DNA of 64,000 nt, from contig NZ_SELO01000009.1 in assembly GCF_004146235.1 (NCBI RefSeq), positions 1 to 64,000 on the forward strand, written 5' to 3'. Shown piece by piece: positions 1-64,000 of the stretch (its first letter is position 1; every line of letters starts with the position of its first letter). The notes beneath the pieces were generated by a model. It worked only from the letters and a program-made list of their open reading frames with translations. It made no database searches and was not told where the DNA came from. The translations under genes were made by a program, and so were the position numbers. Source of the stretch: Tropicimonas sp. IMCC6043. GTDB taxonomy: Bacteria; Pseudomonadota; Alphaproteobacteria; Rhodobacterales; Rhodobacteraceae.

Positions 1-219
1 TTGCTGAAAGCACAGGACAACTGGTTGCTGTTCCTGCCCCGATACAGTCCCGATCTGAACCCGATAGAAATGGCGTTCTCAAAGTTGAAAACGCTGATCC
101 GCAAAGCCGCCGCTCGAACCTACGAACCGCTTTGGCAGGTCGTCGGACACGTCTGCAACCTCTTCACTGAAGAAGAATGCTACAACTTCTTCAAGGCCGC
201 AGGCTATGAAACCGAATAG
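1..219 (+). CDS. IS630-family transposase, C-terminal part (cut by window edge)
   Basis: The visible 72 codons hold the last catalytic block of an IS630/Tc1-type DDE transposase. The PRYSPDLNPIE motif carries the final acidic residue, followed by FSKLK, which is typical of the family. The protein ends in YETE. The upstream DDE residues and the left end of the element lie outside the window, so it is unknown whether the gene is intact. No convincing terminal inverted repeat is visible in the 220 nt between the stop and the tRNA gene. Confidence 0.8.
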   Translation: MLKAQDNWLLFLPRYSPDLNPIEMAFSKLKTLIRKAAARTYEPLWQVVGHVCNLFTEEECYNFFKAAGYETE

Positions 220-439
220 ATTGGGATCGCTCTAGCTGAACGATACCCATGGCCGCCGTGGACCGTTGTGGCTCCGTTCATCGTCCGACGTGAACGAGAC
301 CGTCAGCAAGACCTACGCGGCGGAGTGGCGGATTGCGGAAATCGCGGTCCATCAAGCGCCCAAGGGTGGGCGATAGGGTGGATAGAGAAGAGAGAAAAGA
401 TATTACCTATTTGAAAACAATACAAACTTCTCGCTGCGC

Positions 440-523
440 TGGTGCGGGTGGTCGGACTCGAACCGACACTCCTTGAGGAAAGGGTGTTTGAGACCCTCGC
501 GTCTACCATTCCGCCACACCCGC
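440..523 (-). tRNA. tRNA-Leu(CAA)
   Basis: Read on the minus strand, the 5' acceptor half GCGGGTG pairs with CACCCGC, followed by A and an encoded CCA at 440-442. The anticodon stem AGGGT/ACCCT encloses the loop CTCAAAC, giving anticodon CAA, which reads UUG. The T arm is GTCGG, TTCGAGT, CCGAC. The long variable arm (about 13 nt) is the class II feature expected for leucine tRNA. Nothing else recognisable lies between it and the dctM stop at 758. Confidence 0.93.
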
Positions 524-757
524 ACTGGACGCTCCCCGCTGGTAGCCTCGGGGACCGGAGCCCTGTCTAACCCGCCGCGCGATCGGGCTCAATCCCGCGC
601 GTAGGTCCGGAAGCGGCTCGGTCGGCAAATAGCCAGAACAGGCTGGAAGGGACCATTGCCCTGCGCTTGCCGCGATTGCGCCACCTGGACCGTCAATTCG
701 GGATCTAGCTCCGCCGCGAGCGACGCACAAGCTCTTGCGACCGGAAATCACCGGCAG

Positions 758-2110
758 CTACCCGATGAGGGCGACCAGCCAGAGCGAAATGGACGGGAAG
801 GCGACCAGCAAACCGACGCGCAGGAGGTCGGACAGGACAAAGGGAGCGACGCCGACATAAGTGCGGCCGATGCGGATATCCGGCGCGACGCCGTTCAGGA
901 TGAAGAGATTCATCCCGACGGGTGGCGTGATCAGGCCGACCTCGACCACGATCAGGGCAAGAATGCCGAACCAGATCGCCACCGCCTCCGGCGACATGCC
1001 GAAATCCAGCACCTCGATCACCGGAAGGAAGATCGGCACGGTGAGCAGGATCATCGAGAGGCTCTCCATGACGCAACCGAAGACGAGATAGCACAGCAGC
1101 ATCGCCACCAGCACGGTCATCGGCGCGAATCCCTGGGTCAGCACCCAGTCGGCGAGCGCGTCTGGCGCCCGGGTGAGCGCCAGGAAGCCCTTGAAGACCT
1201 CGGCCCCCAGCAGGATGAAGAAGATCATCCCGGTCGCCTTTGCGGTTTCGAGGAAGCTCTCGAGCAGGCCGGCGCGCGTCAGGCGGCCCATCGTGGCGCC
1301 GTAGAGCGTCGTCGTCACGGCGCCGAAGGCCGCCGCCTCGCCGGGGGTGAAGAGCGCCTGGTCGCCCGGCCGGGTCCAGTCCCAGTCACCGACGATGCCG
1401 CCCATGGTGAGCCCGAAGATCGCGAGAACCGGCCAGGTCGCCGCGAGTGTCGACCAGCGCTCCGACCAGGGACGGCGCGGCGCGACCGGCCCGGCACCCG
1501 GCGAGACGCGGACATAGATCGCCACCGTCACCATGTAGCCGAGTGCCGCCAGCAGGCCCGGAACGAGCGCGGCGACGAACATCGTGACGATGTTCTGCTC
1601 GGCGAGGATCGCATAGAGCACGAGGATCACCGAGGGCGGGATCAGGATGCCGAGCGTGCCGCCGGCGGCCAGCACGCCGGTCGACAGCGCGTCGGAATAG
1701 CCGCGCCGGCGCATCTCGGGCAACGCCACCTGCCCCATCGTCGAGGCCGTGGCGAGCGAGGAGCCGCAAATCGCGCCGAAACCCGCGCAGGCTCCCACCG
1801 CCGCCATGGCGATGCCGCCGCGCTTGTGGCCCAGCCAGTCGGAGGCGGCGCGGAACAGCGCCGAGGACATGCCGGTGCGCGTGGCCACCTGCCCCATCAG
1901 CAGGAAGAGCGGCACGATGGCGAGCCCCTGGTTGGAGAAGGTCTCGTAGGTGAGCGTCTTCAGCTGCGCCATCGGCCCGGTGGGCGCGCCCATGACATAC
2001 CAGGTGCCGAAGAACCCGGTCAGCCCCATGGCGAGCGCGATCGGAACCCTGAGGAAGACGCCCGCGAGCATCAGCCCGAAGGCCGTGAGCGCCAGCGGAA
2101 GGCCGGTCAT
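758..2110 (-). CDS. dctM: TRAP transporter large permease (DctM-type)
   Basis: This 450-residue inner-membrane protein is the large permease subunit of a tripartite ATP-independent periplasmic transporter, driving uptake of an organic acid with an ion gradient. It is hydrophobic throughout with about 12 predicted segments. It carries family blocks such as AGFGAICGSSLATASTMG near residue 110 and GGTLGILIPPSVILVLYA near 155. The ATG at 2110 overlaps the dctQ stop in an ATGA arrangement, which rules out longer upstream starts. Substrate cannot be read from the sequence. No periplasmic binding protein (DctP) gene accompanies it. Confidence 0.9.
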   Translation of the reverse strand: MTGLPLALTAFGLMLAGVFLRVPIALAMGLTGFFGTWYVMGAPTGPMAQLKTLTYETFSNQGLAIVPLFLLMGQVATRTGMSSALFRAASDWLGHKRGGIAMAAVGACAGFGAICGSSLATASTMGQVALPEMRRRGYSDALSTGVLAAGGTLGILIPPSVILVLYAILAEQNIVTMFVAALVPGLLAALGYMVTVAIYVRVSPGAGPVAPRRPWSERWSTLAATWPVLAIFGLTMGGIVGDWDWTRPGDQALFTPGEAAAFGAVTTTLYGATMGRLTRAGLLESFLETAKATGMIFFILLGAEVFKGFLALTRAPDALADWVLTQGFAPMTVLVAMLLCYLVFGCVMESLSMILLTVPIFLPVIEVLDFGMSPEAVAIWFGILALIVVEVGLITPPVGMNLFILNGVAPDIRIGRTYVGVAPFVLSDLLRVGLLVAFPSISLWLVALIG

Positions 2111-2688
2111 GCCGCGCCCTCCCGGCCGTCCCGCACCCAGCAGGCGGCGCGCCATGTCGTGTAGAGCCCGACCGCCAGCATCACCAGCGCGCCGACAAGC
2201 GCCACGCCATAGAGGATCCAGACCGGGATCTGCAACTCGTAGGTGGTCTCCGGGAAGAACGGCTTGTAGCCCATGCCGAGCCACTGCCGCACGGAATCAG
2301 AGCCATAGGGAAACTTCTCGCCGAAGCCGAACCAGAGCTGGCGCAGGATGACCGCCGAGGCCAGCGTCACGAGCAGGTCGCCCATCAGGCCGAAAACCGC
2401 CTGAACCCGCGGCGGGAACCGGTCGGTCAGGATGTCGACGGTGACATGCCCGCGCTTGAGCTGGCACCACGGCAGGAAGAAGAAGACCGCGATGGCGCAG
2501 CCATGGGCGACCAATTCGTAATCGCCGGGCACCGCGCCGAGACCGACACCGTCGAGCGCACGGCCGATCACCGAGACGAAGGTCACCGTCGCCACGGCGA
2601 GGAGGACGACTCCGCCCGACCAGGCGAGCAGACGCGCGGCCGTCTCGACCCGCCGCCCCAGCGGGCCGCGTTCGCCGGCCAGTGTCAT
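2107..2688 (-). CDS. dctQ: TRAP transporter small permease (DctQ-type)
   Basis: The 193-residue product is the four-helix small permease that pairs with DctM. Hydrophobic stretches lie near residues 20-45, 65-80, 105-125 and 155-180, and the conserved region LKRGHVTVDILTDR follows helix 2. The start at 2688 is preferred over an in-frame ATG at 2724. It sits one base after the monooxygenase stop with GGGGA upstream, whereas the longer form would overlap the monooxygenase gene. It is co-transcribed with dctM (4-nt overlap). Confidence 0.88.
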   Translation of the reverse strand: MTLAGERGPLGRRVETAARLLAWSGGVVLLAVATVTFVSVIGRALDGVGLGAVPGDYELVAHGCAIAVFFFLPWCQLKRGHVTVDILTDRFPPRVQAVFGLMGDLLVTLASAVILRQLWFGFGEKFPYGSDSVRQWLGMGYKPFFPETTYELQIPVWILYGVALVGALVMLAVGLYTTWRAACWVRDGREGAA

Positions 2689-2689
2689 G

Positions 2690-3979
2690 TCAGTCCCCGA
2701 TCTTGCCTTGGAAGCGTTCACCATCGGCCGCGCCGATGATCGACGGCTGGGCGTTGATTTCCTCCACGGTGAGACCGGTGGCCTGCTTGTAGCGCTCGGA
2801 GAAGACCCGCCGTTCGGCCTCGGGCATCACCACGTCGATATCCTCGAAGCCGTCCGGCGCGCGGTCGGCCACGGCATCGAGCACCGCGTCGGGCCCCTGC
2901 CCGCGGTTCGCGAGGATGATGGCGTTGACCGGTTCGCGGCGCTCGGCATCGTAGTCCTGCAACGCCAGCGTCGTCTCGCCATGGTCGCGCAGGCTGCGCG
3001 CCATGACGCGGGCGTCGAGAATGCCCTGCGAGGCGCCGTTCGAACCGATCGGATACATCGGATGCGCGGAATCGCCGAGCAGCGCCACGCGGCCCTCGGT
3101 CCAGGAGGGCAACGGGTCTCGGTCGACCATCGGCCACTCCCAGACCGCCTCGGTGCCGCCGATCAGCGCCGGAATGTCGAGCCAGTCGAACTTCCAGTCC
3201 TCGAAGCTCGGCAGCACGTCGTCAATCTCGCCACGCCGGCTCCAGTCCTGGGTGTCATAGTCGCGGTCGGGTGTCACCGGAAGCTCCGCGATCCAGTGGA
3301 CGAAGCTCTGCGTTTTCCCCCTGTCGCCAATGGGATATGCAACGAACTTCATTCCCTTCGTGCCGGAGATTGTCATCGTCCGACCGCCGAGGAATCGCGG
3401 CGCCCGCGCCACGCCGCGCCACATCATCGACTTGCGCCAGTTCGGCTTGCCGGCATCGGGGAAGAGCGTCTCGCGGGTCCGTGAGCGGGCCCCGTCGGAG
3501 GCGACGAGGACCGAGCCGCGCAGCCGGTCGATCTCGAAACCGTATTGCCGGTCGGTCAGCACGACTTCGAGCCCGCGCGGGCTCTCATACCATTCGGACA
3601 CCTTGGCGCCGGCGAGGATCGCCTTCGGTCCGCAACGTTCCACCAGCGTCTCGTGCAGCGCCATTTGCAGCGCGCCGCGGTGGATGGAGATCTGCGGGAA
3701 CCGGTACCCCGCCGAGATACCGCGCGGCTCGGACCAGACCTCCTGACCGCGATTGTTGAAATAGCTCGTCCGCTCGGTATGAACGCCGATCGTGTCGAGC
3801 TTGTCCTTGAGCCCGAGATCGTAAAGCTCGCGCACGGCATGCGGCTGAAGGTTGATACCGAATCCGAGTGGGCGCAGCTCTGCGATGGCCTCGATGATCC
3901 GGAACGGAACGCCCACCTGGTGCAGCGAGAGACCGAGGGTCAGGCCGGCGATGCCGGCGCCGGAGATCAGGACAGTCAT
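2690..3979 (-). CDS. FAD-dependent monooxygenase (PhzS / salicylate hydroxylase-like)
   Basis: This is a 429-residue class A flavoprotein hydroxylase. The N-terminal GAGIAGLTLGLSLHQVG is the Rossmann FAD-binding motif. A GD block, GDSAHPMYPIGSNG, near residue 300 binds the FAD ribityl/pyrophosphate. The family hydroxylates aromatic or heteroaromatic acids using NAD(P)H and O2; the substrate here is unknown. AAAGGAGG stands 6 nt before the ATG. It is the first gene of an operon with dctQ and dctM (1-nt gap), suggesting that the TRAP system imports the substrate or a related acid. Confidence 0.85.
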   Translation of the reverse strand: MTVLISGAGIAGLTLGLSLHQVGVPFRIIEAIAELRPLGFGINLQPHAVRELYDLGLKDKLDTIGVHTERTSYFNNRGQEVWSEPRGISAGYRFPQISIHRGALQMALHETLVERCGPKAILAGAKVSEWYESPRGLEVVLTDRQYGFEIDRLRGSVLVASDGARSRTRETLFPDAGKPNWRKSMMWRGVARAPRFLGGRTMTISGTKGMKFVAYPIGDRGKTQSFVHWIAELPVTPDRDYDTQDWSRRGEIDDVLPSFEDWKFDWLDIPALIGGTEAVWEWPMVDRDPLPSWTEGRVALLGDSAHPMYPIGSNGASQGILDARVMARSLRDHGETTLALQDYDAERREPVNAIILANRGQGPDAVLDAVADRAPDGFEDIDVVMPEAERRVFSERYKQATGLTVEEINAQPSIIGAADGERFQGKIGD

Positions 3980-4115
3980 GGCGTGCCTCCTTTCGGGCGC
4001 AGCGGGCCGGCACGACCCGGCGCTGCCCTCCTATGCGTCGCCCGGGGGCCGGATTGCAACCGTGGAGTGCCTGCCAGGCGGCATTGCACGGCGCGCAACG
4101 CTCGCTCAAGTCAGC

Positions 4116-4952
4116 TCAGATCTGCCCGGCGGTGAAGGTGTCGCAAGCATCGAGCAACCCCGCCTCGAAGCCTGTCGCGAACCATCTCTGGCGTTGCTCG
4201 ATACTGCCGCGGGAAAAGGCATGCGGCGGCTGCACCCGGTCGGCGCAGCGTGCCAGCATATGCTCGCCGGCCTCCTTGGCGGCAACCAGGGCCGCGGCCA
4301 TGTCGCTCGGCTCGACCGCGCCGGTCGGGGTTGCCGAGTGCCGCGCCCAGATGCCGGAGAAGCAGTCGGCCTGCAGTTCGACCCGGATCGAGAGCGCCTC
4401 GCGCTCGGTCCCGCTCAGCCTGTCCTGCGCCTTCCGGGTCTCGCCCAGGATACCAAGCTCGTTCTGCACGTGGTGGGACACCTCGTGCGCGATGACACAG
4501 GTGGCAGCGGAATCGGCTCCCTTTCCCGGGCTCGCGCGCACTTCCGCAAGAAAGGCGGTGTCGAGATAGACGTGCCGGCTCAACGGACAGTAGAACGGTC
4601 CGGTCAGGATCGTACCCATGGCGTCGGAGCAAGGCGAGGCGGTGCTCTCGGAGAACAGCACCAGGCCGGGCGGCTGATAGCTCTGACCGACCTGGCTCTC
4701 GAATATCCCGCCCCAGACCGCTTCCGTATCGGCGAGCACGACGGTTGCGAAAGCGCCTGCCGCCTTCTCCTCCTCTGCGGTCGGGGCCGCACCGGCGGCC
4801 GTGCCCTGCGCCTGCGGCCGCATGCCCGGGACGATGCCGAGCCCCCAGGCGACGAGGAGCGCGACGCCCCCCACCGCGACAGCCTTCCAAACCCTGCCCC
4901 TGCCCCGGTCGCCCCCTGCCTTCGCGCTACCCTGCCTCACTCGCCACGTCAT
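4116..4952 (-). CDS. Neutral zinc metallopeptidase (YpfJ/KPN_02809 family)
   Basis: The 278-residue protein has one N-terminal hydrophobic anchor (about residues 22-43), so the catalytic part is probably periplasmic. The zinc-binding HExxH appears as VIAHEVSHHVQN near residue 154, and a downstream ELQADCFSGIWA supplies the third ligand region, as in the YpfJ family. The peptide target is unknown. The start is supported by CAGGAGACGTGGT before the ATG. It runs in the same direction as the monooxygenase operon, but a 136-nt gap suggests an independent unit. Confidence 0.88.
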   Translation of the reverse strand: MTWRVRQGSAKAGGDRGRGRVWKAVAVGGVALLVAWGLGIVPGMRPQAQGTAAGAAPTAEEEKAAGAFATVVLADTEAVWGGIFESQVGQSYQPPGLVLFSESTASPCSDAMGTILTGPFYCPLSRHVYLDTAFLAEVRASPGKGADSAATCVIAHEVSHHVQNELGILGETRKAQDRLSGTEREALSIRVELQADCFSGIWARHSATPTGAVEPSDMAAALVAAKEAGEHMLARCADRVQPPHAFSRGSIEQRQRWFATGFEAGLLDACDTFTAGQI

Positions 4953-5022
4953 ACCACGTCTCCTGCTTGACCCTTCCGCCGCCCCGTGCTGTTTGCACCC
5001 GAACAGGACGGGGTGCCGACCA

Positions 5023-5601
5023 TTGCCGAGACGACTCTACGACTGGACGCTGTCGCTTGCAGCCGGGAAATACGCACTTTGGGCTCTGGCGGCGGTCGCC
5101 TTCATCGAAAGTTCGTTCTTTCCGATCCCGCCCGACGTGCTGATGATCCCGATGATCATCGCCACGCCCAATCGCGCCTTCCTGATTGCCGGCGTGGCCA
5201 TGGTCGCCTCGGTCCTGGGCGGCGCATTCGGCTACGCGATCGGCGCCTTCGCCTTCAACGAGATCGGCCTGCCGATCCTTGAAAGCCTCGGCAAGGCCGA
5301 CCGGATGGCGGAGTTCAATGAACGCTTTAACGATTTCGGCTTCTGGGCGGTGCTGATTGCGGGGCTGACACCATTTCCCTACAAGGTCATCACCATCATG
5401 TCCGGCTGGACAGGCATGCCCTTTGTCACGTTCATGCTGACCTCCGTCATCGCCCGCGGCGGGCGGTTCTTCCTCGTTGCCGTTCTTCTCTGGAAGTTCG
5501 GAGCCCCGATCCGCGACTTCATCGAAAAGCGGCTGGGGCTCGTGCTGATCCTGTTCTGCGTCGGCCTCGTCGGCGGCTTCTACCTAGTGAAATTCCTATG
5601 A
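5023..5601 (+). CDS. YqaA/DedA-family membrane protein
   Basis: This is a 192-residue inner-membrane protein of the SNARE-associated/VTT (DedA, YqaA) type. ESSFFPIPPDVLMIPMI near residue 25 and the conserved GRFFLVAVLLWKFG near 145 are family hallmarks. Members are linked to membrane lipid handling; the exact role is unknown. I chose the TTG start at 5023 because homologues begin at the RRLYDWTLSLA block and AGGACGGGG lies about 10 nt upstream. Longer in-frame extensions are low-complexity and run antisense into the metallopeptidase gene. It overlaps dsbB by 4 nt. Confidence 0.8.
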   Translation: MPRRLYDWTLSLAAGKYALWALAAVAFIESSFFPIPPDVLMIPMIIATPNRAFLIAGVAMVASVLGGAFGYAIGAFAFNEIGLPILESLGKADRMAEFNERFNDFGFWAVLIAGLTPFPYKVITIMSGWTGMPFVTFMLTSVIARGGRFFLVAVLLWKFGAPIRDFIEKRLGLVLILFCVGLVGGFYLVKFL

Positions 5602-6056
5602 CCCGAAAATCTCTTGTCCTTCTTGCACTGGCCGGATCGGCGCTGTCGCTGGCCGGCGCCTTCTTCTTCCAGCACGTGATGGGAATCCTGCCCTGCGAAC
5701 TGTGCATCTTGCAGCGCTACCCGCATGCGGCGATGCTGGCGATCGGCTTGCTGGCCCTGATGGTTCCGACCCGCTGGCTGCCCCGTCTCGGCGCGGCGAC
5801 GGCGCTCGTCAGCCTGACGCTGGCGGTCTATCATTCCGGGGTCGAGCGCAAGCTCTGGTCCGGCCCGGCCGATTGCACCGGCGGCCAGGATCTCTCCGGG
5901 CTCTCCGGCGCAGATCTGCTGAGCACCGATTTCACGATCGGCACGATCATGTGCGACCAGATTTCCTTCTCGATCCTAGGCCTCTCCTTCGCCAACATGA
6001 ACGTGATCCTGTCGCTCGCGCTCCTCGGCATCTGGATCGCGGCCGCGCGCCGCTAG
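5598..6056 (+). CDS. dsbB: Disulfide bond formation protein B
   Basis: The 152-residue, four-helix inner-membrane protein re-oxidises DsbA-type thioredoxins and passes electrons to quinone. The quinone-proximal pair is PCELC at residues 34-38, in the usual loop after helix 1. A second periplasmic cysteine pair lies near C91 and C115 (GPADC and TIMC). The ATG overlaps the yqaA stop (ATGA), indicating translational coupling. No dsbA is in the window. Confidence 0.9.
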   Translation: MTRKSLVLLALAGSALSLAGAFFFQHVMGILPCELCILQRYPHAAMLAIGLLALMVPTRWLPRLGAATALVSLTLAVYHSGVERKLWSGPADCTGGQDLSGLSGADLLSTDFTIGTIMCDQISFSILGLSFANMNVILSLALLGIWIAAARR

Positions 6057-6132
6057 GCACGGCGCACCGACCACCCGAATCGACGTTCCGCGAGGGCCGG
6101 TTCGGGACCGAGGACACTGAGAGTTACGCGCG

Positions 6133-8442
6133 TCAGTCCCGTCGCATCGCGTCGCGCAGAGCGGCCCCGAGCGCGCCATCGCCCGCCGCCGGCGGCTCTC
6201 GACGCGGTGGCTTTCCGGGCTTCCGCGCCCCCTGACCCTGCCCGCCACGCGCCGGCTTCGACGGCTGCTCGCCCGGCTCGGACTGCTTGCGCATCGACAG
6301 GCTGATCCGCTTGCGCGGCACGTCCACCTCGAGCACCCGGACGCGCACGATGTCGCCTGCCTTCACCACCTCGTGCGGATCCTTCACGAACCGGTCCGCG
6401 AGTTGGGAGAGATGCACCAGCCCGTCCTGGTGAACGCCGATATCGACGAAGGCGCCGAAGGCGGCGACATTGGTGACGCTGCCCTCGAGCATCATCCCCG
6501 GCTTCAGGTCACCGATCTGCTCGATCCCTTCGGCGAAACGCGCGGTGCGGAATTCGGGCCGCGGGTCTCGGCCGGGCTTGGCGAGCTCGGCGAGGATGTC
6601 GCGCACGGTCGGCAGTCCAACGCTGCCGTCGACGAAATCTTCCGCGCGCAGCGATTTCAGCCGCGTTTCGTCACCCATGACCTGGCGCAGGTCGCGCCCG
6701 CAGGCGGCGACGATCCGGCGCGCGACGGCGTAGGATTCGGGATGGACAGCGGAGGCGTCGAGCGGCTCGGCACCGCCCCGGATACGCAGGAAGCCAGCAC
6801 ATTGCTCGAAGGCACGCGGCCCGAGGCGGGGAACTTTCAGCAGCGACTTGCGGGAGGAGAAAGCACCATGTGCATCCCGATGCGCGACGACCGCGTCGGC
6901 CAGGGCCGGGCCGAGGCCCGAGACGCGGGCGAGCAGCGGCGCGGAGGCCATGTTGAGATCGACCCCGACCGCGTTCACCGCATCCTCGACGACCCCGTCG
7001 AGCGCACGGACCAGCCGGTGCTGGTCGACATCATGCTGGTATTGCCCGACGCCGATCGCTTTCGGATCGATCTTCACCAGTTCGGCCAGCGGGTCCTGCA
7101 ACCGGCGCGCGATCGAGACCGCGCCGCGCAGGCTCACGTCGAGATTGGGGAATTCCCGCGCCGCGAGTTCGGAGGCGGAATAGACCGAAGCGCCGGCCTC
7201 GGAGACCACCGCCGTGGCCGGCTTCGGCGCCGGCATTTCGGCCAGCAGGTCCGCAACCATCCGTTCGGTCTCACGGCTGGCCGTGCCGTTGCCGATGGCA
7301 ATCAGCTCGGAGCCGTGCTTGCGGATCAGCCCGGCAAGCGTGGCCTGTGCGCCGCGCAGATCGTTCTTCGGCTGGAACGGATAGTTCGTGGCAGTGTCGA
7401 GGAGCTTGCCGGTCGCATCGACCACGGCGACCTTGACGCCGGTGCGGATCCCGGGGTCGAGCCCGATGACGCCCTTCGGCCCCGCCGGCGCCGCGAGAAG
7501 CAGGTCCTTCAGGTTTCTCGAGAAGACACGGATAGCCTCCTCCTGCGCCCGGGCGCGCATCTCGCCCGTCAGATCGAGCATCAGCCGGAGGCTCAGCTTC
7601 GTGCGCCAGGTCCAGCCCGCCACGCCGCGCAGCCAGCGGTCGCCCGGCCCGTCGCCGGTGGTCTCCAGCGTGGCACAGATCATGGCCTCGACCTTCGGCA
7701 GGTCGGTCTCCGGATCGGGCGCGATGTCGAGCCTCAGGATGCCCTCGTTCGCGCCGCGCAACATGGCCAATGCGCGGTGTCCCGGCACGTCGGCCCAACG
7801 CTCCCGATGGTCGAAATAGTCGGAAAACTTCGCGCCTCGCGCCTCTTCTCCCTCGTTGACGCGGGAGATGAGCAGCGCGTGCTGTTGCAGGAAGGCGCGC
7901 AGGCGGCCGAGCAGGTCGGCGGTCTCGGCCAACTCCTCGGCGAGGATGTCGCGGGCGCCGGCGAGCGCGGACTTGCTGTCGGGAACCTCCTCGCCGAGGA
8001 AGCCTTCGGCGAGCGCCTCCGGATCGGCACTGCGATCGGCGCGAATGGCCTCGAGAAGCGGCGCAAGGCCGTGCTCGCGGGCGATCGTCGCGCGGCTGCG
8101 CCGCTTTGGCCGGAACGGGAGGTAGAGATCCTCGAGAAGGGACTTCGTTTCCGCAGCGGCGATCTTCGCCTCCAGGGCGTCATCGAGCTTGCCCTGTTCG
8201 CGGATCGAGTTGCGGATCGCGTCCCGCCGCGCCTCCAGTTCGGTCAGGTAGTCCAGCCGTTCGGAGAGCTGGCGAAGCTGCCCGTCGTCGAGCCCTCCCG
8301 TTGCCTCCTTCCGATACCGCGCAACGAAGGGAACCGTGGCACCTTCCCGAAGCAGTGTCACCGCGGCGGACACCTGCCCGGGCGACGCGGCGATCTCTTC
8401 GGCAATGGTTCGGACAATCCGGGCAGGAACGGCTTGGGTCAT
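6133..8442 (-). CDS. tex: Tex-family transcription accessory / RNA-binding protein
   Basis: The roughly 769-residue protein has the full Tex architecture. It comprises a helical N-terminal region, a YqgF-like domain ([16 protein letters not shown] near residue 330), helix-hairpin-helix repeats ([16 protein letters not shown] near 510) and a C-terminal S1 RNA-binding domain ([18 protein letters not shown] near 660), then a basic Gly/Lys/Arg tail. Tex proteins bind nucleic acid and influence transcription and RNA turnover. I chose ATG 8442; a GTG at 8451 would add three residues, and neither has a strong Shine-Dalgarno. It lies downstream of ssb on the same strand. Confidence 0.92.
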
Positions 8443-8564
8443 CGGGCTCACATGTCAGGGAAGGATACACGCCGTCCCCGGGCCCCTGAAAGGCGCCCGG
8501 ATACCGGCCTTATGCGACGCGGGAAACGGTGTCGCGGAGGTGTTTCCGGTCGGGTTGCGACGGA

Positions 8565-9035
8565 TCAGAAGGGAATCTCGTCGTCGACATCGCCACCGGG
8601 GCCACCGGGGGCGCTGTCATAGCCGCCGCCGCCGCCGTAGCCGCCACGGTCGTCATAGCCGTCGCTGCCGCCGCCGCCACCGCCCCGGCTGTCGAGGAGG
8701 GTCAGTTCGCCGCGATAGGGACGCAACACCACCTCGGTCGTGTAGCGGTCCTGGCCGGACTGGTCCTGCCATTTGCGGGTCTCGAGCTGGCCCTCGATAT
8801 AGACCTTCGACCCCTTGCGCAGATATTGCTCCGCGATCCGCGCCAGCGGCTCGGAAAAGATCGCGACCGAGTGCCATTCGGTCCGCTCCCGGCGCTCGCC
8901 GGTATTGCGGTCCTTCCAGTTCTCCGAGGTCGCGATGCGAAGGTTGCAGACCTTGCCACCGTTCTGGAACGTCCGCACCTCGGGGTCCCGGCCCAGGTTT
9001 CCCACCAGAATGACCTTGTTCACCGATCCCGCCAT
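8565..9035 (-). CDS. ssb: Single-stranded DNA-binding protein
   Basis: The 156-residue protein has an N-terminal OB fold ([16 protein letters not shown], then WHSVAIFSE and [13 protein letters not shown]). A Gly-rich flexible linker follows, then the acidic tip DDEIPF that recruits repair and replication partners. AAGGAG sits 6 nt before the ATG at 9035, so an in-frame ATG at 9077 is not used. The upstream region lacks a correctly spaced alphaproteobacterial LexA site, so no SOS control is visible. Confidence 0.95.
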
Positions 9036-9231
9036 ACGCCGCTCCTTGGTTCTGTCTTGTTGTTCCGTCCGGCGCATCCGGGCGCGCCGATTCCGGTCTG
9101 GAGTGGGACGCTACACCACCTCGTGGCGGTAAAAAACCGCGGAATGCGACGCAGTGCGCTCTGCGGGCTGGCGCGGCGGCGGAAATTCCCTATACTGCGC
9201 AGCAACGAAAAACGGATACCGGGACGAGTGC

Positions 9232-9843
9232 ATGCGCTGTGGCATCGGGACGAGGCTGGCAGCGGCCCTTCTGGCCGCGGGTGTGGCGTTTGGCGGTGCC
9301 ACTGACTCCTCCGCGGAAACCTCGATTTCCTCCAAGGCCAGGACGAAGCTTTTCTCCTCGCAGACGCGGGTGCTCGACAGCCGTGCGGCCAGCCAATACT
9401 CGAGTTCCACGCGGCTTCAGCCACCGTCGGCGACATCCGCTGTCCAGTTGGCCTCCGTTCCGGGCTACCGGGGCCGCTATAGCGGGCCCTATCTGCAAGT
9501 CGCCAAGGATGCAGCGCGGCGGCACGGCGTTCCGGAGGATCTCTACCTGAGGCTGGTGCAGCAGGAGAGCAACTGGCACACCGGCGCGAGATCCCACAAG
9601 GGCGCGATCGGGCTGGCGCAGCTCATGCCGGAGACCGCCGCGACGCTGGGGGTGGACCCGACCAATCCGAACCAGAACCTCGATGGCGGCGCCCGCTATC
9701 TCAAGATGATGTACAACCGCTACGGAAACTGGCGCCTGGCGCTTGCCGCCTACAATGCCGGACCGGCCGCGGTCGACAAATATGGCGGCGTCCCTCCCTA
9801 TCGCGAGACAAAACAGTACGTCCGCAAGATCTGGGGAAGCTGA
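9232..9843 (+). CDS. Secreted lytic transglycosylase (SLT domain)
   Basis: This is a 203-residue protein with a Sec signal peptide ([22 protein letters not shown], cleaved near SSAE), so it acts in the periplasm. The C-terminal SLT domain (from about residue 85) has the catalytic glutamate in QQESNW, the block [13 protein letters not shown], and the late [10 protein letters not shown] motif. It would cleave peptidoglycan to 1,6-anhydro products. The ATG at 9232 is preferred over one at 9154 because it begins the signal peptide. It is transcribed divergently from ssb and ends opposite guaB. Confidence 0.88.
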
Positions 9844-9889
9844 AGCCAGCTTAAGGCACCTTCCAACGACCAGGACCAAGCGCGAACCC

Positions 9890-9965
9890 ATGCCATCGCC
9901 GGGCCGTGGTGGCCGCGCGGCGGCCTTTCGGCCTTTGCTCCGCGCCGTGGTGCCGGGTTCGAACG
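9890..9965. repeat. Intergenic GC-rich repeat element, copy 1
   Basis: Between two convergent genes lies a GC-rich block. It contains GCCATCGCCGGGCC, then GCGCGGCGGCCTTTCGGCC and GCTCCGCGCC followed by a TTCGAAC-like end. The same ordered blocks recur at about 53548-53735 (CGCGGCGGCC, TTCGGCCTT, GCTCCGCGCC, GTGCGAACC). It can fold into hairpins and may serve as a bidirectional terminator. I infer a dispersed intergenic repeat; only two copies are seen. Confidence 0.5.
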
Positions 9966-9970
9966 TCCGC

Positions 9971-12426
<2,456 letters not shown>

Positions 12427-12538
12427 AGCGGCGGCGGAAGACCATCGGCGGGCGTGGGAAAAATACTGATCGGGCAAGGCAGGTCTGGAAAACGACCGGC
12501 CGGAAGGAGGTCCGACCCAACCACCGTAATCCATCGAA

Positions 12539-12558
12539 TTATGGCAAACTTGCCATAA
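12539..12558. promoter_or_regulatory. Perfect inverted repeat upstream of CTERM gene
   Basis: TTATGGCAA and TTGCCATAA are perfect inverse complements separated by AC. The site lies 75 nt before the CTERM gene in a 206-nt intergenic region and looks like a dimeric repressor or activator operator. The spacing does not fit a sigma-54 promoter. The binding protein is unknown. Confidence 0.5.
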
Positions 12559-12632
12559 ACTCTTCTCAGTGCGGCCCCAGTTCACTGGTTTCTCGGCGTC
12601 TCATTGGATCCATTTTCAAGGGAACGCGCCAG

Positions 12633-13214
12633 ATGTCCATTAGAAGTGCTTTTTTCGCTCTACCCATTGCCGCTGCGTCATTCGGCGCCGCCGATATGGC
12701 CAGTGCCGTGGCCTACGAAGCGCCCGTCGCGTCGAACGCCTATATCACCATGAACGGCCTCGACTGGGCCTGGGCCGCGCCTTGGGCCTATGATTCCGGC
12801 AGTGGCGGCTTCGACCTGACCTATCAGTCACAGTTTGGCTGGCGCCTGCCCACCGTTGAGGAACTGCTGAACGCGCCGGGCGGCCTGGACTTCCAGTTCG
12901 CCGGAGCGAACGTGCCCCTCGCCGGCACTGACCCGGTTTCCGGCTCCCGTTTCAGCTACTCCGATGCCAATCTGACCGGCGCGGCTGCCTGTGCGGCCGC
13001 CTACTTCTCGGATTCCGTCTGGTGCGACTGGGGTAATGCCCCCGACAACATTGCGGGCCCGGTGCCCTGGGCCGGCCAGCCCGGCTACTTGAGCTACTCC
13101 GACACGCTTGTCGTGCGAGACGCCTCGCCGATTCCTGTTCCGGGCGCCGTCGGCCTGCTGCTGACCGGCATCGCCTCGCTCTACGGCTTCAAGCGCCGCC
13201 GCAAGGCCGCCTGA
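12633..13214 (+). CDS. VPLPA/PEP-CTERM-type sorted secreted protein
   Basis: The 193-residue protein has an N-terminal signal peptide (ALPIAAASFGAADMASA) and a C-terminal sorting signal. The latter consists of a VPGA motif, the hydrophobic helix GLLLTGIASLYGF, and the basic end KRRRKAA. This tripartite tail is recognised by exosortases that cleave and anchor exported proteins. The mature part (about residues 28-165) is small and rich in Trp, Tyr and Gly with a GWRLPTVEEL block. No exosortase gene is in the window. AAGGGAAC lies before the ATG. Confidence 0.8.
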   Translation: MSIRSAFFALPIAAASFGAADMASAVAYEAPVASNAYITMNGLDWAWAAPWAYDSGSGGFDLTYQSQFGWRLPTVEELLNAPGGLDFQFAGANVPLAGTDPVSGSRFSYSDANLTGAAACAAAYFSDSVWCDWGNAPDNIAGPVPWAGQPGYLSYSDTLVVRDASPIPVPGAVGLLLTGIASLYGFKRRRKAA

Positions 13215-13239
13215 ATTCGGACTCTCTGGACCAGAAGAC

Positions 13240-13269
13240 CGCGCCGCCCCAATTGAGGCGGCGCGTTTT
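13240..13269 (+). terminator. Rho-independent terminator
   Basis: The stem CGCGCCGCC (13240-13248) pairs with GGCGGCGCG (13257-13265) around an 8-nt loop and is followed by TTTTG. It lies between the CTERM gene and the convergent aldolase gene and may work in both directions. Confidence 0.8.
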
Positions 13270-13272
13270 GTA

Positions 13273-14046
13273 TCAGGCGAGCGTTTCCCGGGCGGAAGCG
13301 GCGAGGCCGCGGATCGCCGGGGCGAAGGTGCTGGCATCGGCGCCCACGCCGAGGAACCGCACGCCGAGATCGACGAAGCGCGGATACATCGCCTCCTCGT
13401 AGAAGATGATCCCGGCCGGCTTTCCGGCAGCGCGGATCGTCTTCACCATTGCCTCGATGGTCTCAAGCACAGCCGGATCGTCGGGCGAGGCATAGCCCAT
13501 ATCGGCGGAAAGGTCGGCGGGCCCGACGAAGACGCAGTCGACGCCCGGCGTCTCGGCAATCGCTGTGAGGTTTTCCAGCGCCACATGGGTCTCGGCCTGG
13601 ACGATGACACAGATCTGGTCATTGGCAGTGGCGTCGTAGTCGGTGACCTGACCCCAGTTCGTCGCCCGCGCCAGAATCGCGCCCTTGCCGCGGATGCCCT
13701 CGGGAGGATATTTGCAGGCCGCCACCACGGCTGCCGCCTGTTCGGGCGTATCGATCATCGGCACGACGACGGTCTGCGCGCCAATGTCCAGAACCCGCTT
13801 GAGGATCCAGGGCTCTCCCCAGGGCACACGCACCACCGGTGCGGCCGGATGCCCCTGCATCGCATTGAGCTGGGCGTGGACCATCTCGAGCGTGTTGGGG
13901 CCGTGTTCGGCGTCGATCAGGCACCAGTCGAAACCGGCAGAAGCGGCGATGGCGGCGATGGCGGGATGGCCGAAATTCAGCCAGCAGCCCATTTGCAGAC
14001 GATCCTCTGCGAGGGCTTTCTTGATCGGGTTGAGCGGAGCGGGCAT
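13273..14046 (-). CDS. HpcH/HpaI-family class II aldolase
   Basis: The 257-residue protein belongs to the HpcH/HpaI aldolase/citrate-lyase-like family. These metal-dependent enzymes reversibly split or form 2-keto-3-deoxy (or 4-hydroxy-2-oxo) acids with pyruvate as nucleophile. WCLIDAEHGPN near residue 40 holds the catalytic His. VPMIDTPEQAAA and the pyruvate/metal-binding VFVGPADLSADMG near residue 170 follow the family order. The start ATG 14046 aligns with homologues (MPAPLNPIKKAL). The specific substrate is not readable. It stands alone. Confidence 0.88.
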   Translation of the reverse strand: MPAPLNPIKKALAEDRLQMGCWLNFGHPAIAAIAASAGFDWCLIDAEHGPNTLEMVHAQLNAMQGHPAAPVVRVPWGEPWILKRVLDIGAQTVVVPMIDTPEQAAAVVAACKYPPEGIRGKGAILARATNWGQVTDYDATANDQICVIVQAETHVALENLTAIAETPGVDCVFVGPADLSADMGYASPDDPAVLETIEAMVKTIRAAGKPAGIIFYEEAMYPRFVDLGVRFLGVGADASTFAPAIRGLAASARETLA

Positions 14047-14432
14047 GGGAGGTTGACCGGCGTCTTTCTTCCGCGCGGCGGCGGAGCTTTCGGGAGTTTC
14101 AGTGGGTGAAGGTGGTCCTTCGATCCTCCTCTACGCCCGCGGCCCGGCAGATCACATGAGCCTCAGGGTCGCGGGGACGCGCGTCGGAGGACTCATCGTG
14201 GGACCGGTTTTGGGGGATGCAATTTCAACGGGTAAGCGAGAGAGCGCTCCAATCAAAAGGAGTCCGCCGGCGCTTCCGTGCGCGGCGTGAAGACGGGCAA
14301 GCCGGGCGTGGCGTCCCTCGACCCTGTCGGCAGGTTGACCGCTTGGGCAGGTATGCCGATTTGTCGAATTATGCTATAATTTACGTGGTCGGTTTCGTCG
14401 GGCAGTGATCTCCGAAACCGAAAGGACGCGCA
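14047..14432. other. Intergenic region with a possible -10 box
   Basis: No convincing coding sequence is seen in these 386 nt. A perfect TATAAT occurs at 14375-14380, 53 nt before the SRPBCC gene, but the hexamer 17 nt upstream (TATGCC) is a poor -35. It is a candidate promoter only. The rest shows no repeats or RNA genes I recognise. Confidence 0.4.
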
Positions 14433-14909
14433 ATGTTTGCCAGATATTTGCTCGCGGTCGCTGGCGTCGCTATCGCCGTGCCGGCACTCGCTGTTCAGGT
14501 AACCCGGGAAGTCGAAGTTCACGCCGCTGCCGCCGAGGTGTGGAAATCCATTGGTTCGTTCTGTGCGATCGGCGATTGGTATCCCGGCATCGCCAGTTGC
14601 ACCGAAACCGTGAAGGATGGTGCCACATACCGAAAGCTGGTCACATCCGACGGCGCTGAGTTCCTCGAAAAATACGTGGAAACCTACTCGGACATGGCCT
14701 ACGGCTACGCGATCATCGAGAGCCCGCTTCCGGTCAAGAACTACGAGGCGACCCTGAAGGTCAAGGACCTGGGGGAAACGTCCCTGGTCGAATGGACAGG
14801 AACATTCGAAGCCGATGGCGCCCCGGAAAAGGATGTCGTGGAAACCGTCGGCGACATCTTCCAGGTCGGGCTCGACGCGCTGAAAGTTCAGTTCGCCACG
14901 ACGCATTGA
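14433..14909 (+). CDS. Secreted SRPBCC (START-like) family protein
   Basis: This is a 158-residue protein with a signal peptide (FARYLLAVAGVAIAVPALA) followed by a compact polyketide-cyclase/START-like fold. VTREVEVHAAAAEVWKSIG opens it, WYPGIASCTETV follows, and an amphipathic C-terminal helix (VGDIFQVGLDALKVQF) closes it. Such folds bind hydrophobic ligands. A periplasmic version is less usual than cytosolic ones. AAAGGACGCGCA precedes the ATG. The ligand is unknown. Confidence 0.75.
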   Translation: MFARYLLAVAGVAIAVPALAVQVTREVEVHAAAAEVWKSIGSFCAIGDWYPGIASCTETVKDGATYRKLVTSDGAEFLEKYVETYSDMAYGYAIIESPLPVKNYEATLKVKDLGETSLVEWTGTFEADGAPEKDVVETVGDIFQVGLDALKVQFATTH

Positions 14910-14948
14910 CGTCATCCCTGCGGTGGCCGGCACCGTGTAGGTTCTCGC

Positions 14949-15009
14949 CGCTCAGGAACTGTCCTGAGCGAAAACCGACGTCCTCGGCGCCGTCACATGA
15001 CAGCGCCGA
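14949..15009. terminator. Two tandem hairpins between convergent genes
   Basis: The first stem is CGCTCAGGA (14949-14957) with TCCTGAGCG (14962-14970). The second is TCGGCGC, C, GTCA (14984-14995) with TGAC, A, GCGCCGA (14998-15009). They lie between the SRPBCC gene and aglK, which end towards each other. There is no strong T tract, so termination is inferred from position and stability. Confidence 0.45.
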
Positions 15010-15044
15010 CAGGCAATCGGCTCAACCGGTCCGCGCTGCCCCGA

Positions 15045-16145
<1,101 letters not shown>

Positions 16146-16159
16146 CCTCGTTCCCCCTC

Positions 16160-17800
16160 TCAGGCGTCTTGGGCGGTGGCGAAGACCGCCTGGTATGGCG
16201 GCAGGGTGACGCTGCCGCCGGTCGAAGTCACGTTGTAAGGCATATCCGGCAACAGCGCCCAGTCACCTTCGGGCAATGCGACCTGTCGTTCCGCCTCCGA
16301 AAGATTGAAGGCGCAGAAAATGCGGCTGCCGTCGTTCGCACGGATAAAGGAAAGGATTTTCTCCTCCGCCTCGACCGTCTCGTAGCTGCCTTTGACCAGG
16401 GCCGGATGCGCCTTTCGGAAGGCGATGGCCCGGCGGTAGAAATGCAGGATGCTATCGGGATCGCGCTCCTCGACGCTGACCGTGTGGGTCAGATGCTCCA
16501 TCGCCAGCGGCAACCAGGGCTTGCCGTCTGTAAAACCGCCATTGGCGCTGCCGCGGCTCCAGGGCATCGGCGTGCGGCAACCGTCACGGCCGCGGAACTT
16601 GGGCCAGAACCGCTTGCCATAGGGGTCCTGCAGATCCTCGAAGGCAACATAGGCCTCGGCGAGACCGAGCTCCTCGCCCTGGTAGAGGCAGACCGATCCG
16701 CGGAGTGCCAGGATCAGCATCGCGTAGAGCCGGTACTGCGCGTCCGACAGGTTCCAGCGCGACATGTGGCGCATCACGTCGTGATTGGAATAGGCCCAGC
16801 AGGCCCAACCGTCCGGAGAGACCGCATCGAACCCGGCAATCGTGGAATTCACATAAACTCCGGACGGGAACACGTTGGAAAGGAAGGCGAAGTCGTAGCA
16901 CATATGCAGCTTGTCGCCACCCGAGGTGTATTCGGCCTGCACCTCTGTCCCGCGCTGGCTTTCCCCCACCTCGCCAACCGATGAGATCGCCGGAAACTCG
17001 TCCATCACGCTGCGCAATTTACGCAGAAAATCAAGGTTTTCCGGCTGGGTCTTGTCGTAGAGGTGATCCTGGTAGTTGTAGGGATTGACGGCCGGCGCCG
17101 TCTTGTCGTTGATCTCTTCAGGCCGCAGTGCAGGATTGTCGCGCAACTGCTTGTCGTGGACATAGAAATTCACCGTGTCCAAGCGGAAACCATCGACGCC
17201 GCGGGCCAGCCAGAACCGCGCTACGTCCAGCAACTCTTTCTGTACGGCAGGTTCGTGGAAGTTCAGGTCCGGTTGATCGATCAGGAAGTTGTGCAGGTAA
17301 TACTGCATCCGCTCGCCGTCCCATTCCCAGGCCGACCCGCCAAAGATCGAGAGCCAGTTGTTTGGCGGCGTGCCGTCGGGTTTCGGGTTCGCCCAGACAT
17401 ACCAGTTCGCCTTGGGGTTGTCGCGGCTCTGCCGGCTCTCGGCGAACCAGGGATGCTGCGACGAGGTGTGCGACAGCACCAGGTCGATCATCACCTTCAG
17501 GCCCAGCTGATGCGCGCGGGTGATCAGCGCGTCGAAATCGCCGAGCGTCCCGAACATCGGGTCGACATCCCGGTAATCCGACACGTCATAGCCGAAATCG
17601 AGCATCGGCGAGCGAAAGAAGGGCGAGAGCCAGATCGCATCCACCCCCAGCGAGGCGACATAGGGCAGCCGGTGGATGATGCCGGACAGGTCGCCGATCC
17701 CGTCGCCGTTGCTGTCCTGGTAGGAGCGCGGGTAGATCTGGTAGATCACGGCGCCGCGCCACCAATCTGCGTCAGCGGATTTCGTCACGTTTTCAGGCAT
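16160..17800 (-). CDS. aglA: Alpha-glucosidase, GH13 family
   Basis: The 546-residue cytosolic enzyme hydrolyses imported alpha-glucosides (maltose, sucrose, trehalose type) to glucose. It opens with WWRGAVIYQIYPRSYQDSNG. GH13 landmarks are DLVLSHTSSQHPWF, the nucleophile in DGFRLDTVNFY, the acid/base in SSVGEVGES, and YSNHDVMRH with the transition-state Asp. The ATG at 17800 is preferred over a TTG two codons earlier. It lies 9 nt after aglG and 14 nt before aglK in the operon. Confidence 0.92.
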   Translation of the reverse strand: MPENVTKSADADWWRGAVIYQIYPRSYQDSNGDGIGDLSGIIHRLPYVASLGVDAIWLSPFFRSPMLDFGYDVSDYRDVDPMFGTLGDFDALITRAHQLGLKVMIDLVLSHTSSQHPWFAESRQSRDNPKANWYVWANPKPDGTPPNNWLSIFGGSAWEWDGERMQYYLHNFLIDQPDLNFHEPAVQKELLDVARFWLARGVDGFRLDTVNFYVHDKQLRDNPALRPEEINDKTAPAVNPYNYQDHLYDKTQPENLDFLRKLRSVMDEFPAISSVGEVGESQRGTEVQAEYTSGGDKLHMCYDFAFLSNVFPSGVYVNSTIAGFDAVSPDGWACWAYSNHDVMRHMSRWNLSDAQYRLYAMLILALRGSVCLYQGEELGLAEAYVAFEDLQDPYGKRFWPKFRGRDGCRTPMPWSRGSANGGFTDGKPWLPLAMEHLTHTVSVEERDPDSILHFYRRAIAFRKAHPALVKGSYETVEAEEKILSFIRANDGSRIFCAFNLSEAERQVALPEGDWALLPDMPYNVTSTGGSVTLPPYQAVFATAQDA

Positions 17801-17809
17801 TTGCAAAAC

Positions 17810-18958
17810 CTACTTCACGGAACCGGCCAGCAGGCCGCGCACCAGGTAGCGTTGCAGGGCAAAGAACACCACGATCGGCACCGCCATGGAGATGAAGGCC
17901 GCCGTCGCGAGGATCTCCCAGTCGCCGCCGCGGGTGCCCAGCATCTCGACGATCTGGCGCGTCATCACAGTGGTCCTGCCCGAGGAGTCGATCAGGAAGA
18001 CCATCGCCACCAGAAGGTCGTTCCAGGTCCAGAGGAACTGGAAGATGGCGAAGGAGGCGAGCGCCGGGAAGGAGAGCGGCAGGATGATCTTGACGAAGAT
18101 CTGGAAATCCGTGGCGCCGTCGACCTTTGCGTTCTCGATGATGTCGCGCGGCAGACCGACCATGTAATTGCGCAGGAGATAGATCGCCAGCGGCAATCCG
18201 AAGCCGGTATGGGCGAGCCAGACGCCGAGATATCCCTTGCCGATGCCGATCGCGTTGTGGAACTTCAGGAGCGGGATCAGCGCCAGTTGCAGCGGCACGA
18301 CGAGCAGGCCGACGACGCAGGCGATGAGCAGCGCCCGTCCGGGGAACTCCATCCAGGCCAGCGCATAGGCGGCAAAGGCGGCGATCAGGATCGGAATGAT
18401 CGTGGCCGGAATGGTGACCGTGAGCGTCGAGAAGAAGGCCTTGGTCATGCCCTCAGAGTTCTGCGGATCGAACAGCATGAACTCGTAGTTGCCCAGGGTG
18501 AATTCCGGCGGCGTCGTCGCGGTGACGAAGATCCGCTGGCCACGCGAGCCGGACATTTCTTCGGCGCTTTCGACGCGATAGGACCCGTCCGCCTCGAGCG
18601 TGACACTGCTGCCATCCCGGAGTTCTGCGGTCTCGCCCGGCTGGTAGGCCGAGATCTCGCGCGAGGAGACGCCCCAATGGGCGATCACGCCGACCGAGAA
18701 GTCCTCGAAGACGTTGCCCTCGATCATGTAGACCCCGTCGCGGAGCACCTGCGCGGAGGGCTCGGCGGCGCGGACCACCAGGTTCTGCTCGGTCGGGAAC
18801 AGCGCTTTCCACCAGCCGGTGGCGGAAATCTGGTCCGCCGTCCGGAAGGAGGAGACGAAGAGGCCGATCGTCGGGAACAGCCAGAGCAGCACGAGGAAGA
18901 TGACGGAGAGGTGAACGGCCCAGGTGAGACCGGACTTTGTGCCTGCGATATTGTCCAT
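17810..18958 (-). CDS. aglG: Alpha-glucoside ABC transporter permease
   Basis: This is a 382-residue MalG-type permease with six membrane helices. The cytoplasmic EAA loop appears as NAKVDGATDFQIFVKIILP near residue 275. Between helix 1 and helix 2 there is a periplasmic insertion of about 100 residues (roughly 45-145), rich in charged and beta-prone sequence. Such insertions are seen in AglG-type permeases but not in MalG. GGGGGCC lies before the ATG. It is 12 nt downstream of aglF. Confidence 0.9.
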   Translation of the reverse strand: MDNIAGTKSGLTWAVHLSVIFLVLLWLFPTIGLFVSSFRTADQISATGWWKALFPTEQNLVVRAAEPSAQVLRDGVYMIEGNVFEDFSVGVIAHWGVSSREISAYQPGETAELRDGSSVTLEADGSYRVESAEEMSGSRGQRIFVTATTPPEFTLGNYEFMLFDPQNSEGMTKAFFSTLTVTIPATIIPILIAAFAAYALAWMEFPGRALLIACVVGLLVVPLQLALIPLLKFHNAIGIGKGYLGVWLAHTGFGLPLAIYLLRNYMVGLPRDIIENAKVDGATDFQIFVKIILPLSFPALASFAIFQFLWTWNDLLVAMVFLIDSSGRTTVMTRQIVEMLGTRGGDWEILATAAFISMAVPIVVFFALQRYLVRGLLAGSVK

Positions 18959-18970
18959 GGTCCGGCCCCC

Positions 18971-20167
18971 TTACCGCATTTCCTTGCGCGCATTGCGCAC
19001 GTTCCAGACAAGAATCGGCGTGACGAGCAACATGATGACCATTGCCGCAGCCGAGCCGGTTCCCCAGTCATTGGCGCGGAACATCTTGTCATACATGTAG
19101 TTCGCGAGCACCTGCGTGCCCCATTGGCCGTTGGTCATGGTGAAAACGATGTCGAACACCTTGAGCACGACGAGCGTGATCGTTGTCCAGACCACGACGA
19201 TGGTGGACATGATCTGCGGCACCTTGATCTTGAAGAAAATCTGGAAGGGCCCTGCCCCGTCGACGATGGCGGCCTCGACCGTCTCCTCCGGGATGCCGCG
19301 CAGCGCGGCCGAGAGGATGACCATGGCGAAACCTGTCTGGATCCAGATCAGCACCACCATGAGGAAGAAGTTGTTCCAGACCGGCAGGGTCAGCCATTGC
19401 TGCGGCTCGCCGCCCATGCCGACCCATAGGGCGTTGAGCACGCCGATCTGCTCCACCTCTGCGGGGCGCGACTCGTAGACCAGCTTCCAGATCACCGAGG
19501 CGCCGACCATCGAGATCGCCATCGGCATGAAGACCAGCATCTTGGCGATGTTGCCCCAGGAGAGCCGGTCGGTGAGCTGCGCGACGATCAGGCCGAAGGC
19601 GGTGGACATGGCCGGCACGACGACGAGCCAGAGCATGTTGTTGCGCATCGCCTCCCAGAATTTCTGTTCGCCGAACATGAAGGTGTAGTTGCCGATGCCG
19701 ACGCCGCCGTTGCGATGGATCAGCGACAGACGCAGCGTCTCGAAGACCGGGTAGGTGAGATACAGGCCGAGCGCCAGGATCGCCGGCAGCAGGAAGAGCC
19801 AGGGACGGATCATGTTGGCATGGCTGATATTGTGGCCGGCCGTCGTCTCGCCCGTCGCGAAGACGAAACCTGTGAGGCGCCATAGGCCGAAGATCAGCGC
19901 CAGCACCACCAGGAGCCAGAACAGGCCCCATCCGGACGCGATGCCGGAGAGCCCGGTCCCTGAGAGATAAAGCGCAAGGATCAGCAGCGTTGGCAGCGCG
20001 AAAAGGAAGATCAAACCGAGCCGCCGCCGCGCTGCCGTCTCGGCGGCCGTGAAGGCCCGAGCCGGAAGCAGGAAACGGTCGAGAAGGAAGTTCGAGAAGT
20101 AGAAATACCCGACGCAACCGCCAACACCGATGACGATCGTGATGAGCCCCTGTAAGGCCGGATGCAT
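18971..20167 (-). CDS. aglF: Alpha-glucoside ABC transporter permease
   Basis: This is a 398-residue MalF-type permease. Three extra hydrophobic N-terminal segments (residues 5-30, 47-70, 77-100) precede the six core helices that begin near residue 122 (MIRPWLFLLPAILAL). The EAA loop is EAAIVDGAGPFQIFFKIKVP near residue 300. AglF and AglG form the transmembrane channel for AglK. GGGGGAGA precedes the ATG. The 92-nt gap to aglE is the widest in the operon and may hold a processing or attenuation site, but no clear hairpin is seen. Confidence 0.9.
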   Translation of the reverse strand: MHPALQGLITIVIGVGGCVGYFYFSNFLLDRFLLPARAFTAAETAARRRLGLIFLFALPTLLILALYLSGTGLSGIASGWGLFWLLVVLALIFGLWRLTGFVFATGETTAGHNISHANMIRPWLFLLPAILALGLYLTYPVFETLRLSLIHRNGGVGIGNYTFMFGEQKFWEAMRNNMLWLVVVPAMSTAFGLIVAQLTDRLSWGNIAKMLVFMPMAISMVGASVIWKLVYESRPAEVEQIGVLNALWVGMGGEPQQWLTLPVWNNFFLMVVLIWIQTGFAMVILSAALRGIPEETVEAAIVDGAGPFQIFFKIKVPQIMSTIVVVWTTITLVVLKVFDIVFTMTNGQWGTQVLANYMYDKMFRANDWGTGSAAAMVIMLLVTPILVWNVRNARKEMR

Positions 20168-20259
20168 GTCGATCTCCCCCCAGATATCCTGACTGACTCA
20201 GGTTTGCACGGAGGGCGGCCCGGCGTAAAGCGCGCCGCCCTCCAAGTCGTTACAGATGC

Positions 20260-21612
20260 TTACTTCAGCGCGTCCCAGGAGGACTGGATCTCGTCGGCCA
20301 CGGCCTTCGCGTCCTTGCCACCGGTATACTCGACCATCCCGGTCCAGAAGGTGCCGGCACCGACCGCGGCCGGCATGAGGTCAGAGCCATCGAAGCGGAA
20401 GGTGGTCGCGTCCAGCAGGATCTCGCCCTGCTTGCGCAGGATACCATCCTTGTAGGCATCGAGATTCACGCCCTTGTGCGGGGCGAGGAAGCCGGACTGG
20501 TTCATGAAGACTTCGCTGGCGATCGGCAGGGTCAGGAACTTCATCAGTTCAATCGCGGCCGGCGTTGGGTCGGTGATCGCGAGCACCGTGCCGCCGCCCA
20601 GAACCGGACTGCCCAGATCCTTCTCGGCAAAGGCCGGGAAGTAGAAGAACTCGGCATCCTCGCCCGGCACCACACCTTCCGGGAAGAAGGCGGTGGCGAA
20701 GGAGGCCTGGCGGTGCATGTAGCATTGCGGCGGCGAGGTGAAGAGTCCCTTCGGGCTGTCGCGGAAGTCGGTCGAAGCGACCGCGCCGGCGCCACCGGAG
20801 ACGAAGTCGTCATTTCGGGCGAACCAGCCGTATTCCTCGATGGCCTCGATCACGCGCGGATCGTTGAACGGGATTTCGTTGGTCACCCACTGGTCATAGA
20901 CTTCCGGGGGCTGGGTGCGGAGCATCATGTCCTCGACCCAGTCGGTGGCGGGCCAGCCGGTCGCCGCACCCGAACCCAGGCCGATGCACCATGGCGTCTC
21001 GCCATCGGCGGCGATCTGCTCGGTCAGCGCCTTCAGCTCTTCCATCGTCGTCGGGACCTCGTAGCCCGCATCGTCGAAGTTGTCGGGGCTGTACCAGACG
21101 AGGCTCTTCAGGTTCACGTTGTAGAAGAAGCCGTAGAACTGGGGATCGCCGTTCTCGTCGGGATAGGTGCCCAGATCCACCCAGGACTGGCCGGCGGAGT
21201 AATTGTCCTGGACCCACTGGCGCATCTCGTCGCCGAGCGGCGTCATCTGACCCTTCGCGGCCAGCACCGCGGCGAGGCCGGGCTGCGGGAACACGGCGAT
21301 GTTGGGCGCCGAGCCCGCCTCGGCGTCGATCACGATCTGCTGCTCGAAGCTGTCGGAGCCGGTATAGACCGCCTCGGCACCCGTGGCCTCGGCGAAATAG
21401 GCCAGCACGTCGCGGAAGAATCCGTCTTCGGGGTTGAGCCAGGGGCCGGAGACGGTGACCGTCTGGCCGCTCAGGTCGGGCGCGTTCGCTGCCCATTCAT
21501 TGTAGCTGTCCCAGCTGAAGGGGCCTTCGCCGGGCGTGAACTTGAGCTCGGCGCTGGCCGAGCCGGCAATCAGCGCGAAAGCGGCAACGCTGGCCCAGAG
21601 TGAACGTGTCAT
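20260..21612 (-). CDS. aglE: Alpha-glucoside ABC transporter substrate-binding protein
   Basis: The 450-residue periplasmic protein has a signal peptide (SLWASVAAFALIAGSASA). It is a family 1 extracellular sugar-binding protein with VTVSGPWLNPEDGFFRDVLA after the leader. It delivers alpha-glucosides to AglFG. As first gene of the operon it has a strong GGGAGG 8 nt before the ATG. Two LacI-type operators lie in the 258-nt divergent region that separates it from aglR, so substrate-induced derepression is likely. Confidence 0.92.
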   Translation of the reverse strand: MTRSLWASVAAFALIAGSASAELKFTPGEGPFSWDSYNEWAANAPDLSGQTVTVSGPWLNPEDGFFRDVLAYFAEATGAEAVYTGSDSFEQQIVIDAEAGSAPNIAVFPQPGLAAVLAAKGQMTPLGDEMRQWVQDNYSAGQSWVDLGTYPDENGDPQFYGFFYNVNLKSLVWYSPDNFDDAGYEVPTTMEELKALTEQIAADGETPWCIGLGSGAATGWPATDWVEDMMLRTQPPEVYDQWVTNEIPFNDPRVIEAIEEYGWFARNDDFVSGGAGAVASTDFRDSPKGLFTSPPQCYMHRQASFATAFFPEGVVPGEDAEFFYFPAFAEKDLGSPVLGGGTVLAITDPTPAAIELMKFLTLPIASEVFMNQSGFLAPHKGVNLDAYKDGILRKQGEILLDATTFRFDGSDLMPAAVGAGTFWTGMVEYTGGKDAKAVADEIQSSWDALK

Positions 21613-21685
21613 GAAAAACCTCCCGATTGAGTCGCGGGGATCCTGGCCCGACGACAGTTTGCCTTGCGTGTGGACGAATCATCCT

Positions 21686-21697
21686 CAAAGCGCTTTG
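21686..21697. promoter_or_regulatory. LacI-type operator 1 (probable AglR site)
   Basis: CAAAGCGCTTTG is a perfect 12-bp palindrome with a central CG, the usual form of LacI/GalR-family operators. It sits 74 nt upstream of aglE in the aglE-aglR divergent region, where autoregulated LacI repressors normally bind. Confidence 0.75.
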
Positions 21698-21806
21698 GAC
21701 ACTCGATGCGTAGACCTTCGCCCCCGACCTGTCAACGGATTCAGACTACGCCGTTTTTTTGGGAACCGGTGCGGAACTTCTGCACTTTGCGCACAAATTT
21801 TCCGCC

Positions 21807-21818
21807 CAAAGCCCTTTG
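21807..21818. promoter_or_regulatory. LacI-type operator 2 (probable AglR site)
   Basis: CAAAGCCCTTTG matches operator 1 in 11 of 12 positions and lies 53 nt upstream of aglR. The two centres are 121 bp apart, which would allow both divergent promoters to be controlled, possibly with DNA looping. Confidence 0.65.
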
Positions 21819-21870
21819 ACTGTTTCGAATTGTAGTCGTAACGTCGCTCAGACCAAGCGGACTCACGCCC

Positions 21871-22902
21871 ATGAACCTCAAGGACCTGGCAGCCAGCCTC
21901 GGGCTGAGCCAGACAACAGTCAGCCGCGCCCTGAACGGCTACCCCGAAGTCTCCGAAGCGACCCGCAAACGCGTGGCCGAAGCGGCGCTTCGGCACGGCT
22001 ACAGGCCCGACAGCCGGGCGCGCTCGCTCGCGACCGGCAAGGCGATGGCGGTGGGCTTGGTGCTGCCGATGACCGCCAGGCAGGAAATCGTGAACCCGAT
22101 CTTCGCCGATTTCGTCGCCGGCGCGGCGGAGACCCTGGCCTCGCGCGGCTACGATATCGTCATGTCGCTCGCCGGCGAGGAGGAGCAGACCCAGATCTAC
22201 CGGTCGATGCTGTCCAAGGGTCGGGTCGACGGAATGATCATGCAGGCACCGCTGACCGGCGACCGGCGAATCGGCCTGCTGAAGCAACTCGGCATGCCGT
22301 TCGTCGTGCATGGCCGCGTGTCCGACCACGACGACGAATACTGCTGGATGGACATCGACAACCGGCACGCCTTCCACACCGCCACAGATCACTTGCTCGA
22401 TCTCGGCCACCGCCGGATCGCGCTGCTGAACGGGATCGAGGCAATGGACTTCGCCCACCGCCGGCGCGACGGATTCCTCGAGGCGCTTGCCGAGCGCGGG
22501 CTCACCGCCGACACCGCGCTGATGGCGAGCGAGGCGATGACCGAGCATTACGGCCATCGCGAGGCGGCGCGGATGCTGCGCCTGCCCGACCCGCCCACCG
22601 CGTTCCTCACCTCCTCGCTGCTCGTCGCCATGGGCGCGCAGCGGGCGATCGCGTCGCGGGGGCTGCGGATGGGGCTCGACGTGTCGGTGGTTACCCATGA
22701 TGACGGGTTGAGCTACCTGCCCAATGGCGAGCCGGACGCACCGATCTTCACCGCCACCCGCTCGCCGGTGCACGATGCCGGTCATATCTGTGCCGAGATG
22801 CTGTTGCGCCTGATCGACGCGCCGCAGACCGCCCCGTTCCATACCAAGCTCGAGGCGTGCCTCGTTCTCGGCCCCTCCTCCGGCCCGGCGCCCAATCTCT
22901 GA
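21871..22902 (+). CDS. aglR: LacI-family transcriptional regulator
   Basis: The 343-residue repressor has an N-terminal LacI helix-turn-helix (LKDLAASLGLSQTTVSRALN) with hinge ARSLATGKAMAVGLV and a periplasmic-binding-protein-like sugar-sensing domain (about residues 60-335). It is transcribed divergently from aglE and leads into the GH1 and glucokinase genes, so it probably represses both transcripts from the two CAAAG-CTTTG operators. No strong Shine-Dalgarno precedes the ATG. Confidence 0.88.
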   Translation: MNLKDLAASLGLSQTTVSRALNGYPEVSEATRKRVAEAALRHGYRPDSRARSLATGKAMAVGLVLPMTARQEIVNPIFADFVAGAAETLASRGYDIVMSLAGEEEQTQIYRSMLSKGRVDGMIMQAPLTGDRRIGLLKQLGMPFVVHGRVSDHDDEYCWMDIDNRHAFHTATDHLLDLGHRRIALLNGIEAMDFAHRRRDGFLEALAERGLTADTALMASEAMTEHYGHREAARMLRLPDPPTAFLTSSLLVAMGAQRAIASRGLRMGLDVSVVTHDDGLSYLPNGEPDAPIFTATRSPVHDAGHICAEMLLRLIDAPQTAPFHTKLEACLVLGPSSGPAPNL

Positions 22903-22913
22903 AGGATCCCGCG

Positions 22914-24233
22914 ATGTTCAAGCGCAGCGATTTCCCCGACGGTTTCCAGTTCGGCGCCTCGACGGCGGCCTACCAGATCGAGGGACACTCCTTCGGCGGC
23001 GCCGGCCCGACGCATTGGGACGATTTCGCCGCGACACCGGGGAACGTCGTCCGGGCCGAGAACGGCGCAATTGCCTGCGATCACTATCATCGCTGGGAGG
23101 CGGATCTGGACCTGATCCGGGATGCCGGATTCGACGCCTACCGCTTCTCCGCCTCCTGGGCGCGCGTATTGCCGGAAGGGCGCGGGACAGTGAACGAGGA
23201 AGGGCTCGACTTCTACGAGCGGCTTGTCGACGGCATGCTGGAGCGCGGCATCAAGCCGATGATTACACTCTATCACTGGGAACTTCCCTCGGCGCTGGCC
23301 GATCTCGGCGGCTGGCGCAACCGGGACATCGCCGGCTGGTTCGCAGACTATGCCGAGATCCTGATGGGACGTCTCGGAGACCGGATCTGGAAGACCGCGA
23401 CAATCAACGAGCTCTGGTGCGTGAGCTTCCTGAGCCATTTCCTCGGCCAGCACGCGCCGGGGGTGCGCGACATTCGCGCGACGGCCCGCGCCATGCACCA
23501 TGTGCTTCTGGCGCATGGCACCGCGACGCAGGCGCTGCGCGCCGCGGGAGTGGGCGAGATCGGCGCGGTCTGCAATTTCACCTATGCCGAGCCGGCGTCC
23601 GACCGGCCGGAGGATGTCGACGCCGCCGCGACCTTTGACGACTATTACAACAACTTCTTCATCTCCGGCCTGTTCCGGAAGGAATATCCGGCCCGCATCG
23701 TCGAGGCGCTCGGGCGCTATTTCCCGGATGGCTGGCAGGACGACATGGAGCTGATCGGCGCGCCGGTCGACTGGCTGGGCGTCAACTATTACACGCGCGA
23801 GATCATCGCAGCCGAGCCCGGGCCGTGGCCGGCGCTCAAGAGCGTCGAAGGCCCTCTGCCGAAGACCCAGATGGGCTGGGAGATCTATCCCGAGGGCCTG
23901 CTGCATTTCCTGCGCCGCTGCGACGCGGAGTTCTCGCACGGCCTGCCGCTTAATGTCACCGAGAACGGTATGGCCAATGCCGACGTCGTGGTCGCCGGCG
24001 CGGTCGACGACCGCGCCCGCGTCGACTATCTCGCGCGCCATTTCGACGCCGCCCGACAAGCGATCGCCGAAGGCGTCCCGCTGGAGGGTTACTTCGTCTG
24101 GTCGCTCCTGGACAATTACGAATGGTCCTTCGGCTACGAAAAGCGCTTCGGCCTCGTCCACGTCGATTTCGAGACACTGGAGCGCACGCCGAAAGCCTCC
24201 TACCATGCCCTGAAAGCCGCCCTGGCCAGTTGA
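22914..24233 (+). CDS. GH1 beta-glucosidase-like enzyme
   Basis: The 439-residue glycoside hydrolase family 1 TIM barrel begins DFPDGFQFGASTAAYQIEG. The nucleophile lies in NVTENGM near residue 350, and the acid/base Glu in ATINELWCVS near 164. The usual NEP triplet is NEL here. GVNYYTRE near 287 and the WSLLDNYEWSFGYEKRFG C-terminal block are canonical. It would release glucose from beta-glucosides in the cytosol. AAGGA precedes the ATG, 11 nt after aglR. The association of a beta-glucosidase with the alpha-glucoside system is a common alphaproteobacterial layout. Confidence 0.9.
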   Translation: MFKRSDFPDGFQFGASTAAYQIEGHSFGGAGPTHWDDFAATPGNVVRAENGAIACDHYHRWEADLDLIRDAGFDAYRFSASWARVLPEGRGTVNEEGLDFYERLVDGMLERGIKPMITLYHWELPSALADLGGWRNRDIAGWFADYAEILMGRLGDRIWKTATINELWCVSFLSHFLGQHAPGVRDIRATARAMHHVLLAHGTATQALRAAGVGEIGAVCNFTYAEPASDRPEDVDAAATFDDYYNNFFISGLFRKEYPARIVEALGRYFPDGWQDDMELIGAPVDWLGVNYYTREIIAAEPGPWPALKSVEGPLPKTQMGWEIYPEGLLHFLRRCDAEFSHGLPLNVTENGMANADVVVAGAVDDRARVDYLARHFDAARQAIAEGVPLEGYFVWSLLDNYEWSFGYEKRFGLVHVDFETLERTPKASYHALKAALAS

Positions 24234-24243
24234 GGAGCCGCCC

Positions 24244-25212
24244 ATGACCGCCCCGTCCCTTCTCGCCGATATCGGCGGAACCAACACCCGCGTGGCGCTG
24301 GCGCGCGCCGGCAAGGTGATCCACGGCTCGGTGCGCCACTATCCCAATTCCGAATTCGCCGCGCTCGAACCGGTGCTGCGCCGCTATCTCGAAGAGACCG
24401 GCACAGGCACGCCCGAGGCCGCCTGCCTCGCGATGGCCGGACCGGTGCGCGACGGTGTCGGCACGCTGACCAATCTCGACTGGACGCTGGATGCTTCCAC
24501 TCTGGCGCATGCCACAGGCGCCGGCACGGTGACGTTGCTGAACGACCTTCAGGCTCAGGGACACGCCCTCGGCCACCTGGCCGCCGAGGCCCTCTTCCCG
24601 GTCATCGCCGGCCCGCCGCCGCGGATCCAGGCCACCCAGCTTGTCATCGGTATCGGCACCGGTTTCAACGCGGCGCCGGTCTTCGACACCGCCGCAGGGC
24701 GCTTCGTGCCCCCCTCCGAGAGCGGACATGTCGCGCTGCCGACACGTGACGACCGCGACATGCGTCTGGCGCGGTTTCTCGAGCAGGCGCATGGCTTTGC
24801 GGCCGTCGAGGATGCGCTCTCGGGGCGCGGACTGGTGGCGCTCCACGACTTCGTCTGCCGCGAGGCCGGGACGCCGGAGGCGGCGACGCTGAAGGGCAAG
24901 CAGATCATGGCCGCGGTCGCCGAAGGCGATGCGCTCTGTCGCGAGGCAGCCCGCCTCTTTGCCCGGTTGCTGGGCGCCGTGGCGGGCGATCTCGCGCTCA
25001 CTCAGCTTCCCTTCGGCGGGATCTTTCTGATCGGCGGCGTGGCGCGGGCGATGGCGCCCTATCTGGCCGAAATGGGATTCGTGGAGTCGCTGCGCGACAA
25101 GGGGCGGTTTTCCGGTTTCATGGAGCAGTTCGCGGTCACCGTGGTCTCCGACGACGATGCCGCGCTGACCGGAATGGCCCTGCACCTGAAGGCAATGCTC
25201 GAATTGCGCTGA
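24244..25212 (+). CDS. glk: Glucokinase
   Basis: This is a 322-residue hexokinase-superfamily glucokinase. The N-terminal ATP motif is LLADIGGTNTRVALARAG; the sugar site includes LTNLDWTLD and LLNDLQAQGHAL; a GIGTGFNAAPVF block and the C-terminal GGIFLIGGVARAMAPYL complete the fold. It phosphorylates glucose released by AglA and the GH1 enzyme. It starts 10 nt after the GH1 gene, forming an aglR-GH1-glk operon. Confidence 0.9.
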   Translation: MTAPSLLADIGGTNTRVALARAGKVIHGSVRHYPNSEFAALEPVLRRYLEETGTGTPEAACLAMAGPVRDGVGTLTNLDWTLDASTLAHATGAGTVTLLNDLQAQGHALGHLAAEALFPVIAGPPPRIQATQLVIGIGTGFNAAPVFDTAAGRFVPPSESGHVALPTRDDRDMRLARFLEQAHGFAAVEDALSGRGLVALHDFVCREAGTPEAATLKGKQIMAAVAEGDALCREAARLFARLLGAVAGDLALTQLPFGGIFLIGGVARAMAPYLAEMGFVESLRDKGRFSGFMEQFAVTVVSDDDAALTGMALHLKAMLELR

Positions 25213-25257
25213 AACTCCCGCCACAAGCAACGTCATGTTAACCGGCACCCCTTAGGG

Positions 25258-25278
25258 CTTTGCACAGACGCAAAGTTT
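25258..25278 (+). terminator. Weak hairpin terminator after glk
   Basis: CTTTGC (25258-25263) pairs with GCAAAG (25270-25275) around a 6-nt loop and is followed by TTTCC. It lies between glk and the chemotaxis operon. The short stem makes this tentative. Confidence 0.4.
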
Positions 25279-25314
25279 CCGGGGGAGATCCGTGCTGTAC
25301 CCGTTCCAGACTCC

Positions 25315-25608
25315 ATGGTGCCGGACATGAGCACCGATCTGGCCTTGCCCACCCGCCTCGACCTGCCGGCCGCGACACCGCTGGCGGAAGCGATTCTCGC
25401 CCTGAGAGGGCAGGATCTCCGCCTCATCGGGGAGGAGGTCAGCCATCTGGGCACGCCGGGGCTTCAGGTCCTCCTGTCGGCCGTCCGGACCTGGTCGCGA
25501 GACGGCAAGCGGCTCTCCCTTGCCGCCCCCTCCGGCGCGATGACCGAGCAACTCGCGCTGTTCGGGCTCGGTCCGGACGCGATTGCCACGCCGTCCGGGG
25601 AGGGTTGA
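25315..25608 (+). CDS. STAS-domain protein at head of chemotaxis operon
   Basis: The small protein (about 93-97 residues) has the sequence shape of an anti-sigma-factor-antagonist-like STAS domain. TRLDLPAATPLAEAILALRG comes first, then EEVSHLGTPGLQVLLSA, where the central helix region includes a threonine instead of the usual serine in the phospho-site area. STAS proteins at the start of alphaproteobacterial che operons probably modulate signalling; a target is not known. ATG 25327 is an alternative start; neither has a clear Shine-Dalgarno. The stop is 3 nt before the GTG of cheY. Confidence 0.65.
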   Translation: MVPDMSTDLALPTRLDLPAATPLAEAILALRGQDLRLIGEEVSHLGTPGLQVLLSAVRTWSRDGKRLSLAAPSGAMTEQLALFGLGPDAIATPSGEG

Positions 25609-25611
25609 TCG

Positions 25612-25992
25612 GTGAGCCTGAACATTCTGGCGGTCGATGACAGCCGCACGATCCGGGACATGTTGAGCCTTGCGCTGTCTCGGGCCGGCTTCGTGACCAG
25701 CCTTGCCGAAGACGGCGAGCACGGGCTCGAGGTGTTGGGCAATATCTGCCCGGACGTCATCATCACCGACATCAACATGCCGCGGCTCGATGGATTCGGC
25801 TTCATCGAGGCCGTTCGCCGCCAGAAGGCGTATCGCGCAACCCCGATCCTTGTGCTCACGACGGAAAGCGCGCCGGAACTGAAGGCACGCGCCCGGGCCG
25901 CGGGCGCCACCGGCTGGATCGTCAAGCCCTTCGATCCGGCCAAACTGATCCGCGCATTGCACATGGTCGCCGGTCCGGGAGTCTCCGCATGA
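25612..25992 (+). CDS. cheY: Chemotaxis response regulator (CheY-type)
   Basis: This is a 126-residue single receiver domain. The acidic pair is at D9-D10, the phosphoacceptor is D53 (IITDINMPRLDG), the switch Thr is in LVLTTES near 83, and the conserved Lys is K105 (WIVKPFD). The start is GTG with GGGGAGGG about 8 nt upstream. It overlaps cheA by 4 nt. It receives phosphate from CheA and would act on the flagellar motor or as a phosphate sink; which of the two CheY proteins drives the motor is not readable. Confidence 0.88.
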   Translation: MSLNILAVDDSRTIRDMLSLALSRAGFVTSLAEDGEHGLEVLGNICPDVIITDINMPRLDGFGFIEAVRRQKAYRATPILVLTTESAPELKARARAAGATGWIVKPFDPAKLIRALHMVAGPGVSA

Positions 25993-28226
25993 CCACACCT
26001 GATCCGATGGCCGAAATCCGCGCCTCCTTCTTCATCGAATGCGACGAGCTTCTCGAAGCGCTCCAGGACGGGCTCGTTCAGATCGATTCCGGGGCCACCG
26101 ACGACGAAACCGTCAATGTCTGCTTCCGCGCGGTGCATTCGATCAAGGGCGGCGCAGGTGCCTTCGGCCTCGACGAACTCGTCCGTTTCGCGCACCGCTA
26201 CGAGACAGTTCTCGACGAGGTTCGCAGCCACAGACTGGAGCCCACCCGCGATGCGGTCCTTCTCTTCATGCGCGCCGCCGACATCCTCTCCGATATCGTG
26301 CGGAACTGCCGAGACGGAACCACTACCGATCCGGACGCGGTCGAACCGACCCTCCGGGAGCTCGAAGCCCTGACCGCCGGTGTCGACGAAGAGGAGGAGA
26401 TCACGGATTTCCAGCCGACGGGCCTGTCTCTGGATCTCGGGCTGACGGACGTGACCGCCGGGCCCGCGGCCGATCCGGTCTTCGAGATTACCTTCCGGCC
26501 GGAAAGGGAGTTGTTCCAGTCCGGCAACGAACCCCTGTTCCTCTTGTCCGCCCTCAGCGCACTCGGCTCTCTCGAGACCACCTGTGACACGAGCGCCCTG
26601 CCGCCACTGGAGGAACTCGACGCCGAGAGTGCAGGCCTCGCCTGGACGCTCCGTTTGACGACCAACCGCAGCCGCAGCGACATCGAGGAAGTGTTCGAAT
26701 TCGTCGACGGCCTGTGCGTGCTGGAGATTGTCGAAGCCGCTCCGGCCTCCGAGAGCACCTTGCCCCCGCTCCCCGGCCTGGCCGATCTCTCCGGTGCCAC
26801 CGAATCGGCGGACACGGAGGCGGTCGAGGGGGACTCCACCGACACGGTAGCGTCACGCTTGACGCTGACCATGCCCGACGCGCAGGACGGTCCGGACCGG
26901 TCCGACGGTGTCGCGGCCGCCTCCGGCCCGCGCGTCCCGGTGCTCTCCGCCGACCCGAGCGAGCCGAAGGACGGGTCCACCGCAACCGCGCCCCGCCCCT
27001 CCGCCCAAGGAACGGTCACGCGCGCGACCGTGCGGGTCGATCTCGAACGGATCGAGCGGTTGGTCAACCTCGTGGGCGAGCTGGTGATCAACCAGGCGAT
27101 GCTCTCCCAGAGTGTTGCCGAGGCCGGGCTTCCGGCGAATTCCCCGGTTGCCCAGGGCCTCGAAGAGTTCATGCAGCTGACGCGGGACATCCAGGACAGT
27201 GTCATGATGATTCGCGCCCAGCCGGTGAAGTCGCTTTTCCAGAGAATGGCCAGGATCGTACGCGAATCCTCCGCATCGATTGGGAAACGCGTGCGCCTGG
27301 TAACCGACGGCGAAGCGACCGAAGTGGACAAGACCGTCATCGAGCGTCTTGCCGACCCCCTGACCCACATGATCCGCAATGCGGTCGACCACGGCCTGGA
27401 GGACGCCGAAACGCGCGAAGCCGCCGGCAAGCCGCCCGAGGGCTGCGTCCAGCTGTCGGCCGCACATCGATCCGGACGGGTCATCATCGAAGTAAGTGAC
27501 GACGGTGGCGGGATCGACCGGAAGAAGGTGCGCGCCATTGCGGAAGAAAAAGGCCTCGTCCCGCCGGGCCAGCCGCTCTCGGACAGCGACATCGACGCCC
27601 TGCTCTTCCTTCCGGGTTTCTCGACCGCCAGGAAAGTGTCCAACCTGTCGGGTCGTGGCGTCGGCATGGATGTCGTGCGCAAGGCAATTCAGGATCTCGG
27701 CGGGCGCGTCAGCATCACCTCGACGCCCGGCAAGGGCACGAGCTTTTCGATCTCCCTGCCGCTCACCCTAGCGATCCTAGACGGCATGGTCGTCGAGGCC
27801 GCGGAGGAGACGCTGGTCGTGCCGCTCGGATCGATCGTCGAAACGCTCATGGTTCGAAACGAAGACATGCAGGCAGTGGGCCCGGACACGCAGGTCCTGC
27901 GCATTCGAGACAGTTTCGTTCCCTTAATGGATCTCGGTGTCGAACTCGGTTTCCGCGAGCCGCTGGAGACCTATAGCGGCAGCGTCGTGCTTCTGATCAC
28001 GCTCGAGGACGGCACCCGATCCGCCATGATCGTCGACGCGATCCACGAGCAGCGGCAAGTGGTCATCAAGGGGTTGCAGGACAGCTATGGCCATATCCCC
28101 GGCATCGCAGCGGCGACGATCCTCGGCGACGGCCAGGTCGCGCTGATCCTCGATCCCCTCGACCTGATGACAAACGCAACGGGACGCACCCGTGCCGGCG
28201 AGCCTCGCCTGACCCTAGCAGGATGA
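25989..28226 (+). CDS. cheA: Chemotaxis histidine kinase CheA
   Basis: The 745-residue kinase has the standard order. An Hpt domain carries H50 in FRAVHSIKGGAGAFG. A long acidic, low-complexity linker (about residues 130-340) follows, then the dimerisation helices (VDLERIERLVNLVGELVINQ). The HATPase domain has its N box in HMIRNAVDHGLE, G1 in SDDGGGID and G2 in SGRGVGMDVV. The protein ends in a CheW-like coupling domain (from about 600). A P2 CheY-binding domain is not clearly recognisable. It overlaps both neighbours by 4 nt (ATGA). Confidence 0.93.
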   Translation: MTTPDPMAEIRASFFIECDELLEALQDGLVQIDSGATDDETVNVCFRAVHSIKGGAGAFGLDELVRFAHRYETVLDEVRSHRLEPTRDAVLLFMRAADILSDIVRNCRDGTTTDPDAVEPTLRELEALTAGVDEEEEITDFQPTGLSLDLGLTDVTAGPAADPVFEITFRPERELFQSGNEPLFLLSALSALGSLETTCDTSALPPLEELDAESAGLAWTLRLTTNRSRSDIEEVFEFVDGLCVLEIVEAAPASESTLPPLPGLADLSGATESADTEAVEGDSTDTVASRLTLTMPDAQDGPDRSDGVAAASGPRVPVLSADPSEPKDGSTATAPRPSAQGTVTRATVRVDLERIERLVNLVGELVINQAMLSQSVAEAGLPANSPVAQGLEEFMQLTRDIQDSVMMIRAQPVKSLFQRMARIVRESSASIGKRVRLVTDGEATEVDKTVIERLADPLTHMIRNAVDHGLEDAETREAAGKPPEGCVQLSAAHRSGRVIIEVSDDGGGIDRKKVRAIAEEKGLVPPGQPLSDSDIDALLFLPGFSTARKVSNLSGRGVGMDVVRKAIQDLGGRVSITSTPGKGTSFSISLPLTLAILDGMVVEAAEETLVVPLGSIVETLMVRNEDMQAVGPDTQVLRIRDSFVPLMDLGVELGFREPLETYSGSVVLLITLEDGTRSAMIVDAIHEQRQVVIKGLQDSYGHIPGIAAATILGDGQVALILDPLDLMTNATGRTRAGEPRLTLAG

Positions 28227-28702
28227 ACAAGATGACCGAACTGACTGCCGTGCAAGGCGAATCCAGCGATTGCGAGTTGCTGTCCTTCCGCGTGGGAGAA
28301 CAGGAATACTCGGTTGACATCATGTCGGTCCGCGAAATCCGCGGATGGACCCGGCCGACTCCGCTCCCGCATTCCGCCGACTACGTGCGGGGAGTTATAA
28401 ACCTGCGAGGAACCGTCCTGCCGATCGTCGACCTGTCCCGACGGCTCGGCATTCCGGTTGGGGAGGCAAGCGAACGCAACGTCATCATCGTCGCACATAT
28501 CCGCCATCAGGCCGTCGGGTTGCTGGTCGACGCGGTGTCCGACATTCTCGCCATCCCGGAATCGGACATGCAGCCCCCGCCGGAAATGGCGGCCGACAGC
28601 GAACGTGGTTTCGTGCAATCCCTCACGATCGTAGACGGCCGGATGCTTCGTATACTGGACCTCGAAGCGGTCCTGCCCGACCAGGCCGAGACCGCCGCAT
28701 GA
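28223..28702 (+). CDS. cheW: Chemotaxis coupling protein CheW
   Basis: The 159-residue CheW domain links receptors to CheA. LLSFRVGEQEYSVDIMSVRE, VINLRGTVLPIVDLSRRLG and VGLLVDAVSDIL are the hallmark blocks. The gene overlaps cheA and cheR at both ends by 4 nt, so translation of the three is probably coupled. No chemoreceptor (MCP) gene lies in the window. Confidence 0.93.
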   Translation: MNKMTELTAVQGESSDCELLSFRVGEQEYSVDIMSVREIRGWTRPTPLPHSADYVRGVINLRGTVLPIVDLSRRLGIPVGEASERNVIIVAHIRHQAVGLLVDAVSDILAIPESDMQPPPEMAADSERGFVQSLTIVDGRMLRILDLEAVLPDQAETAA

Positions 28703-29580
28703 ACGCTCCCACAGCACTGAACCTGCCGCAACCGCAGACGCTGGATCCTCAAGCCCTAAGAGACTTCGAGACACTCGCGCGGATCGCCAGGGAAGAGGCG
28801 GGGCTCGTCATCCCGCCCGAAAAGGCCGCCATGGTCTTCTCTCGGGTCAGCAAACGGCTGCGCGCCCTCGGAATCAGCGATCGCAGCGTCTACTGCAAGA
28901 TGCTCGAGAGCCGGGACGAAACCGCGGAGCGACGACAACTGGTCAGCGCGCTTACCACGAATGTCACCAGTTTCTTTCGGGAACCCCATCATTTCGACAC
29001 GCTGAAGGAGGCAATTCTTCCTGAGCTCACTGGTCGGGCACGCGCGGGCGAACGGGTCCGGATCTGGTCCGCCGGCTGCTCCACCGGACCGGAGCCATAT
29101 TCCATTGCAATGGCTGTATTCGAGAAATGCCCGGAGGCTCTCGATCTCGATATCAAGATCCTTGCGACCGACATCGATCCGGCCGCACTGGCGACAGCGC
29201 GAAGCGGCAGCTACAGCAGCAGCCAAGTCTCCGCCATATCGGAGGATCGGCGAAGGCTCTTCTTCCGGAAGCCCGATGCGTCGACACATGGCAGCGAATG
29301 CGCCCAGGTGTCTGACAGGCTGACCGGTCTCATTTCATTTCGGGAACTGAACCTGCTGGCGTCCTGGCCAATGAAGTTCAAGTTCGACGTCATTTTTTGC
29401 CGGAATGTCGTAATCTATTTCGACCGGGAAACCCAAAACGCGCTGTGGCCGCGTTTTGCGCAGGCCTGCCGCCCGGGAGGCTATCTGTTCGTCGGGCATT
29501 CCGAACGTCTCGACGACGACAGCCTGCCCCATTTTCGTTCCGTTGGCACCACGACCTACCAACGTACGAACACCAACTGA
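28699..29580 (+). CDS. cheR: Chemoreceptor methyltransferase CheR
   Basis: The 293-residue SAM-dependent methyltransferase methylates glutamates of chemoreceptors for adaptation. The N-terminal helical domain is followed by TTNVTSFFREPHHFDTL near residue 90 and the SAM-binding IWSAGCSTGPEPYSIAM near 120. FDVIFCRNVVIYFDRETQ and GYLFVGHSERL complete the family pattern. The ATG overlaps the cheW stop, so longer upstream readings are ignored. The partner methylesterase CheB and deamidase CheD are absent here. Confidence 0.93.
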   Translation: MNAPTALNLPQPQTLDPQALRDFETLARIAREEAGLVIPPEKAAMVFSRVSKRLRALGISDRSVYCKMLESRDETAERRQLVSALTTNVTSFFREPHHFDTLKEAILPELTGRARAGERVRIWSAGCSTGPEPYSIAMAVFEKCPEALDLDIKILATDIDPAALATARSGSYSSSQVSAISEDRRRLFFRKPDASTHGSECAQVSDRLTGLISFRELNLLASWPMKFKFDVIFCRNVVIYFDRETQNALWPRFAQACRPGGYLFVGHSERLDDDSLPHFRSVGTTTYQRTNTN

Positions 29581-29598
29581 CCTGAAAGGACTGAAAAC

Positions 29599-29985
29599 GT
29601 GGCACTTCGGGATCTTCTGCACGTGTTCGTCGTCGACGACATGTCCACCAGTCGCGGCTTGATCCTGCAGGCACTGGATGCTTTCGGGATCAGCCACGTT
29701 CGGCACGCCACCGATGCGCGATCTGCCCTCGCAGCGCTTTCGGCCAAGCCGGCGCATCTGGTGATTTCCGATTACAACATGCCCGAGATGGACGGCCTGC
29801 ACCTTCTCAGGGCGCTTCGACAGGACCCAAAGCTCAAGGCGATCGGCTTCATTCTGATTACCGGCAAGGCGGAACGATCCATCATCGAGACCGGTCAGAA
29901 ACTGGGGATGAACAACTTCATCAAGAAGCCCTTCACACCCCCCGATCTTCAGAAATGCATCGAGGCCGTTGTGGGGCGACTGTAA
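29599..29985 (+). CDS. Second CheY-type response regulator
   Basis: This is a 128-residue receiver domain with D13-D14, phosphoacceptor D58 (LVISDYNMPEMDG), T88 (FILITGKAE) and K110 (FIKKPF). The start is GTG with GAAAGGA 9 nt upstream, 18 nt after cheR. LRALRQDPKLKAIGFILITG resembles motor-type CheY proteins. It overlaps the next small gene (TAATG), hinting that the two proteins work together. Confidence 0.88.
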   Translation: MALRDLLHVFVVDDMSTSRGLILQALDAFGISHVRHATDARSALAALSAKPAHLVISDYNMPEMDGLHLLRALRQDPKLKAIGFILITGKAERSIIETGQKLGMNNFIKKPFTPPDLQKCIEAVVGRL

Positions 29986-30368
29986 TGGAACGGAGTCTGG
30001 ACGGCGACTCGGTCTCGATGAACGCGCGGGCGAAGGACATCCTGAGACACACGGCGGATGAGCTTCGGGACCTCAGCAGGGAACTTCGCGCGTTCGAGTG
30101 CGACCCGTCCTTCATCCTCGAGCAGGCGCATGTTTCCCCTCAGCAGATCACGCGCCTCCAGTTCTTGGACGAAACCACACAGATCCTTGAGGACCTTTCG
30201 CGCGCGGTGAGCGTCGTCGAGAATCTCCAGCCCGCCTCGCTCGCCTGCGGACTGTCCGAGCTTCGCGGATGTATCGTGCTCGGCGACCTGCGCGGTCGTC
30301 TATGTGGCCAGGCCACCGAAGAGACCGGCCATCCGGGCAAGGAATCAGGGAACGTGAGCTTTTTCTAG
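29985..30368 (+). CDS. Small helical protein of the che operon, possible CheZ-like phosphatase
   Basis: The 127-residue protein is predicted mostly helical and has no recognised family name. Residues 58-72 read LQFLDETTQILEDLS. They give the D-x3-Q spacing (D62, Q66) that forms the active site of CheZ phosphatases (DLTGQ in enterics). The protein ends in a short motif, GNVSFF, after a flexible Gly/Glu stretch, like the CheY-binding tails of CheZ. Translation is coupled to the preceding CheY (TAATG). This assignment is inference; it is much shorter than enteric CheZ (about 214 residues). Confidence 0.5.
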   Translation: MERSLDGDSVSMNARAKDILRHTADELRDLSRELRAFECDPSFILEQAHVSPQQITRLQFLDETTQILEDLSRAVSVVENLQPASLACGLSELRGCIVLGDLRGRLCGQATEETGHPGKESGNVSFF

Positions 30369-30857
30369 GTGCCCCCTCCCCTGTTCGATCCGTTCATCGG
30401 ACAGGTCGGGAGCCCCCATGCTGGCGCCTCTGTCGCAGCCATGTCCCGGGCGTGCCTCGCCAATCGGCATGGCCAGGGTGTTCCACTGCACAACCGACCG
30501 GAGATCTGTGGCGACTTTACCGGCGTCTCCCGCCCGCCCCCGACCCCGCTCTGGCCTGTCCACAAGAGCTATTCCCGATCGGCGGCGGTCTCGCCCCCTC
30601 GGAGAGAGCCGCGTTCCACGTCAGGTCGCCGCATGGCGTCCGTCCCGGTCCCAACCTGGACCGACGACCCCGACTCGGGCCGGAAAACCCTGACATCCCA
30701 GAAGCACAAAAAAATGCGCATCCTAACCATGTCTTCCGTTGCGCGTCGCGCCCCATCGCAGTCGCGGAACATGGTAGAAAAACAGGCAACTCGCCCCGAA
30801 TCCGCACATCCATCTGCGACTGCGGCATTTCGGCGTATCTTTTTTAATTATTTATTG

Positions 30858-30973
30858 AATTTACACATTCTAGCCATTCTCATTTTTGAATGTTAGAAAA
30901 TGAACCCTTTGCGGGAACGAATAGATGCCTTGATTTTATATCTTTCGGCGACGTTCAATTCACACATTCGTAG
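30858..30973. repeat. Pair of imperfect direct repeats upstream of octaheme gene
   Basis: AATTTACACATTCTAG at 30858-30873 and AATTCACACATTCGTAG at 30957-30973 match except for one substitution and one inserted base, 99 bp apart. The downstream copy ends two bases before the FNR-like site. They could be binding sites for a second regulator. Confidence 0.45.
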
Positions 30974-30974
30974 A

Positions 30975-30988
30975 TTGTCATGGATCAA
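30975..30988. promoter_or_regulatory. FNR/CRP-family binding site upstream of octaheme operon
   Basis: TTGTC, ATGG, ATCAA has the 14-bp TTGAY-N4-RTCAA layout of FnrL/Dnr-type sites, with one perfect half (ATCAA) and one near match. It is centred 84 nt before the ATG at 31065. A centre at -41.5 would put transcription start near 31023, leaving a leader of about 42 nt. This suggests low-oxygen or nitrogen-oxide control. Confidence 0.5.
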
Positions 30989-31064
30989 GGACAACCCTTT
31001 TCCCCCCTTCCCATATCAACCCGCGCGCGAGCCCCGGGCATCCTGGAGACGGAGGGACGTGTAT

Positions 31065-32708
31065 ATGATTTCCGGAAAAGGACTGGCCATCCTGGGCCTC
31101 ACCCTTGCATTGTCAGGGTCAGGCGCCGCCTTGGCTCAAGAGACCGAGGCGCCGCCGGCGAAAGCCAGCGGCGCAACGGTCGATCACTCGAAACTTGAGG
31201 CGTTACAGAAAGACTTCGCCTCCGGTCCGGAAGTGACCGCCGCCTGCCTGAGCTGCCACACGGAGGCAGCGGATCAGGTCAAGCAGTCGATACACTGGAC
31301 CTGGGACTACACGCACCCGGGGACAGGTCAGGACCTGGGCAAGGACAACGTCATCAACTCCTATTGCGTCGCCGTGGCCGGCAACGAGGCGCGCTGCACC
31401 TCCTGCCACATCGGGTATGGCTGGACGGACATGAACGAACCGCCGCCGCAGGACGCGAACGCGGTGGATTGCCTCGTCTGCCACGACACCTCGGACACCT
31501 ATGCCAAGATTCCGGCAGGCGCCGGCAAGCCGTTCGGCAAGGAGATCAAGGAAGGCGCCATGACCAACATGGGTAAGCCGGCGCAGCCGGTGGACCTCAT
31601 GAAGGTCGCCCAGAGCGTCGGCCTGCCCGACCGCGACAATTGCGGCAACTGCCACTTCTACGGTGGCGGCGGCGACAACGTGAAGCACGGCGACCTGTCG
31701 TCGGCCCTGCACCACCCGACCGAAGCAATCGACGTCCACATGGCGGAAGAAGGGCTCAACTTCGAATGCCAGACCTGCCACGTGAGCGAACAGCACATCT
31801 GGCACGGATCGCGCTACAACGTGACCGCGAAGGACACGGAAGGGTCCGGCCTTCCCGGCCAGCGCCGCGACGTGGCCACCTGCGAAAGCTGCCACGGAAC
31901 GGAGCCGCATGACGCCTTCTCGCTCATCGGCTTCAAGCTGAACAGCCACCGCGACAAGATTGCCTGCCAGACCTGCCACATCCCCGAATATGCCAAGGGC
32001 GGCGCTCCGACGAAGCTGATGTGGGACTGGTCGACCGCTGGCAAGATGGGCGACGACGGGAAACCCACGAAAGCAAAGGGCTACGAGACCCGCGACGGCA
32101 AGAAATTCGTCACCTACGACTCGATGAAAGGCGATTTCGAGTGGGGCGAATACCTGAAACCGGACTATTTCTGGTTCGACGGCCAGGTCGAATACGCCAA
32201 TGCCGATCACGAGATCGACCCCTCGGGCGTGGTCGAGGTCAACATGATCTCCGGCCGCCAGGACGACGACAAGAGCCGGATCTGGCCGTTCAAGGTCATG
32301 CGCGGCAAGCAGCCCTATGACACCGAGCGCAACCGGCTGCTCTACCCGCATCTCTTCGGTCCCGGGTCCGACACTGCCTACTGGGGCAAATGGGACTGGA
32401 ACAAGTCGCTGGAGGCCGGGGCGGAAGCCTCCGGAACCGAATATTCCGGCAGCTTCGACTTCGTCTCGACCGAGATGTACTGGCCCGTCACCCACATGGT
32501 CGCGCCGGCGGAAGACCACGTCGCCTGCGAGGAGTGCCACAAGGAAGGCGGGCGGCTGGCCAATATCGCCGGCATCCACATTCCCGGCGCCAACCCGATG
32601 GGTCCGGGCGGAAAACTCGGCGCTCTGATCCTGATCCTCACCGCCCTCGGTGTGGTCATCCACGCGATTGCGCGCTTCTTCGGCCGCAAGAACATGAAGG
32701 AGCAATGA
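31065..32708 (+). CDS. Octaheme cytochrome c, tetrathionate-reductase (OTR) family
   Basis: The 547-residue exported protein has a signal peptide (residues 1-24, ending ALA). Eight CxxCH haem-binding motifs have their first cysteines at 61, 111, 136, 193, 235, 273, 301 and 488, and a C-terminal membrane helix spans about 518-540. Eight haems, with a long haem-free stretch (306-487) before the last, match the OTR/hydroxylamine-oxidoreductase-like octaheme group, whose members reduce tetrathionate, nitrite or hydroxylamine in vitro. The physiological substrate cannot be read. ATG 31065 has GGAGACGGAGGG upstream; an in-frame ATG at 30900 would bury the signal peptide. It leads directly into a cytochrome b gene. 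Confidence 0.88.
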   Translation: MISGKGLAILGLTLALSGSGAALAQETEAPPAKASGATVDHSKLEALQKDFASGPEVTAACLSCHTEAADQVKQSIHWTWDYTHPGTGQDLGKDNVINSYCVAVAGNEARCTSCHIGYGWTDMNEPPPQDANAVDCLVCHDTSDTYAKIPAGAGKPFGKEIKEGAMTNMGKPAQPVDLMKVAQSVGLPDRDNCGNCHFYGGGGDNVKHGDLSSALHHPTEAIDVHMAEEGLNFECQTCHVSEQHIWHGSRYNVTAKDTEGSGLPGQRRDVATCESCHGTEPHDAFSLIGFKLNSHRDKIACQTCHIPEYAKGGAPTKLMWDWSTAGKMGDDGKPTKAKGYETRDGKKFVTYDSMKGDFEWGEYLKPDYFWFDGQVEYANADHEIDPSGVVEVNMISGRQDDDKSRIWPFKVMRGKQPYDTERNRLLYPHLFGPGSDTAYWGKWDWNKSLEAGAEASGTEYSGSFDFVSTEMYWPVTHMVAPAEDHVACEECHKEGGRLANIAGIHIPGANPMGPGGKLGALILILTALGVVIHAIARFFGRKNMKEQ

Positions 32709-32709
32709 C

Positions 32710-33369
32710 ATGGCCGAACGCACGATCATGATCTACCCGCCGTTCGAGCGGTTCTGGCACTGGGGACAGGTGATCCTGGTGCTGGTGATGACCTTCACCG
32801 GCTTCCGGCTCTATGGCATCCACGAGTGGATCCCCTACAGCCAGGCGGTGGTGGTCCACACCTACTCGGCGCTGCTCCTGATGCTGCTCTGGATCTTCGC
32901 GATCTTCTGGCACTTTACCACCGGCACCTGGAAGCACTACGTGCCGACCACCAACGGCCTCTGGCAGGTCATGCGCTTCTATTCCCTTGGGATCTTCAAG
33001 GGCGAGAAGCACCCCTACCGGAAGGCCTACTGGCGCAAGCACAATCCGCTGCAGGCGATGGCCTACCTGTCTCTGAAGCTGCTGATCTTCCCGACGATCT
33101 GGATCACCGGCATCGCCTACCTGACCTACCGCCTCTGGGAGCCGGCGCCGAACTCGGGCTTCTGGATCGAGATCGTGGGAAATCTCCATGTGCTCGCGGC
33201 CTTCGGCATCCTCTCCTTCATCGTCATGCATCTCTACCTTATGACCACCGGCCATTCCGTCTGGAAGCACATCCGGCCGATGTTCAGCGGCTATGACGAC
33301 ATCGTCCTGACGGAGACCGAGGAGGCCTATCTGCGCGAGGACGAGCCGAGACGGATCCGCGACGCCTGA
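32710..33369 (+). CDS. Membrane cytochrome b (thiosulfate-reductase/b561-like), OTR partner
   Basis: This is a 219-residue four-helix membrane protein of the cytochrome b/b6 domain type. Candidate haem-b histidines lie in FERFWHWGQVIL (helix 1), VVVHTYSALLL and IFWHFTTG (helix 2), and ENLH-like NLHVLAAFG with IVMHLYLMTTGH (helix 4). It would oxidise quinol and pass electrons to the periplasmic octaheme cytochrome, which has its own C-terminal anchor. The ATG follows the octaheme stop by 1 nt. A strong terminator follows. Confidence 0.85.
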   Translation: MAERTIMIYPPFERFWHWGQVILVLVMTFTGFRLYGIHEWIPYSQAVVVHTYSALLLMLLWIFAIFWHFTTGTWKHYVPTTNGLWQVMRFYSLGIFKGEKHPYRKAYWRKHNPLQAMAYLSLKLLIFPTIWITGIAYLTYRLWEPAPNSGFWIEIVGNLHVLAAFGILSFIVMHLYLMTTGHSVWKHIRPMFSGYDDIVLTETEEAYLREDEPRRIRDA

Positions 33370-33392
33370 TCGCGACGGCAAGCTGACAGAAG

Positions 33393-33418
33393 AAGGCGAC
33401 CCCTGCGGTCGCCTTTTT
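33393..33418 (+). terminator. Rho-independent terminator of octaheme operon
   Basis: AAGGCGACC (33393-33401) pairs with GGTCGCCTT (33407-33415) around a 5-nt loop, and the T run continues to 33418. It lies 24 nt after the cytochrome b stop. Confidence 0.9.
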
Positions 33419-33499
33419 CATGTCCGGTCGTCCTGTCGATCGCGGCCCGGAAGCCGTCGCGGCGCGCCGCGATTTCTCACGGAATGTTTCATAGCATAA

Positions 33500-33528
33500 G
33501 AAAGCGCGCGTCCCGGAGGACGCGCGCT
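33500..33528 (-). terminator. Rho-independent terminator of PFOR/Nfn operon
   Basis: On the minus strand AGCGCGCGTCC pairs with GGACGCGCGCT (33503-33528) through a tetraloop, an 11-bp perfect stem, followed by TTTCTT. It lies 22 nt beyond the Nfn-type stop. Confidence 0.82.
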
Positions 33529-33550
33529 GTAATTGCAGTCACCAGATGTG

Positions 33551-36310
33551 TCAAACCAGACCGTGGCTTTCGAGGCTGCGGGCCTCCTGGGCCTTGAACT
33601 GGTGGAAACGCGGCATGAACTTGTCCCATTCGACGGTGTGGGCGTCGAATTCCGGACCGTCGATGCAGGCATGCATGCGGACCGGCTTGCCGTCCCTGAC
33701 CACCGGCACCATGCAGGCACCGCACATGCCGGTGGCGTCGACCATGATCGAGTTGAGCGAGACCACCGTCTTGACGCCATAGGGCTGCGTCAGGTCGCTC
33801 ACCGCGCGCATCATCATCGGCGGGCCGACCGAGATCACCTCCGCGAGCTTGCGCCCCTTGGAGACATTGCCGGCCTTCAGCATTTCTTCCAGCGGCCCGG
33901 TGACGAAGCCGTGCACGCCGAAGGTGCCGTCATTGGTGCAGTAGATGATGTCGAGCTTGTCGCCATATTGCGCCTTGAGCCGGCCCATCCGGTCATCGTC
34001 GCCGGTCCAGAACAGGTGCCCGGCCGAGCGGAAGCCGATGATCATCGTGGCGTGGTTGCCCTTGGCCAGATGCGCCTTGGCGATCGGCAGGATCGCCGGA
34101 AGGCCGACGCCACCCGCGGTGAAGACGACCGTCTCGTCCTCGCCATAGGCATGCACGTCGCTCGGGCGGCCGAGCGGCCCTGCGATGCCGGCAAAGGCAT
34201 CGCCCTCATGCATCAGGTTGATCATCTTGCTCGACGTGCCGAGGCCCTGGATCACGATGTCGATCGTGCCCTTCTCGGCATCCCAGTCGGCCAGCGTCAG
34301 CGGGATCAGCTCGCCGTTCTCGGAGGCGAGGACGCGGACGAACTGCCCGGCCTTCGCCGCCCTGGCCACGACCGGCGCGTAGACCGACATCTCGACGATG
34401 CCCTCGGCGACGTCCCGATGCATGACGATCGCCTGTTTTGCCTGACCGAGATCGGTATAGGCCTTTGCCCGCTTGACCCGGTCGCGCACTTCCTCGGCGC
34501 TGAAGGGAATGCTGCCGACGATCTGCCGCGCCGCGGCCTGGCCGTCGCCCGCGGCGAGGATCGCCGTGGAGCCGCCGCGCGCCGCGTCGCCGCCGGTATA
34601 GACATCCTTGACCGAGGTCTCCTGACCGTCTTCGACCTCGATCGTTCCCCATTTGGAGAGCTTCAGGTTCGGCTGCGCCTCGGGGATGATCGGGTTGGAC
34701 TTGTTGCCGAGCGCCATGATGACGAGATCGGCCGGCATCTCGATCACCTCGCCGGTGGGTTGCGGCCGGCGCCGGCCGGAGGCGTCCGGCTCGCCCAACT
34801 CGTTCACGTCGACAATGGCGTGGGTGACGAAATGCGTGTGGCTGTCGCCGACGAACTCCTTCGGACCGCGGAGCTCCGAGAGGATGATCCCTTCTTCCAG
34901 CGCGTGGTGCAGCTCCTCGACCCGGCAGGGCATCTCGGCCTGTGTGCGCCGGTAGACGATCTGCACCTTGGCGCCGAGCCGCTTGGCGGTGCGCGCGGCG
35001 TCCATCGCCGTGTTGCCGCCGCCGATGACGAGGACATTTCTGCCTTCGATATCGGGCAGCGGCGTCTCGAAGTCCGGGCTGCGGCCGCGCATCAGGTTGA
35101 CGCGGGTGAGGAATTCGTTGGCAGACATGACGCCGTTCAGGTGCTCGCCCGGCACGTTCATGAAGGTGGGCAGGCCGGCGCCCGAGCCGACGAAGATCTT
35201 CCAGAAGCCGGCCGCCTTGAGGTCCTCCAGCGTCGCCGACTTGCCGACGACGAAGTTTCGGACGAACTTACCGCCCAGAAGGTCGATCTTCTGTACAACG
35301 TCGTCGATCAGCGTGTTGGGCAGGCGGAACTCCGGGATGCCGTAGCGCAGCACGCCGCCAAGCTCATGGAACGCCTCGAAGACGGTGACCGGGTAGCCCT
35401 CGCTCGAAAGCAGGTAGGCGTTGATCAGCCCCGAGGGGCCGGAGCCCACCACCGCGATCGGCGGCTTCTCGGCGCGCTCCCAGGGGGAGACGATGCCGCG
35501 GAACCGCTCCAGCAGGTCGCCATCCGCGAGCTTCTCGTGCTCGGGCAGGTACCATTCGAGCTGGCCGATCTCGATCGGCCGGTTGGTGTGCTTGCAGACG
35601 CCCTGGCACTGGTGTTCCTGCGGGCAGACGCGGCCGGTGACATTGGGCAACGGGTTGGCGCTCTCGATCAGCTCAAGCGCCTGCCTGATCTTGCCCTTGC
35701 CGAGGAGGTCGATCATCTCGGGGATGTGGATCTTGACCGGGCAGCCGCCGATCTTCTTGGCCTCGGCCTCGCGGACCTTCTGCTTCAGCACGCCGAGCTC
35801 GCAGGGCCGGTCCTCGCATTGCTTGTCCCGCATCGCCTCGAGCCAGACGAAAAGGTCCACCTCGCGCAGGGAGTAGCCGAGCGCGCGGTAGCCGAGATAC
35901 CCGGTGTTCACCAACTCGAAATCGTGGCTGCGCTCCTCCGGCGGGCGCACATAGGGCGGAATGTAGCTGTCCGCCGGCCAGCCCTCTGACAGCCCCTTGA
36001 ACATCGGGTAGCGTCCCGAGAGATGGGCGTCGAGCGCGCGCACGAACTTGCGCTTGAACTTCAGCGGCAGGTCCCAGAGGAAACGCTGCAGCACGGTGGA
36101 CATCTCGTCCTCCTTGAGCAGCAGGTTCCAGAGCACGCCGATGAATGTCTCGCCGAGCTCGGGCTGCTGGAATTCCCAGGCCATGGCCTGGGTTCCATCG
36201 GCGACGAAGACGGACCTGAGCGAGCGGGGATCCGCCGCCAGGTGCCGTTTCAGGACCTCGATCTGTTGCTGGAACAGCTCGTCCTGGGTGTCGGCCACGA
36301 CCACGTTCAT
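33551..36310 (-). CDS. NfnB-NfnA-type fused NAD(P)H:ferredoxin oxidoreductase
   Basis: The 919-residue flavoprotein joins three parts. Residues 1 to about 160 are an unrecognised helical region. About 160-620 is a GltD/NfnB-type unit: Fe-S cysteines at 165, 170, 190 and in GRVCPQEHQCQGVC; FAD motif VVGSGPSG at 287; NADP motif VIGGGNTAMDAART; and a GGDAARGGSTAILAAGDG end block. About 640-919 is a NfnA/SudB-type ferredoxin-NADP reductase with a [2Fe-2S] site (C863, C866, C882 in MCGAC and HAC). Nfn enzymes couple reduced ferredoxin and NADH to NADPH formation. ATG 36310 overlaps the PFOR stop (ATGA). Whether this fusion bifurcates electrons is unknown. Confidence 0.85.
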   Translation of the reverse strand: MNVVVADTQDELFQQQIEVLKRHLAADPRSLRSVFVADGTQAMAWEFQQPELGETFIGVLWNLLLKEDEMSTVLQRFLWDLPLKFKRKFVRALDAHLSGRYPMFKGLSEGWPADSYIPPYVRPPEERSHDFELVNTGYLGYRALGYSLREVDLFVWLEAMRDKQCEDRPCELGVLKQKVREAEAKKIGGCPVKIHIPEMIDLLGKGKIRQALELIESANPLPNVTGRVCPQEHQCQGVCKHTNRPIEIGQLEWYLPEHEKLADGDLLERFRGIVSPWERAEKPPIAVVGSGPSGLINAYLLSSEGYPVTVFEAFHELGGVLRYGIPEFRLPNTLIDDVVQKIDLLGGKFVRNFVVGKSATLEDLKAAGFWKIFVGSGAGLPTFMNVPGEHLNGVMSANEFLTRVNLMRGRSPDFETPLPDIEGRNVLVIGGGNTAMDAARTAKRLGAKVQIVYRRTQAEMPCRVEELHHALEEGIILSELRGPKEFVGDSHTHFVTHAIVDVNELGEPDASGRRRPQPTGEVIEMPADLVIMALGNKSNPIIPEAQPNLKLSKWGTIEVEDGQETSVKDVYTGGDAARGGSTAILAAGDGQAAARQIVGSIPFSAEEVRDRVKRAKAYTDLGQAKQAIVMHRDVAEGIVEMSVYAPVVARAAKAGQFVRVLASENGELIPLTLADWDAEKGTIDIVIQGLGTSSKMINLMHEGDAFAGIAGPLGRPSDVHAYGEDETVVFTAGGVGLPAILPIAKAHLAKGNHATMIIGFRSAGHLFWTGDDDRMGRLKAQYGDKLDIIYCTNDGTFGVHGFVTGPLEEMLKAGNVSKGRKLAEVISVGPPMMMRAVSDLTQPYGVKTVVSLNSIMVDATGMCGACMVPVVRDGKPVRMHACIDGPEFDAHTVEWDKFMPRFHQFKAQEARSLESHGLV

Positions 36311-39300
36311 TTGATGATCTCCGAGTCGCAATTCGCGGCCACCTTGGCGACGCGCGTCTTGAGCGCGTCGGTGATCTCGACCTTCTCGAGCGCACCCGGG
36401 ACCATGTGGGCCACCTGTTTCACCTCGCCATCCACGACGATCTTGGTCAGCTCGAAGAGCTCGGGGATCTCCTGGTAGCAGGTCTTGCAATCCGAACAGC
36501 GGGGCACGTCCTCCTCGCGGAGATAGGGAATGCCCGGGCCGCCCGCTTCCGGTGCCGCGGTGGGCGCCGGGGCCGGTGCCGCGCCGGCGACCGGGGCAAG
36601 CGCGCCGGTCAGGCCGACCGCAGCAGGCGCTGAAGACGCCGCCGCGAGCTGGCTCATGCCGGAGGCGATAGAATCCATCGCCGCCTCGCGGGCCTCGACC
36701 GCCTCCTCGTAGCGCTGCTGGAGCGCTTCGACTTCGGCGTGATGGGCTGCGTCGAGCTTCTCGACCTCCTGGCCGGCGAGGTGCTGCAGCGTCCGCCAGG
36801 ACCGCCGGCGCTCCTCGACGAGGTGGACGACGGTGTTGCCGACCTCGAGCTTGATGAGGCGCTTCGCGGCATCCGTGGCGAGGATATACGGCACCTTGTT
36901 GGCACGCTCCGCCTTGGGAAGGTTGATGAAGTCCTCGATCGGCACGCCGTTGGCATTGGCGGCCAGCGGACGGAACTGCTTCTTGAAGCGGGTCTCGTCG
37001 AAGGCGAAATGCGCCGGGGTCAGCGTCACGTCCTTCAGCTTGAGCGCGCCATCCTCGACATATTCGAGGGTGAAGGTCGTCCAGTCCTTGTCGACCGCCG
37101 GGTTGCCCTCGAGCGAGAAGCGTTCCTCGATCGTCTCGCCCGCCTTCGGGTCATGCACGAAGAGCGGTGCCACGCGGGCCTCGACGGCGAGCTTGGCACG
37201 GGCGGAGGCCGCCGCGTCGGCGATGCCGTGTTCGGCCTGGCAGGGCGTGTAGACATCGAGCAGCGCCGGCGAGGAGCTGTGCTGCAGATATCCCATCAGG
37301 CTCTTGAGGAAGTGGCCGGGCATCGCGGTGGCGCTCTGCACGACGAAGACCTCCGGGTGGAAGGCGGCGATCATGCCGAGCTCCTTGCGGTCCTCCTGCT
37401 TGCCGGTCGAGGCCGGGCCGAAGCGGCTGAGGTCGCTGTCCTGCCCCGAGAGCGAGGCGGTGGACGCCTGCCCGCCGGTGTTGGAATAGACACCCGAGTT
37501 GAGCACCATCACCTTGACCGGCGTGTTCGAGGCAAGAAGCCGCGACAGCGCCCCAAAGCCGATGTCATAGGCCGCGCCGTCGCCGGAGATGTTGATCACC
37601 GTCGGCAGCATCGCCCGCTCCGCCTCCGAATAGTCTTGCCATTCGAACTTGCGGAAGAAGGCGTCGTCGGTGGCCGAGTCATAGGCATCGGCCAGTTCGA
37701 GCCTCGCGGTGCGCAGCGCCTTGAAGTCGACATTGGTCGCCGCCGTGATCCCCTCGAAGATCCCCTTGGAGAGCGCCGGGCCATCCTGGAACAGGCTGTT
37801 GACCCAGGGGTCCTGGTAGGGATTGTAGGGGAAGGTCGAAGCATAGACCGAAGAGCAGCCGGTGGCGTTCGCCACCACCATCGCCGCCGGGCCGTTTCCG
37901 GTCGGGCCGCCCTCCATCAGGAAGAGCCGCTTTTCGAGAACCTTGATGGCGTCCGCGATCCGCGCCCTGCGGGCCTCGTTGTCGGCAACCTGCGGCAGCT
38001 TGGCCTCCAGATCGGCGATCAGCCCCTCCAGCTCGCGCACATGTTTCTTGAGCTTGCGATCATGGATCGCGTGCGCCGCCGAGACGACCTGCCGGATCGC
38101 CGTCACCTCGCCGCAGCCACGGCAGGCACCGTGTCCGCCGGTGGTGGCGTAATAGGTGTCCCGGTCGAGCATCATCCGCTTGATGTCGCCGCCCGGATCG
38201 AAGGCGTGTTCGAGGAAGCGGGTGGGCGTGTTGGGGGTCTTCGACAGGAATTCGAACTCCGTCTGGAGCTTTTCAAGCAGCGGTTCGTCCTGCTTGGCCT
38301 CGGTCAGCGCGCCGGGGCCGCAAACCTCGATGCATTCGAGGCAGCCGGAGCATTTCCACGGGTCGACGACGACCGCGAAGAGGCCGCCCGAGCCGCCCCG
38401 CTCGGCCTCCATCGCGTCGAAGAACGGCCGCGTGCGGGCCACCGGCAGCAGCGCCGCGCCCTCGGCCAGAAGCTTGAGGTTGCGGCGCACGACAGCGCTC
38501 TCGGCCTCGATCGCCTCGACCGCCTCGGCGACCAGAACGCCGAAGGGCTTCGACTCCTTGCTGGCGAGATAGGCCGCGCGCACGGAGGCGCCGATCTCGT
38601 GGATATGCTCGCGCACCAGGTCGCGCTGGCCGGCGGGCATGTCGATTTCCTTCATCGCCGCCTTCAGAAGCTCGTCGATGTCGAAGACCGTGGCCGGGAT
38701 CGCGGCGTCCGGGCAGACCATCGTGCATTCGAGGCAGCCGGTGCAGAGCGACGTGTCGAGCACCGGAACATGGCGCCGGAACAGGCCCTTGTCGCGGCTT
38801 GCCGCGGTGCCCGAGGGCATGAACATGCCGACGCCTGGCATCACCGGCGCCTCGCCGATCGTGCCCTCGCGGAACGGCCGGGCGACCGTCTCCTCGTAAT
38901 ATTCCTGGTCGAACAGGCCGGTGGGCGAGGCATCCTGCGCGATCCGGCACATCGAACCGGAAATCGCGGGCGAGAAATGCGGCTCGAGATCGGCCGCCTC
39001 GGTCACCTCGGCAAACTCGGGCGCGGTGTAGTCGACCGCGATCGTTGCCGCGGCGCCGTCGCGGATCACCGCCATGTTGCCGTCGACCACCGCCTGGCCC
39101 TTGGCGCCAAATTTCTTGGCGATCTGGCTGCGGATCTTCTCCATCACCGCCTCTTCGGGCGCGCCCTCGGTGATGCGTTCGACATTGCCGCAGACCGCGC
39201 CGATGAAGGCGATGCCCATCATCCGCGTCTCGAGCTCGGGGCGCGGCGCGTGCTTCTTGGCGATAACGAAGCCGTCGAGCACGAAGAAGCGGATCTTGTG

Positions 39301-41295
39301 GTCGGTGATGTAGCGCCGCATCGACGACGGCATCTCTTTCCAGACCTCCAGCGGCGACAGCGAGGATTGCAGGATGAAGGTGCCGCCGTCGACCAGCCCG
39401 CGGAGCGGGTTGGAATGCACGAAGACCTTGTGGTCGGGCGAGACCACGACCTCGACATCCTCGAGATCCGCGTTGGTGATCTTCACCTCCTCGGGGCTCA
39501 GGGTGATGTAGTAATTCGTCGGCGCCCCGGATTTCTCCGAGCCGTATTTCGGCGCCGCCTTGGAATGCAGCCCGAGCGCGTTGGCAAGGATGTCGGTGAG
39601 CAGCTTGCCGGTGGCGATGGTGCCGTAGCCGCCGACCGAGTGGAAGCGGATCCGGAGCCCGCCATCGGGCAGGAGCCGCGGATTCGGCTTGGTCTCCAGC
39701 GCCATCAGTTCGGTCTCGGGATAGGCCGCGCGCAGCCGCTCCTGGAGCTCGGCGAGTTGCGGGCTCGGGGTCTTCGAGAAGAACTGGGAGCCCAGATAGA
39801 CGAAGGGCGCATTGCCCTCGTCCATGTTGTCATAGGCCGCGATCAGGTGGCGCGGTTGCAGGTCATGCGCGCCGAGCCCGAAGATCGCGGTGGTGAGCCG
39901 CGGCAGGGTCGACAGCGGCTGGATGCCCTCGTAGCGGATCCCGGCGGCATTCTCGACCGCCTTCAGCAGCGCCTGGTTGACGAGGCCGGTGAGCGCGGTC
40001 ACGTCGGAGCGTTCGAGGATCGTCACCGCCCGCTTGCCGGCGAGCGCAGCGACGACGTCGGCCTCCGGGAAGGGCTGGAGCATCTTGATCGACACGACGC
40101 CGACCTTGCGGCCCTGGCGGCGCAGATAGGCCGCGATCGCCTCGGCGTCGTCGGTGACAGAGCCGAGCCCGACGAGCACGGTTTCGGCATCGTCGCATTC
40201 ATAGCATTTCACCGGCGAATAGCTGCGGCCGGTCAAGTCGGAGTATTCCGCCATCGCCTCGCGCACGAAGCGCGGCACATCGCGGACGAAATGGGTGCGG
40301 TGGTCGACCGCGCCGGCCTGATAGTCCGGCTGGTTCTGCACGCCGCCCGTCAGGCCGGGGTTGTTCACGTCGACCTGCGCCGGGACGCGCTGCCGGGTGC
40401 CCTTCTCGTGCGAATTGACCCACTGGCGGCGCCACTGGGCATGAAGTTCTTCCGGCAGATGCGCGAGCGTCTCGGTCACGAGGTCGCCGTCATTGTCGAT
40501 CTCCACCGCCTCAGCATTGGCGTCGAGATAGTCGACGAGCGCGACGTAGTCGTCCTGGGCGAGATCCGAGCTGTGGCGGCCGAGATAGCGCTTAAGGTGG
40601 AAGACCCGGCCCTTGGAACCGAACAGCATCTCCTGGGCGACGGTGGGGCATTTGATCCGCCCTTCGGGATCGCCGACGAAGCTGCGGAGCAGGTCGTCCT
40701 CCGGCATCAGCACTTCGCTCATCATGTGCGAGGTGACGAAACCGTCCATCGCGTTGGCGACCGGGATCATCGACATCGAGGAGACCTTGTAGGAGATCGC
40801 CGCGAGATCCGCCGCCTCCTGCGGGTTCGAGCCGAAAAGGATGGTGTAGCCCGAGGGTAGCAGCGCATAGACGTCGTCATGACCGGCCATCACGTTGAGC
40901 GAGTGGCGCGACACCGACCGCGCGGCCACCTGCATCACGAAACCGCCGACCTTCTTGCCGACGGTTACGTAATGGCTCTCGATGCCGTAGAGGATCCCCT
41001 GCGAGGAGGAAGCGTTGGACACATACTGTCCACCGGTCAGCGCCGCGCCGAGCGCGCCCGACTGTGCCGAATGCTCGCCCTCGGGCTCGAAGAAGAACGG
41101 GTGGCGGCCCCAGATGTTGACACCCCCGCCGGCGCGGAACGCTTCGTAGATCTCGGCGATCTCCGTCGAAGGCGTGATCGGATAGCCGATCACGCCGCCG
41201 CAGACCTGCCCCATCACCTGGGCGATCGCGCCGTTGCCATGGATGACGGTGGGTACGCCAGGAAACTCCGGCGTCTTCTGAAGAGTATCTTTCAT
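36307..41295 (-). CDS. nifJ: Pyruvate(2-oxoacid):ferredoxin oxidoreductase, extended, with C-terminal ferredoxin-like domain
   Basis: This is a 1662-residue single-chain PFOR; usual ones are near 1200. In order it has domain I (GGVIGYPITPSTEIAEIYE), domain II (TVLVGLGSVTDDAEAIAAYL), the gamma domain (GYGTIATGKLLTDILANALG) and two [4Fe-4S] motifs (CTGCLECTMVCP near 850, CSGCLECIEVCG near 980). The TPP domain follows with proximal CRGCGEV near 1060 and GDGAAYDIGFGALSRLL near 1240. A charged coiled coil is inserted in the TPP domain, and a second coiled coil plus Ala/Pro linker leads to a C-terminal CSDCKTC...C ferredoxin-like domain (about 1600-1662). GGTGAG precedes ATG 41295; GTG starts up to 41307 are possible. 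It converts pyruvate and CoA to acetyl-CoA, CO2 and reduced carrier. Confidence 0.87.
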   Translation of the reverse strand: MKDTLQKTPEFPGVPTVIHGNGAIAQVMGQVCGGVIGYPITPSTEIAEIYEAFRAGGGVNIWGRHPFFFEPEGEHSAQSGALGAALTGGQYVSNASSSQGILYGIESHYVTVGKKVGGFVMQVAARSVSRHSLNVMAGHDDVYALLPSGYTILFGSNPQEAADLAAISYKVSSMSMIPVANAMDGFVTSHMMSEVLMPEDDLLRSFVGDPEGRIKCPTVAQEMLFGSKGRVFHLKRYLGRHSSDLAQDDYVALVDYLDANAEAVEIDNDGDLVTETLAHLPEELHAQWRRQWVNSHEKGTRQRVPAQVDVNNPGLTGGVQNQPDYQAGAVDHRTHFVRDVPRFVREAMAEYSDLTGRSYSPVKCYECDDAETVLVGLGSVTDDAEAIAAYLRRQGRKVGVVSIKMLQPFPEADVVAALAGKRAVTILERSDVTALTGLVNQALLKAVENAAGIRYEGIQPLSTLPRLTTAIFGLGAHDLQPRHLIAAYDNMDEGNAPFVYLGSQFFSKTPSPQLAELQERLRAAYPETELMALETKPNPRLLPDGGLRIRFHSVGGYGTIATGKLLTDILANALGLHSKAAPKYGSEKSGAPTNYYITLSPEEVKITNADLEDVEVVVSPDHKVFVHSNPLRGLVDGGTFILQSSLSPLEVWKEMPSSMRRYITDHKIRFFVLDGFVIAKKHAPRPELETRMMGIAFIGAVCGNVERITEGAPEEAVMEKIRSQIAKKFGAKGQAVVDGNMAVIRDGAAATIAVDYTAPEFAEVTEAADLEPHFSPAISGSMCRIAQDASPTGLFDQEYYEETVARPFREGTIGEAPVMPGVGMFMPSGTAASRDKGLFRRHVPVLDTSLCTGCLECTMVCPDAAIPATVFDIDELLKAAMKEIDMPAGQRDLVREHIHEIGASVRAAYLASKESKPFGVLVAEAVEAIEAESAVVRRNLKLLAEGAALLPVARTRPFFDAMEAERGGSGGLFAVVVDPWKCSGCLECIEVCGPGALTEAKQDEPLLEKLQTEFEFLSKTPNTPTRFLEHAFDPGGDIKRMMLDRDTYYATTGGHGACRGCGEVTAIRQVVSAAHAIHDRKLKKHVRELEGLIADLEAKLPQVADNEARRARIADAIKVLEKRLFLMEGGPTGNGPAAMVVANATGCSSVYASTFPYNPYQDPWVNSLFQDGPALSKGIFEGITAATNVDFKALRTARLELADAYDSATDDAFFRKFEWQDYSEAERAMLPTVINISGDGAAYDIGFGALSRLLASNTPVKVMVLNSGVYSNTGGQASTASLSGQDSDLSRFGPASTGKQEDRKELGMIAAFHPEVFVVQSATAMPGHFLKSLMGYLQHSSSPALLDVYTPCQAEHGIADAAASARAKLAVEARVAPLFVHDPKAGETIEERFSLEGNPAVDKDWTTFTLEYVEDGALKLKDVTLTPAHFAFDETRFKKQFRPLAANANGVPIEDFINLPKAERANKVPYILATDAAKRLIKLEVGNTVVHLVEERRRSWRTLQHLAGQEVEKLDAAHHAEVEALQQRYEEAVEAREAAMDSIASGMSQLAAASSAPAAVGLTGALAPVAGAAPAPAPTAAPEAGGPGIPYLREEDVPRCSDCKTCYQEIPELFELTKIVVDGEVKQVAHMVPGALEKVEITDALKTRVAKVAANCDSEIIK

Positions 41296-41571
41296 CGTGC
41301 TCACCACATTTCGATTGATCCGAGTCTAGGCGTCCATGGTCGGACGAAACATGCCGCCTATGGACACATCGCCTGACCGGCCCAGTTGTCCTCCCCCGGT
41401 GCGCGGATGGGTCACCGTAGCATATTATTTCGCCCGGGCAGCGGGTTTTGCGGCCTGCGAAAAATTGTGATCGCTAACCGGTTGCCTCTGTGACCGACTG
41501 CTTGCATATCGGGCAGGTCCACCGGGCGATCGGCATGTGATCCGAAGGGTTTCTGGAAACGTATTCCCGTC

Positions 41572-42351
41572 ATGCAATGTGAACATATCAGCGCAGAAAC
41601 CTTCCATGGACGCCGCGGCGGCCCGAAAAACAGCTTCCGATACGGTGTGGATTACGTTCTGGAGGATTTCTCGGACACACCGCGTCCGGGCCTCTATTCG
41701 CGGGACCGGTTCAACCTCTGGCATCTCGACAGCCGCAACCATGGCGGTCCGCGCAGCGACGGGCGCGGCGTTGAGTGGTTTCGCGAAGAACTTGCCGCGC
41801 GCGGATTTCCGCTCGCGGGGGCGCAACTGGTGCTCCTGGCACAGCCGGCCTTCCTGTGGTGGCGCTTCAGCCCGGTGAGCTTCTGGATCGCGCTGCGCGA
41901 CGGGCAGCCCTGCGCCTTCGTGGCCGAGGTCAACTCGACCTTCGGCCAGCGGCATTGCTATTTCTGCGCCCGGCCCGGCTTCGAACCGATCTCGGCCGGC
42001 GACCGGCTGGTGGCGGACAAGCTGATGCATGTCTCGCCCTTCCAGACGATCGCGGGGCAATACCATTTCAACCTCGACATGACCAAAACGGACATCCGCA
42101 TCCGCATCCTCTACCGCAATGGCGGCGAAGGCGTCGTGGCGACGCTCGCCGGCCGTCGTCGCGCGGCCAGCAACGCGAGCCTGCTTGCCGCTGCCCTGCG
42201 CCGCCCCTTCGGCAGCGCGCGAGTGCTCGGGCTGATCTACTGGCAGGCGTTGAAGCTCCGGATCAAGCGCGCGCCTTTCCTCGGCCGCCAGCCGGCGCCC
42301 GCAGCGCCACTATCGGACGGGCGGGAGGCGACGCCGGACGCCTCCGCCTGA
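41572..42351 (+). CDS. DUF1365-family protein
   Basis: This 259-residue protein matches the DUF1365 pattern. It has SFRYGVDYVLEDF at the start, LLAQPAFLWWRFSPVSFWIA in the middle, EVNSTFGQRHCYF, and the conserved DKLMHVSPFQTIAGQYHF followed by DIRIRILYRN. Members usually sit beside an FAD-oxidoreductase and cyclopropane-fatty-acid synthase genes; here it stands alone, divergent from nifJ. The C-terminal end is Arg/Pro-rich. No Shine-Dalgarno is evident before ATG 41572. Function is unknown. Confidence 0.75.
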   Translation: MQCEHISAETFHGRRGGPKNSFRYGVDYVLEDFSDTPRPGLYSRDRFNLWHLDSRNHGGPRSDGRGVEWFREELAARGFPLAGAQLVLLAQPAFLWWRFSPVSFWIALRDGQPCAFVAEVNSTFGQRHCYFCARPGFEPISAGDRLVADKLMHVSPFQTIAGQYHFNLDMTKTDIRIRILYRNGGEGVVATLAGRRRAASNASLLAAALRRPFGSARVLGLIYWQALKLRIKRAPFLGRQPAPAAPLSDGREATPDASA

Positions 42352-42472
42352 GCGCGGCCGCCGGTCGAACGAGCTTCCATAGAGCACCGGGCGGATGACA
42401 CCTTCCCTCCTCCTGCCATATCCCTGAAACATTCTGTCGCTACGCTCCGCCGAAACGCGATATTCCGGGCCC

Positions 42473-43672
42473 ATGACAGATCCCCAACCGTCCCGCCGCA
42501 ACGGCTCGCCGTCCGAAGTCTTCGCCGCCTTCCTCATGCTCGGCCTCACGTCCTTTGGCGGGCCGATCGCGCATCTGGGCTATTTCCGCACCGAGTTCGT
42601 CACCCGTCGCGGCTGGCTCGACGAGCGCGGCTTTGCCGATCTCGTCGCCCTCTGCCAGTTCCTGCCCGGTCCCGCGTCGAGCCAGGTGGGCTTTGCGATC
42701 GGGCTGATGCGCGCCGGCCCCCTGGGCGCCGCGGCGGCCTTCGCCGCCTTCACCCTGCCCTCTGCGCTCCTGATGATCGCTTTCGCGCTCTCGTCCGCCG
42801 CGCTCGACGGTTCCGTCGGCCACGGCGTGGTCTCCGGCCTCAAGATCGTCGCCGTTGCCATCGTCGCGCAGGCGGTGCTCGGCATGGCCCGGGCGCTCTG
42901 CCCCGACCGCGAACGCGCCGCCATCGCCGTCCTTGCCGTGGCCATGCTCGCCGCCCTGCCCGGCGCGCTCGGCATGATCGGCGCCATCCTCGCCGGGGCG
43001 CTTGCCGGGTTCGCGCTCGGCCGCGGCGAGACCGCCGGACGCGAGAACGGTCTCCCGCCGCCCCTCTCGCGGCGCGGCGCGCTGGCCTGCCTTGCAGGCT
43101 TCGCCGCGCTCCTGCTCGCCCTGCCCGTCCTCGCCGGGCTCACGCAGGGCCTCGCCCTCTTCGACGCCTTCTATCGTGCCGCCGCGCTGGTCTTCGGCGG
43201 AGGCCATGTCGTGCTGCCGCTGCTCGAGTCGGAAGTGGTCCGCCCGGGCTGGATCAGCGCGGAGGATTTCCTCGTCGGCTATGGCGCAGCGCAGGCGATG
43301 CCGGGACCGCTCTTCTCCTTCGCCGCCTACCTTGGAGCGCTCGGGCCGGCCCCGAACGGCCTCGCCGGAGCCGCGATCGCGCTCGCCGCGATCTTTCTCC
43401 CGGGCTTCCTGTTGCTGCTTGCCGTGCTGCCCTTCTGGGACGCGCTGCGCCGCCGTCGCGATGCCCAATCGGCATTGCAGGGGGCCAATGCCGCCGTGGT
43501 CGGCATCCTCGGCGCCGCGCTCTACGACCCGGTCTTTACTGCCGGTATCGGCGACATGGCCGATTTCGCCCTCGCGCTCGCCTGTTTCGTGCTGCTTGTC
43601 GCCTGGAAGGCCCCGCCCTGGGTCGCAGTCCTCGTTGCAGCGCTCGGAGGCATCGTCCTGTCCCTGGCGTGA
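42473..43672 (+). CDS. chrA: Chromate transporter ChrA
   Basis: This is a 399-residue two-domain CHR-family membrane protein. Each half begins with the signature region: LGLTSFGGPIAHLGYFRTEF near residue 23 with LCQFLPGPASSQVG near 60, and VFGGGHVVLPLLESEVV near 240 with YGAAQAMPGPLFSFAAYLG near 270. It exports chromate using the membrane potential; in many bacteria it may instead move sulfate-like anions. No chrB regulator adjoins it. It ends at a bidirectional hairpin. Confidence 0.9.
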   Translation: MTDPQPSRRNGSPSEVFAAFLMLGLTSFGGPIAHLGYFRTEFVTRRGWLDERGFADLVALCQFLPGPASSQVGFAIGLMRAGPLGAAAAFAAFTLPSALLMIAFALSSAALDGSVGHGVVSGLKIVAVAIVAQAVLGMARALCPDRERAAIAVLAVAMLAALPGALGMIGAILAGALAGFALGRGETAGRENGLPPPLSRRGALACLAGFAALLLALPVLAGLTQGLALFDAFYRAAALVFGGGHVVLPLLESEVVRPGWISAEDFLVGYGAAQAMPGPLFSFAAYLGALGPAPNGLAGAAIALAAIFLPGFLLLLAVLPFWDALRRRRDAQSALQGANAAVVGILGAALYDPVFTAGIGDMADFALALACFVLLVAWKAPPWVAVLVAALGGIVLSLA

Positions 43673-43696
43673 TACGGGAGCCTGCAAACAAAGAAA

Positions 43697-43744
43697 CAGG
43701 GCCGCCGAGTGGCGGCCCTGACTCTGCACTGTCCCGTTTTTTTT
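43697..43744. terminator. Bidirectional hairpin terminator between chrA and SDR gene
   Basis: CAGGGCCGCC (43697-43706) and GGCGGCCCTG (43711-43720) form a 10-bp stem with a GAGT loop. An eight-T run at 43737-43744 serves the plus strand at a distance, and TTTCTTTGTTT directly follows the stem on the minus strand. Confidence 0.75.
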
Positions 43745-43747
43745 GCC

Positions 43748-44518
43748 TCAGCGGCCCATCCAGCCGCCATCGACCAGAAGCGTGGCGCCATGGACGTAGT
43801 TTGACGCATCCGACGCCAGGAACACGGCCGGGCCGGCGAAGTCCTCGGGCTTGCCCCAGCGACCCGCCGGGATGCGTCCGAGGATTGCGACCGAGCGTTC
43901 GGGGTCGTCCTGCAACGCCTGGGTGTTGTCGGTGGCGATATAACCCGGCGCGATGGCGTTGACGTTCACGCCCTTGGACGCCCATTCATTGGCGAAGGCC
44001 ATTGTGAGCTGGCCGATCCCGCCCTTCGAGGCGGCATAGCCCGGCACGGTGATGCCGCCCTGGAAGGTGAGCAGTGAGGCGGTGAAGATGATCTTGCCCG
44101 AGCCGCGTTCGATCATCGAGCGGCCGATCTCGCGGGTCAGCACGAATTGCGCGCTGAGGTTCACCTCGATCACCTTGTCCCACCACTCGTCCGGGTGCTC
44201 GGCCGCGGGCTTGCGCATGATCGTGCCGGCGTTGTTGATCAGGATGTCGATCTGCGGGTTCTCTTCCAGCACCTTTGCGGCGAAGGCGGTCACCGCGGCG
44301 CGGTCGGCGAAATCGCAGGAATAGCCCTTGAACTTCCGGCCCAGGGCTTCGACCTCCCTGCCCACGGCGGAGCCTTCGGCTTCCAGCGAGGCCGAGACGC
44401 CGATGATGTCCGCGCCGGCTTTCGCAAGGCCGAGCGCCATCCCCTTGCCGATGCCACGCTTTGCGCCAGTTACCAGCGCGGTCTTGCCCGTCAGGTCGAA
44501 CATGCTCAGGTCAGACAT
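43748..44518 (-). CDS. kduD: KduD-like short-chain dehydrogenase
   Basis: The 256-residue classical SDR has the NAD(P) motif TGAKRGIG, the structural NNAG, and catalytic Ser-Tyr-Lys in TASLLTFQGG and YAASKGG. The run NEWASKGVNVNAIAPGYIAT and RIPAGRWGKPEDFAGPAVFL closely follow 2-dehydro-3-deoxy-D-gluconate 5-dehydrogenase (KduD), which acts in uronate catabolism. Related sugar-acid dehydrogenases cannot be excluded. GGGGGAG precedes the ATG. It lies 3 nt after the Zn-dehydrogenase gene, so the two probably act on consecutive steps. Confidence 0.75.
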   Translation of the reverse strand: MSDLSMFDLTGKTALVTGAKRGIGKGMALGLAKAGADIIGVSASLEAEGSAVGREVEALGRKFKGYSCDFADRAAVTAFAAKVLEENPQIDILINNAGTIMRKPAAEHPDEWWDKVIEVNLSAQFVLTREIGRSMIERGSGKIIFTASLLTFQGGITVPGYAASKGGIGQLTMAFANEWASKGVNVNAIAPGYIATDNTQALQDDPERSVAILGRIPAGRWGKPEDFAGPAVFLASDASNYVHGATLLVDGGWMGR

Positions 44519-44521
44519 GGG

Positions 44522-45553
44522 TCACTCTCCCCCGTTGATTTTCAGAAGCGATTTCATCGCGTTCGGATTGGACGTGAGCTCCGCGAAGGCCTCGCCGATC
44601 TTCTCCAGCGGACGGATGTCGGTGATCATCGCGTCGGCGTCGATCTCGCCGGCGGCAATCGAGGCGATCGCCTTGTCGTAATCCTCCGGCTCGTAGACGC
44701 GCACGCCGATCAGCTGAAGCTCGCGCCAGAAGAAACGGAACATGTCCACCGTCGGCTTGGTCGCATGGATGGCGACCATGACGATCCGCGCCCGTGTCGC
44801 GCCCACCGCGGTCATCAGGTCGACGCCCGCCTGCGCGCCCGAGACCTCGAAGATCACGTCCGCGCCCTTGTCGCCGGTCTTCTTCAGGATCTCCGCCACA
44901 GCATCGACCGTTTTGGGATTGATCGTGTCGAAGCCGAGCTTCGCGGCGAGCGCCAGCCGGTTCTCGTTGATCTCGGAGATCGTCACCTTGCCGCCCGCGG
45001 CCTTGGCAACCATCGCCACCAACATCCCGATCGGTCCGCCACCGATCACGAGAACATCCTCGCCCTCGGTCACGCCCGCCATGCGCACGTCGTGGCAGGC
45101 CACCGCCAGCGGCTCGATCAGCGCGGCATCGCGCAGGGTGACGTTCTCCGGCAGCCGGTGCAGCGTGTGCGCCGGCACGTTCCAGAGCTGCTGCATTGCC
45201 CCCTGGCTGTCGAGTCCGATGAACTTGAGGTTGTGGCAAATATGGCTGTGCCCGCGGTTGCAGGCCGGACAGTCGCCGCAATGGTCGAGCGGGCGCACGA
45301 CGATCCTGTCCCCCGGCGCCCAGCCCTCGACGCCCTCGCCCACGGCCTTGACCGTTCCCGACATCTCATGGCCGAGAATCCGGTCGAAGCCGACGCGGGC
45401 GTCCATATGGCCCAGATACGCATGCAGGTCGGTGCCGCAGATGCCGCAATAGGCGACCTCGATCTGCACCTGGCCGGCACCCGGCGCCTCGGACTCGATC
45501 TGCTTCACCTCGAAGCTCTTGTCGCCCCGATAGAATGCTGCCGTGATTGACAT
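44522..45553 (-). CDS. Zinc-dependent medium-chain dehydrogenase
   Basis: The 343-residue MDR enzyme has its catalytic zinc site in YCGICGTDLHAY and GHEMSGTV. The structural zinc loop is CGDCPACNRGHSHIC, and the Rossmann NAD motif is VIGGGPIGML. Sequence shape resembles sorbitol/L-idonate/threonine dehydrogenases acting on polyols or sugar acids; the substrate is not fixed. Pairing with a KduD-like SDR suggests sugar-acid or polyol breakdown. AGGGAAAG lies before the ATG. Confidence 0.82.
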   Translation of the reverse strand: MSITAAFYRGDKSFEVKQIESEAPGAGQVQIEVAYCGICGTDLHAYLGHMDARVGFDRILGHEMSGTVKAVGEGVEGWAPGDRIVVRPLDHCGDCPACNRGHSHICHNLKFIGLDSQGAMQQLWNVPAHTLHRLPENVTLRDAALIEPLAVACHDVRMAGVTEGEDVLVIGGGPIGMLVAMVAKAAGGKVTISEINENRLALAAKLGFDTINPKTVDAVAEILKKTGDKGADVIFEVSGAQAGVDLMTAVGATRARIVMVAIHATKPTVDMFRFFWRELQLIGVRVYEPEDYDKAIASIAAGEIDADAMITDIRPLEKIGEAFAELTSNPNAMKSLLKINGGE

Positions 45554-45941
45554 GCGCTTGCTTTCCCTGTCTGGCCGCCCTCCACGGCGGCGTTGCGTCC
45601 TCCGCCCGGAGATGTGCTGTGGGTGTCACCTCCCGACGGTGCCCTGCGGGCACCTGTCCGCGCGCTGATAAAGCGCCGGGGCGGAACATGCAGGAGGGCC
45701 GATCCGCTCAGCCCGATCCTGTTCCGCTCCTGGCACGACCACGGCCGCGGACTCGCGGCTTCCATACTCTTTTCGCGCGGAAAAGTCCCCGGCCCCATTT
45801 CGTCGCAGGCGCATAGCGATAGTCGCCGCAAGATGGCTGGCTGCCTCTCGAAAAATCGTCAGGCAGCCGCGAGACTTCGCTGGAACCGCCTACGCGGCAG
45901 CCGGAGCCACGACGGGTCCGGCGGCGTACCCCTGCCCCGGC
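45554..45941. other. 388-nt intergenic region with hairpins
   Basis: No coding sequence is supported here. Two inverted repeats stand out: GGCTGCCT (45839-45846) with AGGCAGCC (45861-45868), which could end pgi transcription, and GGTGCCC (45638-45644) with GGGCACC (45648-45654), 85 nt upstream of the Zn-dehydrogenase start on its own strand. No promoter hexamers are clear. Confidence 0.4.
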
Positions 45942-47549
<1,608 letters not shown>

Positions 47550-47559
47550 GGCGGTGTCC

Positions 47560-48231
47560 CTATTCTGCCCAATGTACGGTTGCGTCGTTCCATACGAGCT
47601 TCACCGGTGCCTCGCGAGGCGACAGATTGCGCGCCCGCTCGAGCGTCTCGCGCTTCTCCGGTCCGGTGATCAGGATATGCGTGTGAAGCGCCCCCTGCAG
47701 AACCGGCGCGGTCAACGTGACCCGCGTTTTCGGCGCCGATGGCGAGCGCATTGCCACCAGCGGCGGCGCGTCGGAGGCCAGCGCCGCATCGAGATTGTCG
47801 CCGTCGGCGAAGATCGACGCAATATGGTAGTCGTTGCCCATCCCCAGGAGCAGCACGGTGATCGGCAGCACGAGGCGCACATCGGCATTCATCGCCTCGA
47901 GCGCTTCCTCGGGTGTCTCCGTCTCCGCGCGGATGCGCTGGTAATAGGCCTTCTCGGCCCGATTCACCAGCAGCCGCTCCTTGAGCAGCCTCGTGTTCGA
48001 GTGCGGCTGATCCTCGGCCACCCAACGTTCGTCGGTGGGCAGGATGTTCACCCGGCTCCAGTCGATATGCGAGGCCGAGAGCGAATCGAAGGCCGGCCCC
48101 GGCGTGGTGCCGCCGGGCACGCAGAAGGTGGCACGCGGCTGTGTCAGGAGCGTGTTCTCCAGCTCGCTCGAAAGACGATCGGCGAGGCCGATCATCATGA
48201 GCTCGCGATCCGGGTATTCGATGAATTTCAT
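47560..48231 (-). CDS. pgl: 6-phosphogluconolactonase
   Basis: This is a 223-residue DevB-type lactonase. [15 protein letters not shown] near residue 44, ILPTDERWV near 68 and [12 protein letters not shown] near 82 are typical. The active-site block, normally GMGxDGHTASLFP, reads [15 protein letters not shown]: the catalytic His is kept but the neighbouring Gly and Thr are replaced by Tyr and Ile. ATG 48231 overlaps the zwf stop (ATGA), so a start six codons earlier is rejected. It hydrolyses the Zwf product to 6-phosphogluconate. Confidence 0.88.
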
Positions 48232-49682
48232 GATCGTATTTCCCTCCACCTCCTGCCGTCGCGGTGCAACAGCATCAGCGCGTCGTCCGGACCGGACGAG
48301 CCCTGATCATATGGAGAGGGAATATGCCCCCTCGCCTCCCATCCGGCAATGACGGGATCGGTCCAGGCCCAGGCCGCCTCGACCTCGTCGCCGCGCATGA
48401 ACAGCGTCTGGTTGCCGCGGACCACGTCCATGATCAGCCGCTCATAGGCATCGGGGATCTCGGAGGCGCGCTCGCCCAGCGCCTCGGCAAAAGACATGTC
48501 GAGCGGGACGTCGATGAGCCGCATGCCGCCCGGCCCCGGCTCCTTGATGGTGACGCCGAGCTGCATGCCCTCGTTGGGTTGCAGGCGAATCGACAGCACG
48601 TTGGAATGCCGCCCCCGCGGCACGTCGAAGATCGAATGCGGCGCGTCCTTGAACACGATGGCGATCTCGGAGGTCCGCGCCTTGAGCCGCTTGCCGGTCC
48701 GCAGGTAGAACGGCGTCCCCGCCCATCGCCAGTTCGAGACCTCAAGCCGCATGGCGATGAAGCTCTCGGTGCGCGAGCGCGGATCGCCCACATCATCCAG
48801 GTAGGACGGACCACCGGGCCCTTCGCCATATTGCCCGCGCACGATATCGTCGGGCTCCACCGGATCGAGCGCGCGGATCACCTTGAGCTTCTCGTCGCGC
48901 ACCGCGTCGGGGCTGTATCGGGACGGCGGCTCCATCGCGATCAGGCACAGGAGCTGCAGGATATGGTTCTGCACCATGTCCCGCATCGCGCCGATGCGAT
49001 CATAATACTCGCCGCGTCCGCTTACGCCCACCGTCTCGGCGACGGTGATCTGGATATGGTCGATATACTGGCTGTTCCAGAGCGGTTCGAAGAGCATGTT
49101 GCCGAAGCGAACCGCCATCAGGTTCTGCACCGTCTCCTTGCCGAGATAGTGGTCGATCCGGTAGATCTGCGTCTCGTCGAAATGCAGCGCCAGGCTGGCG
49201 TTGAGCGCCCGGGCGGTCTCGAGGTCCTGGCCGAAGGGCTTCTCCACCACGATCCGCGCCTCGTCGTCCGCCACGCCATGCTGCTTCAGGCGCTCGGCAA
49301 TCGGCTCAAACAGCGACGGCGCGACGGAGAAGTAGAAGACGTTGACCACGTCCTCACGCATCTTGCTCCTGAGCTTGGCCCAGCCCTTGTCGCCCTTGGC
49401 GTCGATCTGGACATAGGAGATCATCTCGAGGAACTGCTCCAGAACCTTCTGGTCCAGCGCGTCCGCGGGCATGAACTCCTCCAGCGCCTTGCGGACACTC
49501 TCGCGGAACTCCGAATCCCCTCCGCCGCTGCGCGCCGCTCCGATCAGCCTGGCTTCGGGCGGCATCTGGCCATCCGCGAGCCGCCGGTAAAGACCGGGTA
49601 GGATCTTGCGCCGGGCGAGGTCGCCCGTGCCGCCGAAGATCACCAGATCGAACGGGTCCACCGGAATGATGCGTGCTACCAT
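48228..49682 (-). CDS. zwf: Glucose-6-phosphate 1-dehydrogenase
   Basis: The 484-residue enzyme oxidises glucose-6-phosphate to 6-phosphogluconolactone with NAD(P)+. The N-terminal FGGTGDLARRKILPGLYRR is the coenzyme motif, EKPFGQDLETARALN follows, and RIDHYLGKETVQNL is the active-site signature with the catalytic His. AGGAGCAGTGAG precedes the ATG. It is first in zwf-pgl-pgi, whose products link the agl/glucokinase genes to 6-phosphogluconate metabolism. Confidence 0.96.
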   Translation of the reverse strand: MVARIIPVDPFDLVIFGGTGDLARRKILPGLYRRLADGQMPPEARLIGAARSGGGDSEFRESVRKALEEFMPADALDQKVLEQFLEMISYVQIDAKGDKGWAKLRSKMREDVVNVFYFSVAPSLFEPIAERLKQHGVADDEARIVVEKPFGQDLETARALNASLALHFDETQIYRIDHYLGKETVQNLMAVRFGNMLFEPLWNSQYIDHIQITVAETVGVSGRGEYYDRIGAMRDMVQNHILQLLCLIAMEPPSRYSPDAVRDEKLKVIRALDPVEPDDIVRGQYGEGPGGPSYLDDVGDPRSRTESFIAMRLEVSNWRWAGTPFYLRTGKRLKARTSEIAIVFKDAPHSIFDVPRGRHSNVLSIRLQPNEGMQLGVTIKEPGPGGMRLIDVPLDMSFAEALGERASEIPDAYERLIMDVVRGNQTLFMRGDEVEAAWAWTDPVIAGWEARGHIPSPYDQGSSGPDDALMLLHRDGRRWREIRS

Positions 49683-49863
49683 CTCACTGCTCCTGCAATG
49701 TGCGCCGCTTGTCGGGCGGAGCCTTATCCTCCAAGCCCGTTAGCGCAAACACCCGCCCCGTCCAAGCCTTCACATCCCTGTCATGGGCGGGCTGTGCCCT
49801 TCCGGTTTCTGTTAGCAGGAATTAGCACTTGGGGAAACGAAAGACCTTGGGGGAGATTTCCGC

Positions 49864-50811
49864 GTGCGGGACTTCGAGCCAGCCAATGCCCGGAAATTCC
49901 TCGACCCCGCGCGGACGGCGAATGGTCAGGTGCGGGCGCGGGTAGCGTTGCGCGACCCGCAGACGCTCTGGTTCAATACCGGGACGCTCTGCAACATCAC
50001 CTGCCGCAACTGCTATATCGAGAGCTCGCCGACCAACGACGCGCTGGTCTACCTCTCCACCGACGATGTGGTGGCCTATCTCGACCAGCTCGAAACCCGT
50101 GGGTGGAATGTCCGCGAGATCGGCTTTACCGGCGGCGAGCCCTTCGTGAACCCCGAGATCATCGCCATGCTTCGGTCAAGCCTCGGGCGCGGCTACGACG
50201 TGCTGGTGCTGACCAACGCGATGCAACCGATGATGCGGCCGCGGGTAATGGCGGGACTCAGCGCGCTCAGGGCGGAATTTGGCAGGCAGATGACGCTCAG
50301 GGTCTCGCTCGATCACTGGAGTGCGCAGCACCACGATTCCGAACGCGGTGCCGGCAGCTTCGCCAGGACCCTTGCGGGCATGGATTGGCTGCGCGACCGC
50401 GGCATCCGCATGGCCGTGGCCGGACGGTCCTTCTGGGACGAGCCCGAGGCGGAGGCGCGGGCAGGCTACGCGGCGCTCTTTGCCGCACGCGGCTACGCGA
50501 TCGACGCGCAGGATCCCGGCGAGACGGTGATCTTCCCGGAGATGGATCTCGGCGCGGAGGTGCCCGAGATTACCGAATCCTGCTGGGGCATCCTCGGCAA
50601 GTCGCCGTCCTCGGTCATGTGCGCCTCCTCGCGGATGGTGGTGAAGCGGCGTGGCGCGTCGCGACCGGTTGTGCTCGCCTGCACGCTCCTGCCCCACGCA
50701 CCCGGTTTCGAGCTGGGCGAGACTCTGGCGGAGGCAGAAGGCGACGTGTCGCTCAACCATCCGCATTGCGCAAAATTCTGCGTGCTGGGCGGCGCGAGTT
50801 GCTCGGCCTGA
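49864..50811 (+). CDS. Radical SAM protein
   Basis: The 315-residue protein has the radical SAM CxxxCxxC cluster motif in LCNITCRNCYIESSP (about residues 43-50) and the GGEP motif (GFTGGEPFVNPE) that binds SAM. The C-terminus has HPHCAKFCVLGGASC, whose cysteines might hold an auxiliary cluster but do not match a full SPASM domain. The substrate is unknown. GTG is the start with GGGGGAG 8 nt upstream. It is divergent from zwf and followed by a lytic transglycosylase lipoprotein. Confidence 0.82.
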   Translation: MRDFEPANARKFLDPARTANGQVRARVALRDPQTLWFNTGTLCNITCRNCYIESSPTNDALVYLSTDDVVAYLDQLETRGWNVREIGFTGGEPFVNPEIIAMLRSSLGRGYDVLVLTNAMQPMMRPRVMAGLSALRAEFGRQMTLRVSLDHWSAQHHDSERGAGSFARTLAGMDWLRDRGIRMAVAGRSFWDEPEAEARAGYAALFAARGYAIDAQDPGETVIFPEMDLGAEVPEITESCWGILGKSPSSVMCASSRMVVKRRGASRPVVLACTLLPHAPGFELGETLAEAEGDVSLNHPHCAKFCVLGGASCSA

Positions 50812-50920
50812 TCCGGGCCGTGGCATCAACACGCTGCCCGCGCCCCGCGAACGCGCGACCCTCCGCTCATCGCCCGAGCCGCGTCTTGACTTGTTCGCGG
50901 CGGCCCGTAAACGCTGCCGC

Positions 50921-51394
50921 ATGTTGACCCGGTTCCTCATGCTCTGTGCGATCGCGATGCTCGCCGCCTGCGGCGCGCCCAGATCCGACATCTCTGACCG
51001 GGCCGCCCGCGCCGCCTTTGACGCTCCGCTCTATCCCAACGAGACGCCTGAGCTGCGGCTTCTCATCAACCGCTACGCGCTCACATACGACGTCCCGCCC
51101 GCCCTGGTGCACCGCGTCGTTATCCGAGAGAGCCGGCACCGGCCGGGGGCGCGCAACGGCCCCTATTACGGGCTGATGCAGATCCTGCCGCAGACCGCCC
51201 GCACGATGGGCCACGACGGCCCGCCCGGCGAGCTGCTCGATGCCGAGACCAACCTGAAATACGCGGTGAAATACCTCCGCGGCGCCTGGCTTCTCTCTGA
51301 CGGAAGCTACGACCGGGCCGTTTCATGGTATGCCCGCGGATATTACTACGAAGCCAAGCGGCGCGGCATGCTGGAAGAAACCGGCTTGCGCTAG
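50921..51394 (+). CDS. Lytic transglycosylase lipoprotein (SLT domain)
   Basis: This is a 157-residue predicted lipoprotein: MLTRFLMLCAIAMLAAC ends in a lipobox cysteine at 17. The SLT domain follows, with catalytic Glu in VIRESRHRPGARNG, the YYGLMQILPQTARTMG block, and a C-terminal WYARGYYYEAKRRG. It would cut peptidoglycan from the inner face of the outer membrane. ATG 50921 begins the signal peptide; longer in-frame upstream sequence overlaps the radical SAM gene and is not homologous. Confidence 0.85.
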   Translation: MLTRFLMLCAIAMLAACGAPRSDISDRAARAAFDAPLYPNETPELRLLINRYALTYDVPPALVHRVVIRESRHRPGARNGPYYGLMQILPQTARTMGHDGPPGELLDAETNLKYAVKYLRGAWLLSDGSYDRAVSWYARGYYYEAKRRGMLEETGLR

Positions 51395-51444
51395 GCGAAA
51401 ACGACGATGGGCAGCCGGTCGGGGCTGCCCATCATGATTTTCGC
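51395..51444. terminator. Nested hairpin terminator
   Basis: GATGGGCAGCC (51406-51416) pairs with GGCTGCCCATC (51423-51433). An outer arm GCGAAAA (51395-51401) pairs with TTTTCGC (51438-51444). The symmetry supplies T-rich 3' arms on both strands, fitting a bidirectional terminator between convergent genes. Confidence 0.75.
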
Positions 51445-51498
51445 TGTCTCGTGTTCGTCTCAGGCGCGTTTCCCGCACCGAATGATCCGGGCATTCCC

Positions 51499-51660
51499 TC
51501 AGGCGCCGTAGACGGCCTGGCGGGCGATGCCGCGGACGTTGTCCCGGTCGATTTGCAGGTCACGTGCGACACCGGCCGGAAGCGAACGCAGTTCACGGAC
51601 CGTCCGGCGGAACGCGGCGCGTTTCTCGGCGGAGCGGCGAAGGGTAGCGAGCATTTTCAT
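51499..51660 (-). CDS. DUF1127-like small basic protein
   Basis: The 53-residue product starts MKMLATLRRSAEKRAAFRR, continues VRELRSLPAGVARDLQIDRD and ends RQAVYGA. LxxLPxxVAxDLxI near the middle and the Tyr-Gly end are features of DUF1127 proteins, small basic Arg-rich proteins linked to RNA handling and phosphate or carbon metabolism in alphaproteobacteria. AGGAGACCAGA precedes the ATG, a strong ribosome site. It is transcribed divergently from prfC. Confidence 0.72.
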   Translation of the reverse strand: MKMLATLRRSAEKRAAFRRTVRELRSLPAGVARDLQIDRDNVRGIARQAVYGA

Positions 51661-51859
51661 TCTCTGGTCTCCTGTTTGTTCTCTGTCGGATCATCGTCCG
51701 ACGCCCCCCAGATAGGACCGCTGTTAGCGCTAAACCAGAGCAGGGATGGTCTATCCGCCATGCAGTTTCTGCAGCCCGGCGGCCGCCCGCCTCCCGAAAA
51801 GCGCAGGCACGCATCCGCCGCGATTGCGCCCGTGATCCGCCGTCGCTATATGCGCCTGC

Positions 51860-53467
51860 ATGCTGGACACCGCCCCCAATCGCCCCGCCCTGCCCGCCGA
51901 GATCGCCCGCCGGCGGACCTTTGCGATCATCTCGCACCCGGATGCGGGCAAAACCACGCTGACGGAAAAGTTCCTGCTCTACGGCGGCGCGATCCAGATG
52001 GCCGGACAGGTGCGCGCCAAGGGTGAGGCGCGGCGCACGCGGTCGGATTTCATGCAGATGGAGAAGGACCGGGGCATCTCGGTCTCCGCATCGGCGATGT
52101 CCTTCGATTTCAGGGAGTTCCGCTTCAACCTCGTCGACACGCCGGGCCACAGCGATTTCTCCGAAGACACCTACCGGACGCTCACCGCCGTGGACGCCGC
52201 GATCATGGTGATCGACGGAGCGAAAGGCGTGGAGAGCCAGACGCAGAAGCTCTTCGAGGTCTGCCGGCTCCGGGACCTGCCGATCCTGACCTTCTGCAAC
52301 AAGATGGACCGCGAGAGCCGCGACACGTTCGAGATCATCGACGAGATCCAGGAGATGCTCGCCATCGACGTGACGCCTGCCTCCTGGCCGATCGGCAAGG
52401 GGCAGGATTTCATCGGCTGCTACGACATCCTGCGCGACCGGCTGGAACTGATGGACCGCGCCGACCGCAACAAGGTCGCCGAAAGCGTCGCCATCGAGGG
52501 GCTGGACGACCCGAAACTCGCCGAACTGGTGTCGGCCGGGCTGCTGGAGACCTTCCTCGAGGAGTTGGAAATGGCGAAGGAGCTGCTGCCCGCGCTCCAC
52601 CCGCAATCGGTGCTCGAGGGCCATATGACGCCGATCTGGTTCGGCTCGGCAATCAACTCTTTCGGCGTGAAGGAATTGATGGATGGCATCGGTCGATACG
52701 GCCCGGAGCCGCAACCGCAGCGCGCCGAGCCGCGGCAAATTTCTCCTGAGGAAACAAAGGTCTCCGGCTTTGTCTTCAAGGTTCAGGCGAACATGGACCC
52801 GAAGCACCGGGACCGCGTCGCCTTCCTGCGCATGGCCTCGGGCCACTTCAAGCGCGGCATGAAGCTCACCCATGTGCGCACGAAGAAGCCGATGGCGGTT
52901 TCCAACCCGGTTCTGTTTCTCGCCTCCGACCGCGAACTGGCCGAGGAGGCCTGGGCCGGCGACATTATCGGTATTCCCAACCATGGCCAGTTGCGGATCG
53001 GCGATACGCTGACCGAGGGCGAGGCGCTCAAGGTGACGGGCATCCCGAGCTTTGCGCCGGAGCTCCTGCAGACATGCCGCGCCGGCGATCCGCTCAAGGC
53101 CAAGCATCTCGACAAGGCGCTGATGCAATTCGCCGAGGAAGGCGCCGCCAAGATCTTCAAGCCATCAGTCGGCTCTGGCTTCATCGTCGGCGTGGTCGGC
53201 GCGCTGCAATTCGAGGTTCTGGCGAGCCGGATCGAGCTCGAATACGGGCTGCCGGTGCGGTTCGAACCGTCGCAATTCACCTCCGCGCGCTGGATCACGG
53301 GGCCGAAGGACAAGGTCGACACCTTTGCGGCGGCCAACAAGGGCCACATGGCGCATGACAATGACGGTGACCTCGTCTACCTGACGCGCCTGCAATGGGA
53401 CGTCGACCGGGTGGTGCGGGATTATCCGGAGATCACGCTCTCGGCGACCAAGGAAATGATGGTGTGA
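51860..53467 (+). CDS. prfC: Peptide chain release factor 3
   Basis: This is a 535-residue translational GTPase that recycles RF1/RF2 after peptide release. G1 is SHPDAGKTTLTEK, switch II region VDTPGHSDFSEDTYR, G4 FCNKMDRE. Domain II (from about 300) and the C-terminal RF3 domain with VGALQFEVLASRIELEYG complete it. In the EF-G-like family, RF3 is distinguished by RTRSDFMQMEKDRGISVS, which is present. No strong Shine-Dalgarno is visible at ATG 51860. Confidence 0.95.
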   Translation: MLDTAPNRPALPAEIARRRTFAIISHPDAGKTTLTEKFLLYGGAIQMAGQVRAKGEARRTRSDFMQMEKDRGISVSASAMSFDFREFRFNLVDTPGHSDFSEDTYRTLTAVDAAIMVIDGAKGVESQTQKLFEVCRLRDLPILTFCNKMDRESRDTFEIIDEIQEMLAIDVTPASWPIGKGQDFIGCYDILRDRLELMDRADRNKVAESVAIEGLDDPKLAELVSAGLLETFLEELEMAKELLPALHPQSVLEGHMTPIWFGSAINSFGVKELMDGIGRYGPEPQPQRAEPRQISPEETKVSGFVFKVQANMDPKHRDRVAFLRMASGHFKRGMKLTHVRTKKPMAVSNPVLFLASDRELAEEAWAGDIIGIPNHGQLRIGDTLTEGEALKVTGIPSFAPELLQTCRAGDPLKAKHLDKALMQFAEEGAAKIFKPSVGSGFIVGVVGALQFEVLASRIELEYGLPVRFEPSQFTSARWITGPKDKVDTFAAANKGHMAHDNDGDLVYLTRLQWDVDRVVRDYPEITLSATKEMMV

Positions 53468-53540
53468 CGGGTGGTTTGGTAAATCCCTATTGACCTCCGA
53501 CCGGTCCTTGGCCTGATGCAGAGCCCGCCCGAGGTAGGGC

Positions 53541-53735
53541 GCGGAGCCGCGCCATCGCCGGGACGCGGCGCGGCGATCCGACGGCGGGACGGGGCAGTTT
53601 ATGGTGAGGACTCCGAATAAGGTCGAAACGATGCGCTGGCCTCAAGGTATCGCCGGGCCTCGGGGACGGCCCGGCGATGGCGCGGCGGCCATTCGGCCTT
53701 GCTCCGCGCCAGGGCGCCTGGTGCGAACCTTTTCT
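53541..53735. repeat. Intergenic GC-rich repeat region, copy 2, with long inverted arms
   Basis: The 296-nt gap after prfC contains CGCGCCATCGCCGGG at 53548-53562 and its perfect inverse complement CCCGGCGATGGCGCG at 53670-53684. Within the right part, CGCGGCGGCC, TTCGGCCTT, GCTCCGCGCC and a GTGCGAACC end reproduce the block order of the element at 9890-9965. It carries no gene and may be a transcribed structured or terminator-like repeat. Confidence 0.5.
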
Positions 53736-53763
53736 TCAGGACAGTGGCAACCATTTCCCGATC

Positions 53764-54240
53764 TCACGATCGTAGCGCCGACCGGTAGCGGCTCACCATC
53801 ACGTAGTCCTTGCGCGGCCCCCGGACCCGCCAGCGCGACGACCATTCGGGCCAACTGGAAAAATCGTAGCGGACCTCGTAGTCATCCGGATCGCAGAAAT
53901 GCGCCGCCTCGGCCGACGCTGCGCCCGGGTCGAAGCTGTGAAAGAACCGGCCATCGTCGAAATGCACGACGATCCGCCCGCCCTCCTCGCGCCAGAGATA
54001 GCGCCGCACCGCCGTCAGCGCCCGCCCGTCCGGCAGGGACAGGACACCGCGCTCCTCGTAGCTGAGCCCGTCCGCACGCGGCGCAAAGGCGACCTCGCCC
54101 GAAAGCCGCATGATTTCGCCAGCAGCGAGATCCTTGATCTCCCGCTCAAGCCTCCAGCGGCCCTGAAAATCGCCAAGCCGCCGCGCGCCTTGCGGCACCC
54201 CGCGCTGCATCCGGTCCGAAGGGTCTCGCGGCAGGCTCAT
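53764..54240 (-). CDS. DUF6314-family protein
   Basis: This is a 158-residue soluble protein. LGDFQGRWRLEREI near the start, a lipocalin-like run of beta segments, FDDGRFFHSFD, then AAHFCDPDDYEVRYDFSSWPEW (split over residues 115-136) and RVRGPRKDYVMVSRY near the end match the DUF6314 pattern. The fold suggests small-ligand binding, but function is unknown. ATG 54240 is used because upstream in-frame sequence is low-complexity. It is divergent from purB. Confidence 0.65.
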   Translation of the reverse strand: MSLPRDPSDRMQRGVPQGARRLGDFQGRWRLEREIKDLAAGEIMRLSGEVAFAPRADGLSYEERGVLSLPDGRALTAVRRYLWREEGGRIVVHFDDGRFFHSFDPGAASAEAAHFCDPDDYEVRYDFSSWPEWSSRWRVRGPRKDYVMVSRYRSALRS

Positions 54241-54366
54241 CGGTCGATGACTAGAGAGGATCGGCGGGCGCGGCAAGCGATCGCCGGTCGAGCCCGCTTG
54301 CCCACCCGGCCTGCGGCGGCTAAGACACCCGCGCTTCCCCACCGAACAGTCCAAGGCACGCCCCGC

Positions 54367-55674
54367 ATGATCCCTCGCTATTCCCGCCCCGACATGGTCG
54401 CCATCTGGTCACCCGAGACCAAGTTCCGCATCTGGTTCGAGATCGAAGCCCATGCCTGCGACGCGCAGGCCGAGCTGGGCGTGATCCCGAAATCCAATGC
54501 GGAGGCGGTCTGGAAGGCGAAGGACACCGAGTTCGACGTCGCCCGGATCGACGAGATCGAGGCCGTCACCAAGCATGACGTCATCGCCTTCCTGACCCAC
54601 CTGGCCGAGATCGTCGGGGCCGAGGAAGCGCGCTTCGTGCATCAGGGGATGACTTCGTCGGACGTGCTCGACACCTGTTTCAACGTCCAGCTTACCCGCG
54701 CCGCCGACATCCTCATCGCGGATGTCGAGGCGCTTCTGGCGGCGCTGAAGCGGCGGGCCTACGAGCACAAGGACACTGTGCGCATCGGCCGCTCGCACGG
54801 CATCCATGCCGAGCCGACGACGATGGGCCTGACCTTCGCGCGGTTCTACGCCGAGATGGACCGCAACCTCTCCCGCCTGCGCGACGCCCGCGCCGAGATC
54901 GCCACCGGCGCGATATCGGGCGCGGTCGGCACATTCGCCAATATCGACCCGTCGGTCGAGGAACATGTCTGCGCAAAGTTGGGCCTCGTGCCCGAGCCGA
55001 TCTCCACCCAGGTGATCCCGCGCGACCGGCACGCGGCGTTTTTCGCCACGCTCGGCGTGGTGGCGAGTTCGATCGAAAACATCGCCATCGAGATCCGCCA
55101 CATGCAGCGAACCGAGGTGCTGGAGGCCGAGGAGTTCTTCTCCAAGGGCCAGAAGGGCAGCTCGGCGATGCCGCACAAGCGCAACCCCGTGCTGAGCGAG
55201 AATCTCACCGGGCTGGCGCGGCTGGTGCGGATGGCGGTGGTGCCGGCGATGGAGAACGTGGCGCTCTGGCACGAGCGGGACATCTCGCATTCCTCCGTCG
55301 AGCGAAATATCGGCCCGGACGCCACCATCACGCTCGACTTCGCTCTGGCGCGGCTGACCGGGCTGGTCGACAAGCTGGTGGTCTATCCCGACAACATGCT
55401 CGCCAACATGAACAAGTTCCGCGGGCTGGTGATGAGCCAAAGGGTTTTGCTGGCACTGACACAGGCCGGGGTGAGCCGGGAGGATTCCTATCGGCTGGTC
55501 CAGCGCAACGCGATGAAGGTCTGGGAAGAGGGCAAGGATTTCAAGACCGAGCTGCTGGCCGATCCGGACGTGACCGCGGCACTTGCCCCGGCTGAAATCG
55601 AGGAGAAGTTCGACCTCGGTTACCACACCAAACATGTCGACACGATCTTCGAGCGGGTGTTCGGGACGGAATAG
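54367..55674 (+). CDS. purB: Adenylosuccinate lyase
   Basis: The 435-residue enzyme acts twice in purine synthesis, splitting SAICAR and adenylosuccinate to release fumarate. MIPRYSRPDMVAIWSPETKF is the normal N-terminus. HQGMTSSDVLDTC and RSHGIHAEPTTMG hold general acid/base His residues, and the flexible signature loop is GSSAMPHKRNPVLSENLTG. An open frame extends far upstream but is antisense to the DUF6314 gene. Confidence 0.95.
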   Translation: MIPRYSRPDMVAIWSPETKFRIWFEIEAHACDAQAELGVIPKSNAEAVWKAKDTEFDVARIDEIEAVTKHDVIAFLTHLAEIVGAEEARFVHQGMTSSDVLDTCFNVQLTRAADILIADVEALLAALKRRAYEHKDTVRIGRSHGIHAEPTTMGLTFARFYAEMDRNLSRLRDARAEIATGAISGAVGTFANIDPSVEEHVCAKLGLVPEPISTQVIPRDRHAAFFATLGVVASSIENIAIEIRHMQRTEVLEAEEFFSKGQKGSSAMPHKRNPVLSENLTGLARLVRMAVVPAMENVALWHERDISHSSVERNIGPDATITLDFALARLTGLVDKLVVYPDNMLANMNKFRGLVMSQRVLLALTQAGVSREDSYRLVQRNAMKVWEEGKDFKTELLADPDVTAALAPAEIEEKFDLGYHTKHVDTIFERVFGTE

Positions 55675-55705
55675 ACCCGCCTAACGCCACCGCTCTTCCG
55701 CGTGT

Positions 55706-55726
55706 CCGGCCCGTCGGCTGGGCCGG
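55706..55726 (+). terminator. Hairpin after purB
   Basis: CCGGCCC (55706-55712) pairs with GGGCCGG (55720-55726) around a 7-nt loop, 31 nt after the purB stop. No T run follows, so intrinsic termination is uncertain. Confidence 0.35.
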
Positions 55727-55882
55727 CGGTCCGCGTCATTGTCTCCAATTCGCGGACCGTCCCGGAAGAGCCGACCCATTTCGCTCAAAAATCCACCCTT
55801 TGGCCACGCTTTCGCCCTCAAGTGTCTGTCGAATGATCGCGGACATTCCTTTCCCGACCGAAAGGAGCTCGAGGAGGGCGCG

Positions 55883-57181
55883 ATGCTGCAGAACCTGTTT
55901 TCCCGTTTCCGTGGACCTGAACCGGCCGCTCCCACCCTGCCCGTGGCACCGCGCGACACCTGCCGGATTCCCCGCATCCTCGTCCGCCGCCGGGCGCTCC
56001 TGACCCTCGACAGCGATCCAAAGACGCTGGTCTCCGATATCGTCGAATTCGTGCACCACCTCACCGAAACGGCGCGATGCCGCCGCAGCGACGTGCCGGA
56101 AGAGGCGCTGCAACTCTTTCACGCCGATCTCTACCGCCAGCAGGTGCTCGGCTGCGGCCATGTCGGATTCGTCGGCAACGCGCAGCATACCCTGCCGGTG
56201 ATCCTCGCCGATGCCGCCGCCGCGCTGCGCGCTTGCGGCGCGGAGGCGCATCATCGGCTCTTCGGGAAGATGGAGACCTGGATCGCGCGCAATCCGTCGA
56301 TCGCCTCCACCCTGATCGGCGACGAGACCGACGCCGCCCCAGACCTCGCCGCCCTCGACGCGCCGTTCGAGACGCTCGAGGCGTGGACGCCGCTGTCCGC
56401 AAAGCTCGCGAAATGGATCTCCGGGACCGGCCTGCTCGAAGCTGTCGAGGATGCCGACTGGCCGAAGGCGCTGCACCGGATCGCGCCGCCGCAGGAGCGC
56501 GCCCGAGACGAGATCGCCGCCGAGTCGATCGCCGCGCTCGACCATCTTCTGTCCAACCCGGCCCATGTCGGCTTCGGCATGGCCGCCGCCTCGATGGCCC
56601 CACCCGAACCGCTGATCCGTATCGGCACGTTGCGGCACCTCACCTCCGGCCCGGACACGGTCTCTCCCGCGCGCTGGATGCGCACCGTTACCGCTGAGCG
56701 GTTCGGCGTGCTCCTGGCCGAGGGGTTCGCGCTCTATGAAGCCATTCCGGAGTCCGCGCCGGCGGAGGATGCGCCCTCGCTCGCCGATCTCCGCCTGCTG
56801 CGTCACGACCGGATCGACGAGATCCTGTTTCACCGTCCGCATTGTCTCGGCCAGCGGCTCACCGTGGTGCCTGCCGCGCAGGTCAAGCTCGCGGTGGACG
56901 TGTGTCGGCACTTGCAGGCCGCCACCGCGATCCACCTCCTGCTCGACCGGCTCAACGACCCCACCCGGGTCACCTGTGTCTCGGTGCACAGCATTGGCAA
57001 GGGCCGGACGGGCGGGCTCGAGGCGATCGTCATGATCGTCGCGGACGACGCCACGCGCGCCTTCTCCGCCATTGTGACCTCGGACGGCGCGACGTTGGTG
57101 AGCGAGCCGACGCACCAGCGGCTGGCCGTCGTCGACCGCTCCGAGATCGAGGCCCATCGCGATCTCGCGCGTCCTGCCTGA
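55883..57181 (+). CDS. Unknown protein A of a tandem paralogous pair (possible DMP19-like N-terminal domain)
   Basis: The 432-residue soluble protein has no signal peptide. It opens MLQNLFSRF. Residues around 75-100 (ADLYRQQVLGCGHVGFVGNA) resemble the GG-x-x-x-F-x-N motif of DMP19-type domains; this is a weak match. Later blocks GFGMAAASMAPPEPLIRIG, RVTCVSVHSIG, AIVMIVADDA and LVSEPTHQR recur in the next gene, so the two align over their whole length. GAGGAGGGC precedes ATG 55883. Function is unknown. Confidence 0.6.
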   Translation: MLQNLFSRFRGPEPAAPTLPVAPRDTCRIPRILVRRRALLTLDSDPKTLVSDIVEFVHHLTETARCRRSDVPEEALQLFHADLYRQQVLGCGHVGFVGNAQHTLPVILADAAAALRACGAEAHHRLFGKMETWIARNPSIASTLIGDETDAAPDLAALDAPFETLEAWTPLSAKLAKWISGTGLLEAVEDADWPKALHRIAPPQERARDEIAAESIAALDHLLSNPAHVGFGMAAASMAPPEPLIRIGTLRHLTSGPDTVSPARWMRTVTAERFGVLLAEGFALYEAIPESAPAEDAPSLADLRLLRHDRIDEILFHRPHCLGQRLTVVPAAQVKLAVDVCRHLQAATAIHLLLDRLNDPTRVTCVSVHSIGKGRTGGLEAIVMIVADDATRAFSAIVTSDGATLVSEPTHQRLAVVDRSEIEAHRDLARPA

Positions 57182-57429
57182 TCCGGCCCGGACCTTGCCG
57201 ACGGTGTATTCTGCCTGACCGCGCCAAAGCGGCGCGGCTGGCCTTACGTCGTATACCGGCACGGCACAACCCCCAAATGTGGCAGCCGTCATCGGCGTCG
57301 CCACAATCTGAGCCAAAAATACCGGGATTTTCTCGCATTCCGCCATCGTTCCGCCAAGGCTGGAGAGCAAAAGGTTAACAGCGATTTTGCTGAACACACA
57401 TTTTTTCAGACCAGACGACGAGGACAATT

Positions 57430-58722
57430 ATGCTCAAAGGAATGCTCTCCCGCTTCCACCGGCACGAAAGTGCCCCGGAGATTCCGCAGGAAGTCAGTTT
57501 CCATCAATCGCAGATCGTTTTGCGCCGTTCGGTTGTCGACGCCGCGAAGTCCAACCCGGAGGGGCTCGTCAGCGCGGTTTCGGACTTCGTGAACTGCCTC
57601 GTCGAGGACGGGCATTTCCGGCAGGACGAACTGCCGTTCGAAGCGATCCTTGCCCGGCAATGCTATGATTATCACGTGCAGGTCCTGCGGGGCGGCCATT
57701 CCTGGTTCGTGCGCCGCGCCATGCGGCACCTTCCGGAGACGCTGGGCGAAATCGACCAGGGGCTGCGGGCGCTGAACGCGCAGGCGCATCGCGAGATCTT
57801 TGGCCAGATGCAAACCTGGATCGCGATGAACCCCAAGAACGTCACCACCCTGACCGGATTCATCAACGGGATCGCACCGGAACTCCAGAAGCTCGACAGC
57901 CCGTTCCGCGTCCTGTCGGATCTCGACAGCCTCGTCGTGCGAATCGCCGACTGGATCACCACGCTGCCCAGCCTCGCGGTGGTCGAAGACGAAGCCCACC
58001 CTGCCGCGATGCGCGCGATCCTCGCAAGTCATCCGGATTTCGAGAAGCGCCGCACGACGCGGGGAATCGCCCGCACCGACATGTTCCTGAGCGACGAGAC
58101 GCATCTCGGCCTCGGCATGGTCGCGGCCTCGCTCGAGCCGCCGGAGCCGACCGTCCACATGGGCGGCAGTTGGCATCTCACGATCGGCCCGGAGCGGGTC
58201 GAGCCCTGCTACTGGATGCGTACCTCGGCCGGCCACCGCTTCGGCGCCGCCCTCGAGGAAGGCTACACGCTCTTCGAAGCCGTCCCGGACCCGGCGATGG
58301 ACCGCGGCGAACCGATTTCGCCCGAGGAACTGGAGAAGATCGAGAACGACGACATCGACGCGATCCAGTTCCACAAGCCGCACGCTGTCGGCCGCCGCCT
58401 CGCCGTCATCGCGCCGGAAATGGCTGATATCGCGAAACGGGCCTGCCGCGAGCTGCTCGCCTCCTACGCGATCGACCTGCTCTTCCGGCGGCTTCCGCGC
58501 CGCGTGGACGTGACCTGCGTGTCCGTGCACCGGATCCGCCGCGACCCCGACGGGAAACCGGAGGCGGTGATCATGATCGTCGCGGACAAGGGACAGATGG
58601 GCGCAACGGTCATCGTCAATTACCGCGGTGCGCGGCTCGTGTCCGAGCCGACGCATGAGACGATCCTCTCGGTCACCCGCGCCGAGATCTGGGCACACAG
58701 GCTCAAGCTCACGAAGTCCTGA
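57430..58722 (+). CDS. Unknown protein B of a tandem paralogous pair
   Basis: This 430-residue paralogue of the preceding gene starts MLKGMLSRFHRHE. It shares YDYHVQVLRGGHSWFVRRA, GLGMVAASLEPPEPTVHMG, VDVTCVSVHRI, AVIMIVAD and LVSEPTHETI in the same order, indicating a gene duplication followed by clear divergence. GACGAGGACAATT lies before ATG 57430. The 248-nt spacer from gene A includes a short AT-rich stretch (57370-57410), so B may have its own promoter. No cofactor motif is recognised. Confidence 0.6.
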   Translation: MLKGMLSRFHRHESAPEIPQEVSFHQSQIVLRRSVVDAAKSNPEGLVSAVSDFVNCLVEDGHFRQDELPFEAILARQCYDYHVQVLRGGHSWFVRRAMRHLPETLGEIDQGLRALNAQAHREIFGQMQTWIAMNPKNVTTLTGFINGIAPELQKLDSPFRVLSDLDSLVVRIADWITTLPSLAVVEDEAHPAAMRAILASHPDFEKRRTTRGIARTDMFLSDETHLGLGMVAASLEPPEPTVHMGGSWHLTIGPERVEPCYWMRTSAGHRFGAALEEGYTLFEAVPDPAMDRGEPISPEELEKIENDDIDAIQFHKPHAVGRRLAVIAPEMADIAKRACRELLASYAIDLLFRRLPRRVDVTCVSVHRIRRDPDGKPEAVIMIVADKGQMGATVIVNYRGARLVSEPTHETILSVTRAEIWAHRLKLTKS

Positions 58723-58788
58723 GCGCGGCAGCTGGCACGCGGGCGCCGACTGTGCGATGACAGTCGTGTCCGCTTCCGGAGGCTTGCC

Positions 58789-58977
58789 TTGCCCGACACG
58801 CTGTCCCTGACGCCGCTGACTGCCACGCTGCTGTTTCTCGTCCTGGTGTTTTCCGGCCGGGCCTTCAGGCAGACCTGGAAGGCGCAGGCGCCGGGCTGGC
58901 GGCTCCGGGCATGGCTCTACGGTACACCGGCGCTTCTGGGATTCCTGGCGTTGGCTCTGTTGCCACTGCAGGTCTGA
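58789..58977 (+). CDS. Small two-helix membrane protein
   Basis: This is a 62-residue predicted membrane protein. A helix at about 9-25 (LTATLLFLVLVFSGRAF) and another at about 43-61 (YGTPALLGFLALALLPL) are separated by a basic cytosolic-type loop (RQTWKAQAPGWRLRAW). The start is TTG with CCGGAGG 7 nt upstream, a good ribosome site. It ends 6 nt before the convergent nqrM stop. Function is unknown. Confidence 0.55.
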   Translation: MPDTLSLTPLTATLLFLVLVFSGRAFRQTWKAQAPGWRLRAWLYGTPALLGFLALALLPLQV

Positions 58978-58983
58978 GCAGGC

Positions 58984-59223
58984 TTAGCGCGACCCCATCT
59001 CCGCGGCCATCCGCTGCGCGCGTTTGCAGTGAATCCGGTCGCGCAGCGGCGAATCGGGATCAATGTCCTGCTGGCAGACGACGCACTTGTCCGCACCGGC
59101 AATGGCGTTCAGCCCGCCGCAGCTACCCTTGATCCGCATCCGCTGCCCGACAAGGATGACTCCCACCGCCATCGCGAGGAAGACAGTGCCGAGCAGCAGG
59201 AAGGCGAGCAGGAAGGTGGCCAT
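58984..59223 (-). CDS. nqrM: Na+-NQR maturation protein NqrM
   Basis: The 79-residue protein has one N-terminal membrane helix (LLAFLLLGTVFLAMAVGVIL), then the cysteine pattern GSCGGL and DKCVVCQ with a later HC, as in NqrM (DUF539). NqrM helps deliver iron to the Fe centre between NqrD and NqrE. AAAGGAGATCCG precedes the ATG. It lies downstream of apbE on the same strand, beside the divergent nqr operon. Confidence 0.88.
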   Translation of the reverse strand: MATFLLAFLLLGTVFLAMAVGVILVGQRMRIKGSCGGLNAIAGADKCVVCQQDIDPDSPLRDRIHCKRAQRMAAEMGSR

Positions 59224-59253
59224 CGGATCTCCTTTCGGGGCGTCCTGCGCAGT

Positions 59254-60279
59254 CTACTCGGCGTCGCGCAGTTTTTCAAAGGCGGGGCTGGCCGCCTTCA
59301 CGTAATCCTGACCGGCCTCCGACTCGGCCCGCGAGATGAAGAAGACGGCGAGGTCGTTCGCCTCGGCGATCCGCATCCCCTCCTCCGCGCCAAGCACCAT
59401 CATCGCGGTCGCCAGCGCATCGGCCATCATGCCGTCCTCGGCCAGGATCGTGACCGAGGTCGTCCGGTGGGTGACCGGCCGGCCGGTGGTCGGGTCGATG
59501 ATATGCGAGTAGCGCACGCCATCTTGTTCGAAGAAATTTCGGTAGTCGCCCGAGGTGGCCATGCCGAGGTCGGAGACAGGCAGCACCATCTCGACCGAGT
59601 TTGCCTTGCCCTCCGGCGTCTCTATGCCGATCTTCCATTTCTCGCCTTCGTCGTTCCGGCCTGCGGAAACGAGGTCGCCGCCGATCTCGACGAGGTAGTT
59701 CTCGATGCCGAAGCCGCGCAGCGCCTGCGCGACCGCGTCATTTCCATAGCCCTTGGCGATGGCCGAGAGGTTGACGGACACCTCCGGATCGCGCTTCGCC
59801 AGGGTCTCGCCGTCAAGGGCGACCAGATCGGCCTGACCGACATGGGTGAGCGCGGCCGCGATCTCCGCATCCGACGGGATCGGATCGCCCGGCTTCTTGG
59901 CCCCGAAGCCCCAGAGCTCAATCAGCGGGAAGAGCGTCACGTCGAACTTTCCTTCCGAAAGCGCGTGCACCTTGTCCGCGGCGGCCATGACATGGGCGAA
60001 CTCGGCCGAGATCGCGACCGGTTCGGTGCTCGCCATACCGTTGAAGCGCGACACCTCCGATTCCTTGTCCCAGTTTGACATCGAGGCATTCACCGCCGCC
60101 AGAGTCTCCTCGATGGCCAGGGCGATCTCGGTCTCGGTCACCTCGTCAGGCACGCCGACCGCGGTGACATGATAGGTCGTCCCCATCGTCTCGCCGGAGA
60201 AACGATACGTCTCGCCCTCGTCCCCCGAAAAGCAGCCGGAGAGCGCAAGGCCGACGGGAAGGAAAAACAGAGCGCGCAT
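59254..60279 (-). CDS. apbE: FAD:protein FMN transferase ApbE
   Basis: This is a 341-residue predicted lipoprotein (lipobox LALSGC at about 12-17). The FAD-binding and metal motifs include GETMGTTYHVTAVG, LSAIAKGYGNDAVA and the DPTTGRPVTH block with TSVTILAEDGMMADALAT. ApbE transfers FMN to a threonine of target proteins; the NqrB and NqrC targets are encoded divergently next door. It forms a unit with nqrM (30-nt gap). Confidence 0.92.
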   Translation of the reverse strand: MRALFFLPVGLALSGCFSGDEGETYRFSGETMGTTYHVTAVGVPDEVTETEIALAIEETLAAVNASMSNWDKESEVSRFNGMASTEPVAISAEFAHVMAAADKVHALSEGKFDVTLFPLIELWGFGAKKPGDPIPSDAEIAAALTHVGQADLVALDGETLAKRDPEVSVNLSAIAKGYGNDAVAQALRGFGIENYLVEIGGDLVSAGRNDEGEKWKIGIETPEGKANSVEMVLPVSDLGMATSGDYRNFFEQDGVRYSHIIDPTTGRPVTHRTTSVTILAEDGMMADALATAMMVLGAEEGMRIAEANDLAVFFISRAESEAGQDYVKAASPAFEKLRDAE

Positions 60280-60414
60280 GGAGCATCCCCGCGATACGGA
60301 CTGGATTTCGGAGGGTCTGGCACCTTTCGGGTCCGGCTGTCAACGCGGAGGCCGGGATGGACCATCCGAGACCGTCACGGCCATGTTGCGCCGCAGCATC
60401 GGTCTGATTATGAA

Positions 60415-60452
60415 GGGAAGGTCTGTATGCTCAAGTGTACGATGACCTTCCC
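60415..60452 (+). promoter_or_regulatory. Stem-loop in nqr leader
   Basis: GGGAAGGTC (60415-60423) and GACCTTCCC (60444-60452) are perfect inverse complements around a 20-nt loop, ending 69 nt before the nqrA ATG. It could be a leader RNA structure or an operator in the apbE-nqrA divergent region. Confidence 0.45.
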
Positions 60453-60521
60453 AGCAGGTCGGGCTACACTTGGCGGCAGATCGGAGAAAAGATCGAACCG
60501 GAACGGAAGTCGCAGGGACAC

Positions 60522-61871
60522 ATGCCCGAATTCTCCTTCAAGAAAGGTCTGGACCTGCCGATAACCGGCGCCCCGGACCAGGTGATCCACGACGGGCCGG
60601 CACTCGGCTCGGTTGCGCTGATCGGGCCCGACTCCCTTGGCCTCAAGCCCCGGATGCTGGTCTCCGAGGGAGACAGTGTCCAGCGCGGTCAACCGCTCTA
60701 TTGCCACAAGGATTCGCCCGAGGTGCTCTTCACTGCGCCGGCCACCGGCCGCATCCGGGCGATCAACCGCGGCGCGCGGCGGGTGCTGCAATCCGTGGTG
60801 ATCGACATCGACGACATCACCGAGGAGGGCATGGATTTCGGCCCGCTCCCGGACGGCGCGGACGCCGACACGATCGCAGAAAAGATAAAGAAGTCAGGTC
60901 TCTGGACGGCGTTCCGCACGCGACCTTATTCGAAGATCCCGCCCGCCGGCAGCCGCCCCGCGGCGATCTATGTCACCGCGATGGACAGCGAGCCGCTGGC
61001 ACCCGACCCGGCGGTGATCCTTGCCGAGAGGGCGGAGGATTTTTCGGCCGGCCTCGCGGCCGTGGCGCAGCTCAGCGCGGGCAAGACCTGGCTCTGCCAC
61101 GCCACGGGCGCTGCAATCCCGGGCGGCGACACCGCCGGCGTCGAGGTCGCGACCTTTTCCGGCCCGCATCCCGCGGGCCTTCCCGGCACGCACATGCATT
61201 ACCTCGGCCCACCCTCGCCGCAGCGCATTGTCTGGACCATCGGATACCAGGACGTCGTCGCCATCGGCCACCTGATGCGGACCGGCCGGCTTGACAGTTC
61301 GGTCGTTATCTCGCTCGGCGGTCCCCGCGCCGCCAACCCGCGCCTGATCCGCACCAAACTGGGCGCGAATCTTTCGGAACTCACGGCAGGCGAGATCACC
61401 GGCGACGACCCGCTCCGGGTGATCTCCGGCTCGGTTCTCTCGGGGCGGATGTCGGATGGTGGCGCCTTCGACTATCTCGGCCGCTATGCCCGCGCGGTGA
61501 CGCTGATCACCGAGGACCGCGAGCAGGTCCTGCTCGGCTGGCTGCGCCCGCGGCCCGACCAGTTCGCAGTGATGCCGATTCTGACTTCGGCGCTGGACCG
61601 GCTGAAGAGGTTCCCGATCGCCTCCAATCTCAACGGCGCGCGGCGGGCGATGGTGCCGACGGGCGTCTTCGAGGAACTGGTGCCGCAGGATCTCCTGCCG
61701 ACACAGCTCCTGCGCGCGCTCCTCGTCATGGACACCGACAGCGCCCAGGCGCTCGGCGCGCTGGAGCTCGACGAGGAAGACCTCGCGCTTTGCACCTTCG
61801 CCTGCCCGGCCAAATACGAGTACGGCCTCGCGCTGCGCGACTGCCTCACCAAGATCGAGAAGGAGGGCTGA
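60522..61871 (+). CDS. nqrA: Na+-translocating NADH:quinone reductase subunit A
   Basis: This is a 449-residue peripheral cytoplasmic subunit that contributes to quinone binding. FSFKKGLDLPITGAPDQ is the typical N-terminus; GLKPRMLVSEGDSVQRGQPL (a lipoyl/RnfC-like barrel) follows. AGGGA lies before ATG 60522; an in-frame GTG at 60435 falls inside the leader stem-loop and is unlikely. It starts nqrABCD. Confidence 0.95.
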   Translation: MPEFSFKKGLDLPITGAPDQVIHDGPALGSVALIGPDSLGLKPRMLVSEGDSVQRGQPLYCHKDSPEVLFTAPATGRIRAINRGARRVLQSVVIDIDDITEEGMDFGPLPDGADADTIAEKIKKSGLWTAFRTRPYSKIPPAGSRPAAIYVTAMDSEPLAPDPAVILAERAEDFSAGLAAVAQLSAGKTWLCHATGAAIPGGDTAGVEVATFSGPHPAGLPGTHMHYLGPPSPQRIVWTIGYQDVVAIGHLMRTGRLDSSVVISLGGPRAANPRLIRTKLGANLSELTAGEITGDDPLRVISGSVLSGRMSDGGAFDYLGRYARAVTLITEDREQVLLGWLRPRPDQFAVMPILTSALDRLKRFPIASNLNGARRAMVPTGVFEELVPQDLLPTQLLRALLVMDTDSAQALGALELDEEDLALCTFACPAKYEYGLALRDCLTKIEKEG

Positions 61872-61874
61872 GCG

Positions 61875-63086
61875 ATGGGTCTGCGCGCGTTCTTCGACCG
61901 GATCGAGCCGAGTTTCCAGAAAGGCGGCCGGTACGAGAAATATTTCGCCCTCTACGAGGCCGTCGAGAGTTTCCTCTACACCCCCAGGACCGTGGCCACG
62001 GTAGCACCGCATGCGCGGAGCTTTACCGACATGAAACGGATCATGACCTTCGTGGTCATCGCCACGATCCCCTGCATCCTCTTTGGGCTCTGGAACACCG
62101 GCTACCAGGCCAACCGCGCCATCGCCGATCTCGGGCCGGAGGCGCTGACCGGCTGGCGAGTGGGCGTGATGCAGGCGCTTGGTGGATTCGGGCTCAACCC
62201 GGACAACCTGCTGGCCAACATGTTCCACGGCCTGCTCTGGTTCCTGCCGATCTACATCGTGACGCTGGTCGTCGGCGGCATCTGGGAAGTGGTTTTCGCG
62301 GTCATCCGCGGCCATGAGGTCAACGAGGGTTTCCTCGTGACTTCAATGCTCTACGTTCTGATCCTGCCGGCCTCCGCGCCGCTATGGCAGGTCGCGCTCG
62401 GGATCTCCTTCGGCGTCATCATCGGCAAGGAGGTCTTCGGCGGCACCGGCAAGAACTTCCTCAACCCGGCGCTGGTCGGCCGCGCCTTCCTCTATTTTGC
62501 CTATCCCGCGCAGATGTCGGGCGACAGCGTCTGGACGCCGGTCGACGGCTTCTCCGGCGCGACCGCGCTCGGCATCACCGCCCGCGAGGGCGTACCCGGC
62601 CTCGCCTCTGCCGATATCACCTTCTGGGACGCCTTCTGGGGCACGATCCAGGGATGCATCGGTGAGACCTCGGTGGTCATGTGCATGATCGGGCTCGCCT
62701 TCCTGCTCGTCACCAAGATCGCCAACTGGCGCCTCGTGGTCGGCTGCGTGGCCGGTACCATCGGTTTTTCGGCGCTGCTGAACTTCATCGGCTCCGACAC
62801 CAACCCGATGTTCGCCATGCCCTTCTGGTGGCACATGGTGCTCGGCGGCTGGGCCTTTGGCCTCGCCTTCATGGTCACCGAGCCGGTCTCGGCGGCGCAC
62901 ACCAATGTCGGCCGCTTCTGGTATGGCGTGCTGATCGGCTTCATGGTGGTGATGATCCGCGTCATCAACCCGGCCTTCCCGGAAGGCATGATGCTCGCCA
63001 TCCTCTTCGCCAACATCTTCGCCCCGCTGATCGACTGGTTCGTGGTGCGGGCCAACATCGCTCGGAGGGCAAAGCGCAATGCCTGA
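61875..63086 (+). CDS. nqrB: Na+-translocating NADH:quinone reductase subunit B
   Basis: This is a 403-residue integral membrane subunit carrying riboflavin and covalently bound FMN. The flavinylation site is VDGFSGATALG with acceptor T230. GKNFLNPALVGRAFLYFAYP and the helices on both sides are canonical. The gene starts 3 nt after nqrA and overlaps nqrC by 8 nt. Confidence 0.96.
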   Translation: MGLRAFFDRIEPSFQKGGRYEKYFALYEAVESFLYTPRTVATVAPHARSFTDMKRIMTFVVIATIPCILFGLWNTGYQANRAIADLGPEALTGWRVGVMQALGGFGLNPDNLLANMFHGLLWFLPIYIVTLVVGGIWEVVFAVIRGHEVNEGFLVTSMLYVLILPASAPLWQVALGISFGVIIGKEVFGGTGKNFLNPALVGRAFLYFAYPAQMSGDSVWTPVDGFSGATALGITAREGVPGLASADITFWDAFWGTIQGCIGETSVVMCMIGLAFLLVTKIANWRLVVGCVAGTIGFSALLNFIGSDTNPMFAMPFWWHMVLGGWAFGLAFMVTEPVSAAHTNVGRFWYGVLIGFMVVMIRVINPAFPEGMMLAILFANIFAPLIDWFVVRANIARRAKRNA

Positions 63087-63885
63087 GAACGACACCAGGG
63101 GTTTCTTCGAGCGCTGGAAGGCGCTGCCGGTCGACTCGGTCCCCAAGACCGTCACCGTCGCCGTCGTGCTCTGCCTCTTCTGCTCGATGGTCGTGGCCGC
63201 CGCGGCGGTGAGCCTGCGCCCGATCCAGGAGGTGAACAAGCTCCGCGACAAGCAGATCAACATCCTCCAGGTCGCCGGTGTCTACGAGCCAGGGATCAAC
63301 ATCCAGGAGGCGTTCGCCGCCTTCGAGCCGCGGGTGGTGGACCTCGAGACCGGCACTTTCACCGATGAGTTCGACGCCGCCAACTTCGACGACCGTGCCG
63401 CGGCCTCCGACCCGGCGCTTTCCGTTGCGCTTGAGGACGACCCCGCCGGGATCGGCCGGCAGAGCCGCTACCAGACGGTCTACCTGCTCAACGACGCGGC
63501 CGGTAACATCGACAAGGTGATCCTGCCGATCCACGGCTACGGCCTTTGGTCGACGCTGTACGGCTTCATCGCGCTTGAGGAAAACGGCAACGACATCTAC
63601 GGGCTCCAGTTCTACGACCACGCCGAAACGCCGGGCCTCGGCGCCGAGGTCGACAACCCGCGCTGGAAGGCGCAATGGGCCAGCAAGGCGCTGCGCGACG
63701 AGAGCGGCGCGCTGAAAATCTCGGTGGCCAAGGGCGGCGCGCCCGCCGGCGAGGAACAATACCATATCGACGCGCTCGCGGGCGCGACACTGACCTCGGT
63801 CGGCGTCGACAACCTCGTCCGCTTCTGGATGGGCGAAGACGGCTTCGGCCCCTTCCTCGATAATCTCAAGGCGGGAGCACTCTGA
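63079..63885 (+). CDS. nqrC: Na+-translocating NADH:quinone reductase subunit C
   Basis: This is a 268-residue subunit with an N-terminal membrane helix (about 24-44) and a periplasmic FMN domain. The ApbE target site is [10 protein letters not shown] with acceptor T237; Ala replaces the more common Ser before [21 protein letters not shown] and [15 protein letters not shown] are family blocks. It overlaps nqrB (8 nt) and nqrD (TGATG). Confidence 0.95.
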
Positions 63886-64000
63886 TGGCGCAGACGAGAC
63901 GCACATACCTTGTTGATCCGCTGGTCGACAACAACCCGATCACGCTCCAGGTCCTCGGCATCTGCTCGGCGCTGGCGGTGACCTCCTCGCTCAAGGTCTC
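63885..64000 (+). CDS. nqrD: Na+-translocating NADH:quinone reductase subunit D, N-terminal part (cut by window end)
   Basis: The first 38 codons read [20 protein letters not shown] followed by [18 protein letters not shown]. This matches the start of NqrD, a six-helix subunit that holds an Fe centre with NqrE; the conserved cysteine in GICSALAV is present. The ATG overlaps the nqrC stop. The rest, and nqrE/nqrF, lie beyond the window. Confidence 0.9.

Follow-up and report, generated by a model that had tools for sequence, protein, structure and literature searches.

A PFOR with a tethered ferredoxin is paired with an NfnB-NfnA fusion protein in Tropicimonas and its relatives: a candidate unit for direct electron transfer

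Within the 64,000-nucleotide stretch of DNA from Tropicimonas sp. IMCC6043 that was analysed here (the window), a PFOR which ends in its own ferredoxin domain is encoded directly upstream of a fused NfnB-NfnA protein (Table 1). We consider it probable, with a confidence of roughly 0.6, that the two proteins act as one functional unit in which the ferredoxin arm passes electrons directly between them. The physical complex, the direct transfer and its stoichiometry, the substrate and the direction are all predicted from sequence. According to the proposed mechanism, PFOR would turn pyruvate and CoA into acetyl-CoA and CO2, or the reverse, with single electrons moving along its internal 4Fe-4S clusters. 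The ferredoxin, held on a swinging arm of about 49 residues that is mostly Ala/Pro/Gly-rich, would collect these electrons and dock on the translationally coupled fusion at its Asp-containing distal cluster. There the NfnB FAD would join them with electrons from NADH for the reduction of NADP+. In the forward direction, the net reaction would read pyruvate + CoA + NADH + 2 NADP+ → acetyl-CoA + CO2 + NAD+ + 2 NADPH, and in the reverse mode NADPH would power pyruvate synthesis. The original prediction had called the pair an oxoacid-to-NAD(P)H machine; the pairing itself holds, as the adjacency described below indicates, but the label is too simple, because the known Nfn couples both ferredoxin and NADH to NADP+ reduction.

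Both reading frames are intact. The PFOR has the predicted four-Cys C-terminal ferredoxin of its own (Fer4_15 in Pfam) and overlaps by 4 nt with the fusion, in which Pfam finds the Nfn domains: the PFOR stop and the fusion start share the ATGA at 36307-36310. At the other end of the PFOR gene, a GTG at 41307 is an alternative possibility for its start. The predicted order of the fusion, NfnB and then NfnA, was likewise confirmed, because the DHODB_Fe-S_bind domain is C-terminal and follows Fer4_20 and Pyr_redox_2 (Pfam).

Table 1. Features of the PFOR and NfnB-NfnA fusion genes, with positions in the window.
Feature	Position	Strand	Basis
PFOR with C-terminal tethered ferredoxin, 1662 aa	36307..41295	(-)	Intact ORF; full-length relatives
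POR_N TPP-binding domain, residues 35-212	40660..41193	(-)	Pfam
PFOR core domain II, residues 370-445	39961..40188	(-)	Pfam
POR gamma-type domain, residues 555-748	39052..39633	(-)	Pfam
Internal 4Fe-4S Cys motif 1: C851, C854, C857, C861	38713..38745	(-)	Pfam; 72/72 rows
Internal 4Fe-4S Cys motif 2: C982, C985, C988, C992	38320..38352	(-)	Pfam; 72/72 rows
Ala/Pro/Gly-rich linker, residues 1552-1599	36499..36642	(-)	Composition and model pLDDT
Tethered single-cluster ferredoxin domain, residues 1599-1661	36313..36501	(-)	Fer4_15; conserved Cys; model
GGAG, likely ribosome-binding site of the fusion	36319..36322	(-)	Direct sequence reading; 8 nt 5' of ATG
NfnB-NfnA fusion, 919 aa	33551..36310	(-)	Intact ORF; PRK12779, fits Pattern C Nfn
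All-helical N-terminal extension, residues 1-160	35831..36310	(-)	Structure model
NfnB cluster region: D162, C165, C170, C239 (distal); C190, C229, C235, E252 (proximal)	35555..35827	(-)	72/72 rows at each position
NfnB FAD and NADP(H) domains, residues 285-588, with R329, R454, R455	34547..35458	(-)	Pfam; invariance
NfnA half, residues 624-915, FAD/NAD domains, [2Fe-2S] site D858, C863, C866, C882	33566..34441	(-)	Pfam, NCBIfam, fold matches, conservation

By its sequence, the PFOR can be placed in the 2-oxoacid:ferredoxin oxidoreductase superfamily. Pfam detected POR_N, PFOR_II, POR, a TPP domain, internal 4Fe-4S domains and the C-terminal Fer4_15, and three 4Fe-4S ligand sets account for 12 cluster Cys, each present in all 72 aligned rows. 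The domain series and the internal clusters are those of the homodimeric PFORs of M. thermoacetica (6CIN) and D. africanus (1B0P). However, the Tropicimonas protein is longer (1662 residues against 1171 and 1231, respectively), as it adds a C-terminal segment, the linker and the ferredoxin, and its score against the homodimeric PFOR model TIGR02176 (400.6 bits) lies below the curated cut-off of 911.35, which marks it as related yet divergent. Its YPITPS and VAAR motifs align with the PFOR of M. thermoacetica, and pyruvate is the putative substrate.

The arm was assessed both in the Tropicimonas protein and across the alignment. Ala, Pro and Gly make up 62% of the Tropicimonas linker. Over the 72 rows the linker has a median length of 49 aa and a mean Ala/Pro/Gly content of 51.5%, compared with 25.7% in the whole proteins; the content ranges from 25 to 68%, and three of the rows are not rich in these residues (<35%; 25-30%). 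The linker is predicted to be disordered (pLDDT < 50 at model residues 794-829, PFOR 1553-1588). The ferredoxin that follows it is folded in the structure model with moderate confidence, and scores 28.0 bits against Fer4_15 (Pfam cut-off 22.4). Its motif CxxCxxC-x49-C keeps all four Cys and their spacing in 79/79 loci.

The fusion scored 1678.8 bits against NCBIfam PRK12779 (NF009415; residues 8-918, curated cut-off 1519). A fused NfnB-NfnA is thus not new in itself: it corresponds to PRK12779 and fits Pattern C of Liang et al. 2019 (PMC6405883), an assignment that was made by matching the published description and not by accessions. In the parts of that paper that treat the fused forms, which it calls uncharacterised, Pattern C has the NfnA part at the C-terminus of a single chain, as in the Tropicimonas fusion, exceeds other fused forms in length by about 200 residues, and occurs in Actinobacteria and in Alpha- and Gammaproteobacteria; an Nfn homologue is mentioned there for R. 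palustris (PMC6405883). The same parts make no mention of a PFOR partner, a tethered ferredoxin or an Asp ligand for Pattern C (PMC6405883).

Among the canonical NfnAB enzymes, fold matches were obtained with NfnI of P. furiosus (5JCA; the fusion halves are 43% and 42% identical to its L and S subunits) and with the T. maritima enzyme (4YLF; 42% and 34% identical to B and A). The cofactor domains and R329, R454 and R455 are common to both designs. In contrast to canonical NfnAB, the fusion is one chain in the reverse order, with a helical extension of 160 residues in which Pfam found no match, and it has an Asp for a distal Cys, a longer stretch before CPV, and the variants ELxPxT and Gx2EW. 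The positions of its NfnB cluster region were placed by aligning it pairwise to the canonical NfnB that this genome also encodes, and the ligands were split into a distal and a proximal site on the assumption that they follow dihydropyrimidine dehydrogenase. The structure model has low confidence in this region (pLDDT < 50 at 167-190 and 224-240).

At the distal, ferredoxin-side cluster, the motif RCx2Cx4Cx3CPV is replaced by RDx2Cx4C-x14-19-CPV: the first Cys has become Asp (D162) in 72/72 rows, and 14-19 residues precede CPV where canonical NfnB has 3. The proximal ligands are invariant in the 72 rows. From the motif GRVCPQExQCx3Cx13Gx2ER, the part GRVCPQExQCx3C is retained, followed by x9 in the Tropicimonas fusion, and Gx2ER has become Gx2EW (W253 in every row), with the Glu retained. 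The a-FAD strand reads ELxPxT instead of ERxPxT in 71 of the 72 rows and is FVxPxT-like, with Arg replaced by F, in the remaining one; E, P and T are otherwise retained. R329 aligns to T. maritima R187, which we take to be the Arg at N5 of the bifurcating FAD, and R454 and R455 are presumably the two Arg that bind the NADP+ phosphate; each of the three is found in 72/72 rows. In the NfnA half, the fusion has the Asp and three Cys that define the [2Fe-2S] ligands of Nfn (D858, C863, C866 and C882, all invariant in 72/72 rows), spelled DATGMCGACM-x14-CI in Tropicimonas versus DGTGMCGxCRx10CV in the published motif, as quoted in the Nfn account (PMC6405883).

Most bifurcation-related residues are kept in the fusion, and its bifurcating activity is putative. 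Instead of tuning the distal cluster, the Asp ligand may impair it. If the fusion no longer bifurcates, it would be a plain ferredoxin:NADP+ reductase, and the pair a bacterial analogue of the eukaryotic pyruvate:NADP+ oxidoreductase, in which PFOR is fused to a CPR-type flavoprotein. The invariant Asp, the long stretch before CPV and the Arg-to-Leu change in the a-FAD strand would all agree with such a loss. However, invariance extends to R329 and the remaining cofactor ligands, among them the complete [2Fe-2S] site in the NfnA half, for which a simple reductase would have no use; we regard this explanation as quite improbable. The eukaryotic enzyme serves the same end by connecting a PFOR to the reduction of NADP+, but it uses a different flavoprotein in a covalent fusion and is not known to have Nfn-type coupling.

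A wide separation of the two genes in relatives had been named as evidence against the unit. In a collection scan, which used only the N-terminus of the fusion (at least one of two peptide patterns) and in which 80 of 95 confirmed relatives were kept, the tethered-ferredoxin PFOR, or the part of it present on the contig, lies directly upstream of the fusion on the same strand in 79 of the 80 loci. The fusion start codon overlaps the PFOR stop by 4 nt in 60/79 loci. Since the arrangement recurs in this way, a chance adjacency was ruled out. The exception is a Ca. Thiosymbion MAG (L145), where about 240 bases 5' of the fusion do not encode a PFOR end and the genes do not abut; a full PFOR with the tail is found on another contig of that genome. 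The pairwise distances of PFOR and fusion are correlated (Mantel r 0.936 over 68 rows, a value reached in 0 of 2000 permutations). Adjacency and co-variation are equally compatible with co-regulation and with direct transfer.

The module is patchy in distribution. In evenly drawn genome samples the fusion exceeded the cut-off in 1/289 of the class and the PFOR in 1/196 of the order, in each case Tropicimonas itself. These draws raised the idea that the pair is an isolated oddity that arose recently in this genome; the idea was rejected, as the collection scan found the 80 loci in many genera, which the even draws had therefore missed. No conserved operon was seen beyond the pair either: the ORF sets that at least 6 loci share outside it reflect Rhodopseudomonas synteny, beyond which no other neighbour recurred at a fixed place in the loci of the scan. 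One loosely linked ORF set was noted near the pair in 18 loci, at varying positions.

The carriers bear on the direction of electron flow. They include Rhodopseudomonas, Rhodoplanes, Blastochloris, Rhodopila and Rhodoferax, genera known for photoassimilation. Together with the retention of most bifurcation-related residues, this would agree with a dominant reductive mode, in which the fusion bifurcates from NADPH and the tethered ferredoxin feeds PFOR as a pyruvate synthase for acetate/CO2 assimilation. However, Tropicimonas, Aliiruegeria and Cohaesibacter are carriers as well, and the Tropicimonas genome gave no match to PF00124 (the photosynthetic reaction-centre family), which also weakens phototrophy as the reason for the module. 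Direction is not set by sequence. We consider the dominance of this mode rather unlikely.

Relatives repeat the tethered-ferredoxin design with other partners. Among 274 sampled genomes, a sister PFOR-ferredoxin gene adjoins rnfB and/or rnfC in 15/15 of those that match at 56-72%; three additional loci (L078, L079 and L088) show the same. The proteins of such rnf operons (L078, L079, L088, L089, L171-L185) have the same long architecture with a C-terminal single-cluster ferredoxin, and their main segments are 35-37% identical to the Tropicimonas PFOR in four loci, but their partner is the membrane Rnf complex and not an Nfn fusion. Altogether 20 of the 274 genomes gave a match, five of them only at 29-48%. 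In the short flanks examined, four of these five (G902, G926, G1038 and G1008) showed no Rnf gene or ferredoxin, whereas the fifth (G854), like a second copy in G1030 (27%), has rnfB and a separate ferredoxin stretch upstream and no tail. The Tropicimonas genome also carries nfnA-nfnB-korA-korB together with a degenerate PFOR-tail protein, in which linker and ferredoxin are present and a TPP domain match is absent. This order is repeated in 4/4 other genomes with that protein, one of which is truncated by its contig on both sides. In the class sample, G170 and G031 have nfnA-nfnB without kor genes or the adaptor within the stretch examined.

These partners also bear on whether the tail ferredoxin is a mere exit relay from PFOR to a free ferredoxin or flavodoxin pool, with the fusion co-transcribed for balance and without specific docking. 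Other PFORs do work with free ferredoxin, adjacency alone would follow from co-regulation too, and the genes do not abut in the Ca. Thiosymbion MAG. Nevertheless, the Nfn-type and the Rnf-type enzymes each keep one partner in the loci examined, which would be unlikely for a pool donor, and the fusion has an invariant unusual ligand in its distal cluster. Such a relay thus appears unlikely to us. Direct transfer within the PFOR-fusion unit fits the disordered linker, the tight co-variation and the two further tethered-ferredoxin partner systems, although a free ferredoxin pool could still serve the pair.

More broadly, and at slightly less than even odds, we suggest that Proteobacteria, with at least one member of Bacteroidota and at least one of Gemmatimonadota, may employ a ferredoxin on a swinging arm as a module. 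Much like the lipoyl arm in pyruvate dehydrogenase, this module would give oxoacid oxidoreductases a private connection to a committed partner in energy coupling. Its three variants would be PFOR-ferredoxin with the NfnB-NfnA fusion, PFOR-ferredoxin with Rnf, and KorAB with NfnAB and a catalytically dead PFOR-tail adaptor bearing the ferredoxin; the invariant distal Asp would be an adaptation to the tethered donor for both docking and tuning. These three partner variants offer a natural experiment on the choice of acceptor, and the PFOR-fusion pair a purifiable two-component system for direct tests of electron channelling, of what an Asp-containing distal cluster does and of the direction in which PFOR flux runs. 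The usual view of flavin-based bifurcation is that it draws on a shared soluble ferredoxin pool, mostly in strict anaerobes. If our reading is true, a conserved two-gene unit with a built-in ferredoxin in facultative and aerobic proteobacteria would show a way in which oxygen-exposed cells can keep low-potential electrons private.

We examined the two genes of the module at the level of domains, neighbourhood and cofactor sites (coordinates are those of the window). By Pfam, the PFOR carries POR_N, PFOR_II, POR, TPP and several internal ferredoxin-type domains as well as a C-terminal Fer4_15 ferredoxin; it is related to the standard homodimeric PFOR model, with a score far under the cut-off (400.6 vs 911.35). 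In the fusion, the NfnB 4Fe-4S and pyridine-nucleotide domains are followed by the NfnA FAD/NAD and [2Fe-2S] part, and its score lies above the PRK12779 cut-off (1678.8 vs 1519). The fusion ATG, preceded by GGAG, overlaps the PFOR stop codon (ATGA). The gene anatomy proposed in the original prediction, i.e., a PFOR with a C-terminal ferredoxin overlapping an NfnB-then-NfnA fusion, is thus borne out by the Pfam domains and the PRK12779 score.

Genes of the PFOR/Nfn module
Feature	Window position	Strand	State
PFOR gene	36307-41295	minus	intact, 1662 aa
NfnB-NfnA fusion gene	33551-36310	minus	intact, 919 aa

The module is closely followed downstream, on the opposite strand (30900-33369), by genes for a multihaem c-type cytochrome (PF11783) and a cytochrome b561-type protein. 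Beside the module at 41572-43672 are a DUF1365 protein and then a putative chromate transporter, the latter judged by eye.

The expectation that the two genes would be constantly adjacent was assessed by a genome-collection scan with fusion residues 1-200 as the only query, by which 95 relatives were confirmed and 80 kept. In 79 of these 80 loci a long PFOR, or a contig-limited part of one, lies directly upstream of the fusion on the same strand, which agrees with that expectation. The carriers include Tropicimonas, Aliiruegeria, Cohaesibacter, Rhodopseudomonas, Rhodoplanes, Blastochloris, Rhodopila, Roseiarcus, Rhodoferax, Accumulibacter, Magnetococcales and other MAGs. The CxxCxxC-x49-C pattern at the PFOR end is kept in all 79 loci and the 4-nt start/stop overlap in 60 of them. 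Outside Rhodopseudomonas, the scanned loci share no further gene in a constant position. A Mantel test over 68 rows shows that PFOR and fusion also co-vary (r 0.936, reached in 0 of 2000 permutations). In the phylum sample, a full PFOR was found in 8 genomes of one genus and the fusion adjoins it in each; six of the eight are Magnetococcales records also counted among the 80. In even draws the module appeared in the window's own genome only, among 289 (class) and 196 (order) genomes, and its distribution is therefore patchy.

The remaining kept locus (L145) comes from a Ca. Thiosymbion MAG and is on a short contig, where the approximately 240 bases before the likely fusion start encode no PFOR end. 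A full PFOR with the tail (59%) is on another contig of this genome (L209), ending about 375 bases before the contig end, and these bases hold no trace of a fusion; hence the two genes do not abut there. It is the single genome in which this was seen for a fusion and a tethered-ferredoxin PFOR.

The last PFOR helix is joined to the ferredoxin by a linker of 44-61 residues (median 49, 72 rows), in which Ala, Pro and Gly make up on average 51.5% vs 25.7% for the whole proteins (range 25-68%; below 35% in 3 of the 72 rows). In the predicted structure of PFOR residues 760-1662 (mean pLDDT 74) the linker (model residues 794-829) has pLDDT below 50, and the ferredoxin after it forms a separate fold with moderate confidence. 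The composition is that of a swinging arm, and the ferredoxin may swing on it.

On the acceptor side, the proximal-cluster and [2Fe-2S] ligands are invariant in 72 rows of the fusion, as are R454/R455 and the Arg aligned to T. maritima NfnB residue 187, which we take to be the N5 Arg. The distal-cluster motif RCx2Cx4C reads RDx2Cx4C in all 72 rows, with CPV following after 14-19 residues; the canonical NfnB of the window's genome has the normal Cys at this position. Since the distal cluster is the ferredoxin side, the altered site is the expected docking place of the ferredoxin. Two further motifs are changed, ERxPxT to ELxPxT (71 of 72 rows) and Gx2ER to Gx2EW (72 of 72). For the fusion, the predicted structure (mean pLDDT 79) has matches to both the P. 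furiosus and the T. maritima Nfn subunits, with uncertain cluster regions.

Tethered ferredoxins also occur with other partners. Four other long PFORs with a C-terminal ferredoxin (including those of Gemmatirosa and Persicobacter), whose main segments are 35-37% identical, sit among rnf genes, and the stretches examined contain no Nfn fusion; RnfC, RnfD, RnfA and RnfE were recognised by model, and RnfB scored over the cut-off in one of the two loci scanned. Loci of this sister family (L088, L089, L079, L078, L171-L185) are from Persicobacter, Gemmatirosa and further genomes that belong to the window's phylum. When the class of one such rnf-type genome was sampled, 20 of 274 genomes match (L171 in this set is the L089 gene). 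At 56-72% identity, rnfB or rnfC adjoins the PFOR in 15 of 15 genomes (in one via a second contig piece only); the ferredoxin end matches in all 15, with the Cys present in the 10 plus-strand loci read. At 29-48% identity, four of five genomes have neither an Rnf gene nor a ferredoxin in the short flanks examined, and the fifth has rnfB and a separate ferredoxin stretch. At L186 and L193, more distant PFORs (27-29%) adjoin rnfB; they lack the tail, and a ferredoxin stretch of its own lies upstream instead.

A second locus in the window's own genome (L090:4336-11893, contig C71) has the order nfnA-nfnB-korA-korB, followed by a 723-aa protein that resembles the last third of PFOR (27% over 427 columns). 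Its C-terminus consists of an Ala/Pro/Glu-rich linker and then a ferredoxin. It has no TPP domain match and no NCBIfam match, and its appearance is that of a PFOR tail without catalytic function. It is present in 5 of 289 class-sample genomes, own included, and the gene order is the same in all five, one being cut by contig ends (nfnA and ferredoxin missing).

The fused Nfn itself is already known. In PMC6405883, Pattern C comprises fused Nfn proteins of Actinobacteria, Alpha- and Gammaproteobacteria in which NfnA forms the C-terminal part and the chain is longer by about 200 residues; the fused forms are stated there to be uncharacterised, and R. palustris is listed among facultative Nfn carriers. 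The abstract, section 6 and half of section 8 mention no PFOR partner of Pattern C; the legend of the nfn gene-order figure mentions PFOR. In the literature searched, where enzyme names written with colons are unsearchable, we met neither the near-constant PFOR partner with tethered ferredoxin, nor the Asp in the acceptor cluster, nor the parallel Rnf and Kor versions.

The module probably works as a PFOR-ferredoxin-fusion chain, forward or in reverse. Electrons from PFOR would pass to its own tethered ferredoxin and from there enter the fusion at its distal cluster; the fusion would combine them with electrons from NADH to form NADPH; alternatively, running in reverse, the fusion would drive pyruvate synthesis. 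The coupling would be as in the Nfn chemistry described in PMC6405883. Adjacency, co-variation, the linker and the alternative partners all support the fusion as a dedicated acceptor of the PFOR; electron transfer would be direct, within a putative complex.
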